A DNA stretch of 64,000 nucleotides from positions 1-64,000 of the forward strand of contig JAPLGN010000034.1 of assembly GCA_026390135.1 (NCBI GenBank). The letters run 5' to 3'. Source of the stretch: Campylobacterales bacterium (GTDB lineage Bacteria; Campylobacterota; Campylobacteria; Campylobacterales; Sulfurimonadaceae). Of this stretch, positions 1 through 64,000 are shown piece by piece. Below the pieces are notes generated by a model. It was not told the DNA's origin. It did no database searches and saw only the letters and a program-made list of their open reading frames with translations. How positions within the stretch are numbered: the first letter of the stretch is position 1; each line of letters begins with the position of its first letter. The translations under genes were made by a program, and so were the position numbers.

Positions 1-1038
1 AATCATAAACTCTTCTCCCCCAAAACGGAAAATATAATCCGATTTACGAAGAGTATGTTCCAATATACTTGAAAAATGTTTTAGTACCATATCTCCAATT
101 CCATGGCCATAGGTATCGTTGATCAATTTAAAATGGTCTAAATCACACATCATGAGTGAAAATTCTCTTCCGGTTTCTTTTGAAATATCAAGTTTATTTA
201 AAACGATTTTATTAAACAACCGTCGAGTTAATAAATGTGTGAGTGGATCTTTTGCACTCTCTTCAATTTCATTTAGAAAGGCAATTTCATTCCCTATTTC
301 AAGAGAATAAGAGTCAATTCGCTGCATCAGATGAATGAGAGTTGCAGGGCGGTGTTCTTTATTTTTACAATAATTAATAACGTTAGCGGCTAGATCATGA
401 AGGTTTATATGCAGTTTATCGATAACTTTAAAATGGGATGTTGTAAGCAGATATGATGCTGTTGCACTGTGCATCCATTGACCAAAAGCACAATGGTTGG
501 GATTAAGCTCCGGATAATTATCATCAAATTCATTTTGATGAATATATTCAATAAGGTTGAGTATCCATTGAATATGGCTCTCATAATGTACCATAAATTT
601 TTTGTCTGGCATAAGTGCTATATGAGATAAACGAAGTTCATTTTTAAGCTTTAGTTGATTTAAAAATTTCTGCAGATATAAGATAGTGATTCTATTCTCA
701 TGCTCTGTAAAAAAGCGATTTATTTCATGTATATGTTCAAAGTCTTGCTTTTCTACAAGGCTTCCTAATAGTTTACGTGAGATTGTAATAAGTTCACTGT
801 AAAGAAACAGATAGGAAATGTCATTTTCAATTGTATAGTATACGAGTTCTTTCGTATTTTTTTCGATATCCTCTTCAGCATTAGAAAGAAGAAGATTTAT
901 AAAAAGTTTTTTATGTTCAGTTATTGCATGCGTATAAAGAAGTTTGTCAGATGAATTGAATTGTAGAATTTCAAGACTAAGGCCAAAATCACGAACACAT
1001 TCACGAATATTTGTAAAATACTTTTCAATCACTTGCAT
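1..1038 (-). CDS. Diguanylate cyclase with CZB zinc-sensor domain (DgcZ-like), 3' end outside the window
   Basis: The frame is open from an ATG at 1038 to the window edge, giving 346 residues that stop just after FGGEEF, so the C-terminal part of the GGDEF domain is missing here. Residues 1-140 are helical and I do not recognise them. Residues 150-220 look like a chemoreceptor zinc-binding (CZB) domain: H155, C183 in HCAFGQW, H210 and H214. As I recall it, the C-to-H spacings of 27 and 31 match those of E. coli DgcZ, in which zinc binding represses c-di-GMP synthesis. The GGDEF domain starts near residue 262 and has an RxxD inhibitory site (RKSD) before RFGGEEF. The start codon lies inside the 3' end of the upstream PAS-GGDEF gene (10-base overlap), so the two are probably translationally coupled. 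Cytoplasmic; no membrane segment is visible. Confidence 0.85.
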   Translation of the reverse strand, partial: MQVIEKYFTNIRECVRDFGLSLEILQFNSSDKLLYTHAITEHKKLFINLLLSNAEEDIEKNTKELVYYTIENDISYLFLYSELITISRKLLGSLVEKQDFEHIHEINRFFTEHENRITILYLQKFLNQLKLKNELRLSHIALMPDKKFMVHYESHIQWILNLIEYIHQNEFDDNYPELNPNHCAFGQWMHSATASYLLTTSHFKVIDKLHINLHDLAANVINYCKNKEHRPATLIHLMQRIDSYSLEIGNEIAFLNEIEESAKDPLTHLLTRRLFNKIVLNKLDISKETGREFSLMMCDLDHFKLINDTYGHGIGDMVLKHFSSILEHTLRKSDYIFRFGGEEFMI

Positions 1039-3917
1039 TTAAAATCCTCCATTATTTTAATTTTACTAAAAGTGTTCTCTCCAATAGTATCAACTCTGTT
1101 TCGTCCATTGTCCTTTGCTCTGTATAGGGCTTCATCAGCACGTTTTATCAAACTTTTTTTATCTAATATTTTATCCGGAAGATAGAACGTAGCACATCCT
1201 ATGCTAACGGTTACAACAGATGATACCTTTGAATCAGGGTGTTTTATCCCTAAAGCTTCAACAGATCGACGAATGTTTTCACAGCTTCGATACGCATTCT
1301 TTTCATCACAATGAGGAAGTAGCACAATAAACTCTTCTCCTCCAAAACGAGCTACTAATTCTCCACCGCGTGAACTACTCTTATTGATTGCAGAAGCAAC
1401 CATCTGTAAGCATATATCTCCTTCATCATGGCCAAGTGCATCGTTGTAGCCTTTAAAAAAATCAATATCAATCATACAGATGGACAAAGGCTGATGGTTA
1501 CGCGATGCACGACGCCACTCTGAATCGTAGACTTTGTCAAATTTGCGACGATTTGAAAGTTGAGTAAGTGGATCTAAAAACGCATATTCTTCTAAAAGTT
1601 TTGCTTGTTCTGTAAGAGATTTATTTGCTAATTCAACATTTTGCTTAGCAATTTCAAGTGCCCGTTCATACTGTTTGAGGGAGGTAATATCATGATACAC
1701 AGAGAATAGATACGGATTCTCTTTTACCGTAATGAGCTGTACCGAGATAACAACATCTCGAATTTCTCCATTTTTGGTTCGATGTTGCGTTTCAAATATT
1801 TCAGATTTCCCATTTTTCAATGTTTCAATATGCGCTTTGGTATCTTCAGAGGACTCTATCGCCTCATAATCCCCAACCTTAAGGCGAGCGAATTCTTCAG
1901 CAGTATAACCAAGCGCTTTATGACTAATAGTGTTAAACTCTACCGCTTGACCCGTCATTGGATCTATCACCAATATTCCAACAGGAGAAAGGTCAAACAG
2001 TGTATGATAAAGTTTTTCAGCATCGTGAAGGGCTTGTTCATTTTGCTTTCGCTCAGTAATATCCCGTACAATACTCAAAACAGCAGGCATATTCATATAC
2101 TCAACAAGAGCGGCATGTATCTCAACGGGAATAATCGTTTTGTCTTTTTTAATATGCTCTCTTTCAAACATGCTATGACCATTTTCTTGCAGTGATTGCA
2201 TGGCTTTGGGAATATTTATTTGTGTTTTCGGTGTGTCAATAAATGTAATATTTTTCCCAAATAATTCATTTTTAGTGTACCCAAGACGCTCACATATAAC
2301 GTCATTTACTTCGAGTATATTTCCTTTAAGATCATGGATCACAATACCATCACTCGATTTATTGAAGATATTACGAAAATTTATTTCAGATTCACGGAGC
2401 GAATTCTCTAACTCAACTCGTTTTGAGATATCTTTTCCAGTTGAGACGTAGTATTCAACTTTTCCATTTGTATCTAAAATCGGTGTAATCGTCATCTCTT
2501 CATAAAAAGTGCTTCCATTTTTTGATTTATTCACAAACGTATCTCGAAAGGTCTTTCCAGAAGCAATCGTATCCCAAAGCTTTGCATAAAATAATTTGTC
2601 ATGATGTCCTGATTTGAATTTACGCGTATGTTCACCAATGAGCTCAGAACGGGTATATCCACTATGGGCTATCATCGAATCATTAACAAAAAGAATTTCT
2701 CCTTTGGTATTGATAATTTTGACTAAATCATCGGTCTGCTCAATAGCTTGTCCCAGCATCTTTAACTGTTCTTTGGTCTCTTTAATGTCAGTAATATCGA
2801 TGATCGAACCCATACCGGCAAACTGACCGTCATATTTAATGGTTCGGGTCGATACACGCATCGTTTTTGTGTGACCTGTTTTCGTCACCAATTTAATATC
2901 CGAGTAGGTTAGCGGAAAATGTTCTCCGCTTAAGCGCCGTTTGGCTGTCTCTTTGACCTTGCTCTGATCTGATTTTTCAATAAAAGCCCACAGTTCCATG
3001 GAATACAATTCTTCTTTGCTGTATCCTAGCATGGATGCTAATGCGTCATTGACATAGACGTAATGATCTGTGTAAATGAAAATTCCCATCAGTGCGTTTT
3101 CGGCAATACTTCTGAATTTCTCTTCACTTTCTTTAAGCTGAAGCTGAGTACATTTTCGCTCAGTAATATCAAGGGCGAAGACAACAAATTGCTTTTTGTC
3201 TCCAATTTCCATCAATTGAAGATGTATTTCAGCCGTATAGTCACTTCCATTTTTTCGACGATGGAGTGCTTCAAAAACAATCTCCGTTTCTTCTCCAGTA
3301 TTGATCCGCTCTAAAAGAGACAAAAATGTTTCTAACGTGTACTCAGGTTTAATATCCACGGGTGTCATAAACATAAGTTCTTCATGTGTATAACCAATAT
3401 TCTTTTGTGCGGCTAAATTAACATAACTGAACAACAAAGTATCCGGATCAAACATAAACACTTCATTCATATTTTTATCTACGATTTCTCCCAACAATTT
3501 GAGCTGTTGAATATGCTTATCATTTTCCTCTTCAAGCTTTTTTTCTTGGGTTAAGTCCTCATATATAGCCATAACGTCGCCATTAGGAAGCCTGATTATC
3601 TCATTTTTCCGCCATCCGCTGATGCGTTCATCCTGATAATGAGCGTCATCAAAGGTTTCATGCTCACCGTGTTCATAGACCCGTAACAGTACAGCGTAGA
3701 GTCCAAACTCTTTAACGCCCGGAAAGACATCGCACAGTTTTTTACCTAACAGAGCTTCTTTTTCAAGCCCTTCTGTTTTTTCCACCTGTTTATTGACATC
3801 AATGAAGATAAAGTCACTGCCATCATACCGATAAACAACGACATTGAGAGGGATAAAATCGATGGGTATTTGATAATGTGAAAAATCAAATTGTTTGCTA
3901 ATCATTGATATATCCAA
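1029..3917 (-). CDS. Multi-PAS diguanylate cyclase
   Basis: This 962-residue protein has about six PAS/PAC units in tandem (roughly residues 20-130, 145-255, 265-385, 390-505, 515-625 and 635-745), a short coiled linker, and a C-terminal GGDEF domain from about 790 with the active-site motif RFGGEEF. It should make c-di-GMP from GTP under control of the PAS sensors. No RxxD inhibitory site precedes the active-site loop (SRGGE occupies that place), so product inhibition may be weak. No signal peptide or membrane helix is seen, so it is probably cytoplasmic. It overlaps the next gene by 10 bases. The ligands or cofactors of the PAS domains cannot be read from sequence. Confidence 0.9.
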   Translation of the reverse strand: MDISMISKQFDFSHYQIPIDFIPLNVVVYRYDGSDFIFIDVNKQVEKTEGLEKEALLGKKLCDVFPGVKEFGLYAVLLRVYEHGEHETFDDAHYQDERISGWRKNEIIRLPNGDVMAIYEDLTQEKKLEEENDKHIQQLKLLGEIVDKNMNEVFMFDPDTLLFSYVNLAAQKNIGYTHEELMFMTPVDIKPEYTLETFLSLLERINTGEETEIVFEALHRRKNGSDYTAEIHLQLMEIGDKKQFVVFALDITERKCTQLQLKESEEKFRSIAENALMGIFIYTDHYVYVNDALASMLGYSKEELYSMELWAFIEKSDQSKVKETAKRRLSGEHFPLTYSDIKLVTKTGHTKTMRVSTRTIKYDGQFAGMGSIIDITDIKETKEQLKMLGQAIEQTDDLVKIINTKGEILFVNDSMIAHSGYTRSELIGEHTRKFKSGHHDKLFYAKLWDTIASGKTFRDTFVNKSKNGSTFYEEMTITPILDTNGKVEYYVSTGKDISKRVELENSLRESEINFRNIFNKSSDGIVIHDLKGNILEVNDVICERLGYTKNELFGKNITFIDTPKTQINIPKAMQSLQENGHSMFEREHIKKDKTIIPVEIHAALVEYMNMPAVLSIVRDITERKQNEQALHDAEKLYHTLFDLSPVGILVIDPMTGQAVEFNTISHKALGYTAEEFARLKVGDYEAIESSEDTKAHIETLKNGKSEIFETQHRTKNGEIRDVVISVQLITVKENPYLFSVYHDITSLKQYERALEIAKQNVELANKSLTEQAKLLEEYAFLDPLTQLSNRRKFDKVYDSEWRRASRNHQPLSICMIDIDFFKGYNDALGHDEGDICLQMVASAINKSSSRGGELVARFGGEEFIVLLPHCDEKNAYRSCENIRRSVEALGIKHPDSKVSSVVTVSIGCATFYLPDKILDKKSLIKRADEALYRAKDNGRNRVDTIGENTFSKIKIMEDFKCK

Positions 3918-3975
3918 AAAATAGGTTAGTTTATTATTTTAGCTTAATTTCATCGTAGTTATTTTAAACACCAAT

Positions 3976-4497
3976 TTAAAGCTGACCAATAAGCTGTTTG
4001 ACAATTTCTTGGTAGGTAATACCTTGTTGCTCCGCATGCTCACGAATTTTACGCCACTCCGTTTGTGTAAGACTGATAGTCAATGCCACTTCACCCTCTT
4101 CTGCCTTACGAATCATCGCATATTTTTTTTCCATTTCTTGGCGCTTGAGAGGATGAACATAGACTCGGCTCGATTTAAATCCAGTAATTTTTCCATTTTC
4201 AGACAACGGCACAACTGATGCCTTTACCCAATAATGACCACCGTCTTTTCGAAGGTTTTTGACAATGCCCTGCCACTCTTTTCCACCAAGAAGGGTGTCC
4301 CACATCTGTTTAAAAATAGAGCGCGGCATATCAGGATGACGGACAATATTATGCGGTTTTCCAATCAATTCATTTACCTGATAACCACACACATGCGCGA
4401 AAGTATCATTGGCATAGGTAATTTTACCATTGAGGTCAGTTCGTGATAATATAAGTTTCCCTTGCGGAATCTCTGCTTCAAATGGAGTTATGTTCAC
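3976..4497 (-). CDS. Aer-type PAS domain protein with C-terminal ribbon-helix-helix-like segment
   Basis: This protein has 173 residues. Residues 12-125 form one PAS domain of the Aer redox/energy-taxis type, with NIVRHPDMP, MWDTL and W-QGIVKN-RKDG. In Aer this domain binds FAD, so a redox-sensing role is likely but inferred. After a short helix, residues 137-173 (ALTISLTQTEW, then AEQQGITYQEIVKQLI) have the pattern of an RHH/CopG DNA-binding fold: a short strand, a helix, a G-x-(S/T)-Y turn and a second helix. There is no transmitter or catalytic domain. It could be a one-component redox-responsive regulator, or a PAS adaptor that dimerises through an RHH-like tail. It stands alone, with AT-rich spacers on both sides. 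Confidence 0.75.
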   Translation of the reverse strand: MNITPFEAEIPQGKLILSRTDLNGKITYANDTFAHVCGYQVNELIGKPHNIVRHPDMPRSIFKQMWDTLLGGKEWQGIVKNLRKDGGHYWVKASVVPLSENGKITGFKSSRVYVHPLKRQEMEKKYAMIRKAEEGEVALTISLTQTEWRKIREHAEQQGITYQEIVKQLIGQL

Positions 4498-4598
4498 TTT
4501 AGTACCTTTATTAAATAACTATTAGTGCTGATAAAATTAAAATTTATATAAACAACCCATTATTATAAAAATAAACAATCACATAATAATCACAATTC

Positions 4599-4889
4599 CT
4601 ATATTTGAAGGATTTTAGCAATAATCTCATAAACATTATTGGAAATATTCGGATGATTTTTGATCCGTTCCAGTTCAATCCCCATTTTGGCTTTGCTCAA
4701 TGGGGAAAGTTTCCCGTAACTTTTAAACGCTCCTGCAAGCCCCGAAGCGATTTGAGGATTAAATGCGTCTATTTCAATCACTTTATCCGCAACAAATGTA
4801 TACCCTTCTCCTGAAGCATGATGAAACGCAACGGCATTTCATTGGAGCCGATAAATACGGTTTATTAAACCTCTCCAAATATTATTAAA
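4599..4889 (-). pseudogene. Remnant of the C-terminus of aminopeptidase N (pepN)
   Basis: Read on the minus strand, the frame gives the tail of the M1 aminopeptidase PepN: NAVAFHHASGEGY, then FVADKVIEIDAFNPQ, and YEIIAKILQI at the end. In E. coli PepN the equivalent region reads roughly NPAAFHAEDGSGY and NPQVASRL. An in-frame TGA at 4839-4841 splits the fragment. Upstream of that stop, about 16 more codons (NNIWRGLINRIYRLQ) still fit the VRSLIGAF region. Everything further upstream is missing and is replaced by the 3' end of a GGDEF gene, with a run of seven C residues near the junction. The peptidase catalytic domain is absent, so this is a decayed 3' fragment left by a deletion or insertion. 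Confidence 0.75.
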
Positions 4890-4920
4890 TCCCCCCCTTC
4901 CAATCATCCGTTTTGATCCA

Positions 4921-6297
4921 TCATGAGTTATAAACTTCAACCCTATTCCTTCCATTCTTCTTCGCTTCGTACAATGCCCCGTCCGCTTTTTCAAAAAGGG
5001 TTTTTTTCGTATCTTCATCGGAGAGCTGAGCAATTCCAAAGCTCAATGTCATCCCGTTTTCAACATAGCTAAAGATATGGGATTGTACGAGTTTTCTTAG
5101 GTTTTCGGCTAAATTACACGCTCCGGAGATTTCTGTAGAAGGAGTGAGTATAACAAATTCTTCCCCTCCCCATCGTGCAAAAACATCTCCGTTTTTAATG
5201 TTATCGGCAATAAGTTTGACTAAGTCTATTAAAATAATATCGCCCGCCTGATGCCCGTAGGTATCGTTAACCAGTTTAAAATGATCGATATCGAATATTA
5301 TCAAACTGAGTGGCAGGTTGTTTTGCTTCGCACTCGCGATCTCGATACTGAAGATATCTTCGAAGTTTTCTCGGTTGTTGATTCCCGTAAGATTGTCTTT
5401 ATACGCTTTTTGTTCTAGCGTGTTGGTCATCGAATAGAGCTCATCTACCTTGTGTTTCATCGCTTTGTTGATATTTCTTAATTTTTGTTTGGTCTCTTCT
5501 AATTCTGTGATATCGTGACGAATCGCTATGTATTCCACGACATCTCCGTCAACATCCAATATCGGGATGACCGTTGTGTCAACGATATACTGACTCCCGT
5601 CTTTTTTCATGTTGGTGACCACACCGTTCCAGCTTTTTTTCGCTTTGATAGTATCCCACAGGTCTTTGAACGCTTCTCTGGGCATATCAGGGTGTCGGAT
5701 GATATTGTGCGGTTTCCCGATAAGTTCATCACGTGTGTACTTGGATATCTCACAAAACTTGTCATTGACATAAGTGATAACCCCTTTGGGATTTGTTTTG
5801 GAGACGATATTGCTCAAATCAACTGCTTTTTTATATTCGTTTAAAAGATTGGAATTTTCGCTTTTATAGTTTTGGTTACTACTGATAATATTTTCAAAAT
5901 TAGAAGCCAAATCGTTTGCCATCTGCAACGTCAGAAAATCAATTTCACTTTGCAGTGCATAGGAAAGGTTTCCGTTTTCAAAAATGACCTGCTCTATCGC
6001 ATTTTTCAGTTTTATAATCAGGGTAAAAAGATCCGCTATCGTTACATTATAATTATTTAAAAGTTGCAAAAAATCTATTTTTACCTGACACTCTGAGACG
6101 GTGGTACGCCACTCAATAACACTGATAAAGCAGTCACAAAACTGGTAAAAAAGGTGGGTATTTTTATCAATAATAGGTAAAGAATGTCTATGAAGGACAT
6201 TTTGTACCTCATTTTTATTCATCCAAATTTTTATAATTTCATTTCTATTAACGCGCAAAAAATAAGAAAACTCTTCACTATTTATGATCTTGATCAT
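4921..6297 (-). CDS. PAS-GGDEF diguanylate cyclase
   Basis: This protein has 458 residues. Residues 1-145 form an all-helical N-terminal sensor of unknown type; a non-heme-globin or RsbR-like fold is possible but unproven. Residues 160-275 are an Aer-like PAS domain (NIIRHPDMP, DLWDTI, W-NGVVTN) closely resembling the PAS domain of the neighbouring RHH-like protein, which suggests both read a similar redox cue. Residues 295-455 are GGDEF with the active-site motif RWGGEEF. There is no RxxD inhibitory site (KNGD stands in its place). The 3' end abuts the pepN remnant, so the gene probably arrived, or was joined here, when pepN was lost. Cytoplasmic. Confidence 0.87.
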   Translation of the reverse strand: MIKIINSEEFSYFLRVNRNEIIKIWMNKNEVQNVLHRHSLPIIDKNTHLFYQFCDCFISVIEWRTTVSECQVKIDFLQLLNNYNVTIADLFTLIIKLKNAIEQVIFENGNLSYALQSEIDFLTLQMANDLASNFENIISSNQNYKSENSNLLNEYKKAVDLSNIVSKTNPKGVITYVNDKFCEISKYTRDELIGKPHNIIRHPDMPREAFKDLWDTIKAKKSWNGVVTNMKKDGSQYIVDTTVIPILDVDGDVVEYIAIRHDITELEETKQKLRNINKAMKHKVDELYSMTNTLEQKAYKDNLTGINNRENFEDIFSIEIASAKQNNLPLSLIIFDIDHFKLVNDTYGHQAGDIILIDLVKLIADNIKNGDVFARWGGEEFVILTPSTEISGACNLAENLRKLVQSHIFSYVENGMTLSFGIAQLSDEDTKKTLFEKADGALYEAKKNGRNRVEVYNS

Positions 6298-6475
6298 ACA
6301 AACTCACTTTTTTGATTTTCTCAATATTAATACCAATCGTGTATTATAACGACAATAAACCTCTTTCATCACCAAATATTACAGTAATCTTCACTTCCAT
6401 ATTGCTACTGTTGCATTTTAAACTTGAATTGGCAAAAGTTACTATCATAAACTCAAAATATTTCATATTGACTCT

Positions 6476-7825
6476 CTAGTCGTTAAAAGATTCACTTTTT
6501 TTTGCAACTGTCCCCTCTGGATGTTTGTACCATCCTGGGTCAGCATAATTGCCTTTTGGTTGATCTCTACGTACCTTGACTAAAGTAAACATTCCACCCA
6601 TTTCAATGGGTCCAAATGGTCCTTGTCCGGTCATCATCGGAAGTGTATTTTCTGGCAATGTCATCCCCATATTGGCCATATCTTGCATCTCAGCCATTCC
6701 ATTTTTCCCCATAGGCATATACATATAATCGGGCATCAGATCACTAATTTTTTCGCTAAGATCATCTTGTTTTACTCCGATCATATTGGGTACAGTATGT
6801 CCCATCGGTCCCATCGTATGGTGTGCTTTATGGCAGTGAAATGACCAATCTCCCTCTTGCGTTGCTATAAACTCGATAGCCCTTATCGCCCCGACTGGGA
6901 TATCCGCTGTCACCTCCGGCCATCTCGCACTTTTAGGAACCCATCCGCCATCGGTGCAGGTTACCTCAAATGGATGTCCGTGCATATGGATCGGATGGTT
7001 GGTCATCGTTAGATTCCCCACGCGGATACGGACACGATCACCTACTCGCACATTCATAGAATCAATTCCAGGAAAGACACGACTGTTAAAACTCCACAGA
7101 TTAAACTCAGTCATCGTTGAGGGATTTGGCGTATAGGTTCCGGGGGTAACGTCGTAGCTGGCAAGGAGAAAACAAAAATCGCGATCGACACGGTGCTCTT
7201 GCGGTTTTTTCGGATGGATTATAAACATCCCCATCATCCCCATCGCCATCTGCACCATCTCATCGGCGTGAGGATGATACATAAATGTCCCGCTTTGACG
7301 GAGGGTAAACTCATAGACATAGGTTTCACCCGGAACGATAGCACTCTGTGTCAAGCCGCCGACGCCGTCCATTCCGTTGGGAAGAATAAGACCGTGCCAA
7401 TGGATCGTCGTGTGTTCGGGAAGTTTGTTGGTTACGATCAGGCGTACACGATCTCCCTCAACTGCCTCGATCGTCGGTCCCGGAGAAGTACCGTTGTATC
7501 CCCAGCAGTTCACCACCATGCCTGGAGAAAATTCACGCACTACCGGTTCAGCTATGATGCGAAATTCTTTTACTCCCTCTTTCATCTCATACGGAAGGCT
7601 CCATCCGTTCAGTGTCACAATGGGATTATAATTTTTCCCTTCTTGCGACGTGATAAGCGTAGCAGGTGAGAGGACACGTTTCGGATCTTTGACAAGGGTG
7701 AGTTTACGATTTTTAGATGGCGTTTCACAATGGTTTTTCTCCTGAGCACGAGAGGTCGAAGTAACTGCCGCCGATGCAATCAACGCCGCACCTAATCCTA
7801 AAAAATCTCTTCTGTCATGTTTCAT
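6476..7825 (-). CDS. Tat-exported multicopper oxidase with Met-rich tail
   Basis: This 449-residue protein starts with a Tat signal (RRDFLG followed by a hydrophobic stretch), so it should fold in the cytoplasm and act in the periplasm. Copper ligands are HWHG (142-145), YHPH (183-186), HPIHMHG (277-283) and HCHKAHHTM (330-338), with C331 as the type 1 cysteine. Only about 40 residues separate the first cupredoxin domain from the second, so the middle domain of CueO/CopA-type three-domain enzymes seems to be missing. Residues 363-412 are rich in methionine (MYMPMG, MANMGM, MMTG), as in proteins that bind Cu(I). Oxidation of Cu(I) to Cu(II) for copper tolerance is the likely role. It is the last gene of the copper operon, and its start overlaps the TolC-like gene by 4 bases. 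Confidence 0.9.
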   Translation of the reverse strand: MKHDRRDFLGLGAALIASAAVTSTSRAQEKNHCETPSKNRKLTLVKDPKRVLSPATLITSQEGKNYNPIVTLNGWSLPYEMKEGVKEFRIIAEPVVREFSPGMVVNCWGYNGTSPGPTIEAVEGDRVRLIVTNKLPEHTTIHWHGLILPNGMDGVGGLTQSAIVPGETYVYEFTLRQSGTFMYHPHADEMVQMAMGMMGMFIIHPKKPQEHRVDRDFCFLLASYDVTPGTYTPNPSTMTEFNLWSFNSRVFPGIDSMNVRVGDRVRIRVGNLTMTNHPIHMHGHPFEVTCTDGGWVPKSARWPEVTADIPVGAIRAIEFIATQEGDWSFHCHKAHHTMGPMGHTVPNMIGVKQDDLSEKISDLMPDYMYMPMGKNGMAEMQDMANMGMTLPENTLPMMTGQGPFGPIEMGGMFTLVKVRRDQPKGNYADPGWYKHPEGTVAKKSESFND

Positions 7826-9177
7826 AGTGCATCCTCAATGTTCTTGCCGCCGATCGTATAAACTAAATCCGCCTGTGATTTCCGGTATTCCCCTATCGCT
7901 ATCACTTCTTGTATCTTTGCCTCACTGTAGCGGCGCTGATCTGTAAGAAGCTCATAGATACCGTCCAGCATACCATTATAGTAACGCTGTGTTTCTTCCA
8001 TAATATTTTGATTTATTGTTACAATATTAGTTTGATATTCTTGTGCAGCATCATACGCATAATGCGAGAGAGCATAAGCTTCACGTGTTTGGCTTCTGGC
8101 ATTCACCGCCATTTCATAGAGTCGTTGCACGCTTTGATTGTAGTAGGCTTGAGTACGGCTTAGTCGTCCCTGCCCCACATCAAAAATAGGAATGGGGATT
8201 TTGAGCCCGATTGTATTAAAACGTGCAGTATCGGTACTTTTTTCACTTCCCCCTTCCAAGGTTACCTCAGAAAGCAGTCGTGTATTTTGGGTATATCCCG
8301 CCTCTTTCGCCGCATATTCAACACTTTTCATCGCTGCAGCAATGTCAAGGCGATTTTGAATTGCCATCTGTTCAAGTGCGTCACTTTTTGGAAATGTTGC
8401 AGATAGACGCAATGGCTCATTGCTCAATGTATATGCGGTTTGTTCTGCGTACACTCCCATCATTTTATTGAGAGCTTCACGGGCTGTAGCATCGTCTCTG
8501 TGAAGGCGAATCGATTCAAGCCGTGCATGGGCGTATTCATCTTGGATTTTTAAATAATCCCTTTTGGAAAGATTTCCTGCCGTATATTGCCGTATAGCAA
8601 GTTGCAAAGATACTTCATACGATTTAAGCACCTCAGCATTTAATCGGACTGCCTCTTGTGAAACACTTGCATCGATATAGCACTTTCTCGCATCCCTGAC
8701 ACTGCGAAGCACTTCATCTCCGACACTCAGTTTTGTCTCTTCAAGAGCCAATCCCCCGAGTTCTTTGCGTAGTGGGATCCAGAGCAAATCCAGAAATGCC
8801 AATTCCAATGTCACACCCGATGTACTCACACCACCACCGTGCCCGACTGAATAGCCAAGTAATGGATTACTCATCAATCCCGCCTGCACAAGATCGCTTT
8901 GTGCAATTCCTATCCGCTCGTATGTTTGCTGCAAGGCACGATTATTAATGAGAGTGATGCGAACGGTATTCTCTTCACTTAGTGGTTCTTTTAATAACGT
9001 ATTGACACGTATTTGGGCTTCATCGGCTTCTTTTGGTGTTTTAATCCACGTCAGTTCTCCCGTTCCTCTATTTTTTGTCATCTGATTCATAGAATCAAAT
9101 ACGTCTTTTTGAGAAATAGTCGAACAACCCGATAATACAAGTATTGTTACGAATGATAAAAGAATCTGTCTTTTCAT
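7822..9177 (-). CDS. TolC/CusC-family outer-membrane efflux lipoprotein
   Basis: This protein has 451 residues and a lipoprotein signal (VLSGCS, C18). Two related halves are rich in long amphipathic helices, as expected for an outer-membrane factor trimer with a periplasmic tunnel. It sits between a CusF-like chaperone gene and a multicopper oxidase gene with 4-base overlaps on both sides, so it probably serves copper removal like CusC. No CusA/CusB pump or adaptor is encoded in this operon, so it must borrow an inner-membrane partner or act in a different way. The family assignment is firm; the copper role is inferred from context. Confidence 0.87.
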   Translation of the reverse strand: MKRQILLSFVTILVLSGCSTISQKDVFDSMNQMTKNRGTGELTWIKTPKEADEAQIRVNTLLKEPLSEENTVRITLINNRALQQTYERIGIAQSDLVQAGLMSNPLLGYSVGHGGGVSTSGVTLELAFLDLLWIPLRKELGGLALEETKLSVGDEVLRSVRDARKCYIDASVSQEAVRLNAEVLKSYEVSLQLAIRQYTAGNLSKRDYLKIQDEYAHARLESIRLHRDDATAREALNKMMGVYAEQTAYTLSNEPLRLSATFPKSDALEQMAIQNRLDIAAAMKSVEYAAKEAGYTQNTRLLSEVTLEGGSEKSTDTARFNTIGLKIPIPIFDVGQGRLSRTQAYYNQSVQRLYEMAVNARSQTREAYALSHYAYDAAQEYQTNIVTINQNIMEETQRYYNGMLDGIYELLTDQRRYSEAKIQEVIAIGEYRKSQADLVYTIGGKNIEDAL

Positions 9178-9371
9178 TTTTGGCTATCATGATATGTCGT
9201 GTTTTGATCGCGTTCTTGAATACGGACTTCTTCTCGAACATCTATCGGTGGTTGTATCGGAATATAGACGCTTTTCCCTTCCCTTGCATGTACTGAAATA
9301 GGTGACTTAACCCCTTCATCAGCATTTAGAGAGATGATGGTTACCACAAGGAGAAAAGCTGAACGGTTCAT
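9174..9371 (-). CDS. Small secreted protein of the copper operon, unknown function
   Basis: This 65-residue protein has an N-terminal hydrophobic segment (SAFLLVVTIISL, cleavage probable near NADEG) followed by about 48 polar residues with no cysteine, no methionine and one or two histidines. It overlaps both neighbours by 4 bases (stop and start interlocked), which argues that it is translated. I do not recognise a family. Because it sits between a CusF-like protein and the outer-membrane factor, a periplasmic accessory or linker role is plausible but unsupported by motifs. Its lack of metal ligands argues against a metallochaperone. Confidence 0.6.
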   Translation of the reverse strand: MNRSAFLLVVTIISLNADEGVKSPISVHAREGKSVYIPIQPPIDVREEVRIQERDQNTTYHDSQK

Positions 9372-9709
9372 TGTTTTTTCATCCGAACGATTACATTTTT
9401 CCCGTCTTTTTGTATAAATTCAAAATCAACTCTGTCACCCACGTTCAAAGTGTGTGTCAGCTCATGATCGATCACTTCAAAAGGCATATTCATAGAAGGC
9501 CACTTTAGTACAGGAATCGGGTCATGAAAAATACGCAAACTTTCGTGGTTATCGGCAACCTGCTTTACTGTTCCGCTGGCATGAATGGTTTGCTCGGACA
9601 TAACCGTATTGTTAGAATGTGAATGATCTTCACCCATATCCATACCCCACACCACTGGACTCACTGCCAATACGCCAACATATACCGCGCTAAGAATTTT
9701 TATTTTCAT
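9368..9709 (-). CDS. CusF-like periplasmic copper chaperone
   Basis: This 113-residue protein has a signal peptide (residues 1-22) and a His/Met-rich segment (MDMGEDHSHS). The core carries all four CusF copper ligands in the right order: H62, W70, M73 and M75 (FHDPIPVLKWPSMNM). In E. coli CusF, His and two Met bind Cu(I)/Ag(I) and the Trp caps the site by a cation-pi contact. It should carry copper in the periplasm, to the multicopper oxidase or an efflux channel. It is the first gene of a four-gene minus-strand operon. The ribosome-binding site AAGGAGAGG lies just upstream of the ATG, and a perfect inverted repeat lies about 65 bases upstream of the start. Confidence 0.88.
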   Translation of the reverse strand: MKIKILSAVYVGVLAVSPVVWGMDMGEDHSHSNNTVMSEQTIHASGTVKQVADNHESLRIFHDPIPVLKWPSMNMPFEVIDHELTHTLNVGDRVDFEFIQKDGKNVIVRMKKQ

Positions 9710-9736
9710 AACCTCTCCTTTTTTTCTTATGAAAGC

Positions 9737-9742
9737 AGTATA
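9737..9742 (-). promoter_or_regulatory. Candidate -10 box of the copper operon
   Basis: On the minus strand this reads TATACT, preceded by TGA, about 28 bases upstream of the cusF-like start. No clear -35 box is visible, as is usual in this group of bacteria. The inverted repeat at 9773-9791 would be centred near -53, a position suited to an activator. Confidence 0.4.
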
Positions 9743-9772
9743 TCACTGAAGAGAACTATATCATTTAACCTA

Positions 9773-9791
9773 ATATTAACAGCGTTAATAT
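9773..9791. promoter_or_regulatory. Perfect inverted repeat upstream of the copper operon, possible operator
   Basis: ATATTAAC and GTTAATAT are separated by AGC: an 8-base perfect palindrome with a 3-base spacer in the 245-base gap between the copper operon and cowN. It may bind a dimeric regulator. No MerR- or CopY-type regulator gene lies next to it, so the binding protein is unknown. Confidence 0.45.
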
Positions 9792-9954
9792 CAATGAATA
9801 AAATTATCTTGGAAAGCAAAAGTACTGATCCATAACCATTTATCCAAATATGGTGATTTTTTACGCATACAACGCCAGTTATTAATTTCCTGTCCTACTG
9901 CTTTTCACCTTCAGCTGCTATACAATATGGGTAAATGTTTCAAAGGGAAAAAAT

Positions 9955-10242
9955 ATGGAGCGAGCAGATAGATATATCTCTTTTATGAATATTGATTGCT
10001 ATAAACACGCATCGGATGTGATTGACTCTGTTTTAGAGGTGCTTAAAGACAAGCAGTATAACAATCCGTTTTGGGATGCTTTTTGTGCAAAAATTCCTCA
10101 AAAATATTACGAAAATAATTCCGATGAAAAGGTGCTGTATCTCGTCTGTTCTTGTGTCTTTTATATTGAAGAACTGTTTGAAGAGAGTAATCATCCAATC
10201 GGTTTAGAAATGATGAAAAACTGCGAATATCAATGCTGTTAG
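9955..10242 (+). CDS. cowN: CowN family protein (supports N2 fixation in the presence of CO)
   Basis: This 95-residue protein has the family pattern: DRYISF followed by IDC near the N-terminus, a central NPFWDAF segment (family: NPFW or NAFW), a helix with IEELFEE, and a C-terminal cysteine pair. CowN was described in Rhodobacter capsulatus as needed for growth on N2 by Mo-nitrogenase when CO is present, where it protects nitrogenase from CO. It is cytoplasmic. No nif gene lies in this window, so the gene is separate from the nitrogenase cluster, but its presence implies that the organism fixes nitrogen. The ribosome-binding site AAGGG precedes the ATG. A TACAAT box at 9921-9926 could be its -10 element; I saw no clear sigma-54 site. 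Confidence 0.85.
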   Translation: MERADRYISFMNIDCYKHASDVIDSVLEVLKDKQYNNPFWDAFCAKIPQKYYENNSDEKVLYLVCSCVFYIEELFEESNHPIGLEMMKNCEYQCC

Positions 10243-10358
10243 AAAAGTAATACTGGAAAGACTTAAGCGGTAAACATCTTTTCAAATAAAATTAAATATA
10301 ACTTTCTCTTAATTATAAGATATCGAAAGCGTGAACGCACAACTCATGGTAATTATGT

Positions 10359-10364
10359 TATAAT
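10359..10364 (+). promoter_or_regulatory. Candidate -10 box for the chemoreceptor gene
   Basis: TATAAT, preceded one base away by ATG (extended -10 TG), lies about 35 bases before the TTG start of the chemoreceptor, in an AT-rich stretch. No clear -35 hexamer is seen. Confidence 0.5.
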
Positions 10365-10398
10365 TTTTTATTACACATAATTCTTTCAGGAGTCTGAC

Positions 10399-12003
10399 TT
10401 GATCAACATCCCCACTATCCGAGGCAAGCTCAATGCCCTTATACTGCTTAGTATTGTTGTCTTCGCAACATTAGGATATTTGTCGTATTCAAACAACAAA
10501 GATGCTAAAAAAACCGCTGAGAGAATGGTTTTAATCGGTGAAATTCGCGCTCATACCAATGGAGCGATGATGGAACTACGAGGTTACCAAATCCTTTTTA
10601 AACAAAAAAATTTAGACGAATACAATAAACGGCTTGTGATGTTGGATGAATCAATAAATAAACTCTTAGCCATGACTCGCTCAAAAGAAAATCAAGATCG
10701 TCTTTCTAAGATGGGTTCTGATCTCAAAACATGGGAAGAACTCAACAAGCCACGTATCGAAATAATCACAAAATATAAAAAAGAGACTCATAGCGATTCT
10801 TTTCAATCAACACCTGATGGACAAAATCTCATGGAAATCGCCAAAAAATCAGCGGATACTCATGAAGAAATCATTAAAGAAGAACGCTCTTTAGTCAAAG
10901 CAATGGTTGAAAAAAATCTTGCTACGCTGGATTCCAATGCAACAACCATGGAAGTTCTCATTTTAATCAGTGCTGCAATTATGATAGGAGTCTTTTCCCT
11001 CATCATCAGCAATATTTCCCGTTCAATCGGTCGCCTTGAAACAACTATCAAAGCCATTGCACATGACCGGGATTTCACCCAACACACTGTGGTCGAAGGA
11101 GACGATGAACTCTCTGAAATGGGGAGAAAACTAGGTGAACTTGTCACTATGTTACGTGAGTCGTTTGGAGCCATTCACATGGCATCCAATGAAAATCTTT
11201 CCGTTTCTGCCCAACTCTCAGCAACAACTCTGAGCATCGGAAAAGCGGCTGAGGAAGAGTCACGCATCGTGCGTGAAACAACGCATGAATCGGATCAAAT
11301 GAAAGTGGCCATGCAAGCCTCTGCCAAAGAAGCACAAAGTGTTCGTGATCAAGCAATCGGTGCGAGAAAAAATCTCCAAGAAGCTCAGAGAGCGCTTCAC
11401 AATACAATTGAACAGCTCTCTATCGCCGTAGAGATGGAAGGTGAAATCAACCAACGACTCAACTCTCTTTCCCAAGAAGCGTCTCAAGTTAAACAAGTTC
11501 TCACCGTCATCGCCGATATCGCGGATCAGACCAACCTTCTTGCGCTTAATGCCGCAATCGAAGCCGCCCGCGCCGGCGAACACGGTCGCGGATTTGCCGT
11601 CGTTGCCGATGAAGTGCGTAAACTCGCAGAACGTACTCAAAAAAGTTTGATCGAAACCAACGCGACGGTCAATGTCATCGTTCAATCCATCAACGACATC
11701 ACCGAGCAGATGAACCATAACACCAGCCGTATCGAACAACTCGTCGACGCTTCTTCTGCCGTAGACGATCATACGGCAACGGCAGTAAGTGCACTCGATG
11801 ATACCGTCTATGCTATTGAAAAACTCGCAAGCGACACTTCTGACAATGCAAAGACAACTGATGCCATTATTATCAAAATCTCAAAAATTCATGAACTTTC
11901 AGCTTCCAATGCACGAAGTGTCGAAGAGATTGCTTCTGCTGCAGAGCATTTACACAAGATGACTGGGCGCCTCACGGATCAAGTCTCTGTTTATCGTACC
12001 TAG
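10399..12003 (+). CDS. Methyl-accepting chemotaxis protein
   Basis: This 534-residue chemoreceptor starts at a TTG (10399), supported by AGGAG 5 bases upstream. Transmembrane helix 1 is at about residues 12-30, a periplasmic helical sensor of about 150 residues (four-helix-bundle type) follows, and helix 2 is at about 183-204. After that come a HAMP domain and a long cytoplasmic signalling domain with the conserved hairpin tip ([18 protein letters not shown], then [17 protein letters not shown]) that contacts CheA and CheW. The ligand is unknown. No chemotaxis genes lie nearby, so it is a stand-alone receptor. The sensor is free of cysteine, so it is probably not a heme or Fe-S sensor. Confidence 0.93.
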
Positions 12004-12022
12004 AAAATCCATCCTCTTCTTT

Positions 12023-12039
12023 TAGCGCTTATGGCGCTA
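12023..12039. repeat. Short hairpin between the chemoreceptor gene and selU
   Basis: TAGCGC and GCGCTA around a 5-base loop form a 6-bp stem. No T-run follows on the plus strand, so it is at best a weak terminator for the chemoreceptor gene or a 5' hairpin in the selU leader. Confidence 0.4.
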
Positions 12040-12066
12040 TTAGGCTTCCCATGATAAAATATTATT

Positions 12067-13077
12067 ATGATGCACACAATACCTATTGAAACCTTTTTAG
12101 CCTCTCTTGATAATTATGATCTGATTATCGATGCCCGAAGCCCATGCGAATATGGCGAATCTCATGTTCCGCGTGCACACAATTTTTACGCGCTCAGCGA
12201 TGAAGAACATGCTCAAGTAGGAACTATCTATAAACAGATATCTCCGTTTGAAGCACGTCTAAAAGGCGCTTCTTTCGTCTGTCTCAATGCCGCACGTCAT
12301 ATCCAAGAACTCTATCCTGCCTACAATCCAGGATCAAAAATCGCGATTTATTGCGCCCGTGGAGGAATGCGTTCTTCCTCACTTGGAACCATCTTTTCGA
12401 GTATTGGCTATCCCATCGAACGTGTTATCGGTGGGTATAAATCGTACCGAACCTTTGTCACTGGGTATCTTGAAAATCTTCCTCCGATTCATTTTTTGAC
12501 ACTAATGGGGCATACGGGATGCGGGAAAAGCGATCTTCTCCAAGAGTTGACCAATGTCATAGATTTGGAAAAAATGGCACATCATTACGGCTCGGTATTT
12601 GGTGATGTCAATGGTGCTCAACCCACCCAAAAAGAATTTCAAAATCGTTTGGTTCACGCTGTTTTGGGATTAGACCTAAGTCAGGGTGCTTTTGTGGAAG
12701 CAGAAAGCAAACGAATCGGAAAAATAATGCTCCCAAACTCCCTGTATCATCAGATGGATTCAGGATTTCGTATAGAGATCACTGCACCCATCGAACAACG
12801 TGTATCACGGATTATGCGAATGTACGATCACATGGATGAGAGCTTTTTCATGGGACGAATGGAGCGAATTTCTCCCTACATCAGCCGCGATGATAAAGCC
12901 TCCACTATTGCCGCATTTCTTAACGGTGACTTAGCACGTGTTTCTGAAATATTATTGACCCAGTATTACGATAAAGTCTACAAAGTCACCATCAAACCTA
13001 GCATCACCATCTGTAACGATAACCACGCTAAAACCATAGAAATATTGAAGGGGATTCAGGATGAACAACGCGTCTAA
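12067..13077 (+). CDS. selU: tRNA 2-selenouridine synthase
   Basis: This 336-residue SelU/MnmH has an N-terminal rhodanese domain with the active-site cysteine C96 in CARGGMRSS and a P-loop GHTGCGKS at 148-155. The enzyme replaces sulfur by selenium in 2-thiouridine at the wobble position of tRNAs for Lys, Glu and Gln, using selenophosphate. It is the first gene of a selenium operon and its end overlaps selD by 17 bases, so selenophosphate maker and user are coupled. Two ATGs (12067 and 12070) are possible starts. Length and motifs are normal for the family. Confidence 0.95.
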   Translation: MMHTIPIETFLASLDNYDLIIDARSPCEYGESHVPRAHNFYALSDEEHAQVGTIYKQISPFEARLKGASFVCLNAARHIQELYPAYNPGSKIAIYCARGGMRSSSLGTIFSSIGYPIERVIGGYKSYRTFVTGYLENLPPIHFLTLMGHTGCGKSDLLQELTNVIDLEKMAHHYGSVFGDVNGAQPTQKEFQNRLVHAVLGLDLSQGAFVEAESKRIGKIMLPNSLYHQMDSGFRIEITAPIEQRVSRIMRMYDHMDESFFMGRMERISPYISRDDKASTIAAFLNGDLARVSEILLTQYYDKVYKVTIKPSITICNDNHAKTIEILKGIQDEQRV

Positions 13078-14095
13078 GCTTACAAAATTCGTCCGTGCTT
13101 CGGGATGCGCTGCGAAACTCTCTCCCGGTTCGCTGGAAAATGTCACGTGTCATTTAAAATCGTTTCACAAAGACTTACTGGTGGGATTTGAAGGGAACGA
13201 GGACGCTGGAGTTTACCGAATCACGGACGATTTGGCGATGGTTCAGACGGTCGATTTTATCACTCCCGTCGTCGATGACCCGTTTATCTACGGTCAAATC
13301 GCGGCGGCGAATTCTCTCAGTGATGTCTTTGCCATGGGAGGCGATGCGAAAACTGCCCTCAACCTCGTAGGATTTGACGGGAAAAACCATCATACTGAGA
13401 TTCTGACTGAGATTTTACGTGGTGGAATGAGCAAAGTGCAAGAGTGTGGAGCCGTTATCGTAGGCGGTCATACCATCGAAACACCGGAGATGATTTACGG
13501 TCTTTCGTGTACCGGATTTGTCCATCCAAATAAGATTCTGCGTAACAATACAGTGCAGGAGGGGGATATGATTCTCCTCACCAAACCTTTGGGATTGGGA
13601 ATTTTAACGACGGCAATCAAAGCCGATTTGTTGGATGAGAGCACCGTTATCAAAGTCGCCGACACCATGCGCACCCTCAATTATAAAGCGTCATTAATCG
13701 CACGAGAATTTGACGCCCATGCGTGTACCGATGTGACGGGATTTGGATTTCTTGGACATTTGCGTGAAATGAGCGCTGGTGCGAAAACGATTCAAGTCGA
13801 TGCCTCAACTATCCCATTTTTCCCCGAAGCAATGGGAATGGCAGAAATGGGGATTATCCCTGCCGGAAGCTATGCCAACAAAGAGTATCTCCAATCGCAC
13901 GTCCATTTCAAACGCAACATTGGAGCCGATTTGGAGATGATTCTTTTTGATGCACAGACATCAGGGGGTCTTTTAATCTCGGCAACACCAAAAGATGCTA
14001 AAAAGATGGTGGAACGCTGTCTAAGTGAAGGAATAAGCGCTGTCATTGTTGCCGAAGTCGTTGCTAAAACGGATTGGGATATTGTAATTTATTAA
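13061..14095 (+). CDS. selD: Selenide, water dikinase (selenophosphate synthetase)
   Basis: This 344-residue SelD makes selenophosphate from selenide and ATP. The N-terminal active-site loop reads SGCAAKLSPGSL: C16 takes the place of the catalytic Cys/Sec, K19 is the conserved lysine, and the second cysteine of the E. coli GCGCK motif is absent (A). AIRS-type ATP-binding motifs follow (DDLAMVQTVDF, ANSLSDVFAMGG, GGHTIE, DVTGFGFLGH, TSGGLL). Overlap with selU and a 13-base gap to the next gene place it in the middle of a five-gene operon. selA, selB and the tRNA-Sec gene are not in this window, so only the tRNA-modification branch of selenium use is seen here. Confidence 0.96.
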   Translation: MNNASKLTKFVRASGCAAKLSPGSLENVTCHLKSFHKDLLVGFEGNEDAGVYRITDDLAMVQTVDFITPVVDDPFIYGQIAAANSLSDVFAMGGDAKTALNLVGFDGKNHHTEILTEILRGGMSKVQECGAVIVGGHTIETPEMIYGLSCTGFVHPNKILRNNTVQEGDMILLTKPLGLGILTTAIKADLLDESTVIKVADTMRTLNYKASLIAREFDAHACTDVTGFGFLGHLREMSAGAKTIQVDASTIPFFPEAMGMAEMGIIPAGSYANKEYLQSHVHFKRNIGADLEMILFDAQTSGGLLISATPKDAKKMVERCLSEGISAVIVAEVVAKTDWDIVIY

Positions 14096-14108
14096 AAAAG
14101 GAAACATA

Positions 14109-15194
14109 ATGCACAGACGAGAATTTATCAAAATAACTGCTATGGCAGGAAGCATATCTGTCCTTCCTTCTTTTCTTACCGCTTCCGTAGAGATGAAAAA
14201 TACTTTGGCGCTGTATGACATCCAATGGAAATTTGATCTCACGGCTCATGATGCAAAAGAATGTGCATTGTGGATTCCTCTTCCTAGCGATATATCAGGA
14301 TTTCAAAGTGTTCTTCAAATCGGAACTGAAGGAACAGCTAAACAAAGTTTTCAAACGACTCATAATAATTACGAATGTGCAACATTTTATGCTTACTGGG
14401 ATAAAAATACCACGAATAAAACCGTTGATCTGTCGATGAAAGTCGCGTTACGTGATCGTCAATGTGACTTTAAACGTACACGAGTCTGCCCTGACAGTAT
14501 CGAAGAAGCCAAAGAATTTTTAGCCCCAACAGCCCACATTCCCACCGATGGAGCCGTTGCCAAAATAGCCAAAAAAATCCTAAGCAACGAAAAAGATCCT
14601 CTCAAAAAAGCTCGAAAGATATACGACTGGATTATTGCCAACGGTTACCGCGATGAGAGTGTCCACGGTTGCGGCGTAGGAAGTCCCAATGCAATGTTAG
14701 CACAGCTCGAAAAAGATGGTCGCATGGGAGGGAAATGCCTCGATATGTCTGCACTTACGGTTGCCCTCATGCGAGCATCAGGAATTCCTGCGCGAGAAGT
14801 TTTAGGAATTCGTGTTGGACCTTCACGACTCTCTCCTGCTTTTGGAGCGAAAGAAGATATTACCAAATCTCAACACTGCAAGCTGGAGTTTTTTATCCCC
14901 ACACTGGGATGGGTACCGTGTGATCCTGCGGATATTACCAAATTGGTGTTAAAAGAAAATCTTGAAAAAACTTCTCCCCGTGTCCTTGAACTTGCCGATA
15001 AATTTTTTGGCTTTTGGGAAAACAACTGGATGGCGTTCAATCATGCACGCGATTTTGACCTCTATCCTGCCAATACTCAAGGTTCATTGGATTCGTTTGG
15101 CTATGCATACGCTGAAATAGATGGCGAATACCTCGATCCTTTCGAACCTGCACACTACCGCTACAGTATCCTTTCTAAAAAAGTGACTTTATGA
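14109..15194 (+). CDS. Tat-exported transglutaminase-like protein in the selenium operon
   Basis: This 361-residue protein has a Tat signal (HRREFIK, then a hydrophobic stretch up to about residue 26). Residues 150-275 form a transglutaminase-like (papain-fold) core: C210 in GGKCLDMS, H256 in SQHCKLEFF and D272 in VPCDPAD give a Cys-His-Asp triad. Such domains act as cysteine proteases, cross-linkers or amidases; which of these applies here is unknown. It lies 13 bases after selD and overlaps the TusA/MerT fusion gene by 4 bases, so it belongs to the operon. A periplasmic thiol enzyme in a selenium operon is unexpected. The N-terminal 30-140 region is beta-rich and I did not recognise it. Confidence 0.8.
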   Translation: MHRREFIKITAMAGSISVLPSFLTASVEMKNTLALYDIQWKFDLTAHDAKECALWIPLPSDISGFQSVLQIGTEGTAKQSFQTTHNNYECATFYAYWDKNTTNKTVDLSMKVALRDRQCDFKRTRVCPDSIEEAKEFLAPTAHIPTDGAVAKIAKKILSNEKDPLKKARKIYDWIIANGYRDESVHGCGVGSPNAMLAQLEKDGRMGGKCLDMSALTVALMRASGIPAREVLGIRVGPSRLSPAFGAKEDITKSQHCKLEFFIPTLGWVPCDPADITKLVLKENLEKTSPRVLELADKFFGFWENNWMAFNHARDFDLYPANTQGSLDSFGYAYAEIDGEYLDPFEPAHYRYSILSKKVTL

Positions 15195-15799
15195 TTCTCG
15201 ACTGCCGTGATATGGAGTGTCCCCGTCCCGTACTGGAAACTAAAAAAGTATTGGATGCCCTCCCCGAAGATGCCACCCTCGTCCTAGAGGTAAACACCCT
15301 CAGCGGTCGTGAAAACTGCAAACGCTTTGCCCTCTCACAACACTGCACCTTTACCGAAGAACTCCTAGAAGATGGTGCCACACGATTGACCATCACCAAA
15401 GGGCTAGGCTATACACAGAGTGATGACGAGAACCCTCTCGATACGATGATGCAGCAAGAGCGCCGTAGTGCCGTCCTCGTCCTCTCAGGGGCATTGGTCA
15501 CGGCACTGTTATCTGCCTCATGTTGTTTGGTTCCTACACTGTTTATGGTGTTTGGGATTTCCTTTGCAGGGGTTATCAATGTCCCCGAGTTGAACAGTTA
15601 TCGCTGGATTTTTACTGCTGTTGCCGTGGTGATGCTCTCTATTGGCTTTTACCAAATGGTGATTAAAAAACAAATCGAATGTGACTGTGAACCGAGTTTA
15701 ACCTCTAAAATTCTGATAACGCTTTTTTGGGCACTGTTTCTCTTTAGCCTCGCGGCTCTTTTTTATCCCTATTATGAAGCGTTACTATGGGGAGAATAA
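15191..15799 (+). CDS. TusA/YedF-like domain fused to a MerT-like membrane transporter
   Basis: Residues 1-72 form a TusA/SirA domain with the motif ECPRPVLETKK (C10), closest in style to the N-terminal half of YedF, a protein often found near selD. Residues 95-200 form a MerT-like three-helix membrane domain: a cysteine pair in helix 1 (C111-C112, ASCCLVP), helix 2 at about 137-157, a cytoplasmic loop with IECDCE (C164, C166), and helix 3 ending in LFYPYY. MerT carries Hg(II) across the inner membrane using just such cysteine pairs. With the N-terminus inside, the TusA domain and the CDC loop both face the cytoplasm, so an imported thiophilic substrate could be handed on internally. The start overlaps the preceding stop by 4 bases. 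Confidence 0.82.
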   Translation: MILDCRDMECPRPVLETKKVLDALPEDATLVLEVNTLSGRENCKRFALSQHCTFTEELLEDGATRLTITKGLGYTQSDDENPLDTMMQQERRSAVLVLSGALVTALLSASCCLVPTLFMVFGISFAGVINVPELNSYRWIFTAVAVVMLSIGFYQMVIKKQIECDCEPSLTSKILITLFWALFLFSLAALFYPYYEALLWGE

Positions 15800-16053
15800 C
15801 ACTGGGAATTTTACTGTTAGCCTCTCTCGCCTACTCGCGCGAATGGAACCTGCACATCGGCGGGATGCACTGCATTGCCTGCACTCTGGCCGTCAAAAAA
15901 GCACTGCTTAGTGTTCATGGCGTCCAAATAGCAAAAGTAAATTTTAAAAATGAGAGTGCACTTGTAATTACGGATGAGAATATTAGCCTAAAAATGATGC
16001 AAGATGCCGTAGCGCAGACAGGCTACACGGCGACATTGGCAACTAAAAACTAG
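15787..16053 (+). CDS. MerP-like periplasmic HMA-domain protein
   Basis: This 88-residue protein has a short signal peptide (residues 1-16, ending LAYS) and one heavy-metal-associated domain with GMHCIAC (C28, C31), then VKKALLSVHGV and a C-terminal GYTATL segment. This is the layout of MerP, which binds thiophilic metal ions in the periplasm and passes them to MerT. It overlaps the TusA/MerT fusion gene by 13 bases and ends the selenium operon. Its cargo could be Hg(II), Cu(I) or, more speculatively, a selenium species. No mercuric reductase gene is nearby. Confidence 0.85.
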   Translation: MGRITLGILLLASLAYSREWNLHIGGMHCIACTLAVKKALLSVHGVQIAKVNFKNESALVITDENISLKMMQDAVAQTGYTATLATKN

Positions 16054-16059
16054 TATTGC

Positions 16060-18342
16060 TTACGCTTGACACACCCTGTTTCGACCTCGTTCTTTTGCCT
16101 CGTACAAAGCGCTGTCCACTCGTCCCACACACTCATGCACACTTTCGTGAGCCATAAATTCCCCAACACCGATACTGATGGTCACGTTATGCCCTAAACC
16201 AAACGAAAATTCTTCTATTTTTCGGCGAAAATTTTCAGCAACCACCATCGCCTCATGGGCATTGGTATGGGAAAGAATTGCAATAAATTCCTCTCCGCCC
16301 CAGCGTCCCAATATGTCTGTATCACGGAGGCTTTCTTTCATAATATACGCCAAGGTTTGAAGAACACTGTCTCCGGCCTGATGCCCTGCCGTGTCATTAA
16401 TCATTTTGAAATTATCAACATCAATCATCATAACCGCGCAATGATACTCATGGTATCGATTCACCTTTTTTTGCTCTCTTATGAGAATCATGTCTGTTTT
16501 TTGACGGTTGTACAATCCCGTTAGCTTGTCCGTAATTGAGAGTTTTAGCAAGCTTTTGTTATATCGTTTAAGAACGCCATATCGCCATGTAAAGGCTGCT
16601 AGAAAAATCATAAATACTAAAAACAACTTCCAAATCATCCCGTGCTCAATCCATGGTATCTCTTCGACTGTTGACACCCAACGATTATAAATACCTTGCA
16701 TCGTCGCAGCATCAATATTTTTGACCATTTTCTCAAATACACCGTGCAATAATGGCTCATCGTTACGGGTACCGACACACAAATCATCTTTTTCGTCAAG
16801 CCGTGAAGATACCTTCAAACTTCCCGTATACTCTTTTTGAATGTACGAAGATACCACGATCAAATTATCGATATAACCATATAACTCGCCGTTCTCTACC
16901 TTGCTCAGACCCTCATTAATCGAATTAACTTCTACAATATTTAAATGCGGATAATGCTCTTTTAGTATACCGATAGTGGAATATCCTTTGACGATTCCTA
17001 CCTTTTCCTTAGTTAATGACCCAATATCTTCTATAAAAGGCTTGTCATTTGTAGTTAGCATGACATAAGGAATACTCAAATACACAGAAGTAAAATTCAT
17101 ATATTTCAATCTCTCAGGCGCACTTGTTGCAAGCGATAAAATGTCACATTTTCGCTCTTTCGCATACAAAAGCGATTGATTCCATGACGTTGTCGGTACT
17201 AACTCGATTGGTATATCAATTTGTTTTTCGAAAACACGCATTACATCCGCTGCCATTCCGATATGTTTACCATCACGTATTACTTCGAGTGGATACCACT
17301 CCGGATCCACACACATTGTAATTTTTTTCTTTTCAAGAAGATACTTCTTCTCAGCACTTGAAAACTCAATATTTTCATGAGAATTTGCGGCTATATCCTT
17401 AAACATATAGCGACCCAGTTTCTGATCACTGTTGAGCACACCGATTTGCATGAGCTGCTTAAACGCTCGAACCGTCAGTTCAGAATTGACTTCACCGATG
17501 GGATAAAAATCGGTCATCATCAGCTGTTTTGTTACTTTTGCCTCGTACTTCAGAGCGTTACGTGATTTTTTAGCCGCGTATTTATGCATGAGAATATTAA
17601 TCATTTCATCAGGGTGATCAAGCGCGTATTTCCATCCACGATTTGTCGCATCGATAAATCGCTGTGATCGATCCGTATGTTCAATTGCCTCCATAGGTGA
17701 CGTAAAAAGATTGACTGCGCTCATCATAAACCCATATTGGGCAGGATCAATAATCTCGTACTCGATACCTCTGCGGTCAAGTTCATAGAGCTGATTGGAA
17801 CGAAAAGCACTCATGACATCCACTTTTCCATCAATGAAATTTTGAATATTAAAAGTCTGATCGACAAAGTGAGCATTTTTAGGCGAAATACTAAAATGGT
17901 TAAGCAAGAGGGCTAAAGAGCTGTATTTGAGCTCGTAAGTTGTTCCCATTATTGTTTTACCTATCATATCGCTTGGATTTTTAATTCCTTTGCGTGCGAC
18001 AAAAACGAGAGGAGAGTGTTGAAAATACGTACCCATCAATACAATTGGTTTTACACGTCCATTCTCAACCATAATACTGGAGTTGTACACGCCATAGGTC
18101 GATCTACCCGCTAAAACATCCGCACCAATATCAATACCATCATGGTATTCACGCAAGTTTACATCCAGACCTGCGTCGCGATAAAATCCTTTTTCTTTAG
18201 CCGCGATAATTCCGGCAAACTCAAACTGATATTTCCAATCAAGCTGTACGGATACTTTCTGCACGGATACTTTTTCGGCACTTTTTTCTGCCATTAACGA
18301 GGTAATGATAAATAAAATAAGAAGAAAAACTCTCACCATCAA
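16060..18342 (-). CDS. Diguanylate cyclase with NMT1-like and SBP3 periplasmic binding domains
   Basis: This 760-residue protein has a signal peptide (1-18) and then two periplasmic solute-binding modules in series: an NMT1/THI5-like domain (about 30-290, LDWKYQFEFAG and GFYRDAGL) and a family 3 amino-acid-type domain (about 320-560, VDPEWYPLE and NEGLSKVENGELYGYIDN). One membrane helix (about 575-595) leads to a cytoplasmic GGDEF domain with RWGGEEF and an RxxD inhibitory site (RDTD). It should couple binding of an external solute to c-di-GMP synthesis. It is the second gene of a two-gene operon, overlapping the FIST-GGDEF-EAL gene by 4 bases. A short in-frame duplication (KVSVQ twice) follows the signal peptide. 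The ligands are unknown. Confidence 0.9.
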   Translation of the reverse strand: MMVRVFLLILFIITSLMAEKSAEKVSVQKVSVQLDWKYQFEFAGIIAAKEKGFYRDAGLDVNLREYHDGIDIGADVLAGRSTYGVYNSSIMVENGRVKPIVLMGTYFQHSPLVFVARKGIKNPSDMIGKTIMGTTYELKYSSLALLLNHFSISPKNAHFVDQTFNIQNFIDGKVDVMSAFRSNQLYELDRRGIEYEIIDPAQYGFMMSAVNLFTSPMEAIEHTDRSQRFIDATNRGWKYALDHPDEMINILMHKYAAKKSRNALKYEAKVTKQLMMTDFYPIGEVNSELTVRAFKQLMQIGVLNSDQKLGRYMFKDIAANSHENIEFSSAEKKYLLEKKKITMCVDPEWYPLEVIRDGKHIGMAADVMRVFEKQIDIPIELVPTTSWNQSLLYAKERKCDILSLATSAPERLKYMNFTSVYLSIPYVMLTTNDKPFIEDIGSLTKEKVGIVKGYSTIGILKEHYPHLNIVEVNSINEGLSKVENGELYGYIDNLIVVSSYIQKEYTGSLKVSSRLDEKDDLCVGTRNDEPLLHGVFEKMVKNIDAATMQGIYNRWVSTVEEIPWIEHGMIWKLFLVFMIFLAAFTWRYGVLKRYNKSLLKLSITDKLTGLYNRQKTDMILIREQKKVNRYHEYHCAVMMIDVDNFKMINDTAGHQAGDSVLQTLAYIMKESLRDTDILGRWGGEEFIAILSHTNAHEAMVVAENFRRKIEEFSFGLGHNVTISIGVGEFMAHESVHECVGRVDSALYEAKERGRNRVCQA

Positions 18343-20795
18343 CCTTCCACTTTAATATTCGCCGATGGAATCGAAAATAAATACCCTTGCGTATACGTCA
18401 CCCCAAGTTCAACCAGTTTAGTGAATGTTTCCTCATCTTCGACAAATTCAGCAATGGTTTCAATCCCTTTTCTGTGCGCAAAAAAGAGAATGCTCTCAAC
18501 GGTTAGCAAATGATCGGCATCACTGTTAATATTTTTGATAAGAGAACCATCAATTTTAATGTAATCAATATCCAGTTTACTCAAATAACTAAAATTGGAA
18601 TACCCAGTACCGAAATCATCAATCGCAATCTTACACCCGTATGATTTAAGGGTAAGAATAAAAAGAGCCACTTCTTCAAAATTTTCAATCCCTTCCGATT
18701 CGACGATTTCAAAAACCGCACGCTTAGAAGCTTTTGAATTTTGTAACGTTTCGTACAAAAAGCCTCGTGTCTCTTGGCACTGAATATCTTCTAACGTTAG
18801 ATTGATCGAGAACTCAACATCCAGTGCCTCAAATGCATTAAAAGTTTTAGTGATCATAATCATGGTAAGTGCGTCGTAGAGTTTGGATTTTTTGGCATGT
18901 TCGAGGAATGCATACGGACTCAGGACACTCCCATCCTCATCAATCAGACGAATCAGTGATTCGTATTTAATAATCTTCTTTGTTTTGTTGTCAACTATAC
19001 CTTGAAAATAAGGGATTATGCGATCATTTTCAATGGCGGACTTAATTTTATTGACCATAACAATGTTATCTCGAGTTTTTGCTTCCAACATTTTATAATC
19101 ATCAAAAAATATTACTTTTGTTCTCCGTTCTTTGGCCTCTTTGAGTGCAATATGCGCTAAATTGTAGACATTGTAATGTTCTGCACTGGCAACACCTACT
19201 GAAATATTTAAAGTAACGTCATACCCATTAAGAGGAAATCGATACGTTTCAAGAGCTTTTATTATTTCCAATAACCGTTCTCTGCACTCTTTATCCAAAA
19301 TAGTTTTCGTACGAATCACAGCAAATTCATCACCGCTAATGCGATAAGCGCTATCGTCCCCGACAATCTCAACCAGTTTTTTGGCAAAAATTCCTAAAAG
19401 CTGATCTCCTCTTTCGTATCCGTAATAATCGTTTATCGTGGAAAAAAAGTCAATATTAAAGACGGCTAATATCATTGTTCCTCCGATTCCTGCCATATCA
19501 TTCAAAAGAGCTGTACGGTTTTTTATCCCAGTAAGCTCATCACGAAGCTGATGCTTAATCGTTTGCTCTTTCGTCATCAATTTTTGAATATTTTCATCCA
19601 ATTCTTCTTGGGTCACATTGACGAGATGCGTGAGTGATTTAAGCATTGAGTGATGGATAGTATTCGTATTTTTTGGCTCTACGGTGGTAACAATACGTTG
19701 TAATTCACTCAATGAAAGCGTAGTTGTCGTAATGTTAAGCAGCTGATTATCTTCGTGTGAGTGAAAAAATTCACCGTAGGTAAAAAACCCTGCACACGGT
19801 GCAATCTCATTGATTAATCCAAATTCATAATTGAGCTGTTCTTGTAAAAAAAGTTTCCGAACTGAGCACGAATAGATATAGGTTGCCTCAACCGGAAACG
19901 ATATAAGAGATGCTTGAATATCTATGGCATGATTCAGCACCTCTTCAACATTACCAATTGCAAATCGGACCTGATCGCCATTCTGAAAATGTCCCGCATA
20001 AATAAACCCGCCATCCTCGCTTTGAGCAACCATTGATCGCGCAACAGCAACATTATCCTCGACTTTTATCAGTGGAAATTCAATCGCACTTGCAGGAATA
20101 TATTGAACAGTTTCAGCACCCAAATAGTGACTATAAAGCTCTCTCACCGGACGATTGTCTATCTCATAAATAACATTTTTTTCCGCCTTAGTAACCGTCA
20201 TAGATTTGCCTACAGGCGTCCATGAAAGCGAATAAGCATTATTTGCAACCAAAACATCACTGTCCAATACCGCAATAACAATTCCATCATCATAGATACT
20301 ATTGTCTTTCATAACATAGGTACGAGTAAAGGTTAGGTCATCACCTGCATTTCCTCCCGCAAACATCACATCACTGCGCACCGAGGTAAATCCATCCAAA
20401 AATGATTCTGAATCACTCTTGAGACCTTCACTAAAAGCGATACAAACTTTTGTACGATCAGTAAGTATCTGTTGCCCTGCATGAACACCGTTTTCAAAAT
20501 CAGATTGAGGAAAATAATACGTTGATACATCGGTCGCGTCAAAGAGTGAAAAAGAGAGGATAATTTCAGATGCGCTCATAACCCCATCCATAATCTCTCC
20601 TGCTGTAGTAGCACCGATAAGCATGGCATCAGGAAGATTCAAAACGAGGAGATCGAGTATGGATTGAATGTGTTGTTTATCCATAACTCCACTAAAGAGT
20701 TGGATTAAAATAGCTTTGCGGCTATGAGACAACAGAGTATCTAAAAATAATACAAGTTCTTCATGATTCGTATATCGATGATTTATCAGCTTCAT
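18339..20795 (-). CDS. FIST-GGDEF-EAL bifunctional c-di-GMP protein
   Basis: This 818-residue protein lacks a signal peptide. Residues 1-380 are FIST N and C domains, a small-molecule sensor module, probably for amino acids. Residues 425-570 are GGDEF with ISGDEF (the first Gly is replaced by Ser), so cyclase activity is uncertain. Residues 590-815 are EAL with the metal and catalytic residues kept: YESLIRL, SINLTLED, FEIVES, DDFGTGYS, KIDGSL and TQGYLF. Phosphodiesterase activity is therefore likely. It is the first gene of a two-gene unit with the NMT1-SBP3-GGDEF gene, so a c-di-GMP breaker and a maker, both with binding-domain sensors, are translated together. Confidence 0.9.
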   Translation of the reverse strand: MKLINHRYTNHEELVLFLDTLLSHSRKAILIQLFSGVMDKQHIQSILDLLVLNLPDAMLIGATTAGEIMDGVMSASEIILSFSLFDATDVSTYYFPQSDFENGVHAGQQILTDRTKVCIAFSEGLKSDSESFLDGFTSVRSDVMFAGGNAGDDLTFTRTYVMKDNSIYDDGIVIAVLDSDVLVANNAYSLSWTPVGKSMTVTKAEKNVIYEIDNRPVRELYSHYLGAETVQYIPASAIEFPLIKVEDNVAVARSMVAQSEDGGFIYAGHFQNGDQVRFAIGNVEEVLNHAIDIQASLISFPVEATYIYSCSVRKLFLQEQLNYEFGLINEIAPCAGFFTYGEFFHSHEDNQLLNITTTTLSLSELQRIVTTVEPKNTNTIHHSMLKSLTHLVNVTQEELDENIQKLMTKEQTIKHQLRDELTGIKNRTALLNDMAGIGGTMILAVFNIDFFSTINDYYGYERGDQLLGIFAKKLVEIVGDDSAYRISGDEFAVIRTKTILDKECRERLLEIIKALETYRFPLNGYDVTLNISVGVASAEHYNVYNLAHIALKEAKERRTKVIFFDDYKMLEAKTRDNIVMVNKIKSAIENDRIIPYFQGIVDNKTKKIIKYESLIRLIDEDGSVLSPYAFLEHAKKSKLYDALTMIMITKTFNAFEALDVEFSINLTLEDIQCQETRGFLYETLQNSKASKRAVFEIVESEGIENFEEVALFILTLKSYGCKIAIDDFGTGYSNFSYLSKLDIDYIKIDGSLIKNINSDADHLLTVESILFFAHRKGIETIAEFVEDEETFTKLVELGVTYTQGYLFSIPSANIKVEG

Positions 20796-20849
20796 ACCAT
20801 CTTTTCCTCGTATACTATATTGTTAATTATAGTGCACCTATCCTTAATA

Positions 20850-21599
20850 CTATTTCGCTGCATTCACTCTATAAACCGCCTCAAAAATACTTTTATACGA
20901 AAATGTCACACTAAAAACAGCCGCAAGCAATGATACCGCCACCATCATGTACATTACTGCTAATTGATAGGAGACCGCTTTAAGAGGATCAGCCCCTGCA
21001 AGAAGCATCCCAGTCGTGATTCCGGGAATATGTATAATCCCAACCGTTTGAAGCATATTGAGTGTAGGAATCATCGACGCTTTGACTGAGGCTTTGGAGG
21101 CAAACGAAAGAGCCTCTTTGAGTGGTGCGCCCAATGCTACCATCCCCTCGATTGTCTCCACTGTATTTTTGACTTCCGCTTTAAACCGCTCAATACTTTG
21201 GGTGTAGACATTAAGAGCATTGCCGATAATCATCCCTCCGATGGGAATCATCTCATGCGGTACCATGTGTATGACACCAAATGCCATCATTGAGGCAAAT
21301 ACAATCCCAGACGATGCGCCCAACGTATAAAAAGCAATCCGAAAACTATGATTACCAAGCGGTGAACGTTTTTTAGCCGTATACGCCCCAAACGTCACCA
21401 TCCCTAACAGTACAAAAAACAGCAGTGAAGGATGAGAAATTTTAAAAAGATAAACAAGAGCATACCCCAGCAATCCCAGCTGAACCATCGCTAAAATCGA
21501 GTTGGTCAGTATCTGTTTCTCGAGCCCGAAATGTTCACGACGTGAATACCAAAGAGCAAAAACAATGAGAGCGTAGGAGGCCAAGAAGGAGTATTGCAT
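20850..21599 (-). CDS. fetB: FetB/YbbM-family ABC permease (UPF0014)
   Basis: This 249-residue, highly hydrophobic protein has about six or seven membrane helices and the family motifs LTNSILAMVQL, IPIGGMIIGNALN, LGAPLKEAL, IPGITTGMLLAGADPL and YQLAVMYM. In E. coli, FetA (ATPase) and FetB (permease) export iron and raise resistance to oxidative stress. No FetA-type ATPase gene adjoins it: the upstream neighbour is a 48-residue membrane protein and the downstream one is the FIST operon. The ATPase must be encoded elsewhere, or the permease uses another partner. The family call is firm and the iron role is inferred. Confidence 0.87.
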   Translation of the reverse strand: MQYSFLASYALIVFALWYSRREHFGLEKQILTNSILAMVQLGLLGYALVYLFKISHPSLLFFVLLGMVTFGAYTAKKRSPLGNHSFRIAFYTLGASSGIVFASMMAFGVIHMVPHEMIPIGGMIIGNALNVYTQSIERFKAEVKNTVETIEGMVALGAPLKEALSFASKASVKASMIPTLNMLQTVGIIHIPGITTGMLLAGADPLKAVSYQLAVMYMMVAVSLLAAVFSVTFSYKSIFEAVYRVNAAK

Positions 21600-21674
21600 G
21601 GTTGCCTATTCGGTGATTTTAGAGAAAGGATAAGCAGTTTTGAATTAAAAAAAACTTCCTATCGTTTGGAGATA

Positions 21675-21821
21675 TTATAGTCGACGGCCTTGAATAACTC
21701 TGATTAAAATTACCACGATTGCAATGACTAAAAGAATATGAATAAATCCACCTATTGTATACGACGAGACTAGTCCTAGCACCCAGAGAATAATGAGTAT
21801 AAAAGCAATGGTTTCGAGCAT
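21675..21821 (-). CDS. lmo0937-type small membrane protein
   Basis: This 48-residue protein starts at the ATG at 21821 with AAGGAG upstream. Two hydrophobic helices (IAFILIILWVLGLV and FIHILLVIAIVVILI) are joined by SSYTIGG, and the tail is RVIQGRRL. This matches the short 'lmo0937 family' of membrane proteins of unknown function, which are common in bacterial genomes and often stress-linked. It lies between the peroxiredoxin gene and fetB on the same strand, as its own small unit after the peroxiredoxin terminator. Confidence 0.8.
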   Translation of the reverse strand: MLETIAFILIILWVLGLVSSYTIGGFIHILLVIAIVVILIRVIQGRRL

Positions 21822-21965
21822 TTTATTTCTCCTTGATTTTAATGTATGTAAATTTATGGTACATCAGTCAAGCTTTAAAGAATATTCAAAGATAAAAGTC
21901 TATGTTAATTAAGGATATTAATGGGGAATTGATCTAAGTATTTGTCAGGAGACGAGTCGTAAAAG

Positions 21966-21989
21966 AAAAAATCTGCCTCAAAAGAGGCA
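21966..21989 (-). terminator. Rho-independent terminator of the peroxiredoxin gene
   Basis: On the minus strand, TGCCTC - TTTT - GAGGCA forms a 6-bp stem with a 4-base loop, followed by GATTTTTTC. It lies just downstream of the peroxiredoxin stop codon. Confidence 0.8.
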
Positions 21990-22005
21990 AACTTCGGCGT
22001 TTAAA

Positions 22006-22602
22006 TTATAGTTCTTCTGCGTGAGCAGCAAGATATTCAGCAACACCAGCAGTGCTTGCTTTCATACCTGCATCACCTTTTACCCAACCAGCAGGACAAA
22101 CTTCGCCGTGCTCGTCCGTAAACTGCATAGTATCAACCATACGAATCATCTCATCGATGTTACGTCCCAATGGAAGGTCATTGATAACTGCATGACGAAT
22201 GATACCTTTTGCATCGATCAAAAATGATCCGCGAAGGGCTACTGATTCACCGAAAAGTACATCGTAGTCTTTTGAAATTTGTTTGCTCAAATCCGCTACA
22301 AGAGGAAATTTAACGCGACCGATTCCACCTTTTTCTACCGGAGTTTCTCTCCATGCGAAGTGTGAAAATTGGCTGTCAACAGAAACACCGATAACGTTTA
22401 TACCACGACTCTCGAAATCTTCGATACGGTGTGAAAACGCGATGATTTCTGATGGACATACAAAGGTAAAATCAAGAGGATAAAAGAACAATACTGTCCC
22501 TTTTTTTCCAAAATTTTCGGATAGTTTGAATCCATCAACGATAGTGCCATCTGCTAAAACGGTTGTAGCTGTAAAATCTGGAGCCGGTTTTGTTACGAGC
22601 AT
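22006..22602 (-). CDS. Typical 2-Cys peroxiredoxin (AhpC/TSA family)
   Basis: This 198-residue protein has the peroxidatic cysteine in DFTFVCPSE and the resolving cysteine in GEVCPAGW, the layout of typical 2-Cys peroxiredoxins (Prx1/AhpC class). It reduces hydrogen peroxide and organic hydroperoxides in the cytoplasm with electrons from thioredoxin or a similar donor. It stands alone, with a good AAGGA site before the ATG and a strong terminator after the stop. No AhpF is next to it. Confidence 0.95.
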   Translation of the reverse strand: MLVTKPAPDFTATTVLADGTIVDGFKLSENFGKKGTVLFFYPLDFTFVCPSEIIAFSHRIEDFESRGINVIGVSVDSQFSHFAWRETPVEKGGIGRVKFPLVADLSKQISKDYDVLFGESVALRGSFLIDAKGIIRHAVINDLPLGRNIDEMIRMVDTMQFTDEHGEVCPAGWVKGDAGMKASTAGVAEYLAAHAEEL

Positions 22603-22711
22603 GGGTTGTCCTTGTGTTGTTTTTTAAAGTTGGGAAATTGTAACACACGAAGATTAATGTAAATGGGAATCGGGAAGTTAACCCGAAACTCTAAAGGATA
22701 ATTTTTATTAT

Positions 22712-24943
22712 CTATAATGTCACCCTTACCACCTTCGTCGCTTCAACCATATTTTTAAGCGCCGCTTCGGTTTCGCTCCATCCGCGTGTTTTAAGACCGC
22801 AATCGGGATTAATCCACAGTTGTGAAGCGGGGAGCACTTCGAGTAGAGCATGAATTTGATTTTTCATCTCTTCCACACTAGGGATGCGCGGAGAGTGGAT
22901 GTCATACACTCCCGGTCCCACCTCTTGTGTATAGCCAGATTCTTTGAAAATCCGTAATAGCCTATTACCGCTACGAGAGGTTTCGATCGAGATGACATCG
23001 GCGTCCATTGCCTCAATTGTTTTGATAATATCGGTAAATTCACTGTAGCACATATGGGTATGGATTTGGGTATCCTTATCCGCGACGGCGGTACTCAGCA
23101 AGAAACTATTTAACGCCCATTTTTCATACTCGGCACGGTTTTCACGACGCAACGGATACCCCTCTTTGAACGCTGCTTCATCCACTTGAATCATTTTAAT
23201 TCCCGCACGTTGTAAATCATCCACCTCATCACGAATGGCAAGGGCTATTTGAGTAGCAGTAAGAGAGCGGGGTTGGTCATCACGGACAAAACTCCAGTTT
23301 AAAATCGTCACAGGCCCTGTGAGCATCCCTTTCATTGGACGATCTGTGAGGCTTTGTGCGTAGGTACTCCATTCCACTGTCATTGCTCTTGGACGGCTAA
23401 CATCACCATACAAAAGCGGCGGTTTGACACATCGACTTCCATAGCTTTGAACCCAACCGTTTTGACTAAAGGCAAATCCGCTAAGCTGTTCGCCGAAATA
23501 TTCCACCATATCGTTACGCTCAAACTCGCCATGCACCAAAACATCCAAATCAATAGACTCCTGAAATGCTACGCACGAGGCAATCCTATTTTTCATCGCC
23601 TCATCATATATTTCTTTGCTAATAAGCCCTTTTTTAAACTCTTGACGCAACGCTCTAACCTCTGCGGTTTGGGGAAACGAGCCAATTGTTGTTGTCGGTA
23701 ATGGCGGAAGATCAAAAGCATCACAAGCAGACATTTGACGTACCGCATAAGGATGTGATCGCTTAAAATCATTGGGAGACAAAGTGTTTAGACGCGATTG
23801 AACCACTTCATCTACTGTGCTTTTTGGATGTGAGGGAAATGCAATTTTTTCGTGAGCAAAAAATGCTTTTCCAAGCAATGAAAGTTCGCCCAATTTTTCT
23901 TGTGCAAATGCCAACAGCTCTTGAACGTTTACTTCCAGATTTTCTTCATGTTTGAGGGTATAAGGGACGTGAAGCAGTGAACACGATGTGCCGATACTCA
24001 ATCTCTCTTTTGGAATATATGTCTCAATATGTTCCAAGGTTTTGAGTGATTGTTCAAGGTTGTTTTTCCATACATTACGTCCGTCAACAATTCCAACGGT
24101 GACGTGTTTATCGCTTTTGCCTAGCAATTCAAGAGATTCACTGTTTTTGACTCCGTGAACAAAATCGAGAATCAATCCTTTGATCGGGGTATGGACGAGA
24201 ACCGCCGTAGCCTCACATGAGTGTTCAAAATAAGTAGCAACACTTAAATTTTGCGAGAGAGTACCCAAACGCTTGTACGCAATTTTGACTAAGGAGAGTT
24301 GCCCGGCATCTGCGCCCGTACTCAAAAACGGTTCGTGCATCACAATTTCAATATTCTCATCCAAGGCAACCATTTCATCCAATAGATTGGAATATTGTTC
24401 CAATAGTTTATCAAAAAGAGCAAGAGCAACATCATCGGAACATTTGGAAAGACCCAAAAAAGTGATGGGTCCAATAAGTTGTATCGCTCCAATAAATCCG
24501 TTTGCTTTTGCCTCACGGTATTCACCCAAAATTTTATTCGCACAAACCGTACCGAAAATAAAATTCATCCCCAATTCAGGGACGATGTAATGGTAGTTGG
24601 TGTTAAACCATTTGGTCATCTCCATCGCTATATGCGTATCATCACCTCGTGCCATCGTAAAATAACGCTGTGTTGCATTCGTAATATCGCGAAATCGTTC
24701 AGGTTCGGCACCCAGTGCAATCATCAAATCCAAAGTGTTGTCATAGAAACTAAAATCATTGACAGCAACCGTTTCTATACCTGCATTTCGTTGGAATATC
24801 CAATGTTTTAACCGAAGCTCTGACGCAACGCTCTCCAATTCATTTAAGGGAATATTCCCTTTCCAATAGTTTTCTAAGGCTGTTTTTAACTCTCTTTTCT
24901 CACCGATTCGGGGAAATCCGAGCACTACTATTTTGTTTGTCAT
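22712..24943 (-). CDS. metE: Cobalamin-independent methionine synthase
   Basis: This 743-residue MetE transfers a methyl group from 5-methyltetrahydropteroyl-triglutamate to homocysteine. Zinc-binding residues of the C-terminal barrel are seen in HTHMCYSEF and NPDCGLKTRGW. The other conserved stretches, TTTIGSFPQT, GMLTGPVTILNWSF and IQVDEAAFKEG, are present, and the length is normal. The gene is monocistronic. The roughly 530 bases upstream contain a palindromic repeat and no recognisable gene. I looked for a cobalamin-riboswitch B12 box and saw none. Confidence 0.96.
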   Translation of the reverse strand: MTNKIVVLGFPRIGEKRELKTALENYWKGNIPLNELESVASELRLKHWIFQRNAGIETVAVNDFSFYDNTLDLMIALGAEPERFRDITNATQRYFTMARGDDTHIAMEMTKWFNTNYHYIVPELGMNFIFGTVCANKILGEYREAKANGFIGAIQLIGPITFLGLSKCSDDVALALFDKLLEQYSNLLDEMVALDENIEIVMHEPFLSTGADAGQLSLVKIAYKRLGTLSQNLSVATYFEHSCEATAVLVHTPIKGLILDFVHGVKNSESLELLGKSDKHVTVGIVDGRNVWKNNLEQSLKTLEHIETYIPKERLSIGTSCSLLHVPYTLKHEENLEVNVQELLAFAQEKLGELSLLGKAFFAHEKIAFPSHPKSTVDEVVQSRLNTLSPNDFKRSHPYAVRQMSACDAFDLPPLPTTTIGSFPQTAEVRALRQEFKKGLISKEIYDEAMKNRIASCVAFQESIDLDVLVHGEFERNDMVEYFGEQLSGFAFSQNGWVQSYGSRCVKPPLLYGDVSRPRAMTVEWSTYAQSLTDRPMKGMLTGPVTILNWSFVRDDQPRSLTATQIALAIRDEVDDLQRAGIKMIQVDEAAFKEGYPLRRENRAEYEKWALNSFLLSTAVADKDTQIHTHMCYSEFTDIIKTIEAMDADVISIETSRSGNRLLRIFKESGYTQEVGPGVYDIHSPRIPSVEEMKNQIHALLEVLPASQLWINPDCGLKTRGWSETEAALKNMVEATKVVRVTL

Positions 24944-24974
24944 GTTTAATTTCCTTATTATTTATAGGTATGTT

Positions 24975-25045
24975 GTCATTCCCGCGCAGGTGGGAATCCA
25001 GCTTTCTTTTTGAAGATGGATCCCCGGATCAAGTCCGAGGATGAC
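24975..25045. repeat. Palindromic intergenic repeat with dRS3-like hairpin (copy 1)
   Basis: This 71-base element is bounded by GTCAT and ATGAC. Its left hairpin is ATTCCC-N8-GGGAAT, an exact match to the neisserial dRS3 consensus. Its right hairpin is formed around CCGGA and TCCGAGG. The same two-hairpin layout recurs at 48749-48802. It lies just upstream of metE. Confidence 0.75.
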
Positions 25046-25473
25046 GGTAATGATGATGTTAAAGTAAAATAAACAGAGGTAACGGCGGCGAAGAGTCGGT
25101 ATGAAAATAGCGAAATAAAAAACGAAGTTTTGGGAGTAATGTAGAGAGAAAGAGAGTACGAGCCGTTTGCTCGCGAAAAAAACAGTTACAGTGGCACTGA
25201 CAACGGGAAACCCTAGGGGTAAAGGGCTCAATCGCTTCTAGAAGACAATCAAGCTCATCAGGTGGACTCTCATCGATAGCATCATCAGCGCAAGAAAAAC
25301 GGCGAGTATGACAGTTCCGAGTACGTACGTCATTACGATGCAAGGTGACGGCATTAACAGTGGCGGTAATCGCTTGAAGCGAAAAATAACGCCCCCCAAA
25401 CCCTTTTGCCATATTTTCCTCTGATGAACTTTTTGTTGCGGAATTATACTTGAAAAATTGATATAATCGCATT
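25046..25473. other. Gene-poor stretch between metE and the ABC exporter gene, with a doubtful minus-strand reading frame
   Basis: No protein or RNA family is recognised here. A minus-strand frame starts at an ATG at 25415, has GAGGA just upstream, and stays open to 25059 (about 118 codons). The predicted peptide is rich in Cys, His and Arg (for example SRCQCHCNCFF). A second overlapping frame is also open. It may be a real small gene, a structured leader of metE or chance. The last 30 bases hold the likely promoter of the ABC exporter gene. Confidence 0.35.
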
Positions 25474-27249
25474 ATGCTTACTTTTAAAACTCTTTTTGAA
25501 ATGATGTTACAGTATAAGCGCCAATTGATATGGGGAAATCTTATCGCCATACTCGCGACCCTTATCTCTATTCCTATCCCCTTGCTTATCCCTCTTATGG
25601 TCGATGAAGTGCTTCTCAAAAAAGGAGGGGTCGTTACTGAAGCCATCGATATGTTTACCTCATTGCATGAGCCACTGCTTTACATCGGTATTGTCTTAGC
25701 TGTGACGATTGGATTACGGTTTCTCTTTTTTCTTCTCAGCGTCATTTCTCAACGCTTTTTTATCGTTCTCTCCCAAGAGCTAAGTTTCGCTATCCGTGTC
25801 CAAGCGCTGCAACATCTCAAGCATGTATCGATGAGTGCCTATGAGCGTCTTGGAAGTGGAAAAGTCATTACCCACCTCATCACCGACATCGATACCATCG
25901 AACAGTTTTTAGGCAGTGCCCTTTCCAAACTCATTGTCTCCGTTACAACTCTCATCGGAGTAGCCGTTGTTCTTATCTGGATCAATCCCCTTTTTGGTAT
26001 TTTGATTTTGATCTTTCAACCGATGGTGATGATCGTTACCCGTAAGATTTCTACGGCGGTAGGAAAGCTCAAAAAAGAACAAAATCGTACCATTGGCGAG
26101 CTCTCCGATACTCTCACCCAAGTGTGTGACCTATTTGGACAAATACGTGCAAGTAATAAAGAAGAACGCTTCGTTGACAATGCGATAAGCCAATCCAAGC
26201 AACTCAAACAAAGTGCTGCTGCCTATGGGATAAAAGCACTATTTGGAGAAAAATATTCGTATACTCTTTTTTTGAGCGGATTTGAGATTTTTCGAGCCAT
26301 GGGATTAGTGATGGTACTTTACTCTGATCTCTCTATCGGGCTGATGTTTGGAATATTCGGCTATTTGTGGTTTATGATGACCCCGGTGCAAGAGCTGCTT
26401 TCGCTTCAATACGCGTATGCCAATGCCAAAAATGCCCTCACACGACTCAATGAACTGCTCGCACTCCCCACAGAACCAGTATCTAACCATGTAAAAACAA
26501 CACTGGGGAGTTCAAAAGCATTGTCCATTCAAACGCGCGATTTGGTGTTCGGATACGATGAAAATGAACCCGTGCTAAAAGGGCTCAATCTGCAGATACA
26601 AGCAGGCTCAAAAGTCGCTATCATCGGTGCGAGCGGAAGCGGAAAAAGCACCCTTTCACAACTGTTAGTCGGTTTTTATCCGCCGACATCAGGAAGCATA
26701 CTTTATAATGATATACATGTCGAAGAGATCGGTTTTCCCGTTATTCGTGATGAAGTATTTGTGGTTCTTCAACAACCGTTGATGTTTAATGAGACACTGC
26801 GTTTTAATCTGACTATGGGGGATTCAATAGAGGATAAAGAGATTTACGAAGCTCTTTCCATTGCTCAACTTTCTCAGTTTGTCGCTGATTTGCCGTTGGG
26901 TTTAGAAACACAAGTCGGAAAATTCGGTATCCGTCTCTCGGGTGGTCAGCGTCAGCGCCTTTCCATTGCACGGATGGTTTTAGCCAATCCAAAAGTCGTT
27001 ATTTTCGACGAGTCCACCTCAGCTTTGGATGTTCATACCGAAAGTGCGCTGTTTGAAGCGCTGCAAGAATTTTTAAAAGAAAAAACCGTCATCATCATCG
27101 CTCATCGTCTCAGTACTGTAACAAGAGCTGATTATATTTATGTCCTCGAAAATGGGAAAATTCTCGAAGAGGGAAGTCGTGAAGATTTAGAGAAAAGAGA
27201 TGGAAGCTTTCGCCATTTCGTCAATCATCAAGGGATGAAGACTCTTTAA
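25474..27249 (+). CDS. ABC exporter, MsbA-like half-transporter
   Basis: This 591-residue protein has a six-helix ABC transporter membrane domain (about 1-320) and a nucleotide-binding domain (about 350-585) with Walker A GASGSGKST, signature LSGGQRQR, Walker B VVIFDEST and the switch histidine in IIAHR. It should work as a homodimer exporting a lipid, peptide or drug. Nothing next to it hints at the substrate. It is convergent with the ZIP transporter gene, with only 2 bases between them. Confidence 0.92.
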   Translation: MLTFKTLFEMMLQYKRQLIWGNLIAILATLISIPIPLLIPLMVDEVLLKKGGVVTEAIDMFTSLHEPLLYIGIVLAVTIGLRFLFFLLSVISQRFFIVLSQELSFAIRVQALQHLKHVSMSAYERLGSGKVITHLITDIDTIEQFLGSALSKLIVSVTTLIGVAVVLIWINPLFGILILIFQPMVMIVTRKISTAVGKLKKEQNRTIGELSDTLTQVCDLFGQIRASNKEERFVDNAISQSKQLKQSAAAYGIKALFGEKYSYTLFLSGFEIFRAMGLVMVLYSDLSIGLMFGIFGYLWFMMTPVQELLSLQYAYANAKNALTRLNELLALPTEPVSNHVKTTLGSSKALSIQTRDLVFGYDENEPVLKGLNLQIQAGSKVAIIGASGSGKSTLSQLLVGFYPPTSGSILYNDIHVEEIGFPVIRDEVFVVLQQPLMFNETLRFNLTMGDSIEDKEIYEALSIAQLSQFVADLPLGLETQVGKFGIRLSGGQRQRLSIARMVLANPKVVIFDESTSALDVHTESALFEALQEFLKEKTVIIIAHRLSTVTRADYIYVLENGKILEEGSREDLEKRDGSFRHFVNHQGMKTL

Positions 27250-27251
27250 TA

Positions 27252-27965
27252 TTAGGCAACACTAAAGAGTTGAATACTCCAAAACACTAAAAATCCTGCA
27301 AACAACCAAAGCGTAGAGGATGGTTTTTCTTCGACAACGTGTGCTTCGATCAACAATTCATCCGTTACCAAATACAAAAGCGCTGCCACACCAAAGGCTA
27401 AGATTGCACTGATAATACTCGTAGAAGCTCCTGCCAACAGATAGTTTCCTAACAACGTACCCGTTAAAACCACACCCGCCAACAAAAGTGTCATAACTAA
27501 AACACGCCAGCCTTTAATCGTATCAGAGACCAAAGCCAATCCCAAAAAGAGCAGTTCAACCGATAAGCCCAATGCTAGAACCAACCCGGTATTTCCACCC
27601 GCAGCAAATCCGGCACCAATGATAAAGCCATCTACCGCCACATCAATAAACGTTGCAGCGATCAAACCGTAGTTGAAAGCATTACTGCCCGAATTACTCT
27701 CTTTACTTTCAAGACTGATACTCCACAATTTCATGAGATACATAAGTATGCCACCCACAGCGAACGAACTGATTAAAACCCATGCAGGTGCGTGTTCACG
27801 TCCCAATTCCGGTAAAACCTCGACCGCTAAAGCCGCGAGTACGACACCTGCTGCAAAGTGTTGGATTAAACTGCGGGCATTGTGTGAGGGGTTCCAAAAA
27901 ATGGCTAAAACACCTCCAAATGAGGCAACGATAGCAGGAATAAGCATGGCGATTATGGGGGTCAT
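27252..27965 (-). CDS. ZIP-family metal transporter
   Basis: This 237-residue membrane protein has about eight helices and ZIP signatures: HFAAGVVLAALAVEVLPEL in helix 2, DVAVDGFIIG in helix 4 and ELLFLGLALV in helix 5. In this family the H/D/E residues of helices 4 and 5 form the metal site, and E in place of the usual second H is seen in some members. It should move divalent metals such as zinc or iron across the inner membrane; the exact metal is unknown. It lies 82 bases downstream of the P-type ATPase gene on the same strand and may be co-transcribed with it. Confidence 0.85.
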   Translation of the reverse strand: MTPIIAMLIPAIVASFGGVLAIFWNPSHNARSLIQHFAAGVVLAALAVEVLPELGREHAPAWVLISSFAVGGILMYLMKLWSISLESKESNSGSNAFNYGLIAATFIDVAVDGFIIGAGFAAGGNTGLVLALGLSVELLFLGLALVSDTIKGWRVLVMTLLLAGVVLTGTLLGNYLLAGASTSIISAILAFGVAALLYLVTDELLIEAHVVEEKPSSTLWLFAGFLVFWSIQLFSVA

Positions 27966-28046
27966 AGTAAGTCTCTTTCTTAAGCTAATTTTATTTTCTA
28001 AATCGAACTATACCTCAATAAGCTTCCAACAAAGAGTAGAAACATT

Positions 28047-30548
28047 TTAGTCAACAGCTTTTTTATACATACTATGCAAGACTTTCAGCCATATCCAACT
28101 GAGAGTCAGCATCGCAGCGGCTGCAATAAAAGAGGTAAGCGTTATAGGTGCGAACCTCAGCATTTCACGTAAAAACGGTATAAATATCACCGCTGCAAGA
28201 ATCAGACTCACTCCCCCGAACATGGTCAGTATCCACGGATTGCTTTTAGACATAAATCCTGAATCACGATTTGCCAAGACTAAGAGAAATAAGATAGGGA
28301 TCAAAGCCATAAAGATACTGATTCGAAGATCAGCTTCACCCCATCCACACTCTCTTAACAGTGCATATCCCACTAGTAATATGAGAGTGATACCAAGCCC
28401 TTGTCGCACGGCATAGCTCAAATTTTTGAGAGAAAAAGGGTTGGATGAAGCATTGCGCGGCGGACGATTCATTACATTGAGTGACGCAGATTCAGCTTCG
28501 AAGACAATGGCACAGGTGGGATCGATTAAAAGCTCAAGTAAAACGATGTGAATCGGTTGCAATATGTCCGGCCACTGCATCAATGCCGGGACAAGCATCA
28601 AAGCGATAATGGGTACGTGGACTGCAAAAACAAAGCGTGTTGCTTTGGTAATGTTGTCATAGATACGTCTTCCTTGTGCAATAGCCGCCACAATACTCTC
28701 AAAACTGTCATCCAACAATACAAGCGCTGCTGATTCTCTCGCAACATCCGTCCCACGCTCCCCCATAGCGATACCAACATCCGCGGCTTTGAGCGCAGGA
28801 GCATCATTGACTCCATCACCCGTCATTGCTACTACATTCCCTCCCTCTTGGAGTACACGTACAAGTCGCAGTTTTTGCTCAGGCCTCATACGTGCACAAA
28901 CATCCGTTTTCTCAAGGCGATGGAATAAATCAGTGTCATCAAGGATAGCAATCTCATCCCCCAATATTACTTCAGCATTTTCAGATAAACCTACTTGTTT
29001 TGCTATTGAGCGAGCCGTTTGGGGATGGTCACCTGTAATCATAAGTACACGAATACCTGCACTGCGACATTGAGCAATTGCCGCAGGTACTTCCGGTCTC
29101 GGAGGATCTATAAAGCCTATGAGCCCCAAAAAGGTAAAATCAAAGTCATGCTGGCTTGCAGGCCAATCAGAATTGTCTTTTGGTGCTTGCCACGCACCTC
29201 TGGCAACACCCAATACCCGTAGTCCACGTTTGGCCATCACCTCCACTTGACTCTGAATAGTGTGAAGTTCCGATTGACTCAGATGGCACAGATCCGCAAC
29301 GGCTTCAGGTGCTCCCTTGGTCGCCAGCAGATACAACGACGGACTTTCATCACTGTACACATGCGTCATCGCCAGAATATCGGGTGTAAGCTCATACTGA
29401 AACTCTAGTGTGCGATCATTATGGATATGTTCCGTACCGCTTAAATGAGTTTTTCCGAATAACTGAATGGCTTTTTCCATAGGATCAAAGGGATCCGTTG
29501 GTGTGGCCAATATGGTAAATTCGACCAAAGTATGAAATATCTCGGGCAATTCACGCTCTTCTGCGGCAAAGAAAGCTAGGTTGTTAACAGAGAGTTCAGC
29601 GACTTCCATACGATTTTGGGTCAACGTCCCTGTTTTGTCCACCGCAAGTATCGTAATAGCTCCTAATGCCTCAACCGCTGTAACATTACGTGTAAGTACG
29701 TTAATTTTACTGATGCGCCACGCGCCAAGTGCTAAAAAAACCGTGAGAATAACGGGAATTTCTTCAGGTAAAATAGCCATCGAAAGGGCAATTCCTGAGA
29801 GGATACTTTTCAATATTGACTGATTATTCCATAACCAATTCAACAATACAAGAAACAATGCCAAACCAATGGCAAGCATCGTTAATGTACGAACAAAAGT
29901 GCGCGAAGCATCTTGAAGCCCGGAAGGAGTTTCATCCGTGAGAGCCAGTGCTTGCCCTATATGGCCCACTGCCGTTGCGATTCCTGTTGTTTGTACAATG
30001 GCGAGTCCAAAGCCCTTCGTCACTACGGTACTTGCAAACAGTGCTGAAGAATCCTCGGAACCTGCTGTTTTATCCACACTCACGGATTCGCCCGTAAGCA
30101 GCGACTCATCCACCGATAACTGCCCTTGAACAAGCTGTGCATCCGCCGCGATACGATCCCCTTCATGCAGTACCATCACGTCACCGGGAACCACTTCTTG
30201 GCTTGGGATACGCAATTCTTTGTCGTCTCGTATTACCAATGCGCGAGGTGCAGAAAGATCGCGCAATGACTCCAATGCCCGCTGTGTTTTGTGCTCCTCT
30301 ACCAAAGTAATACCGATAACAACAAAAACAAAGGCCAGTAAAAATGCAGCCTCAGCACGATCACCAAGAGCCAAATAAATAAGTCCAGCACCCAAAAGCA
30401 TCAAAAACATAGGCTCACGCACGACTTTTAAAATAAGGGCTAAAAATGTTTTTGGCTCACTGCCTGGAAGCATATTACGACCATACTGAATCAGTCGTTC
30501 TCTTGCTTGGGTAGTACTTAAGCCACTGATATCCATTTTTTTGCTCAT
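28047..30548 (-). CDS. P-type cation-transporting ATPase (P2-like)
   Basis: This 833-residue protein has the P-type ATPase landmarks: TGES in the actuator domain, the phosphorylation motif DKTGTLTQ, the hinge MTGDGVNDAPALK, and 8-10 membrane helices with a four-helix C-terminal group. Helix 4 has PEEIP where SERCA-type calcium pumps have PEGLP. That and the short N-terminus (TTQARERLIQYG) put it near bacterial Ca/Mn or H-type P2/P3 pumps, but the ion cannot be set by eye. There is no CPx motif or heavy-metal-binding domain. It is divergent from the cytochrome operon. Confidence 0.9.
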   Translation of the reverse strand: MSKKMDISGLSTTQARERLIQYGRNMLPGSEPKTFLALILKVVREPMFLMLLGAGLIYLALGDRAEAAFLLAFVFVVIGITLVEEHKTQRALESLRDLSAPRALVIRDDKELRIPSQEVVPGDVMVLHEGDRIAADAQLVQGQLSVDESLLTGESVSVDKTAGSEDSSALFASTVVTKGFGLAIVQTTGIATAVGHIGQALALTDETPSGLQDASRTFVRTLTMLAIGLALFLVLLNWLWNNQSILKSILSGIALSMAILPEEIPVILTVFLALGAWRISKINVLTRNVTAVEALGAITILAVDKTGTLTQNRMEVAELSVNNLAFFAAEERELPEIFHTLVEFTILATPTDPFDPMEKAIQLFGKTHLSGTEHIHNDRTLEFQYELTPDILAMTHVYSDESPSLYLLATKGAPEAVADLCHLSQSELHTIQSQVEVMAKRGLRVLGVARGAWQAPKDNSDWPASQHDFDFTFLGLIGFIDPPRPEVPAAIAQCRSAGIRVLMITGDHPQTARSIAKQVGLSENAEVILGDEIAILDDTDLFHRLEKTDVCARMRPEQKLRLVRVLQEGGNVVAMTGDGVNDAPALKAADVGIAMGERGTDVARESAALVLLDDSFESIVAAIAQGRRIYDNITKATRFVFAVHVPIIALMLVPALMQWPDILQPIHIVLLELLIDPTCAIVFEAESASLNVMNRPPRNASSNPFSLKNLSYAVRQGLGITLILLVGYALLRECGWGEADLRISIFMALIPILFLLVLANRDSGFMSKSNPWILTMFGGVSLILAAVIFIPFLREMLRFAPITLTSFIAAAAMLTLSWIWLKVLHSMYKKAVD

Positions 30549-30625
30549 TATGGTTTCTCTTTTCTAATTCCTCTATTGTATTGTGTGATTCTTTAAATTT
30601 GTTATTAAAAATTATTAAATGAAAT

Positions 30626-30641
30626 TGTCAAGAAACTGTCA
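30626..30641. promoter_or_regulatory. Direct TGTCA repeats, candidate response-regulator site
   Basis: Two TGTCAAGA units start 11 bases apart (30626 and 30637) in the 160-base gap between the divergent P-type ATPase gene and the cytochrome operon. An 11-base period is typical of sites bound by tandem OmpR/PhoB-type dimers. The operon encodes such a regulator at its far end, so autoregulation is plausible. Confidence 0.5.
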
Positions 30642-30708
30642 AGAGATTCTCATGCACGTATTTACACCTTTCCTCTATCATTACAGTATCTAAACCAAGG
30701 AGGACGGT

Positions 30709-31116
30709 ATGAAATACCTGACTATCTTACTTATAGGTTCTATGTCTCTCATGGGAGCATCAACCGAAGTTGTTCAATACATGAATGAACTCTCAAGCGT
30801 GGCTAAAACCGAAAACAAATCGTTTGCAGGATTTGATGCTGCCAGAGGAAAAGAAATTTTCACCTCAACCCATACAGGCAAACAAGGCAAACCGATGTCC
30901 TGTACATCGTGCCATACCACCAATCTCAGTAATTCTGGCAAAAATTCGCTCACAGGAAAAGTAATCGAACCGCTTTCCCCTAAAGCCAATCCTCAACGGC
31001 TCACCAGTGCAAAAGAGGTTAAAAAATGGCTGAAACGCAATTTCGTGGATGTTTATGCTCGCGAGGGAACTGCTCAAGAAAAAGGTGATGTACTCACCTA
31101 TATTATTAAAAATTAA
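30709..31116 (+). CDS. SHP-like monoheme cytochrome c (DUF1924)
   Basis: This 135-residue protein has a signal peptide (1-17) and one heme motif CTSCH. Its sequence resembles DUF1924 cytochromes, the family of sphaeroides heme protein (SHP), in which an Asn-ligated heme can bind O2 or NO. Downstream genes encode a diheme DHC-like cytochrome and a membrane cytochrome b561, which are the known partners of SHP in other bacteria. It should be periplasmic. A strong AAGGAGG site precedes the ATG. It is the first gene of a six-gene operon ending in a two-component system. Confidence 0.82.
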   Translation: MKYLTILLIGSMSLMGASTEVVQYMNELSSVAKTENKSFAGFDAARGKEIFTSTHTGKQGKPMSCTSCHTTNLSNSGKNSLTGKVIEPLSPKANPQRLTSAKEVKKWLKRNFVDVYAREGTAQEKGDVLTYIIKN

Positions 31117-31127
31117 AAGGATCACTT

Positions 31128-31655
31128 ATGAAAACGTTTTTGAATATCTCTCTTGCTGCCGCTTTGTTCGTTGGTGGAGTTTATTTGTATGCCGATGATG
31201 ACGAGATGGAACATGCACGCCCAGCCTACAGTAAACCGCTAAGCAAACAGGATCAAGCTTCGGCTGCTTTGTATAAAAAAGAGTGTGGTGCATGCCACAT
31301 GGCGTATCAAGCCGGCTTTTTGCCAAAACGCTCATGGGAAAAGACAATGAGCGGTCTGGGTAACCATTTCGGTACGGATGCGACTATGGATTCCGCCGAT
31401 ACAAAAATGATTCAAAGCTATTTGATGACGTATGCTTCGACGGATAACCGTATCACTGATGTGAAAGGTGCTGTTGCCCTTCGTATTTCTCAAACTCCCC
31501 ATTTTGTTAAAGAACACCGTGAAATCACCCAAAAAATGCTCACACAGCCTGAAGTTAAAAGCATCGCTAACTGTACTGCCTGTCATACTAAAGCCGACAC
31601 TGGAAGTTACCGTGAACGCGAAATACATATTCCCAACTATGGACGCTGGGAATAA
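31128..31655 (+). CDS. Diheme cytochrome c (DHC family)
   Basis: This 175-residue protein has a signal peptide and two heme motifs, CGACH (with MAYQAGFLP after it) and CTACH near the C-terminus. The signatures KRSWEKTMSGLGNHFG and NRITDVKGAV fit the DHC family, the electron donor or partner of SHP. It is periplasmic. The same fold is repeated as the C-terminal part of the next gene's product, so one DHC module has been duplicated. It lies 11 bases after the SHP-like gene. Confidence 0.88.
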   Translation: MKTFLNISLAAALFVGGVYLYADDDEMEHARPAYSKPLSKQDQASAALYKKECGACHMAYQAGFLPKRSWEKTMSGLGNHFGTDATMDSADTKMIQSYLMTYASTDNRITDVKGAVALRISQTPHFVKEHREITQKMLTQPEVKSIANCTACHTKADTGSYREREIHIPNYGRWE

Positions 31656-31671
31656 CCACTAGGAGATTATT

Positions 31672-32787
31672 ATGAAACGAGTTTATGTCTGGACACTTCC
31701 AACGCGACTATTTCACTGGCTATTTGTAGCAATGATTTTAGGAGCATGGATCAGCACGAACGAAGATCGTTGGCTCAGTATTCACGTTGCGATAGGAAGT
31801 GCCTTAGCAGGACTTCTCCTTTTTCGTCTGATATGGGGACTAATGGGACCGAAATATTCCCGTTTCAGCGATTTTAATTTCAAAATCAGTGCATTAAAAG
31901 AGTATTTACTAGGAATTTTTCACCCTTCACGAACGTATGTCGGGCACAATCCGGCAGCAAGCTATGTCATGATCGCGATGCTCGCAACTGTGGCATTAGC
32001 AATTATCAGCGGATTTCTCGCCTACGGGATTCAGGAAAATCGGGGAATCCTTGCTTTTTTACACACGGGTGCATTTAGTGAAATGGATCTTTTTAAAGAG
32101 ATTCATGAATTTTTCGTCAATGTTCTATGGGTACTGATCGCAGCACATATCGGCGGTGTGATGACCGATCGATTTTTACACGCTTCGGATCGTACCTTGA
32201 CCTCTATTGTTGACGGTCATAAGAATATTGAGGGAGAAAGCGCGACTCTATCCGTGTTGCAAAAAATCGTTGCCATTATCGGTATCGGAGGAAGTATCGG
32301 GATTTTGATCTATGCACTCAGTGTCCCCAACAATTCCTTAATTGCTTCCCACACACCAAAAATGGACTACAAAAAAGAGCTTCCTTTGTTTGTCAACGAA
32401 TGCGCATCGTGCCATACTCTTTATCCGCCCACACTCTTGCCTAAACAGTCGTGGACGAAACTGATGGGGGAGCTTTCCAATCACTTTGGAGACGATGCTT
32501 CGCTCGAGCCTGCCGATAATCGTTCCATTTTAGAGTATCTCCTTGCACATTCTGCCGAATCCTCAAAACAAGAGATGTCGGTTAAAATGATGCAAACACT
32601 CCAAAATCGCGATATCATAGCAATAACACAAACACCATTTTGGAAACGTACCCATCGGCACATTCCAATCGAAGTATTTAAAAACGATCGTATTAAAAGC
32701 CGTGCCAACTGCAAAGCATGTCATAGTGATGTGGAGCAGGGAACCATTGAAGACAATGCTATCAAGCCCATTACGACAAAAGGATAA
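31672..32787 (+). CDS. Cytochrome b561 fused to a DHC-type diheme cytochrome c
   Basis: This protein has 371 residues. Residues 1-215 are a cytochrome b561-type membrane domain with four helices and candidate heme histidines in TRLFHWLF, SIHVAIG, HEFF and AAHIGG. Another helix (about 198-220) leads to a periplasmic domain (225-371) with heme motifs CASCH and CKACH and the DHC signature KQSWTKLMGELSNHFGDDASL. It should draw electrons from the quinone pool and pass them through the fused hemes to the soluble DHC and SHP. A separate soluble DHC encoded immediately upstream makes the pair look like a duplicated and fused module. Confidence 0.9.
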   Translation: MKRVYVWTLPTRLFHWLFVAMILGAWISTNEDRWLSIHVAIGSALAGLLLFRLIWGLMGPKYSRFSDFNFKISALKEYLLGIFHPSRTYVGHNPAASYVMIAMLATVALAIISGFLAYGIQENRGILAFLHTGAFSEMDLFKEIHEFFVNVLWVLIAAHIGGVMTDRFLHASDRTLTSIVDGHKNIEGESATLSVLQKIVAIIGIGGSIGILIYALSVPNNSLIASHTPKMDYKKELPLFVNECASCHTLYPPTLLPKQSWTKLMGELSNHFGDDASLEPADNRSILEYLLAHSAESSKQEMSVKMMQTLQNRDIIAITQTPFWKRTHRHIPIEVFKNDRIKSRANCKACHSDVEQGTIEDNAIKPITTKG

Positions 32788-32789
32788 AA

Positions 32790-33164
32790 ATGAAATCATT
32801 TATCATGATACTCTCACTGTTATGTTTTGTGTGGGCAGATTCTGACGATCACCGACGTTTCCCCATGGATTTGCATGATCTACAGCTGACAAAGCAACAA
32901 CATCAAGCGATTGAAGAAACCATGCGAGAGTATCAAAGTTCTTCGCGCCTCTATCACAAACAAAACGCTAAAACACAACAAGAGCTCAATGCCCTATTTC
33001 TAAATCCGACCTTTGATGAAAAAACATTTCGTGCTAAAAGTATGGAGATGCAGACCGTCTCAGTAGGTATTCAAATACGGCTGCTTGAAAACCTTCATAA
33101 GATTTTAACTCCACAGCAAAAACAAAAATTCATCCGCCATATGCAGGAGTGGGAAATTGAGTAA
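32790..33164 (+). CDS. Spy/CpxP-like periplasmic protein
   Basis: This 124-residue protein has a signal peptide (1-16) and a helical body with an LT-x-x-Q-like repeat (LQLTKQQHQAI and KILTPQQKQKF), typical of the CpxP/Spy superfamily of periplasmic chaperones and metal or stress sensors. Such proteins often restrain a neighbouring sensor kinase. It sits just before the response regulator and kinase genes and overlaps the regulator gene by 8 bases, so it may be the negative regulator of that kinase. No cysteine is present. Confidence 0.78.
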   Translation: MKSFIMILSLLCFVWADSDDHRRFPMDLHDLQLTKQQHQAIEETMREYQSSSRLYHKQNAKTQQELNALFLNPTFDEKTFRAKSMEMQTVSVGIQIRLLENLHKILTPQQKQKFIRHMQEWEIE

Positions 33165-33828
33165 AAAAGTCCTTCTCATCGAAGATGACATAGCGTTGCA
33201 AGAGCTGATCATCGCGTATCTTGAGCCGTTTGGATTTACGACGTGTGGGTACAGTAATCCTAAGTTGGCTCTTGATGCTTTATTGGTGCGTAAAGACCCG
33301 TTTGATATCGTCGTTCTCGATCTTATGCTTCCCGAAATGGATGGATTCGATGTCGCCAAAACCATCAAACAACACCTCGACATTCCCATTATTATCTCTT
33401 CTGCCCGCACCGATCTTGGCAACAAAATTTATGGCTATGATCTTGGCGCCGATGATTATTTAGACAAGCCGTATGAACCGCGAGAACTCGTACTTCGTCT
33501 CGAAGCAGTGTTACGTCGTTACGGTCATAAAAATACGTTTACCGTATCGGATTTTACGATTGATGAATCCAATAAATCCCTCACAATGGACGGATATGGA
33601 ATCGATTTAACGCGCATAGAGTTTGATATTTTTCTACTCTTGGTTAAAAATCGCGGTAAAAATCTATCACGCGATCAAATAATCCATGCGCTTGGACTTG
33701 ACGAGGAGATCAAACACCGCACGATCGACATGCACATCAGTAATCTCCGTCAAAAAATAGGTGACGATGCCAAAGAACCCCTTTACATAAAGTCGGTGTG
33801 GGGAATCGGCTACAAATTCACGGGGTAA
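33157..33828 (+). CDS. OmpR/PhoB-family response regulator
   Basis: This 223-residue protein has a receiver domain with the acidic pair EDD (residues 9-11), the phosphorylation Asp in VVLDLMLPEMDG, and K in DDYLDKPYEP, followed by an OmpR-type winged helix (about 125-223: RIEFDIFLLL, HRTIDMHISNLRQKIG, VWGIGYKF). Translation starts at TTG 33157, with AGGAGTGG upstream, inside the end of the Spy-like gene. It is likely to control the cytochrome operon that contains it, possibly through the TGTCA repeats upstream of the first gene. Confidence 0.94.
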   Translation: MSKKVLLIEDDIALQELIIAYLEPFGFTTCGYSNPKLALDALLVRKDPFDIVVLDLMLPEMDGFDVAKTIKQHLDIPIIISSARTDLGNKIYGYDLGADDYLDKPYEPRELVLRLEAVLRRYGHKNTFTVSDFTIDESNKSLTMDGYGIDLTRIEFDIFLLLVKNRGKNLSRDQIIHALGLDEEIKHRTIDMHISNLRQKIGDDAKEPLYIKSVWGIGYKFTG

Positions 33829-33831
33829 TTT

Positions 33832-35040
33832 ATGTCTATCTTTACTAAAATAACGTCATTATTTCTTATCAGTTTAACCCTAATGATTGGCATTGGCTAT
33901 CAAATTGACACCATAAATACCCAAAAATACGAAGCACTTGTACTTCAAAAATATCTTCTCGATGGGCGTAAAATATTTGCATGGATGGCGATTACTTCAG
34001 GCAACGAACTGGAGGGGAAACTCAAAACATTAAACCTGACGAAAACTTCTCCCAGCACTCCCAAGCGCTATATCATGCAACAGCCGCATACCTTTGGTTT
34101 ATTTGAAATCTTCGAGGAACAAAGTGGCGATTACATCCTGCATGTCCGCTATATCGATGAGGAATTGTATCTTCGCGATACGACGCTTGGAGAGGCAAAG
34201 AAAGATGGGTGGATAGTTGGTTCTCTTGTTGCTTTGGATATCGCCGTATTGGCTATTATTTTCTTCATCATCCTTCGGATGCTTTCGCCATTACGCTCCA
34301 TAGCATCCAGTATGCGTAAATTTACTACCGGAGACTATCAAAACCGCAGTAATATCCGCTCTCATGATGAGATAGGTGAGGTAGCACATACCTACAACGA
34401 GATGGCACGTACCATTGAAAATTTAATCCTCTCCCGAGAAGAATTACTTCGTGACGTAGGGCATGAGCTTCGTACCCCAATCTCTCGAGGACTCTTTGCA
34501 TTGGAACAAATTCCATCCTCAAGCGCCAAAGAAATGATTAAACGTTCTTTTATAGAGCTCGATCAACTGACACAAGAACTCTTAGAAATAGAAAAACTTC
34601 AAGCGACCGATACAATAAATATTCAAACGTTCAGTACCGAAACACTCGTGCTAGAAGCTCTCTCCAAACTGCATCTCGTAGACGAATCAGCGATAAAAAT
34701 CGAACTAAAAACCAATTTCTCCCTTATCGGTGATTTGAAATACCTCTCACTTGCTTTAAAAAATCTCCTTGATAATGCCCTCAAATATACTGATCAACTC
34801 CCCATTACTCTTGAAGTAACGTTGAATAAAATTAGTGTCATTAATCATGGAAAACCTTTGGAAAAAGAGTTTGAGTATCTCCTAACACCTTTTACGCGTC
34901 AAGAACATTCACGCACAACGCAAGGATTTGGATTGGGGCTTAACATTGTCAGTAAAATCATAAACAAGCATGGATTTTCTCTTGTCTATCATTACGATAA
35001 TGGATTTCATTGCTTCTCCATTATTACCACTCCTCAATAG
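33832..35040 (+). CDS. Sensor histidine kinase
   Basis: This 402-residue kinase has membrane helices at about residues 6-22 and 128-150, a periplasmic loop of about 105 residues, a HAMP domain (about 150-200), HisKA with the phospho-accepting His in DVGHELRTP, and HATPase with LKNLLDNALKYT (N box) and GFGLGLNIV (G box). It pairs with the response regulator encoded 3 bases upstream. The signal is unknown; the adjacent Spy/CpxP-like protein and the cytochromes suggest envelope, metal or redox stress. Confidence 0.93.
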   Translation: MSIFTKITSLFLISLTLMIGIGYQIDTINTQKYEALVLQKYLLDGRKIFAWMAITSGNELEGKLKTLNLTKTSPSTPKRYIMQQPHTFGLFEIFEEQSGDYILHVRYIDEELYLRDTTLGEAKKDGWIVGSLVALDIAVLAIIFFIILRMLSPLRSIASSMRKFTTGDYQNRSNIRSHDEIGEVAHTYNEMARTIENLILSREELLRDVGHELRTPISRGLFALEQIPSSSAKEMIKRSFIELDQLTQELLEIEKLQATDTINIQTFSTETLVLEALSKLHLVDESAIKIELKTNFSLIGDLKYLSLALKNLLDNALKYTDQLPITLEVTLNKISVINHGKPLEKEFEYLLTPFTRQEHSRTTQGFGLGLNIVSKIINKHGFSLVYHYDNGFHCFSIITTPQ

Positions 35041-35071
35041 AAGTCTCACCCATTCCATCAACATTAAATGC

Positions 35072-35077
35072 TACAAT
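35072..35077 (+). promoter_or_regulatory. Candidate -10 box of the AI-2E family permease gene
   Basis: TACAAT lies about 28 bases before the TTG at 35105. An ATG at 35081 lies only 3 bases after this box, inside the likely transcription start zone, which favours the later TTG start. Confidence 0.4.
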
Positions 35078-35104
35078 AGTATGAATTTAAAAAAGGAAAA
35101 TATT

Positions 35105-36166
35105 TTGATAAAAAACAGTTTTGTAAAAGCAATGATATTAATCGCAATGGGATTGTTTATTTGGCTTTTTTTTCCTTTTTTAAAAAGTTTTTTTGTGGCT
35201 TTATTACTCGTAACAGCCTTCACCCCATTGCATATACTATTTGAAAGTAAACTCAAAAAATATCCAAAAATAGCTGCACTTGCCCCTATTCTAACTGCAA
35301 GTGCTATGAGCTTTTTCTTAATCACAATTCTTTTTGTTCCGATTCTCTTTTTTGTGTATTATTTTATTGCCCATCAAACCGAGCTTTATGCCATAGGGGA
35401 AACCTTTTACACACAAGGTATTCACCTTCTCTCTCTTGCTCCTGATTCAGTCAGCTGGCTTAAAAAACCTCTTGCACTGCTCAGCGAAAAAGTGATTGAA
35501 AATCAAGAAAAAATCCTTACTGCTGCCGTTACTGGTTTAGGTAATGGGGTACTTGGTATTATGAGTGCTTTGGGCGGCATGGTGATGATTGTGATTTTTT
35601 TCTTTTTTCTCTCATGGTATCGACGGGATCTCACTCTCGCCATTACCCCTATCATTCCCCTTAAACGTTCCATTCGTTCAGAATTTTTATTGGACATGAT
35701 TGCAACGACATCGACAGGATTTTATACCCTTATTGGCGTTGCGATTGCGCAAGGGTTAGCGTTTGGGATTTTTATCAGTTTTTTTGATCGATATGACCCA
35801 TTACTATTGGGTCTCATGATTGCGGTCACCTCGGTTATTCCTATTGTAGGAACTGCCTTGATATGGATACCTATTACCCTCAATGAGTTTTTTGGCGGGC
35901 ATAGCGTTAATGCATTGATTATTTTTATCTATTCATGGGCGATGCTCTCATTTTTTATCGACAACATCGTACGGCTTATTATTTTGCAGCAATTAAACCA
36001 CCTGTTGAGTCATGGTCGTAAAGCTATCAATGATTTTTTGATTTTCTTCGCCATTTTGGCAGGGTTGACAACATTTGGATTTTGGGGATTTATTTTGGGG
36101 CCTGCGATTGTTGCATTTGCCGTAACACTCTTACGAATGTTACGACGCAACCATGTGGCGCATTAA
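35105..36166 (+). CDS. AI-2E family permease (PerM/TqsA-like)
   Basis: The protein has 353 residues from the TTG at 35105, which has AAAAAGGA upstream; an ATG at 35081 in frame would add 8 residues and lacks a ribosome-binding site. It is very hydrophobic, with about eight helices: pairs at both ends and a soluble segment in the middle (about 110-170). The motifs FFFLSWYRRDL, GVAIAQGLAFGIF, GLMIAVTSVIPIVGTALIWIP and FGFWGFILGPAIVA mark the AI-2E exporter family. Members move autoinducer-2 or small ions; the substrate here is unknown. It overlaps the convergent YtxH-like gene by 4 bases. Confidence 0.88.
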   Translation: MIKNSFVKAMILIAMGLFIWLFFPFLKSFFVALLLVTAFTPLHILFESKLKKYPKIAALAPILTASAMSFFLITILFVPILFFVYYFIAHQTELYAIGETFYTQGIHLLSLAPDSVSWLKKPLALLSEKVIENQEKILTAAVTGLGNGVLGIMSALGGMVMIVIFFFFLSWYRRDLTLAITPIIPLKRSIRSEFLLDMIATTSTGFYTLIGVAIAQGLAFGIFISFFDRYDPLLLGLMIAVTSVIPIVGTALIWIPITLNEFFGGHSVNALIIFIYSWAMLSFFIDNIVRLIILQQLNHLLSHGRKAINDFLIFFAILAGLTTFGFWGFILGPAIVAFAVTLLRMLRRNHVAH

Positions 36167-36471
36167 GCCTTTAGGGCTTGAACTTCTGCACGGAGACGAT
36201 CTAACTCTTCGGTGATAGCTGTGATTTCATCCGCTTTTTCAACCATATCATCACTGTGAGTATAACGTTCAATCGTAGACTGCAAACTGCTGGTCAAGTG
36301 ATCAAGCTTCCCTTTTACATTATTGATCAGTTCATTATGATCAATGTTTAAATTCTCTTCAAGCTCATGAATTTTATCGATGATATCATCTTGATGCTTG
36401 AGGGCATAATAGGTTGCAACTCCGCCTAGTACTGCTCCGAGTAAAAGACTAAGGGTGTTATTTTGATTCAT
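36163..36471 (-). CDS. Small membrane-anchored coiled-coil protein (YtxH-like)
   Basis: This 102-residue protein has one N-terminal hydrophobic stretch with small residues (LLLGAVLGGVATYYAL) followed by a helical, charged body likely to form coiled coils. This is the layout of YtxH/gas-vesicle-like stress proteins, but the match is only in general form. It lies 16 bases after a similar DUF948-like gene on the same strand, so the two probably form an operon for the cell envelope. Confidence 0.65.
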   Translation of the reverse strand: MNQNNTLSLLLGAVLGGVATYYALKHQDDIIDKIHELEENLNIDHNELINNVKGKLDHLTSSLQSTIERYTHSDDMVEKADEITAITEELDRLRAEVQALKA

Positions 36472-36487
36472 GATATTCTCCTTGGAT

Positions 36488-36886
36488 TTAGTTGGATTTC
36501 TTTTTTAACATTTGTGACAGCGCCCCAATAGCGAGGGAACCAATCGTGACTTTGGCAATACCAGTGGAAGCTTTAATCGCGAGACTTTTGGTTTCATCAT
36601 GCACATAGGAGATTAAATCGTGCAATTCGTGTAACGAAAGTTTCGATTTATCACTGAGGGCACGAGTTTCTTCTTTGAAATGAGCGATTAACTCATTTAG
36701 TTCATGCAGTGTCAATGCGACTTTAGTCGAGAGAAAGCTAATCTCATTTTGAGCAAGTCCTATAAATTCGTTCACACGTTTCATCGTTTTCAAGGTTTGC
36801 AATCCGATTACAATAATCACTGCAGTAATAAATACCATACATACAGCAATAATACCCACGAAAATAGTCATCCATTCACCACTCAT
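36488..36886 (-). CDS. DUF948-like membrane protein
   Basis: I place the start at the ATG at 36886 (MSGEWMTIF), which has GGAG 7 bases upstream. A longer frame back to 36946 is open but has no ribosome-binding site and would put a polar leader before the membrane helix. The 132-residue product has one N-terminal helix (about residues 6-28), amphipathic heptad-like helices, and a short glycine-rich hydrophobic tail (GSLAIGALSQML). It resembles DUF948 proteins, which often travel with YtxH-like genes as here. The function is not known. Confidence 0.65.
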   Translation of the reverse strand: MSGEWMTIFVGIIAVCMVFITAVIIVIGLQTLKTMKRVNEFIGLAQNEISFLSTKVALTLHELNELIAHFKEETRALSDKSKLSLHELHDLISYVHDETKSLAIKASTGIAKVTIGSLAIGALSQMLKKKSN

Positions 36887-37004
36887 TGTATACTCCAAAA
36901 AACATGTAGTTTGACAAATAGTAACCAAAGATTTCTTAAGGAGCACCGCATTGGCTACGTTATGATAAAATCATAAAATGAAATGAACAATAAAAAGGAC
37001 TTCT

Positions 37005-37724
37005 ATGAAAATACTGTTTTACTCCATCCTTGCGATCACGCTATTCCTAAGCGGATGTGCAACAACTGAGTATGGAACGAACGTCCCTAAAACTGCTTTG
37101 GATGGTGAATGGAAGTCCACTACATCGAAGGCAACAGTCCATTTTGACAAAGGGAAAATAAGCGGAAATGATGGATGCAACCAATTTATTGGGAGCTATG
37201 TAACGCACGACAATACCCTGAGCGTATCCGATAAGATGATGTCTACCATGATGGCATGTTCTGATATGGAGAATTCAACCGCATTCAAAAATAGTTTAAT
37301 AAACGCTAAAATTTACGAAAATGACGGTAAAAAACTACTCTTACTCGGAGGCAAAGGGGAATCGCTTATTGAGTTAAAAGCCCTCTCAAACACTCTTGAA
37401 GAGGGACTTTATCACATTAATCATCTCAATAATGGGAAACAAGCTGTTATCACACTTCAAACACCTATCAGTATGCAAATCCAAGCGGATGGAAAAATGT
37501 TTGGAGACACAGGCTGCAATCAGTATACCACTTCGTACACCATCAAAGGCAATCAAATCACCATCGGTTTTCCGGCAACGACACGCAAACTATGCTCACC
37601 CGAATTGATGGAGCAAGAAAAACTATTGGTTAATGTTCTTCCAAAAAGTTTCAAAATTTCTCGAAATGGTGAAAAATGGGAGGTTCGAGATGCAAACGGT
37701 TCCCTCCTTTTTGATCTGCGTTGA
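37005..37724 (+). CDS. META-domain lipoprotein (HslJ-like, two copies)
   Basis: This 239-residue lipoprotein (LFLSGC, C18) has two META/HslJ repeats. The first has GNDGCNQFIGSY with MMACS after it, and the second has GDTGCNQYTTSY with TRKLCSPELMEQE. Each repeat keeps the GxxGCNxx turn and a later cysteine. HslJ-type proteins are heat-inducible envelope proteins linked to novobiocin resistance in E. coli; the biochemical role is not known. It is anchored in the outer or inner membrane facing the periplasm. It stands alone and is convergent with the helicase gene, with no gap. Confidence 0.87.
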   Translation: MKILFYSILAITLFLSGCATTEYGTNVPKTALDGEWKSTTSKATVHFDKGKISGNDGCNQFIGSYVTHDNTLSVSDKMMSTMMACSDMENSTAFKNSLINAKIYENDGKKLLLLGGKGESLIELKALSNTLEEGLYHINHLNNGKQAVITLQTPISMQIQADGKMFGDTGCNQYTTSYTIKGNQITIGFPATTRKLCSPELMEQEKLLVNVLPKSFKISRNGEKWEVRDANGSLLFDLR

Positions 37725-38975
37725 TTAAGAGATTTTATTCTTTGAATAATGGAATCTCTGCGCTTTAGGATGGACAAAACAGAGCTTTTCCCATGTGCGA
37801 TTGGGTTTGGTCAATGTCACTCGATGCGCCGATACCGAGCGAGAAAGTGCCACATAAAACTGGGACGGGGCGAAGATCTCGTTGGTTTCGATGACGTAAT
37901 CCGCTAAAGACATCCCCTGCGACTTATGGATGGTTATCGCAAACGCGAGAGTGATCGGAAATTGACTCAGCGTAATGAGCTTCTCCTCATTAAGAGATTT
38001 CCCTTTTTCTATCCATCTTGACTTTACCGTCTCTACCCGATCCACTTTCACACTTTTTCCGTCCTCTTTTTTGACCCAAACACACTCTTCTTCGATAGAA
38101 AGGATACGTCCTCGTTCCCCATTGTAGTAGTTCCACGAGTTGCGAGTAAAGAGAATGGGAGCTGTGAGCTTAAGAAGCATCACGCTCTCCAAACGGCTTT
38201 CACTCATAAACCGCTCTACGTCTCGATCTTGCATTTTCTTATCGTGAATCGTGACGTAAGTAGACAATGCTATGGATTCACCGTTTAGATGTTCCAGTTG
38301 TGCGCGGTTGTGATTTTGAGCACTGATATTTTTTCCGTACAGCAAGGTAATGGTGCTTTTATCTTCGTTTAACGGTCGCACCAGAGCATCCAGTGCATCG
38401 ACTGAATTTTCATCGATTGACGCATGACGAACACTTTCTAATAATGTTAAAAATTCTTCTTCATGGGTACGAAACGATCCTTCCAAATGAAGCGTTTCAA
38501 ACGCAAACCGCTCCCAACTCGGAGACTCAAATGCAAAATAAATCGCTTCATTCCCACGCGTTACCGGAGGAAGCTGCAAAAAATCCCCTACCACGATGAG
38601 CTTGCCTTTAAAATCGGATTGCAGCAGACGAAGCCGTATCATATCCAGTAATGGCGCACTCACCATCGAGATTTCATCGATGATGATAACGTCCATACTC
38701 CCCACGAGTTTGATGATTTTTTTCGCCGCATCAAGCTTGCCGTTGCGCTCCAGTTCGTCTTGAGAATTCGCAATCCCCAAATCAAAAAAACTGTGAAGTG
38801 TCTGCCCCTCAATCAACGTCGCCGCCATTCCCGTCGAAGCTAAACAGGCTACGTTTAACCCTCTTTTTTTAACGTCCTCGATAATGGCACGGGTCAAAGT
38901 CGTTTTGCCCGAACCTGCTCCACCGGTGATGAAGAGGTTGGAGGTTTCTAAAATTTTCAGGGCTGTTTCAATCAT
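37725..38975 (-). CDS. PIF1/RecD-like superfamily 1 DNA helicase
   Basis: This 416-residue protein has Walker A GGAGSGKTTL (about 18-27), Walker B IIDEISMV, motif III GDFLQLPPV, and the C-terminal UvrD-like motif LAFAITIHKSQGMSL. This pattern fits the PIF1/RecD2-type 5'-3' helicases. It is the last gene of a five-gene overlapping operon (LRV protein, MoxR, VWA, COG4705 protein, helicase) and overlaps the COG4705 gene by 4 bases. How a helicase relates to the MoxR/VWA genes is unclear; it may simply be housekeeping. Confidence 0.88.
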   Translation of the reverse strand: MIETALKILETSNLFITGGAGSGKTTLTRAIIEDVKKRGLNVACLASTGMAATLIEGQTLHSFFDLGIANSQDELERNGKLDAAKKIIKLVGSMDVIIIDEISMVSAPLLDMIRLRLLQSDFKGKLIVVGDFLQLPPVTRGNEAIYFAFESPSWERFAFETLHLEGSFRTHEEEFLTLLESVRHASIDENSVDALDALVRPLNEDKSTITLLYGKNISAQNHNRAQLEHLNGESIALSTYVTIHDKKMQDRDVERFMSESRLESVMLLKLTAPILFTRNSWNYYNGERGRILSIEEECVWVKKEDGKSVKVDRVETVKSRWIEKGKSLNEEKLITLSQFPITLAFAITIHKSQGMSLADYVIETNEIFAPSQFYVALSRSVSAHRVTLTKPNRTWEKLCFVHPKAQRFHYSKNKIS

Positions 38976-39700
38976 CTATTTTTCTCAATCCTTACCTCTT
39001 TTATAACTGCTATCACCAAAATGATGGCAAAAAATAACGATGAGCCGACGGTGCCTAAATCAAGCCCTCCGTGCTCATGAGTTTTTGTCAACAAATCGCC
39101 GAACGTTGCCCCAAAAGGGCGTGTCAATACAAATGCCAACCAAAACAACACAACTCCCGATGTCTTGGTATAAAAATGCATGACTGCAATAGCTGTCAAT
39201 ACACCAGTAATAATTAGAGCACTTGAAGCAAATCCCAATCCAAGTTCATCCGCTAAAAAGTCACCTGCCGCTGTACCTAACGTATTCGCGATCAAAAATG
39301 CCAACCAATAATAGATTTCTGACGTCGAATTCGTTATTTGCTCAACGTTGATACTTTTTTCCCGTATTTTCCATACCCACAGCGTTAAAAGTAATAAGCC
39401 TACAAGCATGATTGTACCCATGGTATATCCAAGCCCCAATGTTCGGTCGATGTAGTCCGAAATCGCAGTACCTGCTATTGCCGTAGAGGTAAATGTCAAC
39501 CAATACATAACAGGTTCATACCGTTTCATGCTCAGTTTAATGGAAAGAAAAAGGATAAACAAGCCCAAAAATAATGCAATAGTACTGCCATAGCCCATAT
39601 TGTAAGTCATCGAAAACATATCCGCACCGGTTTCACCCAGCGTCGTGGACGCAATTTTAATCACCCAGTAAAGTAAAAGTATTTGAGGGACACGGTTCAT
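38972..39700 (-). CDS. COG4705-type multi-pass membrane protein
   Basis: I place the start at the ATG at 39700, which overlaps the preceding stop by 4 bases (ATGA). A longer frame back to 39766 lies inside the VWA gene and is not needed. The 242-residue product has about eight helices in four internal repeats, each with a small-residue plus acidic motif (TTLGETGAD, GTAISDYID, GTAAGDFLADELGLG, GATFGDLLTK). These mark the uncharacterised membrane family COG4705. The repeated acidic residues inside membrane segments suggest a transport or ion-binding path. The function is unknown. Confidence 0.82.
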   Translation of the reverse strand: MNRVPQILLLYWVIKIASTTLGETGADMFSMTYNMGYGSTIALFLGLFILFLSIKLSMKRYEPVMYWLTFTSTAIAGTAISDYIDRTLGLGYTMGTIMLVGLLLLTLWVWKIREKSINVEQITNSTSEIYYWLAFLIANTLGTAAGDFLADELGLGFASSALIITGVLTAIAVMHFYTKTSGVVLFWLAFVLTRPFGATFGDLLTKTHEHGGLDLGTVGSSLFFAIILVIAVIKEVRIEKNR

Positions 39701-40782
39701 AGTAACTTTTCCTTCATCACAATCACCCGTCCAAACGGAATCTCTCGTATCACAGGTGCAATCCAAAGCGTATCATAAAAAGGCTCTGTCAGCGGAAATT
39801 TCCCATCCAAATCGGTAAAATAAAGCAACATCTTTGGTGGTGTTAACTCCATTTCGATAAACTCAAACACAGGGGTAAAGTCGGTTCCCCCTCCTCCTTC
39901 TAGCGAATACTCGATACTCTCTCCATTCGTAAAACGCTGATGCGAACGGACCCTGTCATCGCATACCAACAACTCAATGCTGTACGAGCCAAAAAGTTCA
40001 CAAATCAACTCAATCTCAGCGATAAACTGCGCCAATAAAACTTCATCGACCGACCCTGAGCTGTCAATAGCGATACACAGTTCGAGATGGCGAGAGGTTG
40101 CACTGGGGAGATAGATACTGGCATAAAGGAGTTTTTTAGAAGGGGGCATCATCGCATAATCGCTGACGTAGTATCCGCCGATGCAATCACGCAATTCATT
40201 ACGCCAATCGATAACACCTTTAAATGCCATAGGGATTAATCGCTCTAATCCTTCGGGCAAACTTCCCATATTTTCAGCTTTTTCAAGTGCATTTTGAGCT
40301 AATTGTTCGGTTTGAGCGGATTGGAGTTTTTGATCCAGACTCTCATCATTTCGGCGTGCATCGCTGTCTTTATCGTTCAAATCTTCACGGGTAATGGTGT
40401 CCAAGAGCTCTTCATAAATCTCTTCAGCGTATTGCCCACGAAAGCGAGGATCGTAGGTGATTTTGCTTGGAGGCGTAAAATCATTGTCAATAAGCATATT
40501 GTTAATCGCATGTTCGCACGCCGTATACCACAGCCATGGAGAGCGATTACCCAGCCTCGTGGGATGAGATAAGACGGTGTGAAGCGCGGCATTAGAGAGG
40601 GAAAACGCCACCTGCTCATCGCTAAGAGTATTGAAAAAATCCTCACGGTACTCAAAACGGTTCCCATGTAAAGTGAAACTCTCGATATTATCATTTACCA
40701 CGATTTCCAAGCCACTCGAAAGAGTGCCAAAATAGGGATGCTCGACTAGGAGCTTGGATTTGACTCTGCTGAAATCTAACAT
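39697..40782 (-). CDS. VWA-like / DUF2201 putative metallopeptidase protein
   Basis: This 361-residue protein has an N-terminal DUF2201-type domain (about 30-160, with WLWYTACEHAINNML) and a C-terminal VWA-like domain with the MIDAS start AIDSSGSV near residue 240 and YFTDLDG later. Such proteins are encoded next to MoxR ATPases and probably work with them as a chaperone pair that binds or remodels a client through the metal site. The classical HExxH zinc motif is not obvious (EHAIN is seen), so peptidase activity is doubtful. It overlaps both neighbouring genes by 4-7 bases. Confidence 0.85.
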   Translation of the reverse strand: MLDFSRVKSKLLVEHPYFGTLSSGLEIVVNDNIESFTLHGNRFEYREDFFNTLSDEQVAFSLSNAALHTVLSHPTRLGNRSPWLWYTACEHAINNMLIDNDFTPPSKITYDPRFRGQYAEEIYEELLDTITREDLNDKDSDARRNDESLDQKLQSAQTEQLAQNALEKAENMGSLPEGLERLIPMAFKGVIDWRNELRDCIGGYYVSDYAMMPPSKKLLYASIYLPSATSRHLELCIAIDSSGSVDEVLLAQFIAEIELICELFGSYSIELLVCDDRVRSHQRFTNGESIEYSLEGGGGTDFTPVFEFIEMELTPPKMLLYFTDLDGKFPLTEPFYDTLWIAPVIREIPFGRVIVMKEKLL

Positions 40783-41780
40783 AGTAAATAAGCGTACGTA
40801 TTAACCCAATCGCCGTATGTCGGGATATGATCCATCATGATCCCTTGACGTTGGAGATCTTGGACAATCATCACCGCAAACTCGCTTTGCAATTTCAACG
40901 TATAGCGAAGGAGATGATCGATTTTTTCCTCATCCGGATTACTCAAAATACGCCCAACCAATGCGGATGAGAGAGCATACAGTGCCGATATATCACTCGG
41001 ATACTCTATGCTATCACCGCTCAAAATCGCATCCAAATCGGGCAAAAGGCTCATCACTTTACAAAATCCCAAAAAATCCACCGCATTATTTTTCCCAACT
41101 GCACCCGCAATCGCTTCGAGCAACAATACATAAGGAACCGTGCTTTGGAGGACATTATGCACCGCTTCCCAGCTTCTGGGCGTCGCAAAACTTCGCTCAT
41201 TTACAGTAGGGTCAAACGTAAAGAGGGCATCGTTTTTAAACCCAATGTACGCCATAATCCGCGCATCAACGCCACGCTTCATTGCCCACTCGCGCCAATC
41301 CTCTACACTTACTTCCATTTCAACATGGACAAAACGGTTGGCCAATGGCGAGGGGAGACGGTAAACGACTCCCCGATCTCCCTCACGGTTTCCCGCCGCA
41401 ATAATCGCCCATCCATCAGGAAGTGTGTATTCACCCACTTTTCGATCCAAAATCAACTGATAAGCAGACGCTTGCACGGCAGGAGCCGCCGAGTTAAGCT
41501 CATCGAGGAACAGTATCCCCCGACCTTCACGCGGTAAAAACGACGGTGGAGCCCAAAGTGCCTGATGTTGTTCTTTATCATAAAACGGAATCCCTTTGAG
41601 ATCCGTCGGATCCATCAAAGAGAGGCGTAAATCAATACACTCAATCCCAGCATCGTATGCGATTTGTTTGATAATCGACGACTTTCCGATTCCCGGAGGA
41701 CCCCATAAAAACGTCGGAATTTTTGATTCAATCATCGAGCTGATCGTTGCTATTGTTTCTTTGACGCGCATCAGTTCCAT
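40776..41780 (-). CDS. MoxR-family AAA+ ATPase
   Basis: This 334-residue ATPase has Walker A GPPGIGKSS (about residues 27-35), Walker B ILFLDELNS, sensor 1 IIAAGNRE and an arginine finger region (SPLANRFVHVEM). MoxR ATPases act as chaperones that help assemble metal-centred or membrane complexes together with a VWA partner, which is encoded directly downstream with a 7-base overlap. It overlaps the upstream LRV gene by 10 bases. The client is unknown. Confidence 0.9.
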   Translation of the reverse strand: MELMRVKETIATISSMIESKIPTFLWGPPGIGKSSIIKQIAYDAGIECIDLRLSLMDPTDLKGIPFYDKEQHQALWAPPSFLPREGRGILFLDELNSAAPAVQASAYQLILDRKVGEYTLPDGWAIIAAGNREGDRGVVYRLPSPLANRFVHVEMEVSVEDWREWAMKRGVDARIMAYIGFKNDALFTFDPTVNERSFATPRSWEAVHNVLQSTVPYVLLLEAIAGAVGKNNAVDFLGFCKVMSLLPDLDAILSGDSIEYPSDISALYALSSALVGRILSNPDEEKIDHLLRYTLKLQSEFAVMIVQDLQRQGIMMDHIPTYGDWVNTYAYLLC

Positions 41781-43015
41781 CCTAGATTGGTAGTTTGTAT
41801 ATGTTTGCCAAAAGCGGGGTTGGTTTTTACTGCCCTCTCAGTGCGTTGGTCGAGGGAGAGCTGATAAAGTATCTCTACAGGGGTAGAGGTGTTGGAAGCG
41901 AGTGCCCGTACGATTTCAGGTTCAGACGTTTGGTACAACGCTTCGATGTGTCCCTGCGACAATGACGTATTGGAAGCGAGCTCTTTTCCATAACAATTAA
42001 GAGCGAAGAGAGTCTCTAAGTGCTCTGACGAAAGTGCGGTATTTTGAGCCAATTTTGAAAGAACAGTCTCTTCTTTCATCTCCATAAGCCGTACTTGCAT
42101 CGATGCAGTGAGGGTAATATTGGAAGCAAGGGAAATGGCTTCTCCCATCAACCGCTCAAACCGTACCTCATCCAACGGATAAAATGAGGCAATCAGCTCA
42201 GGATATTTTTGCTCCAAACTATCTGCACCTTCTGGCGACAACGTCCTATTTTGTGCCAAACTTCTATGAATTGTCGCATCATCCAAAGCAAGAAGCTCTT
42301 GTTCCAATGCCAACGGTTCTCGATGTGCCAGTAAATAGGCTCGCTCTTTAAGCAATAATCGTAAAAGAGATTCAGGTGTAGCACTGTGAAGAGCCATCGT
42401 ATCCAGAACACCTTTAAGCGAAGGTTCGTTTGGAATTTTCAACTCTTTTGCAATCGGAGAAAGCTCTGAAATAGCCATTATCAATTCCGCATTCCCATAT
42501 TTCTCGACCAAATGAGCTAAACCGCTCATGGCGTACTGAACATTATGATTGCGCTCTAAATCTTCGTAAAATCGCCCGATAATCGCTGCCGTTACATCCC
42601 GATTGGCGTCGTTGTCAAACAGCCCTTCCCCTTGCCAATCGTACAACTTCAAAAGTTTAAAAAAAAGTTCATCGGTAATATGCGGATTTTGAACAAAGTT
42701 CACCAACCGCTCTTGGTCCCGCGAAAGCTTTAGACTCATCAATAAACGATTGGGGTCAATGGAAGCGCACAGCCATTTTTCAATCGCATTAATATCAACG
42801 ATAGGAACCGTGCGTAATTCATAAAGGCGTGCACTTTCTTGAAGCTCCAAAGGGTTCATCATCTTTCCCTCGATGATGAAGGCAACATCCTCGTCAAAAC
42901 TCTTAACAACACTCATAGTGTGCAGTTTCAACAACGTTTCAAACTCAACACCATTAAGCGAGCGGGTTTTACCTAACAGTAATACCGATTTTCCTGAATA
43001 TTTTTCGTAGTTCAT
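41771..43015 (-). CDS. LRV-like repeat protein at the head of the MoxR/VWA operon
   Basis: This 414-residue protein has no signal peptide. The N-terminal 60 residues resemble a BRCT-like fold (YSGKSVLLLGKTRSLNG). The C-terminal half carries variant leucine-rich repeats of about 20-24 residues with a regular LA-x-N-x-x-x-x-x-x-x-x-L pattern (LAQNTALSSEHLETL, LASNTSLSQGHIEAL, LASNTSTPVEILYQL), a form used for protein binding. It is the first gene of the operon and may present clients to MoxR/VWA. The specific role is unknown. Confidence 0.75.
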   Translation of the reverse strand: MNYEKYSGKSVLLLGKTRSLNGVEFETLLKLHTMSVVKSFDEDVAFIIEGKMMNPLELQESARLYELRTVPIVDINAIEKWLCASIDPNRLLMSLKLSRDQERLVNFVQNPHITDELFFKLLKLYDWQGEGLFDNDANRDVTAAIIGRFYEDLERNHNVQYAMSGLAHLVEKYGNAELIMAISELSPIAKELKIPNEPSLKGVLDTMALHSATPESLLRLLLKERAYLLAHREPLALEQELLALDDATIHRSLAQNRTLSPEGADSLEQKYPELIASFYPLDEVRFERLMGEAISLASNITLTASMQVRLMEMKEETVLSKLAQNTALSSEHLETLFALNCYGKELASNTSLSQGHIEALYQTSEPEIVRALASNTSTPVEILYQLSLDQRTERAVKTNPAFGKHIQTTNLGWN

Positions 43016-43089
43016 TCGCGTATTATAATCTGTCAGAGTAAAAAATAGGGGGTATTGCTATAATAACACTACTACTTAAAGGATTATCA

Positions 43090-43353
43090 ATGACAGACCC
43101 ATTAGCTGATGGTATTGCCGCATACGATGCTGAAGATTATGAGAAAGCCTACACGATTCTTTATCCGCTAGGAGCCTATAGTCGTGATAGTGAAGCGCAG
43201 TTTTACCTTGGAATGATCTATTTTTACGGTGAAGGTGTTGAAAAAAATATAGAGGCTGCCATGGCATGGTGGAAAAAAGCGATGCGCAGCGGTCACGTCG
43301 ATGCGGCATATCGCCTGAGTGAAATTGCTACCTCAACAAAAACTACATTCTAA
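43090..43353 (+). CDS. Sel1-like repeat protein (small)
   Basis: This 87-residue protein has two Sel1/TPR-like units (AYTILYPLG then EAQFYLGMIYFYGEGVEKNIEAAMAWWKKAM). It has no signal peptide, so it is a small cytoplasmic adaptor. AAAGGA precedes the ATG. It lies between the MoxR operon and the tonB-like gene and may share a promoter with tonB (about 50 bases apart). The partner is unknown. Confidence 0.8.
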   Translation: MTDPLADGIAAYDAEDYEKAYTILYPLGAYSRDSEAQFYLGMIYFYGEGVEKNIEAAMAWWKKAMRSGHVDAAYRLSEIATSTKTTF

Positions 43354-43401
43354 AAGACTCTTCTCAAGGTATCCAAAAGCACCAAGCGGTATAATTCAAC
43401 C

Positions 43402-44082
43402 ATGATTTTACACTACCGTCCGCTTGGAATATCGCTTTTACTTCATGCTGTATTGCTTGGACTTTTTTTCTTTGGAATTTCGATTTATGTCCAAAAAAAA
43501 CCGCCTGAACCTCTAAAAATTCATATCTCTTCCTTTGTAGCGCCAGCGAAACAAAACATCCAAACTCCTTTACCGCCAAAACAACAAGTGCCTGCCCCTA
43601 TCCCAAAAAAAATCCCAATACCACTTGCTGTCACTATCCCAATCAAACCAACACCCATTGTTCCACACCCAACAACAATGCCTGTAGTGCAAACGATTTC
43701 ACAAGCTCCATCTGTTATCTCTACCCCAACACCTGTTGCACCGCCAAAAACAGTTGTTCCAACTCCTCAACTGCCTCCTGCTCCACCGATAAATGTCGAA
43801 AAAGAGTTTTTAAATGCCCATTTAGAAGAAATTCGAGGGCTATTGCTCCAAAATTTGAAATATCCAAAAATGGCACAAAAGTTAAAAATGCAAGGGGAAG
43901 TTCGGATTGCGTTTTCACTGAACAGTGAGGGAAGAGTTGAAGATATTAAAGTCATAGAGAGTTCAGGATTTGATTTATTGGACGAAGACGCGCGAACACT
44001 GATCGAAAAAACGGCGTCTCGCTTCCCGAAACCTTCCAAATCGGTCCGAATCAGTGTTCCCTTAAGCTACGTATTGCATTAG
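43402..44082 (+). CDS. tonB: TonB-family energy transducer
   Basis: This 226-residue protein has one N-terminal membrane helix (about residues 9-30), a long proline/lysine- and proline/valine-rich periplasmic stretch (about 38-130), and the C-terminal TonB domain (AQKLKMQGEVRIAFSL, GRVEDIKVIESSGFDLLDEDA). It passes proton-motive energy from ExbB/ExbD to outer-membrane receptors. No exbBD or receptor gene is next to it. A family member other than the main TonB cannot be excluded. Confidence 0.88.
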   Translation: MILHYRPLGISLLLHAVLLGLFFFGISIYVQKKPPEPLKIHISSFVAPAKQNIQTPLPPKQQVPAPIPKKIPIPLAVTIPIKPTPIVPHPTTMPVVQTISQAPSVISTPTPVAPPKTVVPTPQLPPAPPINVEKEFLNAHLEEIRGLLLQNLKYPKMAQKLKMQGEVRIAFSLNSEGRVEDIKVIESSGFDLLDEDARTLIEKTASRFPKPSKSVRISVPLSYVLH

Positions 44083-44177
44083 AATTCTTGTATATATTTT
44101 AGAATAAAAAACCTAAAAAATTCAATTTATTCATCCAAAAAATGAAGAATGTATTACCTATAAAATCCTCCACAGTC

Positions 44178-44208
44178 TTGACATGTTTAAGTTTAGTTAG
44201 CATAAAAT
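44178..44208 (+). promoter_or_regulatory. Candidate sigma-70 promoter of the OmpA-like gene
   Basis: TTGACA (44178-44183) and TAAAAT (44203-44208) are separated by 19 bases, slightly longer than ideal, in the 208-base gap before the OmpA-like gene. An inverted repeat follows at 44221-44247 in the probable 5' leader. Confidence 0.45.
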
Positions 44209-44220
44209 GTCACATCAACA

Positions 44221-44247
44221 CACTATGATAGTTTAATAAGCATAGTG
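44221..44247. promoter_or_regulatory. Inverted repeat in the OmpA-like leader
   Basis: CACTATG and CATAGTG (7-base perfect arms, 13-base AT-rich spacer) lie between the predicted promoter and the ATG at 44291. This could be an operator or an mRNA hairpin controlling stability. Confidence 0.4.
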
Positions 44248-44290
44248 ATTGATAATAGAAAAAAAACAGGGTATATCAAAGGATTATTAC

Positions 44291-45529
44291 ATGATTAAAA
44301 AAACAAAATTAGGAATAGTTGCCTGTGCACTGGTAGCATATACTTCTGCGGCATTCGCAGGTGCTGTAAGTGAAAGTATTGTCTTTATTGGTGATGATTT
44401 AAAAACTGGATTAGCCTACAAAAACATGCGATATGATTATGCTGGAAAAATGAGCTTTTATATGGGTTCAAACTATAATAAAAACAAGATGTCTTATATT
44501 AAACCTGATAATTATCAGTGGAAAAAAGAGAAATTGGATGGCTCATTTCAAGATAAATTAGAATTTACCGATACAAGCAACTATGCATTTTTACAAAGAA
44601 TAAACCTTAAAGATGATTTGGCTTTAGAAAAAACGAAAGAAGAAGGTGAATTATTTGTTCTTGTAGACGGAGGTGCCTGTGTTGGAGCAAATTGTATTCA
44701 GGACGAAAATATCATTTCAGTCGTACTTCCAAAAAAATTCAAAATATCTTATTATGAAGCCAAAGAAAAAAACAACGAAGAATACGTCTACAATAAAGAT
44801 GCCAACTTCAAATTAATCGATAATACTTTGACCCTTTATGCTAAAGATATGCAAGGTGCGTACATTAAACTATGGTTTAAAGATATATCCACAACCTCAA
44901 GCATCTATCAAAACGTTTCCGATTCTTTAGCTAAATATTCAGAAATCAGTGTTTCAAAATCCGATACGGAAACCAAAATATCCATGCCGATGGACAACGT
45001 CTTTGACAGTGGAAAAGCCGTCGCAAAACCATTAGGCAAAGAGTGGCTCTTAACTCTAGTTGAAGCTCTCAAAGATAAAAATTTCAAAGAAATAAGAGTA
45101 GAAGGGCATACCGATAATACACCGATTAAAGGGGTTTATCCCTCAAACTGGGAACTCTCATCCGCCAGAGCTTCAGATGCAGTACGCTATATGATCCAAC
45201 AAGGACTTGATAGTTCAAAAATTGCTGCCGTTGGGTATGCAGATACTCGTCCGATTGCGGATAATAATTCTAAAGAGAATAAAGCTAAAAATAGACGTAT
45301 TGAAATTACAGTCATTGGGAATCCTGATAGCGACAGTCATGAACAGCCTGTTGTGGAAGTGCCAGCTGTTGAACAAACTTCTATAGAAGCACCCGTCGTT
45401 GAAGAAACTTCTATAGAAACACCAGCTGTTGAACAAATTTCTGGAGAAATCACAAATGGTAATCAATGTGAGGCACTTGGCAAAAGATGGGAATGGAATG
45501 GTACTATCAATGAATGGAAATGTTTATAG
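44291..45529 (+). CDS. OmpA-family cell-envelope protein
   Basis: I use the ATG at 44291, which has AAAGGA 7 bases upstream and starts a clean signal peptide (cut near AFAG); a longer frame from 44249 has no such site. The 412-residue product has a beta-rich N-terminal domain not like the 8-stranded OmpA barrel, then an OmpA/MotB peptidoglycan-binding domain (about 230-335: GHTDNTPI, NWELSSARASDAVRYM, GYADTRP, NRRIEI). The tail has three or four repeats around VEQTSIE/VEETSIE and ends with CEALGKRWEWNG and a final KCL. Confidence 0.85.
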   Translation: MIKKTKLGIVACALVAYTSAAFAGAVSESIVFIGDDLKTGLAYKNMRYDYAGKMSFYMGSNYNKNKMSYIKPDNYQWKKEKLDGSFQDKLEFTDTSNYAFLQRINLKDDLALEKTKEEGELFVLVDGGACVGANCIQDENIISVVLPKKFKISYYEAKEKNNEEYVYNKDANFKLIDNTLTLYAKDMQGAYIKLWFKDISTTSSIYQNVSDSLAKYSEISVSKSDTETKISMPMDNVFDSGKAVAKPLGKEWLLTLVEALKDKNFKEIRVEGHTDNTPIKGVYPSNWELSSARASDAVRYMIQQGLDSSKIAAVGYADTRPIADNNSKENKAKNRRIEITVIGNPDSDSHEQPVVEVPAVEQTSIEAPVVEETSIETPAVEQISGEITNGNQCEALGKRWEWNGTINEWKCL

Positions 45530-45570
45530 ATCTAATACTAGATAGGGTGTAAAGTCCTATCGAACCATAA

Positions 45571-45597
45571 CCCTTCGACGAGCTCAGCGCGAAGGGG
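45571..45597. repeat. Short palindromic repeat (CCCTTCG ... CGAAGGG)
   Basis: CCCTTCG and CGAAGGG arms (7 bases) enclose a GAGCTC-containing loop, with a GGGG run after it. This is a widespread type of bacterial intergenic repeat. It lies between the convergent OmpA-like and exonuclease genes and could act as a two-way terminator or REP-like element. Confidence 0.6.
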
Positions 45598-45603
45598 GAA
45601 AAC

Positions 45604-46347
45604 TTAAACTTCTAAAACCTTAGCAATACTGTACTTCATGTCTTCATCTAGATTTTCCATATTGGCGAGCATCCATGTTAGATACCCTTTATCTGACATC
45701 ACAATCTCAGCAAGGGTTTTTCCTTTGTGTTTACCGAACTTTAAAGGACGGGTAATCAAGACGGGGGTTTGGGTCAGTTCAACCATTTTATCGATGGGAT
45801 TTACATTACCGAAACGTTCGGTCAGTTTTTTGCGCAGTTCGGTAAGAAAAAGCTTTAATACCAACACATCACCGATAGCATCATGCGCTTTGACAACGAT
45901 TCCCAATGCATCTGCTTCCGCTTGCTCCAGCTTGTACAGCTCTAAGCGGTAACGAAAAAACTGCAGCCGATGTGCTTCCTCTTCATCAAAAAGGTGTTTA
46001 GCACAACGCAGAGTATCAATCAGACGCATTTTTGAGGTGAAATTTTCTTTTGCCAGCATTCCCAGATCAAACGGTGCATTATGAATAATCATCACATTAT
46101 CGGAAGTATTTAATACTTCCAACGCCTTAAATGCGGATGTTTCAACGCAAGAAGGCTTCCCTTCGATTTGATCAGGAGTAATACCGTGAACTTCCATCGC
46201 ACCGTATCCGATAGGAACAGAGCTTGTGCATAGATCATTATGAACCTGAACGTTTTTACCGTCCAAGACCATAAAGCCAAGCTGTATTACACGATCATTT
46301 TCTCCGGCACCCGTTGTTTCAGTGTCTAAAATGATGTATTTAGCCAT
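45604..46347 (-). CDS. DnaQ-like 3'-5' exonuclease with DUF3820 tail
   Basis: This 247-residue protein has an exonuclease domain with ExoI DTETTG (DxE), ExoII HNAPFDLGML and ExoIII HDAIGD, so the four acidic metal ligands and the catalytic His are in place. The C-terminal segment has KFGKHKGKTLAEI, a DUF3820 motif found fused to DnaQ-type nucleases. It could proofread or degrade single-stranded nucleic acid, but it is not the main polymerase epsilon subunit by context. Its ATG overlaps the stop of the acidic-protein gene by one base (TAATG). Confidence 0.87.
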   Translation of the reverse strand: MAKYIILDTETTGAGENDRVIQLGFMVLDGKNVQVHNDLCTSSVPIGYGAMEVHGITPDQIEGKPSCVETSAFKALEVLNTSDNVMIIHNAPFDLGMLAKENFTSKMRLIDTLRCAKHLFDEEEAHRLQFFRYRLELYKLEQAEADALGIVVKAHDAIGDVLVLKLFLTELRKKLTERFGNVNPIDKMVELTQTPVLITRPLKFGKHKGKTLAEIVMSDKGYLTWMLANMENLDEDMKYSIAKVLEV

Positions 46348-46700
46348 TAATACTGGTCATCTTCTTTGTCAATATCAAACTCATCATAATCGTCTTCATC
46401 TTCTTCTTCCTCTTCATCGTATCCAAGGTCACCCTCATCTTCGTCGCCACCCTCACGCATAGCCGTAAGTTCAGTATAAAGCTGTTCAGCCTCTTCTTCA
46501 TCGATATCACCGCTTTCGAGCTCTTTGAGCAACTCTTTGTATTCATCACGTAGCGCTTGCATGTCTTCTAGTTCTGCACGCTCTTCCACGGTTGCATCTT
46601 TAGCTGATGCAATCCCTTCAAACAGTTCGTCAATATGATCTTCAACATCGGGTATGAGTTCGGTTTGAATCAAATGTTTTAGTTGTGTAATATAAGCCAT
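46347..46700 (-). CDS. Small highly acidic protein, unknown
   Basis: I place the start at the ATG at 46700 with AAGGA upstream. The product has 117 residues: a helical N-terminal two-thirds with coiled-coil pattern (DEYKELLKELESGD) and an acidic tail of Asp/Glu runs (EEEEEDEDDYDEFD). I do not recognise the family. It is translationally coupled to the exonuclease gene (1-base overlap), so it may bind the nuclease or mimic nucleic acid. This is inference only. Confidence 0.65.
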   Translation of the reverse strand: MAYITQLKHLIQTELIPDVEDHIDELFEGIASAKDATVEERAELEDMQALRDEYKELLKELESGDIDEEEAEQLYTELTAMREGGDEDEGDLGYDEEEEEDEDDYDEFDIDKEDDQY

Positions 46701-46753
46701 GATATTTCCTTGTAGTATAATGTCATAATTGTAGCAAAAGAAAAGAAAAATAA

Positions 46754-47977
46754 ATGAAATTACCCTTACTTTTACTGGTATCACTTACGCTTTACGCTGA
46801 GACCTCGCTCTCCACCCTTATCGAATCCGCTCAACACAATGAAAAAATCACAGCTCTAGAACAACGTTCCCATGCAGCTGGTTTAAACTATCAAGCTACC
46901 AAAAGCTCCTATCTTCCTCGTGTCGATGGATTTGGAAAGAGTGATTACGTGGATAACAAGGGGGGGTTTGATGCCGCCCAAAGCTATAACTCAGGAGTGA
47001 AGGCAGAAATCATCCTTTTTGATGGATTCAAACGTGAAAATCGCTTGGATGAGATTAAATCCCTCAAAAATTCTGCAAGTTCCAACCTCGATGCAGGAAA
47101 AAAAGAACTTTCGCTTAACGTCATAAAACGTTATTTTGAACTTCAGAACACCCTCGAAGAGATTCATACTTACTCGCTGACCCGAGATCAGCTCCAAGCG
47201 CAGCTGACTCGTCTTGAAAAATTTCTAAGTGCCGGACTGGCAAGTGAAGATGCCCTGATGCGGATACGTTCAGCGCTTGCCAATGCTGATTATGAGCTCG
47301 AAGATTTAGGCTACCAAAGTGATCGCCAAAAAGCCGATTTGGAAACCATCACCAACACATCTTTTGGTGAGCTCTCCCCTGCCAGTATCATCGAACCCAA
47401 ATCCACACCCAGTGAAGAGCTCGATTTTCTTAAATCCCTGCGCTATTCACGTGATGCTACCACCTATCAAGCTCAGCAAAGCGATGTGGGATTCCTCCCG
47501 ATTCTCAGTGTTGCTGATCAATACACATTCTCCCATTACGTGGATGATCCTATGGCGTCCATGAGAGTGAGCCATCAAAATAAACTAAGCCTCTCACTCA
47601 CGGTCAATCTGCTCGACTTCAATACTATGTCCACTTCCAAGCAAGCACTGATTGTCCAATCCAATGCACAAACCAACGACCTCACCTATGCTACCAAAGA
47701 ATCAGCAACAAACCTCGCAATGGCGCAACGGTATATTATCCGTTCTCATGCTCTCATAACAGCGGCTCAAAGCTCTTTTGACGCTTCCAAGAAAACCTTT
47801 GAGGCAGTCAAACAAAAATACGAAGCCCGTATTGTCGATTACGTCACCTACCTCGATGCGCTTCGTTCTCTCACCGACTCCACCAATCAGCTCAGCCGTG
47901 CCAAGCGTTCTCTTAACTACGCCTATGCAACTTATTACTATTATGCGGGATTAGACCCCAAGGAGTTTGTACAATGA
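46754..47977 (+). CDS. TolC-family outer-membrane efflux protein
   Basis: This 407-residue protein has a signal peptide (1-16, ending LYA), then two repeats of long helices and beta segments (LNYQATKSSYLPRVDGFGKSD early, FEAVKQKYEARIVDYVTYLDAL late) typical of outer-membrane factors. It is the first of three efflux genes: it overlaps the membrane fusion protein gene by 4 bases, and the RND pump gene follows. It is smaller than the copper-operon TolC homologue and is not a lipoprotein. Confidence 0.9.
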   Translation: MKLPLLLLVSLTLYAETSLSTLIESAQHNEKITALEQRSHAAGLNYQATKSSYLPRVDGFGKSDYVDNKGGFDAAQSYNSGVKAEIILFDGFKRENRLDEIKSLKNSASSNLDAGKKELSLNVIKRYFELQNTLEEIHTYSLTRDQLQAQLTRLEKFLSAGLASEDALMRIRSALANADYELEDLGYQSDRQKADLETITNTSFGELSPASIIEPKSTPSEELDFLKSLRYSRDATTYQAQQSDVGFLPILSVADQYTFSHYVDDPMASMRVSHQNKLSLSLTVNLLDFNTMSTSKQALIVQSNAQTNDLTYATKESATNLAMAQRYIIRSHALITAAQSSFDASKKTFEAVKQKYEARIVDYVTYLDALRSLTDSTNQLSRAKRSLNYAYATYYYYAGLDPKEFVQ

Positions 47978-48711
47978 AATATCTGTTCTCTTTTTTTCTC
48001 CTTATCACCTCATTAATGGGTGAAGAGATTTATGCAACCTTCGATGTTGTTTCCGCTAAAGAAGCCAATTTGGCACTCACAACATCCGGAGTTGTCAAAA
48101 CACTGCGTGTGGATGTCGGAAGTTATGTCAAAAAAGGGGATATTCTCCTCGAAATAGACAACGACAATCTCACGGCAAGTGTTGATTTAGCCAAAGAGAG
48201 TCTTAAAAAAGCTCAAATCGAAGAGCAGTTTGCAAAACAAACTTACGATCGGTATAAAAAAGTCGAAAGTGTGATTGACGCTGAACTCATGGATCAAAAT
48301 ACCCTCACGTATCGCAAATCCTCCGCAGCACTCGGGGAAGCCAAGGCACAATTACGCTACCAAAGCACCCTCGTCGAAAAAACACGTCTTCGTGCCCCGT
48401 TTAGCGGTGTCATTTCCGAACGTAACATTGAACTGGGTGATGGTGTCGGCGGCGGATCAATACCTCTTTTTAAACTCATCAGCTCGCCCGATGTCAAACT
48501 GTTGGTTTTATTCGATGAAAAATATCTCTCACGTGTGAAAAAAGGGTCTGCTGTTCGCTATCGTATTGACGGAGAGAACCAATGGCGTAACGGACATATC
48601 ACCAAACTTTATCCTACCATTGATCCAAAAACTCGTAAAGCAACCGCCGAAGTACTCACCTCTAAAATTGCTCCAGGGCTTTTTGGTGAAGCCTATATCC
48701 TTGGAAAATAG
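47974..48711 (+). CDS. RND efflux membrane fusion protein
   Basis: This 245-residue periplasmic adaptor has a signal peptide (1-16) and the HlyD/AcrA pattern: a lipoyl-like half (VKTLRVDVGSYVKKGDILLEIDN), a helical hairpin, the second half (LRAPFSGVISERNIELGDGV), and a beta-barrel domain. It is shorter than most MFPs and there is no N-terminal lipoprotein cysteine. It should connect the TolC-like channel to the RND pump. Confidence 0.9.
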   Translation: MKYLFSFFLLITSLMGEEIYATFDVVSAKEANLALTTSGVVKTLRVDVGSYVKKGDILLEIDNDNLTASVDLAKESLKKAQIEEQFAKQTYDRYKKVESVIDAELMDQNTLTYRKSSAALGEAKAQLRYQSTLVEKTRLRAPFSGVISERNIELGDGVGGGSIPLFKLISSPDVKLLVLFDEKYLSRVKKGSAVRYRIDGENQWRNGHITKLYPTIDPKTRKATAEVLTSKIAPGLFGEAYILGK

Positions 48712-48748
48712 CTCTAGTAGCATCCACTTTTAATAATGAAGTATTCCC

Positions 48749-48802
48749 GTCATTCCCGTGAAGACGGGAATCTAGCTGGATACCCGCCTACGCGGGTATG
48801 AC
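48749..48802. repeat. Palindromic intergenic repeat with dRS3-like hairpin (copy 2)
   Basis: This 54-base element is bounded by GTCAT and ATGAC. It has two back-to-back perfect hairpins: ATTCCCGT-GAAG-ACGGGAAT and ATACCCGC-CTAC-GCGGGTAT. The first matches ATTCCC-N8-GGGAAT exactly, as does copy 1 at 24975-25045. It lies between the MFP and RND pump genes, where it may weaken read-through. Confidence 0.8.
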
Positions 48803-48844
48803 AAACATCAACTATTAAAGATTAGAAATCAGCAAGGAATCAAA

Positions 48845-51800
48845 ATGTATAAATTTGCCATCAATCGACCCATAACCACACTTATGCTCGTCATGACGTT
48901 TATCGTTTTCGGGCTTCTCTCCTTTCGTGCTATGCCCGTTGCACTTTTCCCTAGTATCGATTTTCCGATTGTCACGATTCAGACCTCGTATCCTGGTGCC
49001 GATCCCGAAACCGTAGAGTCCAAAGTCACCGATAAAATCGAAGAAGCCGTTTCCGGAATTGATGGAATCGATAAGCTGATCTCCACGAGCTACGAAGGAC
49101 TCAGTGTTGTCACCGTTCAGTTTAAACTGACTAAAGATATCGAAGAGGCAGCCAACGATGTTCGTGACAAAGTAGGCACCATCAATCTTGACAGTGATAT
49201 TGAATCGCCTATTGTCCAAAAAGTAAGTGTTTCAGGCGCTGCTTCTATCAAACTGTTTGTGAGTACGAAAACAGGGGACACGGTTGCTCTCATGCGACTT
49301 GCCGATGAAAAAATCAAACCGAAGCTTCAACGAATACAAGGAGTTGCCAATGTTAAGATTGTAGGGTATCGAGATCGTGAAATCCGCATTTTTACTGATC
49401 CATACCTCCTCAACAAATACGGTATTTCCTCCGATAAACTCCAAAGCCTGATTGCACGCGAAAATGTCCGCTCAGGTGGTGGAAAACTTATTTCAGATAA
49501 AAATGAATTGGTTCTTAAAACCCGCAGTGATGCCACAAGTATCAGTGATCTTAAAAAACTCCTCATCGCTCCTGGACTGCGATTGGAAGATGTTGCACGC
49601 GTCGAGGACGGGCTCAAAGATGCAAAAAGCTATTCCGAATACAATGGACACGAAGGGGTTCTGCTCGAAGTACAAAAAATATCGGGGGCTAACGACTTAG
49701 AAGTGATCAAAGGAGTCAAAAAAATAATGTCTGAACTGGTTGTGTTAGCATCCAAAAAGCACACTTTGCAGCTCGTCGAAGATCAATCTGATAAGATTCT
49801 GGTCAATATCGACAATGTTAAATTCGATCTTATTTACGGCGCTCTCTTAGCGGTATTAATCGTCTTTTTCTTTTTGCGTAATCTCACAGCAACCCTTATT
49901 TCTGCCCTTGCAATTCCAACCTCGATCATCGGAACCTTTGCCCTAATAGATGCGCTTGGGTATGATCTAAATCGTCTTACACTCATTGGTTTGACCCTTG
50001 CTATCGGTATTTTTATCGATGATGCTATTGTCATCATTGAAAATATTTCTAAAAAGATGGAGTCAGGGATGGAGCCGTTCCAAGCTTCTTTTGAAGGAGT
50101 AAAAGAGGTCGCTTTTTCAGTTTTAGCTATTTCGGCGATGCTGCTTGCCGTGTTCGTTCCCGTCGCTTTCATGGGAGGCATTGTCGGAAAATTCTTTAAC
50201 TCGTTTGCCATGACCGTAGCATCGGGGGTTCTTATCTCCTATTTTGTCGCCATCATGTTTATCCCTACCCTAGGAGCACGACTTCTCAGCGGTAAAGAAA
50301 ATGCTTTTTGGGAAAAAACGGAACCGATGTTCCAAAAAGTTGATCAGGCTTACCGAACGCTTTTAGCCTTTTTCATCCGCTTCAAAATCACAACTCTCAT
50401 CGTTGTCATTGCGGTACTTATTTTTTCTTTTTCTCTCGCAGGAAAAGTAGGAGGAACCTTTGTCCCAATGGAAGACATGTCTGAAATGCGCGTCATGGTC
50501 AAAGCTCCGGTAGGAATTTCACTTGAAGCCATGAAAAAAGAGATGGCACCGCTGGTACACGCACTGCAAAAAGACAAACGAATCGAAACCGTCGTCTTAA
50601 CCATTGGCTACAATCCGGCAAAAGAAGCCCATAAAGCGATGATCTACGCCAAACTCCTTCCAGTGGAACAACGTGAAGGGCTTGAATCCATCATCAGTTT
50701 TTATCGTGACAAATTCAAAGGTTATTCCCATCTGGTCATCAGCGTTGAAGATGTCCCCCCAATCGATACGGGTGAAAGCAATGCCCCTATCCAAGTCGTC
50801 CTCACGGGAGCTGATCTCAGCATACTGGAGAGTAAATCAATTGCATTAATGCAATTGCTCAAAGACAGCAATGGGACAACCGATAATGACAGCGATTTTG
50901 AACCGGGAAAACCAGAGGTTCGTATCACCATTAATCGAGAAAGCGCTCAACGCCTTGGCATTACCGCTCAAGCGATTTCCAATGCTATTAATGCTTCCTA
51001 TTCCAGTGATAGCGCCATCTCAAATTTTGAGCAGGAAGGTCGTCAATTCGATATAACACTTCGAAATGCGGATCAATACCGCAGAAGCATCGATGATCTC
51101 AAAAAGATACAAATCCCAAGCTCTACTGGAGAATTGATCTCGCTTGACGGTCTGGTTAATCTTGAAACAACCCAAGGAACCGCATCCATCAATCGCTTTG
51201 ATCGTGAACGAAAAATTTTAGTTACCTCCAATCTCGACGGGGCACCGTTAGATTCCATCGTTACGATGATCGATTCGAAGCTTCCAGCCCTATTGGGTGA
51301 AGGATATCACTATCGCTATACAGGAGATATTGAACGGATGCAAGAGACGATTTCGGCATTTGGATTTACAGTAGGACTGGCAGTTATTTTGATCTATCTT
51401 ATCCTTGCCGCACTCTATGAGTCTTTGATTCAACCCCTCATCATTATGGTAGCGATGCCGCTGAGTTTTACGGGTGTTATCCTTGCCCTTTATCTCACTG
51501 GGAATCCTTTTAGTATCTTTGTCATGATTGGAATTATTTTACTGTTGGGAATGGTTGGGAAAAATGCTGTTTTGGTCGTCGATTTTGCCAATTCAGCCAT
51601 CAAAAATGGGAAACCTGTCAATGAAGCCCTTTTGGAAGCGGGAGAAAAACGGCTGCGCCCTATTCTCATGACCACATTTGCTATGATCTTTGCCATGCTC
51701 CCGCTAGCCCTTGGAGCTGGCGCTGGTCATGAAAGCAATGCCCCTATGGCTATTGCTATCATCGGAGGACTTATCAGCTCAACTTTGTTAGCATTGTTTA

Positions 51801-51877
51801 TCGTTCCGATACTCTATCGCATCATGTACCCGCTGGATGCTTGGCTACGACGTCATTATGAGAGAGAACTCTTATGA
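48845..51877 (+). CDS. RND efflux pump inner-membrane transporter (HAE-1/AcrB-like)
   Basis: This 1010-residue pump has twelve expected helices and two large periplasmic loops. Conserved pieces are FPSIDFPIVTIQTSYPGADPE near the N-terminus, helix-4 residues LAIGIFIDDAIVIIENI (D pair for proton flow), and the second-half motif GKNAVLVVDFAN. It exports drugs, dyes or similar compounds using the proton-motive force, together with the MFP and TolC proteins encoded upstream. AAGGA precedes the ATG. Its end overlaps the convergent CBS-PAS-GGDEF-EAL gene by 22 bases. Confidence 0.93.
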   Translation: MYKFAINRPITTLMLVMTFIVFGLLSFRAMPVALFPSIDFPIVTIQTSYPGADPETVESKVTDKIEEAVSGIDGIDKLISTSYEGLSVVTVQFKLTKDIEEAANDVRDKVGTINLDSDIESPIVQKVSVSGAASIKLFVSTKTGDTVALMRLADEKIKPKLQRIQGVANVKIVGYRDREIRIFTDPYLLNKYGISSDKLQSLIARENVRSGGGKLISDKNELVLKTRSDATSISDLKKLLIAPGLRLEDVARVEDGLKDAKSYSEYNGHEGVLLEVQKISGANDLEVIKGVKKIMSELVVLASKKHTLQLVEDQSDKILVNIDNVKFDLIYGALLAVLIVFFFLRNLTATLISALAIPTSIIGTFALIDALGYDLNRLTLIGLTLAIGIFIDDAIVIIENISKKMESGMEPFQASFEGVKEVAFSVLAISAMLLAVFVPVAFMGGIVGKFFNSFAMTVASGVLISYFVAIMFIPTLGARLLSGKENAFWEKTEPMFQKVDQAYRTLLAFFIRFKITTLIVVIAVLIFSFSLAGKVGGTFVPMEDMSEMRVMVKAPVGISLEAMKKEMAPLVHALQKDKRIETVVLTIGYNPAKEAHKAMIYAKLLPVEQREGLESIISFYRDKFKGYSHLVISVEDVPPIDTGESNAPIQVVLTGADLSILESKSIALMQLLKDSNGTTDNDSDFEPGKPEVRITINRESAQRLGITAQAISNAINASYSSDSAISNFEQEGRQFDITLRNADQYRRSIDDLKKIQIPSSTGELISLDGLVNLETTQGTASINRFDRERKILVTSNLDGAPLDSIVTMIDSKLPALLGEGYHYRYTGDIERMQETISAFGFTVGLAVILIYLILAALYESLIQPLIIMVAMPLSFTGVILALYLTGNPFSIFVMIGIILLLGMVGKNAVLVVDFANSAIKNGKPVNEALLEAGEKRLRPILMTTFAMIFAMLPLALGAGAGHESNAPMAIAIIGGLISSTLLALFIVPILYRIMYPLDAWLRRHYERELL

Positions 51878-54681
51878 CGTATCAAAAATACTTCAAATGC
51901 TTTTTCATCGAGCGGGCGAGCGTACATATAACCCTGTCCTTGCATGCATCCAAACTCTTTTAAAAAGTTTGCCTGAGGTTCTTCCTCAATTCCTTCTGCT
52001 ATGGTTTTAAACCCAAGAGCATCCGCCATAGCAATAATGGCTTTGACGATCGCACTGTCTCGATCACTAAAAGGAAGCTCACGAACAAACGATTGATCGA
52101 TTTTGAGTTTATCGATAGGGAAAGCTTTGAGATAACTCAAACTGGAATAGCCTGTACCAAAATCATCAATCGCAATTTCTATTCCTAACGCTTTAAGTGC
52201 AATGAGCTTCTCCCCTAGCACATTGGGATTGCTCATCAATACACTTTCGGTAATTTCCAACTCAACATACTGAGGCTGAAGCATACTCTCATTAATGATT
52301 CGAGAAATCGTTTCAACTACATCCGGACGCTCAAACTGTTTTCCTGATACATTTACCGATATTCTCCCTGAAAATAGCCCTTGATCTTTCCATTCCTTAA
52401 CTGCTTTACACGACTGTAATAATACCTCTTCACCTATAGGAATGATAAGATTATTACTCTCTGCAAGAGGGATAAACACATCAGGGCGAACTATTCCCAT
52501 TGTTGGGTGCTGCCATCTCACCAATGCTTCCGCACCAATAACTGTACCCGTCAAAAGATCTACTTGAGGCTGATAGTAAACAACAAACTCTTTATCTTCT
52601 ATTGCTCGACGAAGCTCCCGCTCCATCAATACCCTCTCCAATAACCGTACGCTCATCTCCTGCGTAAAAAAGCAATAATTACTTTCCCCAACCTCTTTTG
52701 CTCGACGCAATGCAATGTCTGCATTTTTCAACAGTATTTCACCGCTTTCTCCATCATCAGGATAAAGGGTAATACCAATACTAACGCTGAGCTTTAAAGC
52801 TCCCTCAGATGTCTCAATAGGTGTATTAAAAAGCTCCATAATCTGCTGTAGAGTCCGTTCACATTCGCTTATTTCTTGAATCTCTTCAAGAAGAATCACA
52901 AACTCATCCCCACCAATTCGGCTAATGGTATCTTCGTGACGAATCAATGCACCCATTTTGGAAGCTACTTGTTTAATAACAAAATCCCCTATGCTGTACC
53001 CATACGATTCATTAATGTCTTTAAAATTATCAATGTCCGCATACAACACAATCAATTTTGTTTTTTCACGCTGTGCTCGCACTATAGAGTGTTCAAGTCT
53101 TGCACTCAATAGAAGTCGATTCGGTAAATTGGTAAGCGCATCATAATGTGCCAAACGCTCAAGCTCTTTCTCGGACTCTTGAATTTTGGTAATGTCTTCA
53201 CCGGATGAAAAAGTTCCGGTAATTACCCCGTTAGAATCTCTTAACAGTGCATTGTGCCATGCAATCATGCGCGTTCCACCGCTAGCCGTACAGACTTCAT
53301 TTTCATAATATTCTACCATCTCTTTGTGCCCTTCGATGATGGCAGTAAAAAATGTTTTGGTCTGTACGATTTGCTCCTTCGCGACAAAAGTCGTGAACCA
53401 ATCTTTCCCAATTGCTTCCTCTTTGGTTACCCCCAGTATCTCGCATCCCTTTGGATTTAGAAGCACTATCTTTCCCTCCCAATCCAATGCCAGACAGATG
53501 ACTGATGTAACATCCAAATAGAGTCTGCTTTTTTCCTTTTCCAGCTCTATCGTGTGATTCAACGATAAAGAAAGCTCTTCACTCAAGCGTACTAAATCAC
53601 TAACATCATTCAAAAAAAGTTTCAAAATAGATTTGCTATTCACCTCTGCTTCCATCAGCGTTAGCTCATAAACCCGTCCTTTCACCTCGATTCGTTCATG
53701 TTCAACACCTCGATTTACTCTAAACGAATCCATGATGCGATTCCAATTTTCTGATCCGAGCATTCGTGATACACTATCGTCTATTTTAACCTGAAAAGTC
53801 AACATCGCCTCAGCATTAAGCCACTTGATAATTTGCATCTCACCCAAATCAACTATCTCGCAAAAAGCAATCCCCAAAAGATTGTACGTCGCCCGAGCAT
53901 CACGAAGTTTCGCTTCAAGTGTCACCTCAAGTGAAGTGCTATAGCTTAATACCAAATCTTTTTCATTTAAAATATAAAGATCGTCTTCCCAATATACTAC
54001 TAAATGATGTATATTATTCTCTCTCATCATTTCAACAGCATCATGTATCTTTTCATCTACCCCAACACTGATAATAGATGCATGTTTACACGTTGAAATC
54101 AACTCACTGCTAGGAAGATTTTGATACACAAATCCTAAAATATCTTTTTCAGTCACAACGCCAAGCGCTTTAGTCTCGTTCATCACGAGTAAAACCTCAC
54201 GATGCTCATACCGCATGAGACGTATCGCTTCTTCAATGGTTGCATTATCATTTATCGCTATTGCACGGTTTCGCCCATGCAGACACTGCGATATTTCATT
54301 GGTAGTATGGAGATTGTTTTCATAATAGCGAAGGATATCGTTTTGCGTAAGCGTACCGATATAATGATCATTTTCATCAATCAACACAATACGACGTATT
54401 TCATAATCGATCATCATTTCAACTGCCATATCAAGAGGACGATCATTATGAATGGCTATGATAGGAAAAGTTGCAAAATCAATCGCTTTGCTCTCTCGCT
54501 GTATCCCTGATGCATAAAGTTCTATAATATTTTTAAGGGTCAAAATTCCTATAGCGATAGAACCTTCTAGCAATACTATATGACTCTCTTGTTCTTGTTC
54601 CATTCCTTCAATCGCATCGCTTAATGACGCTTCAATACTCAAATGGTCCTTTTTATAGACAACAAGATTACTCAACAACAT
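51856..54681 (-). CDS. CBS-PAS-GGDEF-EAL bifunctional c-di-GMP protein
   Basis: This protein has 941 residues. Two CBS-domain pairs (about 1-120 and 125-245) can bind adenosine-type ligands such as ATP, AMP or SAM. A linker region (about 250-385) and a PAS domain (about 390-510) follow. GGDEF (515-670) has RIGGDEF and an RxxD inhibitory site (RHED). EAL (685-935) has EALVRW, NVSGKQF, EITES, DDFGTGYS, KIDQSF and GQGYMY, so both enzyme activities look intact. No membrane segment is seen. This makes it an energy-status-linked c-di-GMP switch, by inference. Confidence 0.92.
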   Translation of the reverse strand: MLLSNLVVYKKDHLSIEASLSDAIEGMEQEQESHIVLLEGSIAIGILTLKNIIELYASGIQRESKAIDFATFPIIAIHNDRPLDMAVEMMIDYEIRRIVLIDENDHYIGTLTQNDILRYYENNLHTTNEISQCLHGRNRAIAINDNATIEEAIRLMRYEHREVLLVMNETKALGVVTEKDILGFVYQNLPSSELISTCKHASIISVGVDEKIHDAVEMMRENNIHHLVVYWEDDLYILNEKDLVLSYSTSLEVTLEAKLRDARATYNLLGIAFCEIVDLGEMQIIKWLNAEAMLTFQVKIDDSVSRMLGSENWNRIMDSFRVNRGVEHERIEVKGRVYELTLMEAEVNSKSILKLFLNDVSDLVRLSEELSLSLNHTIELEKEKSRLYLDVTSVICLALDWEGKIVLLNPKGCEILGVTKEEAIGKDWFTTFVAKEQIVQTKTFFTAIIEGHKEMVEYYENEVCTASGGTRMIAWHNALLRDSNGVITGTFSSGEDITKIQESEKELERLAHYDALTNLPNRLLLSARLEHSIVRAQREKTKLIVLYADIDNFKDINESYGYSIGDFVIKQVASKMGALIRHEDTISRIGGDEFVILLEEIQEISECERTLQQIMELFNTPIETSEGALKLSVSIGITLYPDDGESGEILLKNADIALRRAKEVGESNYCFFTQEMSVRLLERVLMERELRRAIEDKEFVVYYQPQVDLLTGTVIGAEALVRWQHPTMGIVRPDVFIPLAESNNLIIPIGEEVLLQSCKAVKEWKDQGLFSGRISVNVSGKQFERPDVVETISRIINESMLQPQYVELEITESVLMSNPNVLGEKLIALKALGIEIAIDDFGTGYSSLSYLKAFPIDKLKIDQSFVRELPFSDRDSAIVKAIIAMADALGFKTIAEGIEEEPQANFLKEFGCMQGQGYMYARPLDEKAFEVFLIRHKSSLS

Positions 54682-54796
54682 AAAATATCCTTAGCTAAAG
54701 TAATGGATTATACATGATTATGGGTCTAAATAGGATTGAAACGACAAGATTAGTAAGAAAAAAAGGGGGATTTGAGAAATTATTGCAGAAAAAAAT

Positions 54797-54880
54797 TGGT
54801 GCGGTCGGGGGGATTTGAACCCCCACACCTGTTGGCACTACCACCTCAAGGTAGCGTGTCTACCATTCCACCACGACCGC
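54797..54880 (-). tRNA. tRNA-Leu (anticodon GAG)
   Basis: On the minus strand the acceptor GCGGTCG pairs with CGACCGC, followed by A and an encoded CCA. The anticodon stem CTACC/GGTAG holds the loop TTGAGGT (anticodon GAG). The T arm is GGGGGTTCAAATCCCCC. The D arm and a moderate variable arm are present, as expected for tRNA-Leu. It reads CUC/CUU codons. Confidence 0.95.
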
Positions 54881-54892
54881 ATAAAAGAAGGT

Positions 54893-54910
54893 GATTAGCC
54901 GAAGCTAATC
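54893..54910 (-). terminator. Rho-independent terminator of atpE
   Basis: On the minus strand, GATTAGC-TTCG-GCTAATC forms a 7-bp stem with a stable UUCG tetraloop, followed by ACCTTCTTTT. It lies just downstream of the atpE stop and upstream of the tRNA-Leu gene. Confidence 0.75.
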
Positions 54911-54928
54911 TGAGGTTTATTGAATAAC

Positions 54929-55294
54929 TTACGCTACTAAATAAGGGTTTGCGTAAAGCGCGATAAGAGCGATTACTAGGGTATAAATAACTTGTGCTTC
55001 GATCATAGCAAGAGCGATGAACATAGTTGTCATCAATTTTCCGCCAAGACCTGGGTTACGTGCAGTACCAGCGATAGTTGCAGCAGCAGTGCTACCCATA
55101 CCGATAGCTCCACCAAGAGCAGCCAAACCAAGACCAACACCAGCAGCGATCATAGAATACGCTTTCAATGTTTGGTTAGCTACATCAGCAACAACTGGTG
55201 CAACTGCAGGAGCTGCTTCAACAGCTGCTACTACTTCGTCAGCACCGAATGCTGCAGCAACAAGAGCGATCATAAGAAAAAGAACTTTTTTCAT
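54929..55294 (-). CDS. atpE: F-type ATP synthase subunit c with extended N-terminus
   Basis: This 121-residue protein has the c-subunit hairpin in residues 45-121: GVGLGLAALGGAIGMGSTAAA, the polar loop GTARNPG and the proton-binding Glu in ALAMIEAQVIY. The N-terminus adds about 40 residues: a hydrophobic signal-like segment (VLFLMIALVAAAFGA) and an Ala/Val/Pro-rich stretch. Typical c subunits have 70-100 residues. The gene is alone, away from other atp genes, as is usual in Campylobacterota. A cleaved leader for ring insertion is possible. Confidence 0.93.
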   Translation of the reverse strand: MKKVLFLMIALVAAAFGADEVVAAVEAAPAVAPVVADVANQTLKAYSMIAAGVGLGLAALGGAIGMGSTAAATIAGTARNPGLGGKLMTTMFIALAMIEAQVIYTLVIALIALYANPYLVA

Positions 55295-55387
55295 AGGTTA
55301 TCTCCGTAATTAATATCAAAGTCTGTTCGGATAGTGTCCCTACTTATCACTTTGTGGACGGCATTATAAAACTCAAGAGCTAAAAAC

Positions 55388-57565
55388 TTACTTAGCCCGC
55401 CCAAGTCCTATCTTATTTCCCTTGAATTCAACGATTTCCACCATCAACTCATCCCCTTCCTTAAACACATCGCTGACGCGTTCAACACGCTCATCGGAAA
55501 TTTTAGAAATGTGCATAAGACCATCAATACCGCCTGGAAGCTCAATAAATGCTCCAAAATCAACAATTTTTTTCACTTTTCCGTTAACGACATCTCCTAC
55601 TTTGTATTCAACTTTAGGAGTAGATTCTATGCCGCTTACAATCCCTTCGATATGATCACGAGCGCCTTTAATTCCATCACGATTTTTACCCGTGAGTTTA
55701 ACAGACCCTTTTTTCTTGTCAATATCGATTGCAACATCAAATTTCTCGATAATTTCACGAATGGTTTTACCTGCTTGTCCGATAATATCACCGATAAAAC
55801 TTGGGTCAATATGGAATAACTCTGTACTTGGCAATGTCCCTTCGTTAAGTTCAATACTTTTTTCAGCATCGATCATAATGTCAATGATATGAGCCCGTGC
55901 TTCTTTAGCTTGATAAAGAGCTTCACGTAAAATATCCAACGCAATTCCACCCAACTTAATGTCCATTTGCATTGCAGTAATACCAAATTTAGAGCCCGTT
56001 ACTTTAAAATCCAAATCACCGTCATGATCTTCCAGTCCCATAATATCGCTCAAAATAGCGTGACGATCTCCCTCTTGAACCATTCCCATAGCAACTCCGG
56101 CAATTGGTTCACACACTTCGATATCACCAGCACGCAATGCCATATAGCCACCGCAAACCGTTGCCATGGAGGATGAACCATTGGACTCTAAAATTTCTGA
56201 AACCAGGCGAATTGTCTGACCATTACGTACGGTAGATCCTTCAAGTGCACGTTTGGCAAGATTTCCATGACCAAGTTCACGACGGCGAGGTGCTCCGATC
56301 GGTGATGGTTCTCCGACACTAAATCCTGGGAAGTTGTAGTGAACCATAAAGGCATCATTTTGGGTACCGCTATCGGTGAGTCCCTCGTACATTTGAGCAT
56401 CTTTTGCACCACCAAGGGTCAAAATTACCAATGCTTGCGTTTGTCCGCGTGTAAACAATGCCGAAGCATGGGCACTTGGTAATATATTGGTCTCAATCGT
56501 AATAGGGCGAACTTCAGTAAGAGCACGCCCGTCAGCACGAACTTTTTCATCCAAAATCTGAGCACGAACCATAGAACGTTTCACTTGCTCTATCGCTTTT
56601 TTCAACTCATGTTCATTCCATTCTGGTTTTTCAATCATAATAGTTTTTCGGATGGTGCGAAGGGCTTTCGAACGTTCTGTTTTTGCCATCGCAGCGATAC
56701 CGCGCTTCAAATCATCGGTATGAGTCGAACGTACATAGTCAGACATACCCGCATCGATTTCACTCACGACGTATTTTAATTCAAACGCAAATTTAGCAAG
56801 TGGCTTAAAGGCTGACTCATAGGCAATATTGGCCGTTTTTAGCTCAGCCTGGGCTAAAGCCAATACTTCAATAAGCTCATCTTCTGCCATCGCGTTGCTT
56901 TGACGTTTTAATAATGTTTGATTCGTAAGAACAGGATCGATAAAAGGTTCTATACCGCCCATATTAAGGATCATCACTTCATCACTTCCGTTAGCTTGCA
57001 TCTCAATCATCAGCATATCATCACGGCTACCTGCAAGATACAAATCCAAGGTACTTTGCTTTAACTGCGATAAAGTCGGATTGACAATAATTTCTCCATC
57101 AATCTTACCAATACGTACAGCACTTACTGAGGTAAAAATATCAATATCAGAAACATACAGTGCTGCCGATGCGGCATTAAGTGCCAATACCTGCAAATCG
57201 GATTCATTGTCGCTGCTCAAAACCAAAATAGAAATTTGAATCGGGTTGGCAAATCCTTTTGGAAATAAAGGGCGTAACGATCGGTCAACGATACGAGACG
57301 TAAGCGCTTCAAAATCACTTGGTTTTGTCTCACGCTTAATGAATCCACCCGGGAACTTTCCTGCTGCATAGCTTTTTTCAAGATATTGCACCGTCAATGG
57401 AAGAAAATCTTCATCCACAAAATCAGTCTCATCGACAACCACTGTTGCCAAAATAACCGTATTTCCTGATTTGAGCCATACCGCTCCATTAGCTTGCGCC
57501 GCTACTTGATTAAGAGCGTAAGACTCTTCTTTATTGGTTAGTGCCAATGTAATATCGTATTTCAT
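55388..57565 (-). CDS. pnp: Polyribonucleotide nucleotidyltransferase (PNPase)
   Basis: This 725-residue PNPase has two RNase PH domains, a linker helix domain, and C-terminal KH (PSFIGDIIGQAGKTIREI) and S1 (VGDVVNGKVKKIVDFGAFIEL) domains. Motifs such as GQTQALVILTLGG and FMVHYNFPGFSVGE are seen. It degrades RNA from the 3' end with phosphate. It is the last gene of a minus-strand set purD - RDD - lptD - mce - pnp, 24 bases after the MCE gene. Confidence 0.96.
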   Translation of the reverse strand: MKYDITLALTNKEESYALNQVAAQANGAVWLKSGNTVILATVVVDETDFVDEDFLPLTVQYLEKSYAAGKFPGGFIKRETKPSDFEALTSRIVDRSLRPLFPKGFANPIQISILVLSSDNESDLQVLALNAASAALYVSDIDIFTSVSAVRIGKIDGEIIVNPTLSQLKQSTLDLYLAGSRDDMLMIEMQANGSDEVMILNMGGIEPFIDPVLTNQTLLKRQSNAMAEDELIEVLALAQAELKTANIAYESAFKPLAKFAFELKYVVSEIDAGMSDYVRSTHTDDLKRGIAAMAKTERSKALRTIRKTIMIEKPEWNEHELKKAIEQVKRSMVRAQILDEKVRADGRALTEVRPITIETNILPSAHASALFTRGQTQALVILTLGGAKDAQMYEGLTDSGTQNDAFMVHYNFPGFSVGEPSPIGAPRRRELGHGNLAKRALEGSTVRNGQTIRLVSEILESNGSSSMATVCGGYMALRAGDIEVCEPIAGVAMGMVQEGDRHAILSDIMGLEDHDGDLDFKVTGSKFGITAMQMDIKLGGIALDILREALYQAKEARAHIIDIMIDAEKSIELNEGTLPSTELFHIDPSFIGDIIGQAGKTIREIIEKFDVAIDIDKKKGSVKLTGKNRDGIKGARDHIEGIVSGIESTPKVEYKVGDVVNGKVKKIVDFGAFIELPGGIDGLMHISKISDERVERVSDVFKEGDELMVEIVEFKGNKIGLGRAK

Positions 57566-57589
57566 GTATTTCCTTAAAAATTTAATGTT

Positions 57590-58987
57590 TTATTTTGCTA
57601 ACGAACTTGCACCTGATAAATATTTGATATCATTATCGATAAAACGAACGCCTAATCCCATAAAGATATTTTGCGATTGAGGATTAAGGAAATTATCCCA
57701 TCCCGCAGAAAACTCCAAATGTTTAAGCAATTGGTAACGGGCTTGCGCTTTTAAATGGACGTTACTGCCTCGTACGTCATTGATAGCATTCCAGTCAAAC
57801 GCTTCAGCAGAAAACTTTAGCTTGTCATGATTCATAAAATAATCGATGCCGATTCCGCCCGTTGACTCAATGGCACCAAAACGCAACAAAGTGTTATCAA
57901 AACGTTTTCCATATTGTAAAGAGTAGAGCCTATCACTTTTTTCATGTTTTCCCGGAAGCTTATCTTGTATCGAATAATCATCCGTACTGATTAAATCAAA
58001 CATATAATAAGTCTCTGGATTAGGCAAGTATGTCGCGCCAAGATAAATTTTCCCGTATCCATCACGCATCATGGCATCCGTATGCATTGCCACTTGAAGC
58101 TCACTTGTTGTGAAATTAGAAAGGAGTGTATCCACTTTATCAAATGCATTTTCAGCACTTTTGAAAAAAGTACCGGCTGAGTCTATGGTAGTTTTTAATC
58201 CATTTCGATTTTCAACCAAAATTGTACTCACATTGTCTTCAATGCCGACAAACTTGGTTACAGCCTCTGGAAGCGTGTGCTCCAATGCACCGCTAATATT
58301 ATCCATTCGTGTTGATAAAGAATCGATACGCGCCATAATGGCTGGAAGGTCTTTATTGACTGTATCAGCTGTTTGAGAAAATCCTGCACTCATGGCTCTA
58401 AAATTAGCAATCGCCGCGTGTAAATCGTCACGATTATCAATAACAACTCCGTTAAGATTAACGCCAACATCTCTAAATGCAATAATGGCATCTTGAATGG
58501 CTTTTCGGTGCTCATCATCAAGAGTTGAACGGAAATCATGCATTAGCAATTCAAGCTCTTTAGCAGCAGCATTAACAGAATCACTGGTTTGATCAAACGA
58601 AGCATACCGCTTCGATTGTTCTAATACACCGCCTGCTTGAAGATTCGAAGGAGAATCACCAACTACAATATTCAAAACCTTGGATCCAAGTAACGATTCT
58701 TGTGCCACAATTACCGATGAGTCATTCGGAATTTTCACTCCGTCATTAATCAGCAAAGTTAGCCGTACGCGCTTCCCCTCAATCGTAATGTCCTGCACTT
58801 CACCAACGACCACACCATTCATTGCAACATGCGTTTGCTTCTCTATTCCCGAAGCATCTTCGACATAAGCTTCAACGGGATAACCCTTTTGACCCCATTT
58901 TCCGAGTGATGTTACTTGTGTTGATAGAAGCAAAAGTGCTCCAAGAGCTACTGCCACAAACAATCCGATTTTTGCTTCTAGTTTCAT
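57590..58987 (-). CDS. MCE/MlaD-family protein with beta-rich C-terminal extension
   Basis: This protein has 465 residues. An N-terminal membrane anchor (about residues 8-24) and one MCE domain (about 35-120: DASGIEKQTHVAMNGVVVGEV, SLLGSKVLNI) are followed by a helical stretch (130-290). The last 170 residues are a run of short beta segments (YGKIYLGATYLP, LYSLQYGKRF, LRFGAIESTGGIGIDY, LEFSAGWDNF) resembling an outer-membrane porin-like fold. MlaD proteins carry phospholipids across the periplasm. The extension could reach or insert in the outer membrane. It lies 10 bases after lptD. Confidence 0.8.
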   Translation of the reverse strand: MKLEAKIGLFVAVALGALLLLSTQVTSLGKWGQKGYPVEAYVEDASGIEKQTHVAMNGVVVGEVQDITIEGKRVRLTLLINDGVKIPNDSSVIVAQESLLGSKVLNIVVGDSPSNLQAGGVLEQSKRYASFDQTSDSVNAAAKELELLMHDFRSTLDDEHRKAIQDAIIAFRDVGVNLNGVVIDNRDDLHAAIANFRAMSAGFSQTADTVNKDLPAIMARIDSLSTRMDNISGALEHTLPEAVTKFVGIEDNVSTILVENRNGLKTTIDSAGTFFKSAENAFDKVDTLLSNFTTSELQVAMHTDAMMRDGYGKIYLGATYLPNPETYYMFDLISTDDYSIQDKLPGKHEKSDRLYSLQYGKRFDNTLLRFGAIESTGGIGIDYFMNHDKLKFSAEAFDWNAINDVRGSNVHLKAQARYQLLKHLEFSAGWDNFLNPQSQNIFMGLGVRFIDNDIKYLSGASSLAK

Positions 58988-58997
58988 CTTGCCCTCA

Positions 58998-61127
58998 TTA
59001 ATTTTTGGTAAGTTTATAGTTAAATTCAGATCCGCCTAGAGGTTTTAAAATAACGGTAATGAAAACATAAGAATCATTCACCGAATCACTCCCCGCTGTA
59101 TTGGTCAAAATCGGTCGACGATTCTGAACAAATTTTAAACCAAAATCCAAACAACGCTGTGCGTATAAAAATCCAATTTCACTCCGCTTTAATAAAGCTT
59201 CATGATAATCGTATGCGATAAGGCCAAAAATTTTAGTATATCGATCGTATTGATACGCTGCGTCAGCCGTCCAATACGATGCATATTGTGGAATTTTACC
59301 AAGCTGATCGGTATAATAATTACTAACGCTCCCGCTTATGATGCTGTCATTATAGCGAAGAGTATTTTGCTCTTTCGTTACACGATTACGGTCATGATTA
59401 TAGGACGTTTGATTGTAATATGAAATTGCTTTGGTAATTTCCCATTCCAACTCGTTTTGTAACTCTCCATAATAGCTTCCCGTATCATCATAACTAAAGG
59501 TTTGGCTCAGTCTATCTACGAGCCATTGTTTTCCATCTTCAAACAAAAAATTGTTCAGACCTAACGAAAGTCCATCACTTGGTTCATTTAACGTATAAAA
59601 TTCACACGGATAGTTGGCAGAACTGCACTGCCCATGTCGATCCTCATAATAACCATTATAAAGGCGTGTACCCGCTTTTCTATAACTGATATTGGGGGAA
59701 ATAACATGAGTTATGGTTTCATACGGGCGTACTAATGTTGCTCCTAATGAAAGGGTATGGTCAAGTTGGGCATAGTATCCTGATGGGTAATCACTCTCCT
59801 TATCCGTCGTGTTCGTTAAAGTATTGCCGTAAAATCCGATTGCCCTTGTCGCTGCATTAGCGGTATAGCTTAGATCCAAATACTCATCGAACAAACTCGT
59901 TTGCAGTGTCACAGGAATATTAATATCCGTTTGAACTGCTCGTTTACCATCAGTACGATAGTAATTACTCGCCTGCACATCTCCACTCGCCAAAAGATGA
60001 TCGCCTAAAAAGTTTTCTAAATAACGATGATACTGAAGAGATGGAAGGGTTTGAATCGTTTGAGCATTGCTTGCTTGATTAAGATATTGATAATACTTTA
60101 CATACGCACCAAAATAATTATCTTCATTGCTATAATAACTGTTAACACGCGATAGAACCTGATTGGCTGTTACATTATTGACTTGATCACTGTGTTGAAG
60201 ATTAAGATAATCAACATCACTCATCCTGCCAGCATGAACATACAATCCCGATTCACCCTCCAAGTTAAGCCCAAACCACTCATTCAAAAAAGCACTATTA
60301 TGATAGTCGACATTGTATCCATAATGCTTTTCATATGCCAAATCATGCTTTTGAGCATAATCGCTTTGCTCTTTAAAATACCCCATACGAACAGAGCCTT
60401 TTGAATGAAGACTATCGACAAATCGAAAATCACCATACATCCCAGCCCCTCTCATTGTACGAATTTGAGGACGCAACTCTAAATCCCACCAATTTTTTGG
60501 TGCAAAATAAATCGGTTGCTGATAGAAAAATCCTTCAGTGCTTGACACGCCAAACGTTGGAATCAGCAATCCACTTCGGCGTGTTTTGTCGGTGGGGTAT
60601 CCAAAGTAAGGAAAATACATAACAGGAACATCATCGATGTACAGCAAGGCATTGTAAATATTAACCCACATTTTTTCCGTGTTGTAATCTGCACTGCTAA
60701 AATGGATTGTCCAAAGAGGATCAGTAGAATTGCATCCCGATACCATTCCGCTGGCTAAGTCGATATTATTTTGACACCCTGTTGCCTCATCTGTACTCAT
60801 CCAAACACCACTGGTGGTATCGAGTGCGTAATAAGGCTTCAAGTAACGGGTATCTTCATTCAGATTTAATCGTGAATAGTCACTGATTACATGATACTGC
60901 CCCGCTTTAAACGCGTTAACATGACCAAAAGCTTCAACGACACTGCTGTTACGATCGTAAGTCATCGTTTCGGCACTTAAAATCTGATCTTGATAGACAA
61001 TAGTAGGATGGGAAGTTGAATGGACAATTGAACCGTTTGCATCCACTTGAGAAGCAATGATCTCAATGCGTTCCCCGCCGAGCAATATGCTTGCACACAC
61101 TATGCTAAGCAGTAAAATCTTATGCAT
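58998..61127 (-). CDS. lptD: LPS-assembly protein LptD
   Basis: I place the start at the ATG at 61127 (MHKILLLSIVCAS), which gives a clean signal peptide and an 8-base overlap with the RDD gene; a longer frame back to 61220 lies inside that gene. The 709-residue product has an N-terminal OstA/LptA-like domain (about 30-140: DANGSIVHSTSHPTIV, RNSSVVEAFGHVNAF), then a large beta-barrel with many Tyr/Asp turns. It inserts LPS in the outer leaflet. Cysteines at CQNN, SGCN, GQCSS and YPCEF could form disulfides. Confidence 0.9.
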   Translation of the reverse strand: MHKILLLSIVCASILLGGERIEIIASQVDANGSIVHSTSHPTIVYQDQILSAETMTYDRNSSVVEAFGHVNAFKAGQYHVISDYSRLNLNEDTRYLKPYYALDTTSGVWMSTDEATGCQNNIDLASGMVSGCNSTDPLWTIHFSSADYNTEKMWVNIYNALLYIDDVPVMYFPYFGYPTDKTRRSGLLIPTFGVSSTEGFFYQQPIYFAPKNWWDLELRPQIRTMRGAGMYGDFRFVDSLHSKGSVRMGYFKEQSDYAQKHDLAYEKHYGYNVDYHNSAFLNEWFGLNLEGESGLYVHAGRMSDVDYLNLQHSDQVNNVTANQVLSRVNSYYSNEDNYFGAYVKYYQYLNQASNAQTIQTLPSLQYHRYLENFLGDHLLASGDVQASNYYRTDGKRAVQTDINIPVTLQTSLFDEYLDLSYTANAATRAIGFYGNTLTNTTDKESDYPSGYYAQLDHTLSLGATLVRPYETITHVISPNISYRKAGTRLYNGYYEDRHGQCSSANYPCEFYTLNEPSDGLSLGLNNFLFEDGKQWLVDRLSQTFSYDDTGSYYGELQNELEWEITKAISYYNQTSYNHDRNRVTKEQNTLRYNDSIISGSVSNYYTDQLGKIPQYASYWTADAAYQYDRYTKIFGLIAYDYHEALLKRSEIGFLYAQRCLDFGLKFVQNRRPILTNTAGSDSVNDSYVFITVILKPLGGSEFNYKLTKN

Positions 61128-61569
61128 CAATAACCAAAGTTCGCGCACTAAGATCATGCCACGATCTACGATAAGGATCAAAAAAAGCCCACGCGAAACC
61201 AAGATAAAAAAGAATCTCACTTACAATTCTAAAAACACTCCGATTAAATGCACTCAAAAATCCTGGGTTTGAAAGTGTTTTAATCTCAATAATCCGTATT
61301 TTCATCACAATTTTCCCTAATGTAGCTCCATACTGCATGGTAAAAAAAGTTTGATAGAGTATTTTGATCATCATGTATTCTAAAATAAACGTGTTAATGA
61401 CTTCAATCATTGCTTCCACACTTGCAGCGACCGAAATTGAATCCCACAAAATAGCAAATAAAATTATCGAAAGTAAAAGTTCATCAATTCCAAATGCTGC
61501 CACACGGGAGCGAATGCTTGCGAGCTGGAGCTTTTCTCGTGAAATGAGCGTTTCGATTTCATTATTCAT
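61120..61569 (-). CDS. RDD-family membrane protein
   Basis: This 149-residue protein has a polar N-terminus, an RVAAFGIDELLL motif (the R-x-x-A-x-x-x-D core of the RDD domain), two or three membrane helices, and the second family motif GKIVMKIRI. RDD proteins are small membrane proteins of uncertain function, some linked to ion transport. It lies between purD and lptD, overlapping both (1 and 8 bases). Confidence 0.85.
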   Translation of the reverse strand: MNNEIETLISREKLQLASIRSRVAAFGIDELLLSIILFAILWDSISVAASVEAMIEVINTFILEYMMIKILYQTFFTMQYGATLGKIVMKIRIIEIKTLSNPGFLSAFNRSVFRIVSEILFYLGFAWAFFDPYRRSWHDLSARTLVIDA

Positions 61570-62837
61570 TAACGTAATGCTTGATACGCGATATCAGTAC
61601 GAAGTTTTTTGCCAGCAAAATGAACTTGCCCACAAAGCATATAAGCACGGTCTCGTGCTTCTTTAATACTCTCACCCACACCGACACACACAAGTACTCG
61701 TCCGCCATTAGCATAGAGTTTCCCATCTTCTTCGCTCACACCGGCATAGGCTATATGGGTGTTTTGAGCAATCTCATCATGATGAATCTCATCCACGACA
61801 ATTTCAGCAGGAACCGAATTATCGTAAGGATAATTTTTACTCGCCATCACCACACCGACGGCATATTTATCGTGAAATTCAACTTTAAGAGTATCCAGTT
61901 CCTTGGTTGCCGCTTTATAAAAAAGTTCACGAGCAGGAGTTTTGAGCAATGGCATCAGAATCTCACACTCAGGATCCCCAAAACGAACATTAAACTCTAA
62001 GGTTATAGGCTCACCATTAACAACCATGATGCCAATAAAAAGAACTCCCTCAAAAGGAGCTCCCTCTTCTTGCATTCCCAACAATGTTGGACGGATTACC
62101 CGTTCTTTTACTTTTTCATAAATAATCTCATCCACAAGCGGGGTAGGTGCATAAGCTCCCATTCCACCCGTATTTGGACCTTCATCGCCATCCAATAGAC
62201 GTTTATGATCTTGCGCAGCAGGGAGAAGAATAAAGTCTTTTCCATCACACAAAGCAAACATTGAGAGCTCATAACCGTCTAAAAATTCTTCGATAATAAC
62301 ACGTAAACCTGCATCTCCGAATGATTTTCCACTCAACATTTCCGATACTGCTACTTTTGCTTCATCATGACTCATTGCAATGATGACACCCTTGCCCGCA
62401 CACAAGCCGTCCGCTTTAACGACAATTGGAGCACTCAAAGATTCGATAAATTTAAACGCATCACCAATATGAGCCGTTTCGATGTAACGCGCAGTTGGAA
62501 TATTGTATTTAGCCAAAAAGTTTTTCATGTAAACTTTTGAACCCTCGAGTTGTGCAGCAGCTTTTGAAGGACCAAAAATGACTAAACCTCGTGCTTTGAA
62601 AATGTCTACAACCCCATCGGTCAACGGACCTTCAGGACCTACGATGGTTAAATCAATCGCATTGTCCACGGCAAATTGCGCCAATTCTTCATAATCTTTT
62701 ATGGCAACATTTTCACCCAACATCGTGGTTGCGCCATTTCCTGGAGTGAAATAGAGATTGGTAACCTCAGGGTCTTGCTTTAAAACTCTCCCAATCGAAA
62801 ATTCTCGTCCACCGCTACCGATTATCATTATATTCAT
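61569..62837 (-). CDS. purD: Phosphoribosylamine--glycine ligase
   Basis: This 422-residue PurD (GAR synthetase) joins glycine to phosphoribosylamine, the second step of purine synthesis. [10 protein letters not shown] at the N-terminus, [11 protein letters not shown] and [14 protein letters not shown] in the ATP-grasp core and FNVRFGDPE near the end are typical. It is the first gene of an overlapping five-gene run. The 6S RNA gene lies about 155 bases upstream on the same strand. Confidence 0.97.
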
Positions 62838-62989
62838 ATATTACCCCAAAAAAATAGTTGATTCTCTCATCTAAAAGCCCCAATGGATTTTTAAATAAAG
62901 TAAATTTTAAATCTGCTTCGTTAGAAGTCAGCTTTAGTAGCCCAAGCGGCTAGCGTAGATGGAGGGACACGTTCCTCTATCGTCAAATC

Positions 62990-63011
62990 AAAAGTAAAAG
63001 CCCAGGCGGGC
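62990..63011 (-). terminator. Rho-independent terminator of the 6S RNA gene
   Basis: On the minus strand, GCCC-GCCT-GGGC is followed by TTTTACTTTT. Its 5' arm (63008-63011) is the same segment that closes the 6S RNA outer stem, so the two pairings exclude each other. Confidence 0.65.
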
Positions 63012-63189
63012 GTTTCGCAGTAGCTTTGGTTCTTCAAAGCTGTAATTGCGCCACATCGAGCGTTTCTTCCGGCGGCAATCTCTCACGTTTACACGCTCAA
63101 ACAAGACCACCGACACACCGAAACGTCTACGGATGTGACTAGTTGTATATGTAGAACCCTCATATTGCGGTTACTCGCTGCGCCCAGAG
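62993..63189 (-). ncRNA. ssrS: 6S RNA
   Basis: The minus-strand RNA of about 195 bases folds into the 6S architecture by eye. The closing stem pairs GGGCG (63181-63185) with CGCCC (63008-63012). A large central bubble has a small hairpin on its 3' side: AGCTTTG/CAAAGCT (63022-63041). A long apical arm has CACATC/GATGTG (63132-63137 with 63052-63057), CGTTTC/GAAACG (63120-63125 with 63061-63066) and CGGTGG/CCGCCG (63107-63112 with 63070-63075, one G-U pair). 6S RNA binds sigma-70 RNA polymerase by mimicking an open promoter. A TATAAT box lies at 63196-63201 and a terminator at the 3' end. The place between guaA/hemD and purD also fits Campylobacterota. Confidence 0.82.
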
Positions 63190-63195
63190 TTAATA

Positions 63196-63201
63196 ATTAT
63201 A
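63196..63201 (-). promoter_or_regulatory. -10 box of the 6S RNA gene
   Basis: TATAAT on the minus strand, about 7 bases before the predicted 6S RNA 5' end. No clear -35 box is needed in this group. It lies within 20 bases of the hemD stop codon. Confidence 0.6.
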
Positions 63202-63213
63202 ACCTCAAAAAGC

Positions 63214-63864
63214 TTAAAACGTATCTCGTGACGCCAATTTTAGCCCTATTTCTACACACGATTCTACGCTTGTTGTCTCACTAATAATTGACTTAATCCC
63301 CAATGGCAAAGCATTTTGTGTCGTTTTTCCAATGACCACTATGTCGTGCGTAGGTTTAAAAAGATATTTTTGTAGATAACATTCAATACTCGAAGGAGAG
63401 GTAAAAATCAGCACACCATTATCCGCGATCTCTCTCTTCTCCATAGCTTCATTGCACGTCGTCTCATAGACAATCACCTCATCGATTAACATGCCAGCAT
63501 CTCGCGCCTTTTTTGGCCATGAAGACGCAATCATTTTAGGACGACAATAGAGCCATTTTCCATTGTATTGTCGAAGCACATTAAAAATAGTTTCGCCATA
63601 CCCAGCTGCACTCTCAACGTGAACTGCACCCAGCTGTTTCATCGCCTCTGCCGTTGATTCACCTACGCAGATAACTTGAAGTCTTTCCCAATCTAAGGAA
63701 TAATGCTTGAGTGCAAGGGCACCTTGTTTAGACGTAACAATAATGCCATTATAGAGAGTAAAATCAATCTCAGGAGTTAAAAAATGGATGGAGAGTATAG
63801 GAATATGAATGACTCCCATCATCTGATGGGATGGAGTTTTGGAAATAAGATAGACGGGGCGCAA
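63214..63864 (-). CDS. hemD: Uroporphyrinogen-III synthase
   Basis: This is a HemD-family protein of 216 residues from a TTG at 63864, which has AAGGGG 7 bases upstream. An upstream GTG at 63885 in frame would add 7 residues overlapping guaA and is less likely. HemD is a poorly conserved two-domain protein; the pieces YNGIIVTSKQGALAL, VICVGESTAEAM, YGETIFNVL and DEVIVYETTC match the family pattern. It closes hydroxymethylbilane with ring D inversion for heme, cobalamin and related tetrapyrroles. It follows guaA directly. Confidence 0.85.
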   Translation of the reverse strand: MRPVYLISKTPSHQMMGVIHIPILSIHFLTPEIDFTLYNGIIVTSKQGALALKHYSLDWERLQVICVGESTAEAMKQLGAVHVESAAGYGETIFNVLRQYNGKWLYCRPKMIASSWPKKARDAGMLIDEVIVYETTCNEAMEKREIADNGVLIFTSPSSIECYLQKYLFKPTHDIVVIGKTTQNALPLGIKSIISETTSVESCVEIGLKLASRDTF

Positions 63865-63875
63865 ATGCGTACCCC

Positions 63876-64000
63876 TTATTCCCACTCGATCGTAGCAGGA
63901 GGCTTAGAACTGATATCGTAAACGACACGGTTAATGCCATTGACTTCATTGATAATACGACGGCTGATACGTTCTAACAGTGTATGTGGAAGATGAGCGA
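63876..64000 (-). CDS. guaA: GMP synthase, C-terminal end only
   Basis: Only the last 41 codons lie in the window. They read [14 protein letters not shown], then [14 protein letters not shown] and a TAA stop, which is the conserved dimerisation tail of GMP synthase (glutamine-hydrolysing). The rest of the gene lies beyond position 64000. The enzyme makes GMP from XMP. Confidence 0.95.

Follow-up and report, generated by a model that had tools for sequence, protein, structure and literature searches.

The gene for a transglutaminase-like protein (Tgl) is strongly supported as a SelD-linked, selenium-utilisation gene: in two genome profiles it is restricted to SelD-positive genomes, and its clustering with sel genes is recurrent. 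Together with a MerT-type membrane protein, in some lineages fused to a TusA domain, and a MerP-like HMA protein, it probably makes up a dedicated selenium-acquisition and relay module acting upstream of SelD. A dedicated selenium path had been proposed in the preliminary description of this DNA; its selenium role is well supported by sel neighbours and by exclusivity to SelD-positive genomes, whereas we infer the substrate, the inward transport and the handovers, including that from TusA to SelD. The weight which that description gave to the TusA-MerT fusion has to be shifted, however: the fusion is real, but the most widespread selenium-linked part is Tgl, which also occurs beside selD without MerT or MerP.

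The window (the whole 64,000-nucleotide stretch of DNA that was analysed) contains five plus-strand genes in a tight cluster at 12067-16053. selU/mnmH (12067..13077), encoding a tRNA 2-selenouridine synthase of 336 aa (NF008750 345 bits, cut-off 241; TIGR03167 307 bits), overlaps by 17 bases with selD (13061..14095), which encodes the Cys form of selenophosphate synthetase (344 aa; GCAAK motif; TIGR00476 356 bits, cut-off 125). After a gap of 13 bases follows Tgl (14109..15194; 361 aa; PF01841 Transglut_core 4.5e-19), which overlaps by 4 bases with the TusA-MerT fusion gene (15191..15799; 202 aa; PF01206 TusA 8e-12; PF02411 MerT 4e-8). This in turn overlaps by 13 bases with the gene for the MerP-like HMA protein (15787..16053; 88 aa; PF00403 2.9e-10), the third gene of the conserved module, whose product has a signal peptide and the motif GMHCIAC. 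A convergent gene ends 7 bases past the stop of the HMA gene. The cluster with its small overlaps and gaps is therefore as first described, with domain matches that agree for all five genes; the Tat-type export signal ascribed to Tgl is borne out by the twin-arginine start MHRREFIK, and the TusA/MerT fusion and MerP-like gene by TusA and MerT domains in one frame followed by an HMA match with an export signal.

Tgl is, by its modelled fold and its Cys-His-Asp triad, a member of the transglutaminase-like cysteine protease superfamily. The AlphaFold2 model (mean pLDDT 90.6) has 3isr as its nearest PDB entry (Foldseek E 8e-16), and Tgl shares the fold and catalytic Cys of the bacterial transglutaminase-like cysteine proteases 3isr and TgpA. 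In an alignment of 50 Tgl sequences from Campylobacterota and from Gamma-, Beta- and Alphaproteobacteria, W174, R181, C188, C210, H256, C257, D272, W303-E304, N306-W307 and R314-D315-F316 were invariant. C210, H256 and D272 occupy the triad positions and are the expected catalytic triad, with C188 and C257 as extra cysteines; these two cysteines, the WENNW motif and the RDF motif set the subfamily apart from 3isr and TgpA, and 3isr lacks a Cys at the position of C188. The three cysteines, H256 and D272 are also kept in five plasmid homologs. In eight remote homologs of family f2, C188, C210 and C257 are all lost, none of the eight has MerT/HMA neighbours, and four of the eight come from genomes without SelD; cysteine conservation in Tgl thus tracks the module. 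Most Tgl homologs carry the RR signal, and those of Pasteurellaceae and some others an ordinary signal peptide.

In the fusion, TusA covers residues 2-70 and MerT residues 95-195, the MerT match lying just over the Pfam cut-off. Three membrane helices are predicted by hydropathy in the MerT part, which carries the cysteines C111-C112 and C164/C166. Among 25 MerT sequences, the Cys-Cys pair of the first helix and one loop Cys were invariant, the CPxP cysteine was kept in every aligned fused TusA domain, and the CxxC was present in all aligned HMA proteins. The best NCBIfam match of the fused TusA is TIGR03527 YedF, a selenium-linked family, over its N-terminal half only (1.4e-12). Since a single frame spans both domains also in a genome of the same genus (78% identical) and in further families of the class, the fusion is no assembly or frame artefact. 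The accepted orientation of MerT has its N-terminus inside. With the MerT helices, this places the TusA of the fusion in the cytoplasm and the HMA protein in the periplasm, and the soft-thiol sites would therefore line up from outside to inside.

To follow the module through the class, 298 genomes of the Campylobacterota class were searched with the fusion as query and the neighbourhoods were read. The conserved unit was Tgl-MerT-HMA, in identical order at every intact module read. Fused TusA occurred in families f1, f4, f5, f10 and f11, and MerT without TusA in f7, f3 and f2 and in some members of f1, f4 and f10. A Tgl profile was also run against 84,980 species genomes, from which the best 80 loci were taken. 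Among these, the cassette was found in Citrobacter, Leclercia, Buttiauxella, Kluyvera, Serratia, Providencia, Shewanella and Pasteurellaceae; the Gammaproteobacterial cassettes lay at many unrelated sites and were free of fused TusA, and some MAGs of Beta- and Alphaproteobacteria had Tgl by itself. At the loci read, the fusion was confined to Campylobacterota, where it is an elaboration of a Tgl-MerT-HMA cassette common to Campylobacterota and Gammaproteobacteria. No match was found in 5,426 E. coli genomes with a Citrobacter cassette as query at megablast sensitivity.

The proximity of TusA-MerT to sel genes is far above chance. A sel gene lay within 8 kb at 15 of 19 TusA-MerT loci (two of the remaining four are on truncated contigs), whereas in a genome of 2 Mb a 16-kb stretch would by chance contain selD in ∼1% of cases; locus L078, which is of the TusA-DsrE/YedF type, was left out of this count and would make it 16 of 20. 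The module was ≤10 kb from selD in 12 of the 20 Tgl-bearing genera of the class, and 26 of the 44 Campylobacterota loci among the best 80 of the scan had a sel gene within the locus. The arrangements differ. The order selU-selD-Tgl-fusion-HMA is found in the window and at about ten Sulfuricurvum-type loci; genome G004 has selA-selB-yedF-Tgl-fusion-HMA-dsrE-selD; selD is convergent with the module in G074 and divergent from Tgl in Arcobacter relatives; and selA-selB is convergent with it in G133. The module is not adjacent to sel genes in a number of class genera. The same is true of the Gammaproteobacterial loci, so the selenium link there rests on co-occurrence. Among Alphaproteobacteria, a MerT-free Tgl adjoins selD in Rhizobium, Rhizobium T1473, S. 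mexicanum (26 bases), S. meliloti pSymA, Phyllobacterium and Terrarubrum; selA/selB are near Tgl and selD in Rhizobium, Sinorhizobium, Phyllobacterium, Terrarubrum and Cupriavidus, the last with the order fdnG-selA-selB-Tgl-selD. Two Paracoccus plasmids have Tgl between selB and selA, and on the plasmids of Alloyangia, Salipiger and Paracoccus AK26, the replicons covered for these strains, no sel gene was near Tgl. Since Alpha- and Betaproteobacterial Tgl occurs without MerT, import by MerT cannot be its sole outlet. A link to nickel or hydrogenase, considered for Citrobacter locus L115 with its nik-like ABC genes and hypABCDE, was discarded, as other Citrobacter and Gammaproteobacterial loci differ.

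Co-occurrence was profiled with strong Tgl defined in the class as E<1e-100 and SelD as a match over cut-off. SelD was present in 89/89 Tgl genomes of the class compared with 223/298 overall (10^-13.7, a value that assumes independent genomes where kinship is present). Within genera where SelD varies (g27, g9, g10, g43, g32 and g49), Tgl tracks SelD with an exact P of 0.0011, a control for kinship that applies within genera of this one class only. In the order of Citrobacter freundii, SelD was present in 19/19 Tgl genomes and in 109/296 overall (10^-8.7, uncorrected for kinship). Many of these 19 genomes are of 1.8-2.5 Mb and may be related. There were thus no SelD-less exceptions among the 108 module genomes of the two profiles. 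Among the non-Campylobacterota genomes from the best 80 scan loci, SelD was found in 24 of 26; the two exceptions (G305 and G319) are Betaproteobacteria-type MAGs with a lone Tgl. Single cases in these counts may be distorted by MAG contamination or incompleteness. As Tgl is found almost only in selenium-using bacteria, the module probably helps selenium acquisition. The class also includes 134 SelD-positive genomes without the module, which is therefore dispensable for selenium use, an accessory.

The end uses of selenium vary among the carriers. In the window genome, whose assembly is 82% complete, SelU is present and no SelB exceeds its cut-off. SelB without intact SelU was found in nine genomes (G133, G004, G225, G273, G106, G203, G292, G026 and G079) and three Gammaproteobacteria, all of them module carriers; SelU without SelB at E≤1e-80 was found in G217, G074, G058, G238 and G222, less certainly, as this limit is near the weakest SelB found. 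With SelU and SelB varying and SelD always present, a role upstream of SelD is the most likely one for the module. Selenite and thiols in the periplasm give selenotrisulfides. The exported Tgl may capture or free thiol-bound selenium species there through its three-cysteine active site, binding or cleaving species of the selenotrisulfide type, and the CxxC of the HMA protein would receive the selenium from it. MerT could then move selenium by thiol exchange, through its membrane Cys-Cys pair and then a cytoplasm-side cysteine. In Campylobacterota the CPxP cysteine of the fused TusA would pass it to SelD, and elsewhere a separate TusA/YedF-like carrier may take the place of the fused domain. 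The MerT and HMA families are known for Hg and Cu, not selenium, which counts against such a relay. Whether the periplasmic three-cysteine Tgl is a new core selenium-handling factor in a widespread, hitherto unrecognised uptake system, joined to a repurposed MerT/HMA relay delivering to SelD in Gammaproteobacteria and, with the fused TusA, in Campylobacterota, is in our judgement evenly balanced.

Binding of Hg or Cu is classic for the MerT and HMA families, and in selenium users the module might instead bind or move Hg(II), Cu(I) or a further thiophilic metal, keeping selenide and selenoproteins from being precipitated or inactivated by it; selenoprotein MerT/HMA/MerA-like forms are usually read as metal resistance (NF045683/NF041115; PMC13188914). 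We consider such protection unlikely. The preliminary description had reported no merA or merR, and there is none in the stretch read, although it has to be corrected for a copper-type cluster (multicopper oxidase, outer-membrane efflux protein and CusF) at 6476-9709 on the minus strand, 2.4 kb upstream of the module's cluster. That cluster would suit a metal role, but it was at no related module locus among the neighbourhoods of loci from the genome scan, and the copper context was set aside since it does not travel with the module. In the absence of MerA, import of the MerT type would carry metal inward, and MerA exceeded its cut-off in only 3 of 79 module genomes, in none of them near the module; none was seen in the neighbourhoods read at class and Gammaproteobacterial loci. 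Mercury resistance was rejected on these counts together with SelD exclusivity and the MerT-free Tgl in sel clusters, so that the mercury detoxification allowed for in the earlier alternative is not supported. The Alphaproteobacterial Tgl that adjoins selD without MerT/HMA and the presence of the module in a SelU-only genome, that of the window, also argue against metal protection. Nor was the fusion found mostly beside merA or copper genes, the outcome that had been named as contrary to a selenium role: sel neighbours occur in many lineages.

The same SelD co-occurrence and conserved cysteines would fit a module that traps, detoxifies or expels surplus selenium or selenide at the envelope of organisms that concentrate it, and an export role has been suggested for YedE too (PMC5322559). 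This reading is about as improbable as metal protection: the TusA fused in Campylobacterota is a cytoplasmic acceptor/donor carrier, known MerT proteins import, and an operon with selU-selD suggests supply. Tgl is often Tat-signalled, and its neighbours in Cupriavidus and the Alphaproteobacteria include fdnG/fdhE/selAB, as might be expected of a factor that matures exported selenoenzymes such as formate dehydrogenase-N in the periplasm or controls their quality; MerT, HMA and TusA would have no obvious part in this, the SelU-positive window genome gave no SelB over cut-off in its incomplete assembly, and we judge it quite improbable. Least probable is an association with selD that arose in the window lineage by chance or by hitch-hiking, a reading that the present data already contradict. 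The module is indeed not beside sel genes in several class genera and at Gammaproteobacterial loci, but the lack of exceptions in both profiles and the repeated independent sel clustering in Campylobacterota, Alpha- and Betaproteobacteria speak against it.

Selenium acquisition upstream of SelD, the reading that we favour, can be set beside known systems. The MerT/MerP of mer operons and MerTP fusions likewise have a three-helix MerT with a membrane Cys-Cys and a loop Cys, and a periplasmic HMA protein with CxxC. Unlike the mer operon, the window module has no MerA/MerR, starts with Tgl and has TusA at the MerT N-terminus, and the fusion and HMA protein score far below the NCBIfam cut-offs for MerT (40.7/150 bits), MerP (46.8/92.55) and MerTP (37.1/180). 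The YeeE/YeeD (TsuA/TsuB) thiosulfate uptake system combines a membrane importer with a TusA-family partner (PMC11073785), and so resembles the module in the TusA-type partner of a chalcogen importer; it differs in a membrane protein unrelated to MerT, in handling sulfur rather than selenium and in having no Tgl/HMA. Selenium acquisition has been shown or proposed for seleno-YedE/YedF, FdhT/FdhU and Campylobacter SelF, YedE/FdhT and SelF being the known uptake candidates (PMC5322559; PMC11237541). YedE/YedF-type systems share a SelD-linked membrane protein and a TusA-domain protein with the module, whereas MerT is related neither to YedE (10 helices) nor to DedA, and YedF is TusA-DsrE; the fusion reaches 47.9 bits against the 110 of TIGR03527, its C-terminal half being MerT. 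At E≤1e-15, the window genome gave no match to seleno-YedE (TIGR04112). In the class genomes, 43 had both YedE and Tgl, 46 Tgl only and 32 YedE only, an overlap that does not support the module as a YedE replacement. The MerT/CopZ fusion selenoprotein NF045683 and the UxxU HMA protein NF041115 are likewise a MerT-HMA pair tied to selenium, among the MerT-, HMA- and MerA-like selenoproteins known (PMC13188914). These contain selenocysteine, whereas the window module has Cys forms tied to selenium supply genes and scores 26.5/375 bits and 48.5/95 bits, respectively. A STRING table links a transglutaminase-like protein, at most a putative member of the Tgl family, to YedF in Slackia (PMC5322559). 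A literature search, with subscription journals mostly outside it, returned no published description of Tgl, MerT or the module with selenium. The component families are all known; should the uptake role be confirmed, it is the system as such that would be novel.

The route by which bacteria acquire trace selenium and pass so reactive an element to SelD is still an open question, and according to reviews of 2022 (PMC9312934) and 2026 (PMC13188914) a specific high-affinity transport system for selenium has yet to be identified in prokaryotes. The question is testable in tractable strains, as the module is present in Shewanella, Citrobacter and Arcobacter/Campylobacter relatives and the Tgl gene in S. 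meliloti. If the selenium-acquisition reading is true, many annotations as 'mercuric transporter MerT family' would change, since these proteins may be unrelated to mercury, and the module would be a candidate for the missing high-affinity selenium uptake route.

A YedF gene (TusA-DsrE) with an adjoining methyltransferase gene was located in G176 (locus L035, 7649-9180), a genome of the same genus as that of the window but without the transglutaminase-like protein (Tgl). The TusA domain of this YedF is 56% identical to that of the TusA-MerT fusion, which suggests, at the level of sequence, that YedF was the source of the fused TusA. Remote Tgl homologs occur in family f2 (loci L143-L150; genomes G159, G212, G226, G041, G072, G062, G267 and G296). 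These have lost the catalytic cysteine and both other cysteines and partly keep the remaining motifs; judged from their sequences, they are possibly pseudoenzymes.

In the window, a copper-type cluster on the minus strand (6476-9709) lies 2.4 kb upstream of selU and encodes a Tat multicopper oxidase (assigned by eye), an outer-membrane efflux protein and a CusF-like protein; no counterpart was found at related module loci. In Citrobacter freundii M-21 (L115, 3092-12638, read by eye), the cassette is flanked by nik-like ABC transporter genes on one side and hypABCDE on the other, a setting that other Citrobacter loci do not share.

Two SelD genes (G058:C1:299645-300562 and G238:C26:729-1646) each contain one in-frame TGA, which probably encodes Sec. 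No SelB was found in either genome at E<=1e-80, and their SelB may be divergent.

On Paracoccus ferrooxidans plasmid pFER4, genes for a TusA-like protein, a DsrE protein and a small membrane protein that is unclassified and contains CVSCLAP (L154, 11593-12723) lie near Tgl, cysteine desulfurase and selA/selB genes. This set may supply another membrane partner in the absence of MerT. In Nautilia-type loci, a stand-alone DsrE-family gene (L036, 8601-8957; equivalents in L037, L038, L078 and L085) adjoins selD, frequently immediately 3' of the HMA gene, and its product is likely to be an additional selenium/sulfur carrier.
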